Notes under the pieces: model-generated | Database searches by the model: none | Told to the model about the DNA's origin: nothing | What the model saw: only the letters and a program-made list of their open reading frames with translations | Made by a program: the position numbers and the translations under genes | Part shown: piece after piece, positions 1 to 5,113 of the stretch | Layout: every line of letters starts with the position of its first letter | How positions within the stretch are numbered: the stretch's first letter is position 1 | Origin: Candidatus Margulisiibacteriota bacterium | Lineage (GTDB): Bacteria; Margulisbacteria; WOR-1; O2-12-FULL-45-9 | DNA length: 5,113 nucleotides | Direction of reading: 5' to 3' | NCBI GenBank assembly: GCA_018817195.1 | Contig: JAHIUL010000082.1 | Coordinates: forward strand, 1-5,113

Positions 1-133
1 AAGAATCAATGGCCACGCCAGAGGTCCCGTCCTGGCCAATCATGTAATCCAGGTCAGCAATGACAATATCGCCAGCGTAAGCTGTTTTGCCAGAATGGTT
101 GGAGAGAATTTTTTCAGCAATAGTTTGAGCCAT
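1..133 (-). CDS. leuC: LeuC/homoaconitase-family dehydratase large subunit, N-terminal fragment
   Basis: Only the first 44 codons are present; the gene continues beyond the left edge. The reading starts MAQTIAEKILSNHSG and contains AGDIVIADLDYMIGQDGT, the characteristic opening of the 3-isopropylmalate dehydratase / homoaconitase large-subunit family ([4Fe-4S] aconitase superfamily). In leucine synthesis these cytosolic enzymes isomerise 2- to 3-isopropylmalate together with a small LeuD subunit. The ATG overlaps the TAA of the upstream TPR-like gene by one base (TAATG on the minus strand). There is only a weak purine-rich stretch upstream, so translational coupling is likely. The iron-sulfur cysteines and substrate residues lie outside the window, so LeuC cannot be separated from homoaconitase (HacA) or a related 2,3-dimethylmalate-type dehydratase. 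The family call is firm; the symbol is the most probable member. Confidence 0.8.
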   Translation of the reverse strand, partial: MAQTIAEKILSNHSGKTAYAGDIVIADLDYMIGQDGTSGVAIDS

Positions 134-1101
134 TAGCGCGATTTCTTTCTTTTCTTTAGCTTGGGTTTCTTTTTAAGCTTAGCTTTGGCTGGCTTGGCAG
201 TTTCTCTTTCGTTTAAAGCCTTTTCAATAATGCTGGCTTTTTCAATCAAGTATGGATCAAGCCCTTCCATTTGTAATACCTGCTTAAGCAGCTTGGTTGC
301 TCGAGGGTGGGTAACTACGTCTGCTAAGTCAAGTTTTGCCCTGGCAATAAGATCTTTATAAGCAATCGGCATTTTAATAGCTTCTGTTAAGAATTTTTCC
401 GCCCTGTAGAAATCCCTGGCTTTGGCCCTGCGGGTTAATATTTCTGCTATAAGTATTTTGCCCTTGTTGGCAAAATAATCTTCCGGTCGAAGCTTTAATT
501 CCTTTTGAGATTGTTCAACAAACTTTAATGCTTGAATTAATTTGTTGGGGCTTTGATAAAAGGTTATTTCTGCTTTAGCTAATAAAGCTCGGCCGCGGAA
601 ATACCAGTGGGCTTCTTTTTCTTTGACCACCTGATTGATTAGGTCAAGGGCCTTGGCCCAGTCACCCTTGGCGCGCCTGGCTAAACGCAGTTCAGCTTCA
701 ACAATATAAGTTTTAGCGGCAAAAAAGTCAGCTACATCATTGCCTAATAATTTACGGGCCCTTTCGCATAAGGAAATAGCATTGTCAAACTCAGCGGGGT
801 CGCCGATCATTAACTCGGCTTTACCTACTAAAACGCGCGCTCTTAAATATTCCGGGATAGTGCGCAGCAGGATCTGGTCATAAAACTTCATAGCTTGAAC
901 CAGGTCTTTGGCCTCACCTCGGCCAACTAACATGTCGGCAATACCAAACATAATTTCCGGGGCATCAGAGCGGTTAGGGTGTTTGCTTAATAAAAAGTTA
1001 TAGCGTTTTAAGGCCTTATTGATTTTTTCTTTTTCTGATGGGATAGGAAAACCAACTTCCTTATCCACAATAAAACTCATAATCGGCGAGAGAATTGTCA
1101 T
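133..1101 (-). CDS. TPR-like helical-repeat protein with lysine-rich C-terminal tail
   Basis: A 322-residue protein, probably cytosolic because no signal peptide or membrane segment is visible. From about residue 45 to 280 it is built of roughly six helix-turn-helix units of 35-40 residues, at about 47-80, 85-119, 125-160, 165-201, 207-243 and 248-277. Each has an Ala/Leu-rich first helix, often with an AxAE-like core (GKAELM, VEAELRL, AKAEITF), and a second helix holding conserved Ala and aromatic residues. This is TPR/Sel1-like architecture, normally a protein-protein interaction scaffold. Residues about 302-322 are almost all Lys, Arg, Pro and Ala, which could bind RNA, DNA or an acidic partner. 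I chose ATG at 1101 over GTG at 1110: the anti-SD-like AAGGTGAT lies four bases upstream of the ATG and itself contains that GTG. The gene is first in a leftward unit with leuC. No specific function is recognised. Confidence 0.75.
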   Translation of the reverse strand: MTILSPIMSFIVDKEVGFPIPSEKEKINKALKRYNFLLSKHPNRSDAPEIMFGIADMLVGRGEAKDLVQAMKFYDQILLRTIPEYLRARVLVGKAELMIGDPAEFDNAISLCERARKLLGNDVADFFAAKTYIVEAELRLARRAKGDWAKALDLINQVVKEKEAHWYFRGRALLAKAEITFYQSPNKLIQALKFVEQSQKELKLRPEDYFANKGKILIAEILTRRAKARDFYRAEKFLTEAIKMPIAYKDLIARAKLDLADVVTHPRATKLLKQVLQMEGLDPYLIEKASIIEKALNERETAKPAKAKLKKKPKLKKRKKSR

Positions 1102-1105
1102 ATTT

Positions 1106-1119
1106 ATCACCTTCTCCTT
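1106..1119 (-). promoter_or_regulatory. Ribosome binding site that decides the TPR-gene start
   Basis: On the minus strand the leader reads AAGGAG followed directly by AAGGTGAT, then AAAT and ATG (1101). AAGGTGAT matches the standard anti-Shine-Dalgarno complement at good spacing for the ATG. The alternative GTG at 1110-1108 lies within this site and would sit only three bases from AGGAG, so the ATG is the better start. Confidence 0.6.
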
Positions 1120-1127
1120 GAAATTAT

Positions 1128-1156
1128 ATTGTATATAATGTAGAATATAATGTCAA
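1128..1156 (-). promoter_or_regulatory. Sigma-70-type promoter for the leftward TPR-leuC unit
   Basis: Reading the minus strand, a perfect -35 TTGACA (1156-1151) is followed by exactly 17 bases and TACAAT (1133-1128), five of six matches to the -10 consensus. Transcription would begin near 1121, giving a leader of about 20 bases that contains the TPR-gene Shine-Dalgarno. A further TATAAT at 1128-1123 is at the wrong distance from the -35. The -35 box ends one base before the rnc ATG on the opposite strand. Confidence 0.75.
1134..1151 (+). promoter_or_regulatory. Candidate -10 boxes for the rightward rnc operon
   Basis: Two perfect TATAAT hexamers occur on the plus strand, at 1134-1139 and 1146-1151. 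Neither has a recognisable -35 at 16-18 bases; the only TTGAAA (1118-1123) is 10 or 22 bases away. Initiation from the second box would fall at about 1157-1158, on the rnc start codon itself. Because the region is AT-rich and holds the opposite-strand promoter, one or both boxes may be incidental. Confidence 0.4.
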
Positions 1157-1945
1157 ATGGAGCATATTTCCCCACAAAGAGAAAAAGAACTGCAGGAGAT
1201 TGAGAAAAAACTAGGCGCCGCTTTTTTAAACCGCACTTTACTTAACCAGTCATTGACCCATAGTTCATTTGGCCACGAGAGAAAAGTTCCGGACAATGAA
1301 CGCCTTGAGTTTTTGGGTGATGCGGTTCTAAAGCTGGTTATTAGCGAATATCTCTACCACAAATTTCCGGAAAAAGCTGAAGGGGATCTTACCAAAATAA
1401 GGGCTTCAGTAATTTCCGATGATACGCTTGCGTTGGTTGGCCGCAAGTTTAACCTCGGCAGCTATCTTCACATGAGCGCTAACGAGAGACGCACTGGCGG
1501 TGAGAAACGCAAGTCAAACATTGCCAATGCTTTTGAGGCTTTAATTGGAGCTGTTTTCATAGATGCAGGTATTGGCAAATCACGCGAACTTATTTTACGC
1601 GGCCTGGAAAGTGAGATTGAAAAAAACTCCCGCGCAGGCTATATCAGCGATTATAAATCAACTCTGCAGGAGTATACGCAAAAACGCAAATGGGAACTGC
1701 CGCGCTACAAGGTTGTGAAGGAAACCGGGCCAAAGCATCGCCGTGTTTTTTGGATGGAAGTTAAGATTAAAGGGAAGCGTTTTGGTGTAGGCAAGGGCGG
1801 CAATAAAAAAGAATCAGAACAACGCGCCGCTATGCAGGCTTTAAGAAAATTAAAGAACGAAGAGAAGAATAAAAAGAAAGACCGCAAGGAAGACAGGCTC
1901 CTTGGCGGAATTATCTCTCAGGTGCGAAAAAGGATAAAGATGTAA
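1157..1945 (+). CDS. rnc: Ribonuclease III
   Basis: This 262-residue enzyme cleaves double-stranded RNA, acting in rRNA processing and mRNA turnover in the cytosol. The N-terminal RNase III domain (about 8-155) carries the signature NERLEFLGDAVL at 47-58, with the expected acidic residues E48, E51, D55 and E75 (EGDLT). The second metal-site motif reads NAFEALIGAVF, with E127 present and N124 where E. coli has Asp114. A double-stranded-RNA-binding domain occupies about 163-233 (DYKSTLQEY start, KESEQRAAMQALRKL end). A Lys/Arg-rich tail of about 29 residues follows, longer than in the 226-residue E. coli enzyme. The next in-frame codon to the 5' side of interest is a TAA at 1148, so ATG at 1157 is the natural start, yet no Shine-Dalgarno precedes it. 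The stop overlaps the pyrC start by one base. Identification is secure. Confidence 0.96.
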   Translation: MEHISPQREKELQEIEKKLGAAFLNRTLLNQSLTHSSFGHERKVPDNERLEFLGDAVLKLVISEYLYHKFPEKAEGDLTKIRASVISDDTLALVGRKFNLGSYLHMSANERRTGGEKRKSNIANAFEALIGAVFIDAGIGKSRELILRGLESEIEKNSRAGYISDYKSTLQEYTQKRKWELPRYKVVKETGPKHRRVFWMEVKIKGKRFGVGKGGNKKESEQRAAMQALRKLKNEEKNKKKDRKEDRLLGGIISQVRKRIKM

Positions 1946-3234
1946 TGGCGAAAATTTTGATTAAAAACGGCAGAGTAATTGATCCGGCCTCAAATGTTGA
2001 TGGAGTGAGGGATGTTTTAATTGAAAATGGGAGAGTGACTGCGGTGAAGTCACGTCTCACCCTTCGCCAGTCGCCTGCCATTGACGCGAAGGGGATGCTG
2101 GTGTTACCAGGATTGATTGATATGCATTCTCATCTTAGGGATCCAGGACGACCAGATAAAGAAACGATTTTCTCAGGAACACGATCAGCCGCAATGGGCG
2201 GCTTTACCTCTATCTGCTGCATGGCCAACACCAGTCCTGTGATTGATACTCCAGCCGCAGTTAAGTATGTTTTAAGCAAGGCAGCAGAAGAAGGTGCAGT
2301 TAATGTTTATCCTGTTGCAGCCATAACTGTGGGGCTTAAGGGTGAGGCACTGGCTGAAATGGGCCTAATGCGGGAGGCCGGGGCAATAGCTTTTTCTGAT
2401 GACGGCAATCCTGTGGCAGATGCCGGCATGATGCGCAAGGCCCTGGAATATGCTGCACAATTCGGCGCGCCAATAATTTCCCATTGCGAAGAAAAAGGTT
2501 TAGCTCATGGCGGGTCGATGAATGAAAGCGCTCTTTCAACTGCCATTGGCTTGCCGGGGATTCCTGCTTTGTCAGAAGAAATAATGGTAGCTCGAGACAT
2601 AATGCTGGCCGAAGAGTTTGGCCTGGTCCATATTGCCCATGTTTCTTCCGCTAAATCAGTTGAGCTAATCCGCAGGGCCAAGCGCCGCGGAGTAAAAATT
2701 ACCTGCGAAACCTGCCCTCATTATTTTAGTTTAACAGAGGAAGCTGTTAGAAACTATGATACTAATGCAAAAGTTAATCCGCCGCTCAAAAGCAAAAAAG
2801 ATGTGCAGGCAATTATCAGGGGCTTAAAGGACGGCACAATTGATGTAATTGCCACTGACCATGCGCCGCATAATATTGAAGAAAAAAATGTGGAATTTAA
2901 TCGCGCAGCTTTTGGCATGGTTGGTTTTGAAACAGCCTTAGCTTTGGCCTTAACTAACCTGGCAGAAACAAAAGCGTTAAAATTGAAAAATTTAGTTAAA
3001 AAATTTACTGTTGTCCCTGCGCAGATACTTAATCTTAATAAGGGAACCCTTAAAGTCGGGTCAGACGCTGATGTTATCATTGTTGATCCTAAAGCAGAAT
3101 GGACAGTTGATCCTGCGAAATTTGCTTCAAAGAGTAAAAACTCTCCTTTTGGCGGTTTTAAGTTAAATGGCAAGGTCTTATATACTGTTGTTGGCGGGAA
3201 AGTTGTGGTCAAGAATGGCAAGCTTCTTGTTTAA
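1945..3234 (+). CDS. pyrC: Dihydroorotase, class I
   Basis: A 429-residue amidohydrolase that reversibly cyclises N-carbamoyl-aspartate to dihydroorotate, the third step of pyrimidine synthesis. Length and motifs match class I bacterial dihydroorotases (Aquifex/Bacillus type). The DMHSHLRDPG motif supplies metal ligands H61 and H63 plus substrate Arg65, and N95 follows in the MANT motif. D153 of SDDG occupies the bridging position used instead of carboxylated lysine in the Aquifex type. H180 (SHCEE), H232 (HVSS) and the catalytic Asp305 in ATDHAPH complete the site, with N278 in the NPPLK loop. All expected active-site residues are present, so it should be active. In Aquifex this class works in complex with PyrB; no pyrB is visible here. 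The start overlaps the rnc stop (TAATG), with AAGGA at 1930-1934 as a modest ribosome site. The last 20 bases overlap the next gene. Confidence 0.95.
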   Translation: MAKILIKNGRVIDPASNVDGVRDVLIENGRVTAVKSRLTLRQSPAIDAKGMLVLPGLIDMHSHLRDPGRPDKETIFSGTRSAAMGGFTSICCMANTSPVIDTPAAVKYVLSKAAEEGAVNVYPVAAITVGLKGEALAEMGLMREAGAIAFSDDGNPVADAGMMRKALEYAAQFGAPIISHCEEKGLAHGGSMNESALSTAIGLPGIPALSEEIMVARDIMLAEEFGLVHIAHVSSAKSVELIRRAKRRGVKITCETCPHYFSLTEEAVRNYDTNAKVNPPLKSKKDVQAIIRGLKDGTIDVIATDHAPHNIEEKNVEFNRAAFGMVGFETALALALTNLAETKALKLKNLVKKFTVVPAQILNLNKGTLKVGSDADVIIVDPKAEWTVDPAKFASKSKNSPFGGFKLNGKVLYTVVGGKVVVKNGKLLV

Positions 3235-3847
3235 AATAGTTTTACCTTCATTTCTCATTTGTTGTTGCTCATTTATCATTTTTATTTCTGGTTGCGGTGA
3301 TGTTACTGGTGATTTAGCCAGTCTTTCAATTTCTCCCGTCAAAGTTACGGTTGGCGTAAATAAATCTCAGGTGTTCACTGTAGTTGGCCATGACGGCGTG
3401 GGCATGATTATTGAAGTTAGTCCCACCTGGAGTGTAACAGGCGGCATTGGCACTATAAGCTCAGATGGTCTTTTTAGCGCAGGTTCAGCTGCTGGTAGCG
3501 GCACAGTGGTTGCCAGCTATGAATCAATGTCAGCAACTGCCAGTGTGACGATAACTGACAAAGGCTGGATAATTGGCAGGGTATTGGACAGCAAAGGTAC
3601 AATAGTTCCCAGTATGAAGGTTTATTTAAAAAATACCGCTCTGCTTGATTTTACCGATTCAAGCGGTTATTACTCAATTTCCAATGTTCCGCCCGGCTCT
3701 TATGAAGCTTGGACCATGCAAACAGAAGTTTATCGGCCTGCCTCACAGGAAGTGGAAGTAGCTGCGGGTGGGACAGATACGGCAAATTTTACAATCCTCT
3801 ATTTTAGCGACCCGCCTGATTTATCAATCCCTGATTTTGAATTTTAG
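3215..3847 (+). CDS. Secreted lipoprotein with Ig-like (BIG2-type) and carboxypeptidase-regulatory-like domains
   Basis: A 210-residue predicted lipoprotein. Residues 1-26 form a signal peptide with a very hydrophobic core and lipobox ISGC, making C27 the lipidated residue. Glycine at +2 carries no obvious retention signal. Residues about 34-114 resemble a bacterial Ig-like group 2 domain (SISPVKVTV, then W72, then the G-I-S-S-D-G-L-F-S-A hallmark at 79-89). Residues about 117-194 match the carboxypeptidase-regulatory-like beta-sandwich (GRVLDSKG, then SSGYYSISNVPPGSY at 149-163). Such proteins are usually surface or periplasmic adhesion, scaffolding or sensor parts; no catalytic domain is present. 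I chose ATG 3215 over ATG 3167 because it gives a canonical short n-region and only a 20-bp overlap with pyrC. The ribosome site is weak, so coupling to pyrC is likely. The ligand is unknown. Confidence 0.8.
   Translation: MASFLFKIVLPSFLICCCSFIIFISGCGDVTGDLASLSISPVKVTVGVNKSQVFTVVGHDGVGMIIEVSPTWSVTGGIGTISSDGLFSAGSAAGSGTVVASYESMSATASVTITDKGWIIGRVLDSKGTIVPSMKVYLKNTALLDFTDSSGYYSISNVPPGSYEAWTMQTEVYRPASQEVEVAAGGTDTANFTILYFSDPPDLSIPDFEF
3247..3281. repeat. Period-7 array with TCATTT core, inside the lipoprotein signal-peptide codons
   Basis: Five consecutive heptamers can be laid out in register: TTCATTT (3247), CTCATTT (3254), a diverged GTTGTTG (3261), CTCATTT (3268) and ATCATTT (3275). The TCATTT core is exact in four of them. 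The array encodes part of the hydrophobic core of the lipoprotein signal peptide. Because 7 is not a multiple of 3, each unit is read in a different frame. It may be a short tandem repeat caught within a gene, or chance low complexity in a Phe/Ile/Leu-rich segment. Confidence 0.55.
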
Positions 3848-3861
3848 TATTGTCGTTGGCA

Positions 3862-3870
3862 TGATACAAT
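3862..3870 (+). promoter_or_regulatory. Extended -10 promoter element for the exchanger gene
   Basis: TGATACAAT fits the extended -10 form (TG, one base, then TACAAT). The -35 position at 17 bases is only TTTTAG, which an extended -10 promoter can tolerate. Transcription would begin about 3877-3880 and the ATG is at 3880, so the message would have almost no leader. No Shine-Dalgarno is present between the preceding stop at 3847 and the ATG. Confidence 0.5.
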
Positions 3871-3879
3871 ACACTTGAA

Positions 3880-4872
3880 ATGTTAATTGTTTGGCTAAAA
3901 TTTATCATTTGCGCTGCGATTATTTTTTTTGCCGGACAAAGACTGACAAAATACGGTGATGCAATTGCGGAGAAAACCGGCTTGTCCCGCACCTGGATAG
4001 GCATTGTTCTTTTAGCAATTATTACTTCTTTGCCTGAAATGGCTAATGGTATTTCCGCTGCGGCAATTGCCAATGTTCCAGACCTGGCCTTTGGCGATAT
4101 CCTGGGCGCCTGCATGATCAATATGTTCAATTTGGCGCTTTTTGATATGTTTTGGAGACTGAGAGGCAAAGGGTCTATTTTTTTAAAGCCTCAGCCAAGC
4201 AATATCCTTTCTGCATTTTTTGGTGTCGTAATGTTGGTTTTTGTTGCCCTGGCACTGTTATTGAGCCGTTTTGGCATTGATTTAAATATATTAGGCATTT
4301 CAGTTTATTCATTAATAATGTTTTTCCTTTTTATGCTTTTTCAGCGATATCTTTTTACCCATAGTAAGGCTGATGAAATTGTGGTTGAAGAAGAATATGG
4401 CCATCTGTCAAATTTTCGGATATATCTAAGCTTTTTTATAATGGCATTGATTGTAATTGCTGCAGGCAGCTGGCTGCCGTTTATCGGCGGTGATATTGTT
4501 GCGGTCATGGGTTGGGGAAAAACATTTGTGGCCGTTCTGTTCTTAGGTTTTGCCACGACTTTGCCTGAGGCGACTGTTTCTATTTCAGCCCTGCGCCTTG
4601 GCGAAATTGGAATGGCCAAAGGGAATTTGTTGGGCAGTAATATCTTTAATGTGTCATTAATATTTTTTGTGGACATATTTTATAGGCAGGGATCTTTGTT
4701 TGCGGCTGTTTCTTCAGGCATGATTTTTGCTGCGCTTTTTGGCGCTGTGCTTATGTTGGTTGCATACGTAACCCTGAGAAAGCGTCTTGTCAACGGTCTC
4801 TCCTCTTATGTCATAATGATTTTATACGTTTTGTCTCTTTTCTTCCTTTTTAAATCCGGCGCACTGTCGTAA
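3880..4872 (+). CDS. Sodium/calcium exchanger-family (CaCA, YrbG-like) membrane antiporter
   Basis: A 330-residue inner-membrane protein, close in length to E. coli YrbG, with about ten hydrophobic segments in two inverted halves. The alpha-1 repeat (about 27-90) contains T49-S50-L51-P52-E53 and then GACMINMFN at 76-84. The alpha-2 repeat (about 210-267) contains T226-T227-L228-P229-E230 and GSNIFN at 252-257. E53 and E230 correspond to the paired glutamates that bind Ca2+ and Na+ in the Methanocaldococcus NCX structure. An acidic, hydrophilic stretch at about 160-180 (HSKADEIVVEEEY) links the halves. The alpha-1 GSN motif is changed to GAC, so one binding-site serine is an alanine. Family membership is clear; the transported ion (Ca2+, Na+ or another cation) cannot be read from the sequence. 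It follows the lipoprotein by 32 bases and probably has its own promoter. Confidence 0.9.
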   Translation: MLIVWLKFIICAAIIFFAGQRLTKYGDAIAEKTGLSRTWIGIVLLAIITSLPEMANGISAAAIANVPDLAFGDILGACMINMFNLALFDMFWRLRGKGSIFLKPQPSNILSAFFGVVMLVFVALALLLSRFGIDLNILGISVYSLIMFFLFMLFQRYLFTHSKADEIVVEEEYGHLSNFRIYLSFFIMALIVIAAGSWLPFIGGDIVAVMGWGKTFVAVLFLGFATTLPEATVSISALRLGEIGMAKGNLLGSNIFNVSLIFFVDIFYRQGSLFAAVSSGMIFAALFGAVLMLVAYVTLRKRLVNGLSSYVIMILYVLSLFFLFKSGALS

Positions 4873-4886
4873 TTTCGACACCCATA

Positions 4887-4921
4887 GTAGAAAGTAGAGA
4901 GTAGAGCGTAGAGCTTAGCAG
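4887..4921. repeat. Left heptanucleotide array (GTAGARV)
   Basis: Four perfectly phased heptamers GTAGAAA, GTAGAGA, GTAGAGC and GTAGAGC (4887-4914) are followed by a degenerate fifth unit, TTAGCAG. The array begins 14 bases after the exchanger stop and is noncoding. It faces an inverted array at 4960-4987. The exact phasing of four units argues against chance composition. Confidence 0.8.
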
Positions 4922-4959
4922 TATCAATTTTTGTTGTTTTTATAGCAATAATTTCCTAT

Positions 4960-4987
4960 TTTCTACTTTCTACGCTCTATTTTCTAA
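4960..4987. repeat. Right heptanucleotide array, inverted relative to the left one
   Basis: The phased heptamers TTTCTAC, TTTCTAC, GCTCTAT and TTTCTAA are the reverse complements of GTAGAAA, GTAGAAA, ATAGAGC and TTAGAAA. Both arrays share TAGAGCGTAGA (left 4903-4913, right complement 4969-4979) and AGCTTAG (left 4912-4918, right complement 4984-4990). As a transcript the two arms could pair into a stem of about 28 bp with several mismatches and wobble pairs, closed by an AT-rich loop at about 4922-4954. No T-tract follows the right arm, so it is not a standard intrinsic terminator. Confidence 0.75.
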
Positions 4988-5017
4988 GCTTGGTAATAAC
5001 ATTGCTACACCCTTAAT

Positions 5018-5032
5018 GTCACAAAGTGTGGC
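5018..5032. promoter_or_regulatory. Small inverted repeat just upstream of the ORF6N ribosome site
   Basis: GTCACA, a three-base AAG loop and TGTGGC form a six-base stem with one T·G pair, ending about six bases before the Shine-Dalgarno. It could be an operator for an autoregulating protein, a small RNA hairpin, or chance. The only support is its position. Confidence 0.25.
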
Positions 5033-5037
5033 CAAAA

Positions 5038-5045
5038 AAGGAGGT
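5038..5045 (+). promoter_or_regulatory. Strong ribosome binding site for the ORF6N gene
   Basis: AAGGAGGT, a near-complete anti-Shine-Dalgarno complement, ends five bases before the ATG at 5051. It fixes the start and contrasts with the missing ribosome sites in front of rnc and the exchanger gene. Confidence 0.85.
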
Positions 5046-5050
5046 AGGCG

Positions 5051-5113
5051 ATGGGTGAAATAGTTCCAATTGCAAGGATAGAAGGCAAGATCTACATTAT
5101 TAGAGGCCAGAAA
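5051..5113 (+). CDS. ORF6N-domain protein, N-terminal fragment
   Basis: Only 21 codons are inside the window: MGEIVPIARIEGKIYIIRGQ plus one lysine. The EIVPIxxIExKIYxIRGQK pattern is the usual opening of the ORF6N domain, a DNA-binding module of phage antirepressor-like proteins (KilA-N/BRO-associated) also common as stand-alone chromosomal genes in uncultured bacteria and Bacteroidota. The domain normally continues with an MLDxDLAxLYGV motif, which would lie just beyond the right edge. The start is well supported by a strong Shine-Dalgarno. The gene sits directly downstream of the inverted heptad arrays, hinting at a mobile or phage-derived segment. The call rests on a short match, so it is probable rather than certain. 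Confidence 0.7.
   Translation, partial: MGEIVPIARIEGKIYIIRGQK

Follow-up and report, generated by a model that had tools for sequence, protein, structure and literature searches.

Facing heptad arrays as predicted loop DNA between a palindrome and a sigma54-type promoter in a Margulisiibacteriota genome

Multicopy elements of Geobacter metallireducens (classes 1-3 and H4) consist of tandem 7- or 8-mers; in the portion of that report available, they occur as opposite-strand pairs at variable distance, some of them within genes, and its authors suggest that they bind IHF or HU (PMC2700814). REP and REPIN elements, in the excerpts at hand, are dispersed intergenic sequences, found singly or as inverted pairs that form a long hairpin (PMC3733652, PMC3116915), with GTAG as the tag of one REP superfamily (PMC3733652). 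As for enhancer-promoter spacing in bacterial sigma54 systems, the accessible parts of two studies describe natural loops at 61 Vibrio qrr enhancers, whose lengths cluster about 11 bp apart (PMC4740811), and spacers at orp promoters that are bent by IHF or by A/T-rich stretches (PMC3897727). The locus described here joins these two subjects, which are usually kept apart: short dispersed repeats of no settled use, and the DNA that separates a bacterial enhancer from its sigma54 promoter. No description of a sigma54-enhancer spacer built of cruciform or tandem repeats was found in the open-licence literature searched.

We analysed a window of 5,113 nucleotides, contig C188 of a 1.19-Mb draft genome (G000) that is 77% complete. 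Its dihydroorotase-like protein was closest, among the contig loci searched, to proteins of Margulisiibacteriota (74% identity) and WOR-1 (71%). An earlier note on this DNA had marked a hairpin of facing heptamers at 4884..4991, an extent that covers the hairpin and leaves out its conserved flanks (4865-4880 and 4991-5006). The facing heptads fill the 110-bp gap between these flanks, a palindrome and a match to the -24/-12 form of sigma54 promoters, TGG-N8-TTGC. The features are arranged as follows:

3880..4872, plus strand: sodium/calcium exchanger-family gene, upstream, with its stop codon inside the palindrome
4865..4880, no strand: 16-bp palindrome TGTCGTAATTTCGACA, predicted enhancer (activator-binding) site, overlapping the exchanger stop codon at 4870-4872
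4887..4921, plus strand: left heptad array, in which four units match GTAGARV exactly and a fifth is worn
4926..4954, no strand: AT-rich centre AATTTTTGTTGTTTTTATAGCAATAATTT, predicted bend region, which aligns with the centres of other long spacers
4955..4988, minus strand: right array, whose complementary heptads are more loosely matched
4991..5006, plus strand: sigma54-type -24/-12 promoter TGGTAATAACATTGCT, of the TGG-N8-TTGC form
5051..5113, plus strand: start of an ORF6N gene, the first gene of a predicted operon

The left array is exactly phased, as the earlier note had it (GTAGAAA GTAGAGA GTAGAGC GTAGAGC at 4887-4914), and is followed by the worn unit TTAGCAG. The facing array that it had described is indeed present, up to 4988, yet looser than the term complementary suggests: from 4987 along the minus strand, the array runs TTAGAAA ATAGAGC GTAGAAA GTAGAAA ATAGGAA, with an exact fit to GTAGARV in only two of the five units. 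When the two 50-nt arms were compared without gaps, the matches numbered 28, 23 and 23 at shifts of 3, 10 and -4, i.e., one heptad apart, bearing out the proposed slippable stem. Folded as RNA, positions 4850-5020 reached -44.8 kcal/mol, whereas shuffled versions averaged -28.8 (z -4.8; 0/200 shuffles as good), and the 110-bp spacer folded alone gave a z of -5.4 (0/300 shuffles as good). The supposed wealth of G-to-A differences that become G·U pairs proved weak, with G-T/U pairs at 4 of the 36 positions paired across the hairpin middle.

In architecture, the one aspect compared, the repeat resembles the Geobacter elements in having about four or five tandem heptads, paired on opposite strands and present in multiple copies; the Geobacter sequences are different, and the available portion of that report does not describe them as sigma54-enhancer spacers (PMC2700814). 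The array is best accounted for as a dispersed facing-heptad repeat, with a build closest to Geobacter classes 1-3 as far as that portion describes them (PMC2700814). Like REP and REPIN sequences, as excerpted, it is dispersed, forms an inverted hairpin pair and has a GTAG motif in every G000 heptad; an inverted pair able to form a hairpin, the REP/REPIN criterion, is present in the window. Unlike the GTAG- or CGTC-tagged short palindromes that make up REP/REPIN units in those excerpts, the arms in the window consist of heptads in tandem that lack an inner stem, in few copies, and unlike in REPINs, no compensatory changes between arms emerged from arm-swap tests. A REP moved by a RAYT is not supported for G000, in which, at 77% completeness, no Y1 transposase was found; the Y1_Tnp (RAYT) transposase was likewise missing from G009 and present in 14 of the 20 genomes searched. 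The TAACTGA repeats of Beggiatoaceae are likewise abundant intergenic tandem heptads, but in the accessible text they are direct repeats (one indirect repeat is mentioned), with another sequence and beside other genes (PMC4679880).

A full-length copy of the window element lies on contig C162 of G000 (82% identity over the 128-base query) and a third copy on C186. Window, C162 and C186 have conserved ends in common: the left array is preceded by the palindrome TGTCGWAATTTCGACA, and the right array is followed by TGGTAATAACMTTGCT. The latter matches the TGG-N8-TTGC form, and we assign 4991-5006 to a sigma54-type promoter with high confidence. Since the end of the window and contig C221 have 123 identical bases in common, the predicted operon can be followed onto C221, where it continues with a 144-aa T2SSC-like protein and then a secretin. 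The 144-aa protein has no Pfam match; it is homologous (26-47% identity) to first genes behind other palindrome-promoter pairs, and one of these homologues matches T2SSC, below the Pfam cut-off. On contig C165, G000 further encodes rpoN (with Sigma54 AID, CBD and DBD domains) in a cluster that also includes a REC + Sigma54_activat + HTH_8 protein, a prepilin peptidase and another REC protein, whose Sigma54 domain is weaker.

The GAFTGA loop is usual in Sigma54_activat proteins. The second REC protein (L166:5680-6957, on C165), which stands beside the activator, appears on reading to be without it, and scores 72.7 bits for Sigma54_activat vs 247.7. Its gene is preceded by a sigma54-type promoter at C165:5301, which has no palindrome.

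We extended the search to a family set of ten genomes, i.e., G000 and nine relatives (G001-G009). Allowing at most one mismatch, the palindrome had 8 occurrences in G000 and 35 more among the nine relatives, spread over seven of them, compared with three forward matches of the reversed pattern in all ten; at this threshold it was absent from G004 and G005. It was not enriched outside the family (6 matches vs 7 for the control in 47 genomes). A sigma54-type promoter was located 30-156 bp from 38 of the 43 palindromes, 37 times in the strict form, and three of the five palindromes without a promoter lie near contig ends. By comparison, 34 other loci, with 128,994 strand-bases between them, contained two strict promoter motifs. 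The sole non-strict promoter among the 38, with TCGC, is that of L210, which was picked by eye, the scan having slightly preferred a site on the opposite side (17.2 vs 17.4). Conversely, the promoter pattern TGGYAATRANNTTGCT gave 116 matches in the ten genomes and none when reversed; 61 of the 115 distinct promoters had a palindrome, and with four pairs that hold a less strict promoter, the palindrome-first and promoter-first searches together yielded 65 pairs.

Pairs were accepted at 9 of 10 half-site letters, or at 8 with 12 of 16 letters overall, which left out L293, L307 and L318 (8 letters each). At least 9 half-site letters agree in 54 of the 65, and the 11 pairs with 8 letters may hold chance matches, because 141 of 2300 shuffled upstreams reach 8. 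By this threshold 54 of the 115 promoters are without a palindrome, including all 25 of G004 and G005 (L252, L306, L308 and L312 among others). Upstream of some G004 promoters lies what may be a variant site, GTCCG...TTTCGACA.

The first gene behind the pair is of pilus or DNA-uptake type in 35 of the 65 cases (TopA 7, YraN 6, SSB 5, T2SSC-like 5, PilC 5, one of them standing behind an IVP gene, ComEA-like 4, PilB 3). The others are ORF6N (13, the window included), 23S-rRNA-IVP (5), Y1_Tnp (5) and PDDEXK_3 (4), with one YhcG, one REC-Sigma54 activator and one gene without a label remaining; in G007, a REC-Sigma54 gene (L212) has its own palindrome and promoter, 39 bp apart. Labels were transferred by BLASTP from 36 labelled proteins, some of which had been labelled by reading (topA, some ORF6N, Y1_Tnp). 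Proteins that we take to be FolC-like, MazG-like, AmtB and GlnA, and also the YraN at C48, owe their labels to reading of the sequence, with no search behind them. Judging by these first genes, the palindrome-promoter pair appears to mark a pilus and DNA-uptake regulon, and an uncultured lineage thereby gains a defined, predicted regulon of this kind.

Of note, the Y1_Tnp (IS200/RAYT-like) genes of G002 (L185, L191, L192, L194, L321) come immediately after the kind of palindrome-promoter pair that also precedes pilus genes, and so do ORF6N and 23S-rRNA-IVP genes elsewhere. All three are accessory genes that may be tied to a DNA-uptake state.

The distance between palindrome and promoter falls into two classes, short spacers of 19-41 bp (n=23) and long spacers of 62-165 bp (n=42), and both serve orthologous genes. 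TopA has spacers of 20, 40, 109, 110, 133, 142 and 158 bp, SSB of 29, 40, 111, 154 and 156 bp, and ComEA-like genes of 29, 109, 110 and 111 bp; orthologues of the window operon (T2SSC-like/secretin) carry the pair at 19 (G003), 109 (G008), 126 (G006), 143 (G009) and 144 bp (G002), compared with 110 bp in the window, where ORF6N is in front. Short spacers prevail in G003 (4/4), G001 (5/6) and G007 (11/13), and long ones in G002 (12/12), G006 (8/8), G000 (7/8), G008 (7/8) and G009 (5/6).

Long spacers share a 7-bp period. Among lags of 4-12, the best self-match fell at 7 in 53 of 80 long-spacer arms vs 14 of 223 control pieces, with a mean lag-7 identity of 0.425 vs 0.284 in shuffled arms; by genome, lag 7 was best in 12 of 24 arms of G002 and in neither of the two of G001. 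The words themselves, taken by reading the spacer sequences, differ between genomes: GTAGARV in G000, AGTTGTW in G006, G007, G009 and at one G000 site, GGTTCTR in G008, and words other than these three in the long spacers of G002. The strict form of the AT-rich centre, TTTT-N8-18-AAAA, occurs in 19 of the 42 long spacers, where shuffling gives 2.1 on average and 7 at most, and in one of the 23 short ones; 12 of the 19 belong to G002, and the window centre is without a match to this form. In relaxed form, with near-duplicates kept and no null, the centre lies 38-41 (16 cases), 46 (1), 50-52 (6) or 59-63 (4) bases from the promoter, and its mean position is biased because the match nearest the spacer middle was chosen. 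Spacer lengths are helically phased overall, with a period of about 11.5 (2/4000 jitters as good), as are those of the short class (0/4000); among non-redundant long spacers alone, phasing was not significant (367/4000, or 159/4000 with a stricter half-site).

These pairs resemble the qrr and orp systems, as far as the available portions describe those, in consisting of an activator site, a spacer and a -24/-12 promoter, with discrete lengths and a bend site or A/T-rich DNA in between (PMC4740811, PMC3897727). They differ in that the long spacers are facing heptad arrays and in that the spacing varies among orthologous genes, being 20-40 bp at some and 100-160 bp at others.

In several genomes, and with unrelated words, the arrays lie face to face on either side of the spacer centre, and the pairing itself might be at work: either the arrays would form a cruciform, or the two limbs would be bridged by a heptad-binding protein, and the enhancer would thereby be held next to the promoter. 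Shuffle folding tests, which covered all 42 long and 10 of the 23 short spacers, are in part consistent with this. At the 1% level, 19 of the 42 long spacers fold better than their shuffles and none of the 10 short ones does, the long-spacer counts being 5/7 in G000, 5/5 in G009, 2/2 in G007 and 4/7 in G008; at L147, moreover, an unrelated GC-rich stem reaches up to the promoter. However, only 1 of 12 long spacers of G002, 2 of 8 of G006 and 0 of 1 of G001 do so, and in no more than 7 of 28 cases does pairing between the two spacer ends surpass shuffles at the 5% level. The outcome that the earlier note had named as a refutation, copies that do not preserve the inverted arrangement, is thus seen in part, namely in G002. 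The compensatory changes that it had also looked for were not seen: swapped arms that share a word fold as well as true partners (1896/5000, 2316/5000 and 2/6 permutations, and 639/5040 in a further set), with G009 alone coming nearest to a signal (6/120), and the complementarity therefore stems from both arms using one word. In addition, orthologous promoters have spacers of 19-41 bp that contain no arrays. Altogether we consider a working hairpin or protein-bridged zipper rather unlikely; the cruciform as working form was rejected on the negative arm swaps and the mostly unpaired G002 spacers. A bolder version, in which the entire pilus and DNA-uptake regulon moved from 20-40 bp spacing to 100-160 bp loops with mirror limbs of a genome-specific heptad, whose closing would align matching heptads for pairing or for a bridging protein, also strikes us as unlikely.

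The same hairpin could instead act in RNA, keeping the exchanger message stable at its 3' end or serving as an RNase III substrate, as the earlier note had proposed. In favour of this, the hairpin comes after the stop codon of the exchanger gene, on that gene's own strand, its RNA fold is a good one, and 19 of the 28 long spacers examined come after a same-strand gene. Yet the strong hairpins at L144, L199, L205 and L210 adjoin a gene on the opposite strand, so that no upstream message ends there. The gap from a same-strand gene to the palindrome ranges from -5 to 316 bases, and position therefore follows the palindrome and promoter rather than the stop codon; the expected transcription start of the -24/-12 promoter, furthermore, lies downstream of the hairpin. 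Lacking arm covariation and any Rfam match at gathering score in five sources, the RNA element was rejected, and we rate it very improbable; nor did any result support the suggested link to the rnc gene.

The earlier suggestion of a dispersed repeat family fared better. In G000, doubled GTAGARV (at most one mismatch, overlapping matches counted) had 35 matches vs 13 for the reversed pattern, and exact pairs numbered 15 in G000 and 0-4 in each of 15 relatives. Other words are dispersed in the relatives: GGTTCTR pairs number 36 in G008 vs 2 in the other nine genomes, and AGTTGTW pairs occur in every one of the ten and outnumber the reversed control in nine of these. The palindrome-promoter pair was missing from all 22 off-promoter loci that were examined. 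Arrays thus occur where no enhancer exists, and therefore need not serve a promoter at all, which raises the prospect of a REP-like repeat that lodged in tolerant intergenic gaps as a neutral passenger, with no effect on the promoter. In keeping with this, 14 of 20 AGTTGTW off-promoter loci, hand-picked among the matches listed with facing pairs favoured, carry tRNA genes, and arrays also lie inside reading frames. Against it, three long G000 spacers, about 330 of 1,190,844 bases, contain 11 of the 35 GTAGARV pattern matches, and arrays occupy most long spacers of five genera, which is hard to achieve by chance insertion. We thus judge a purely neutral passenger to be quite unlikely.

The reading that we favour, and hold to be probable, is that the facing heptads are the duplex loop DNA of a predicted sigma54-type enhancer that switches the ORF6N / T2SSC-like / secretin operon. 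It builds on the family-wide palindrome-promoter pair, the short or long spacers at orthologous genes, the 7-bp period with genome-specific words, and the dispersal of these words. An NtrC/PilR-like activator would bind the palindrome at 4865-4880, the candidate being the REC-Sigma54-HTH_8 protein encoded beside rpoN on C165. An HU/IHF-like protein, for which the HU-family protein at L155:293-589 is a candidate, or an intrinsic bend would fold the spacer near its AT-rich centre, enabling the activator to reach the promoter across the DNA loop and switch on the operon. The arrays would have entered as a dispersed REP-like repeat and been retained where their spacing let the activator reach the promoter, the long hairpin then being a by-product of how the repeat is built and copied, and not the working form. 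That the arms have a role beyond filler is a tentative proposition, to which we lean slightly less than to its opposite. Since the same genes (topA, ssb, yraN, comEA-like, T2SSC-like/secretin) stand behind spacers of 20, 30, 40, 110, 130 and 155 bp, with at least three heptad words, the loop-DNA role is testable.

The surroundings of arrays away from the promoters varied. AGTTGTW arrays lie beside or between tRNA genes at L223, L225, L226, L228-L236, L238 and L239, several as facing arrays in tRNA-tRNA gaps, and two of ten G000 array loci have tRNA genes, one of them 10 bases from the array. GTAGARV arrays are found inside intact long reading frames at L018 ~1776 (397 aa) and C135 ~5704 (L021; 259 aa). 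GTAG-tagged mini-hairpins, often closed by CGTG or CGTC, were observed inside AGTTGTW arrays (L200, L225, L226, L230, L232, L234, L144); a perfect mini-hairpin followed GTAG in 17 of 127 cases in the 20 picked AGTTGTW loci, whereas control loci had 4 among 295 and the AGTTGTW spacer loci 3 among 96. Finally, single GTAGARV arrays at L010 ~1734-1761 and L011 ~834-861 end in purine-rich AGGA/GGAGG just before a start codon, and the repeat may therefore supply a ribosome-binding site there.
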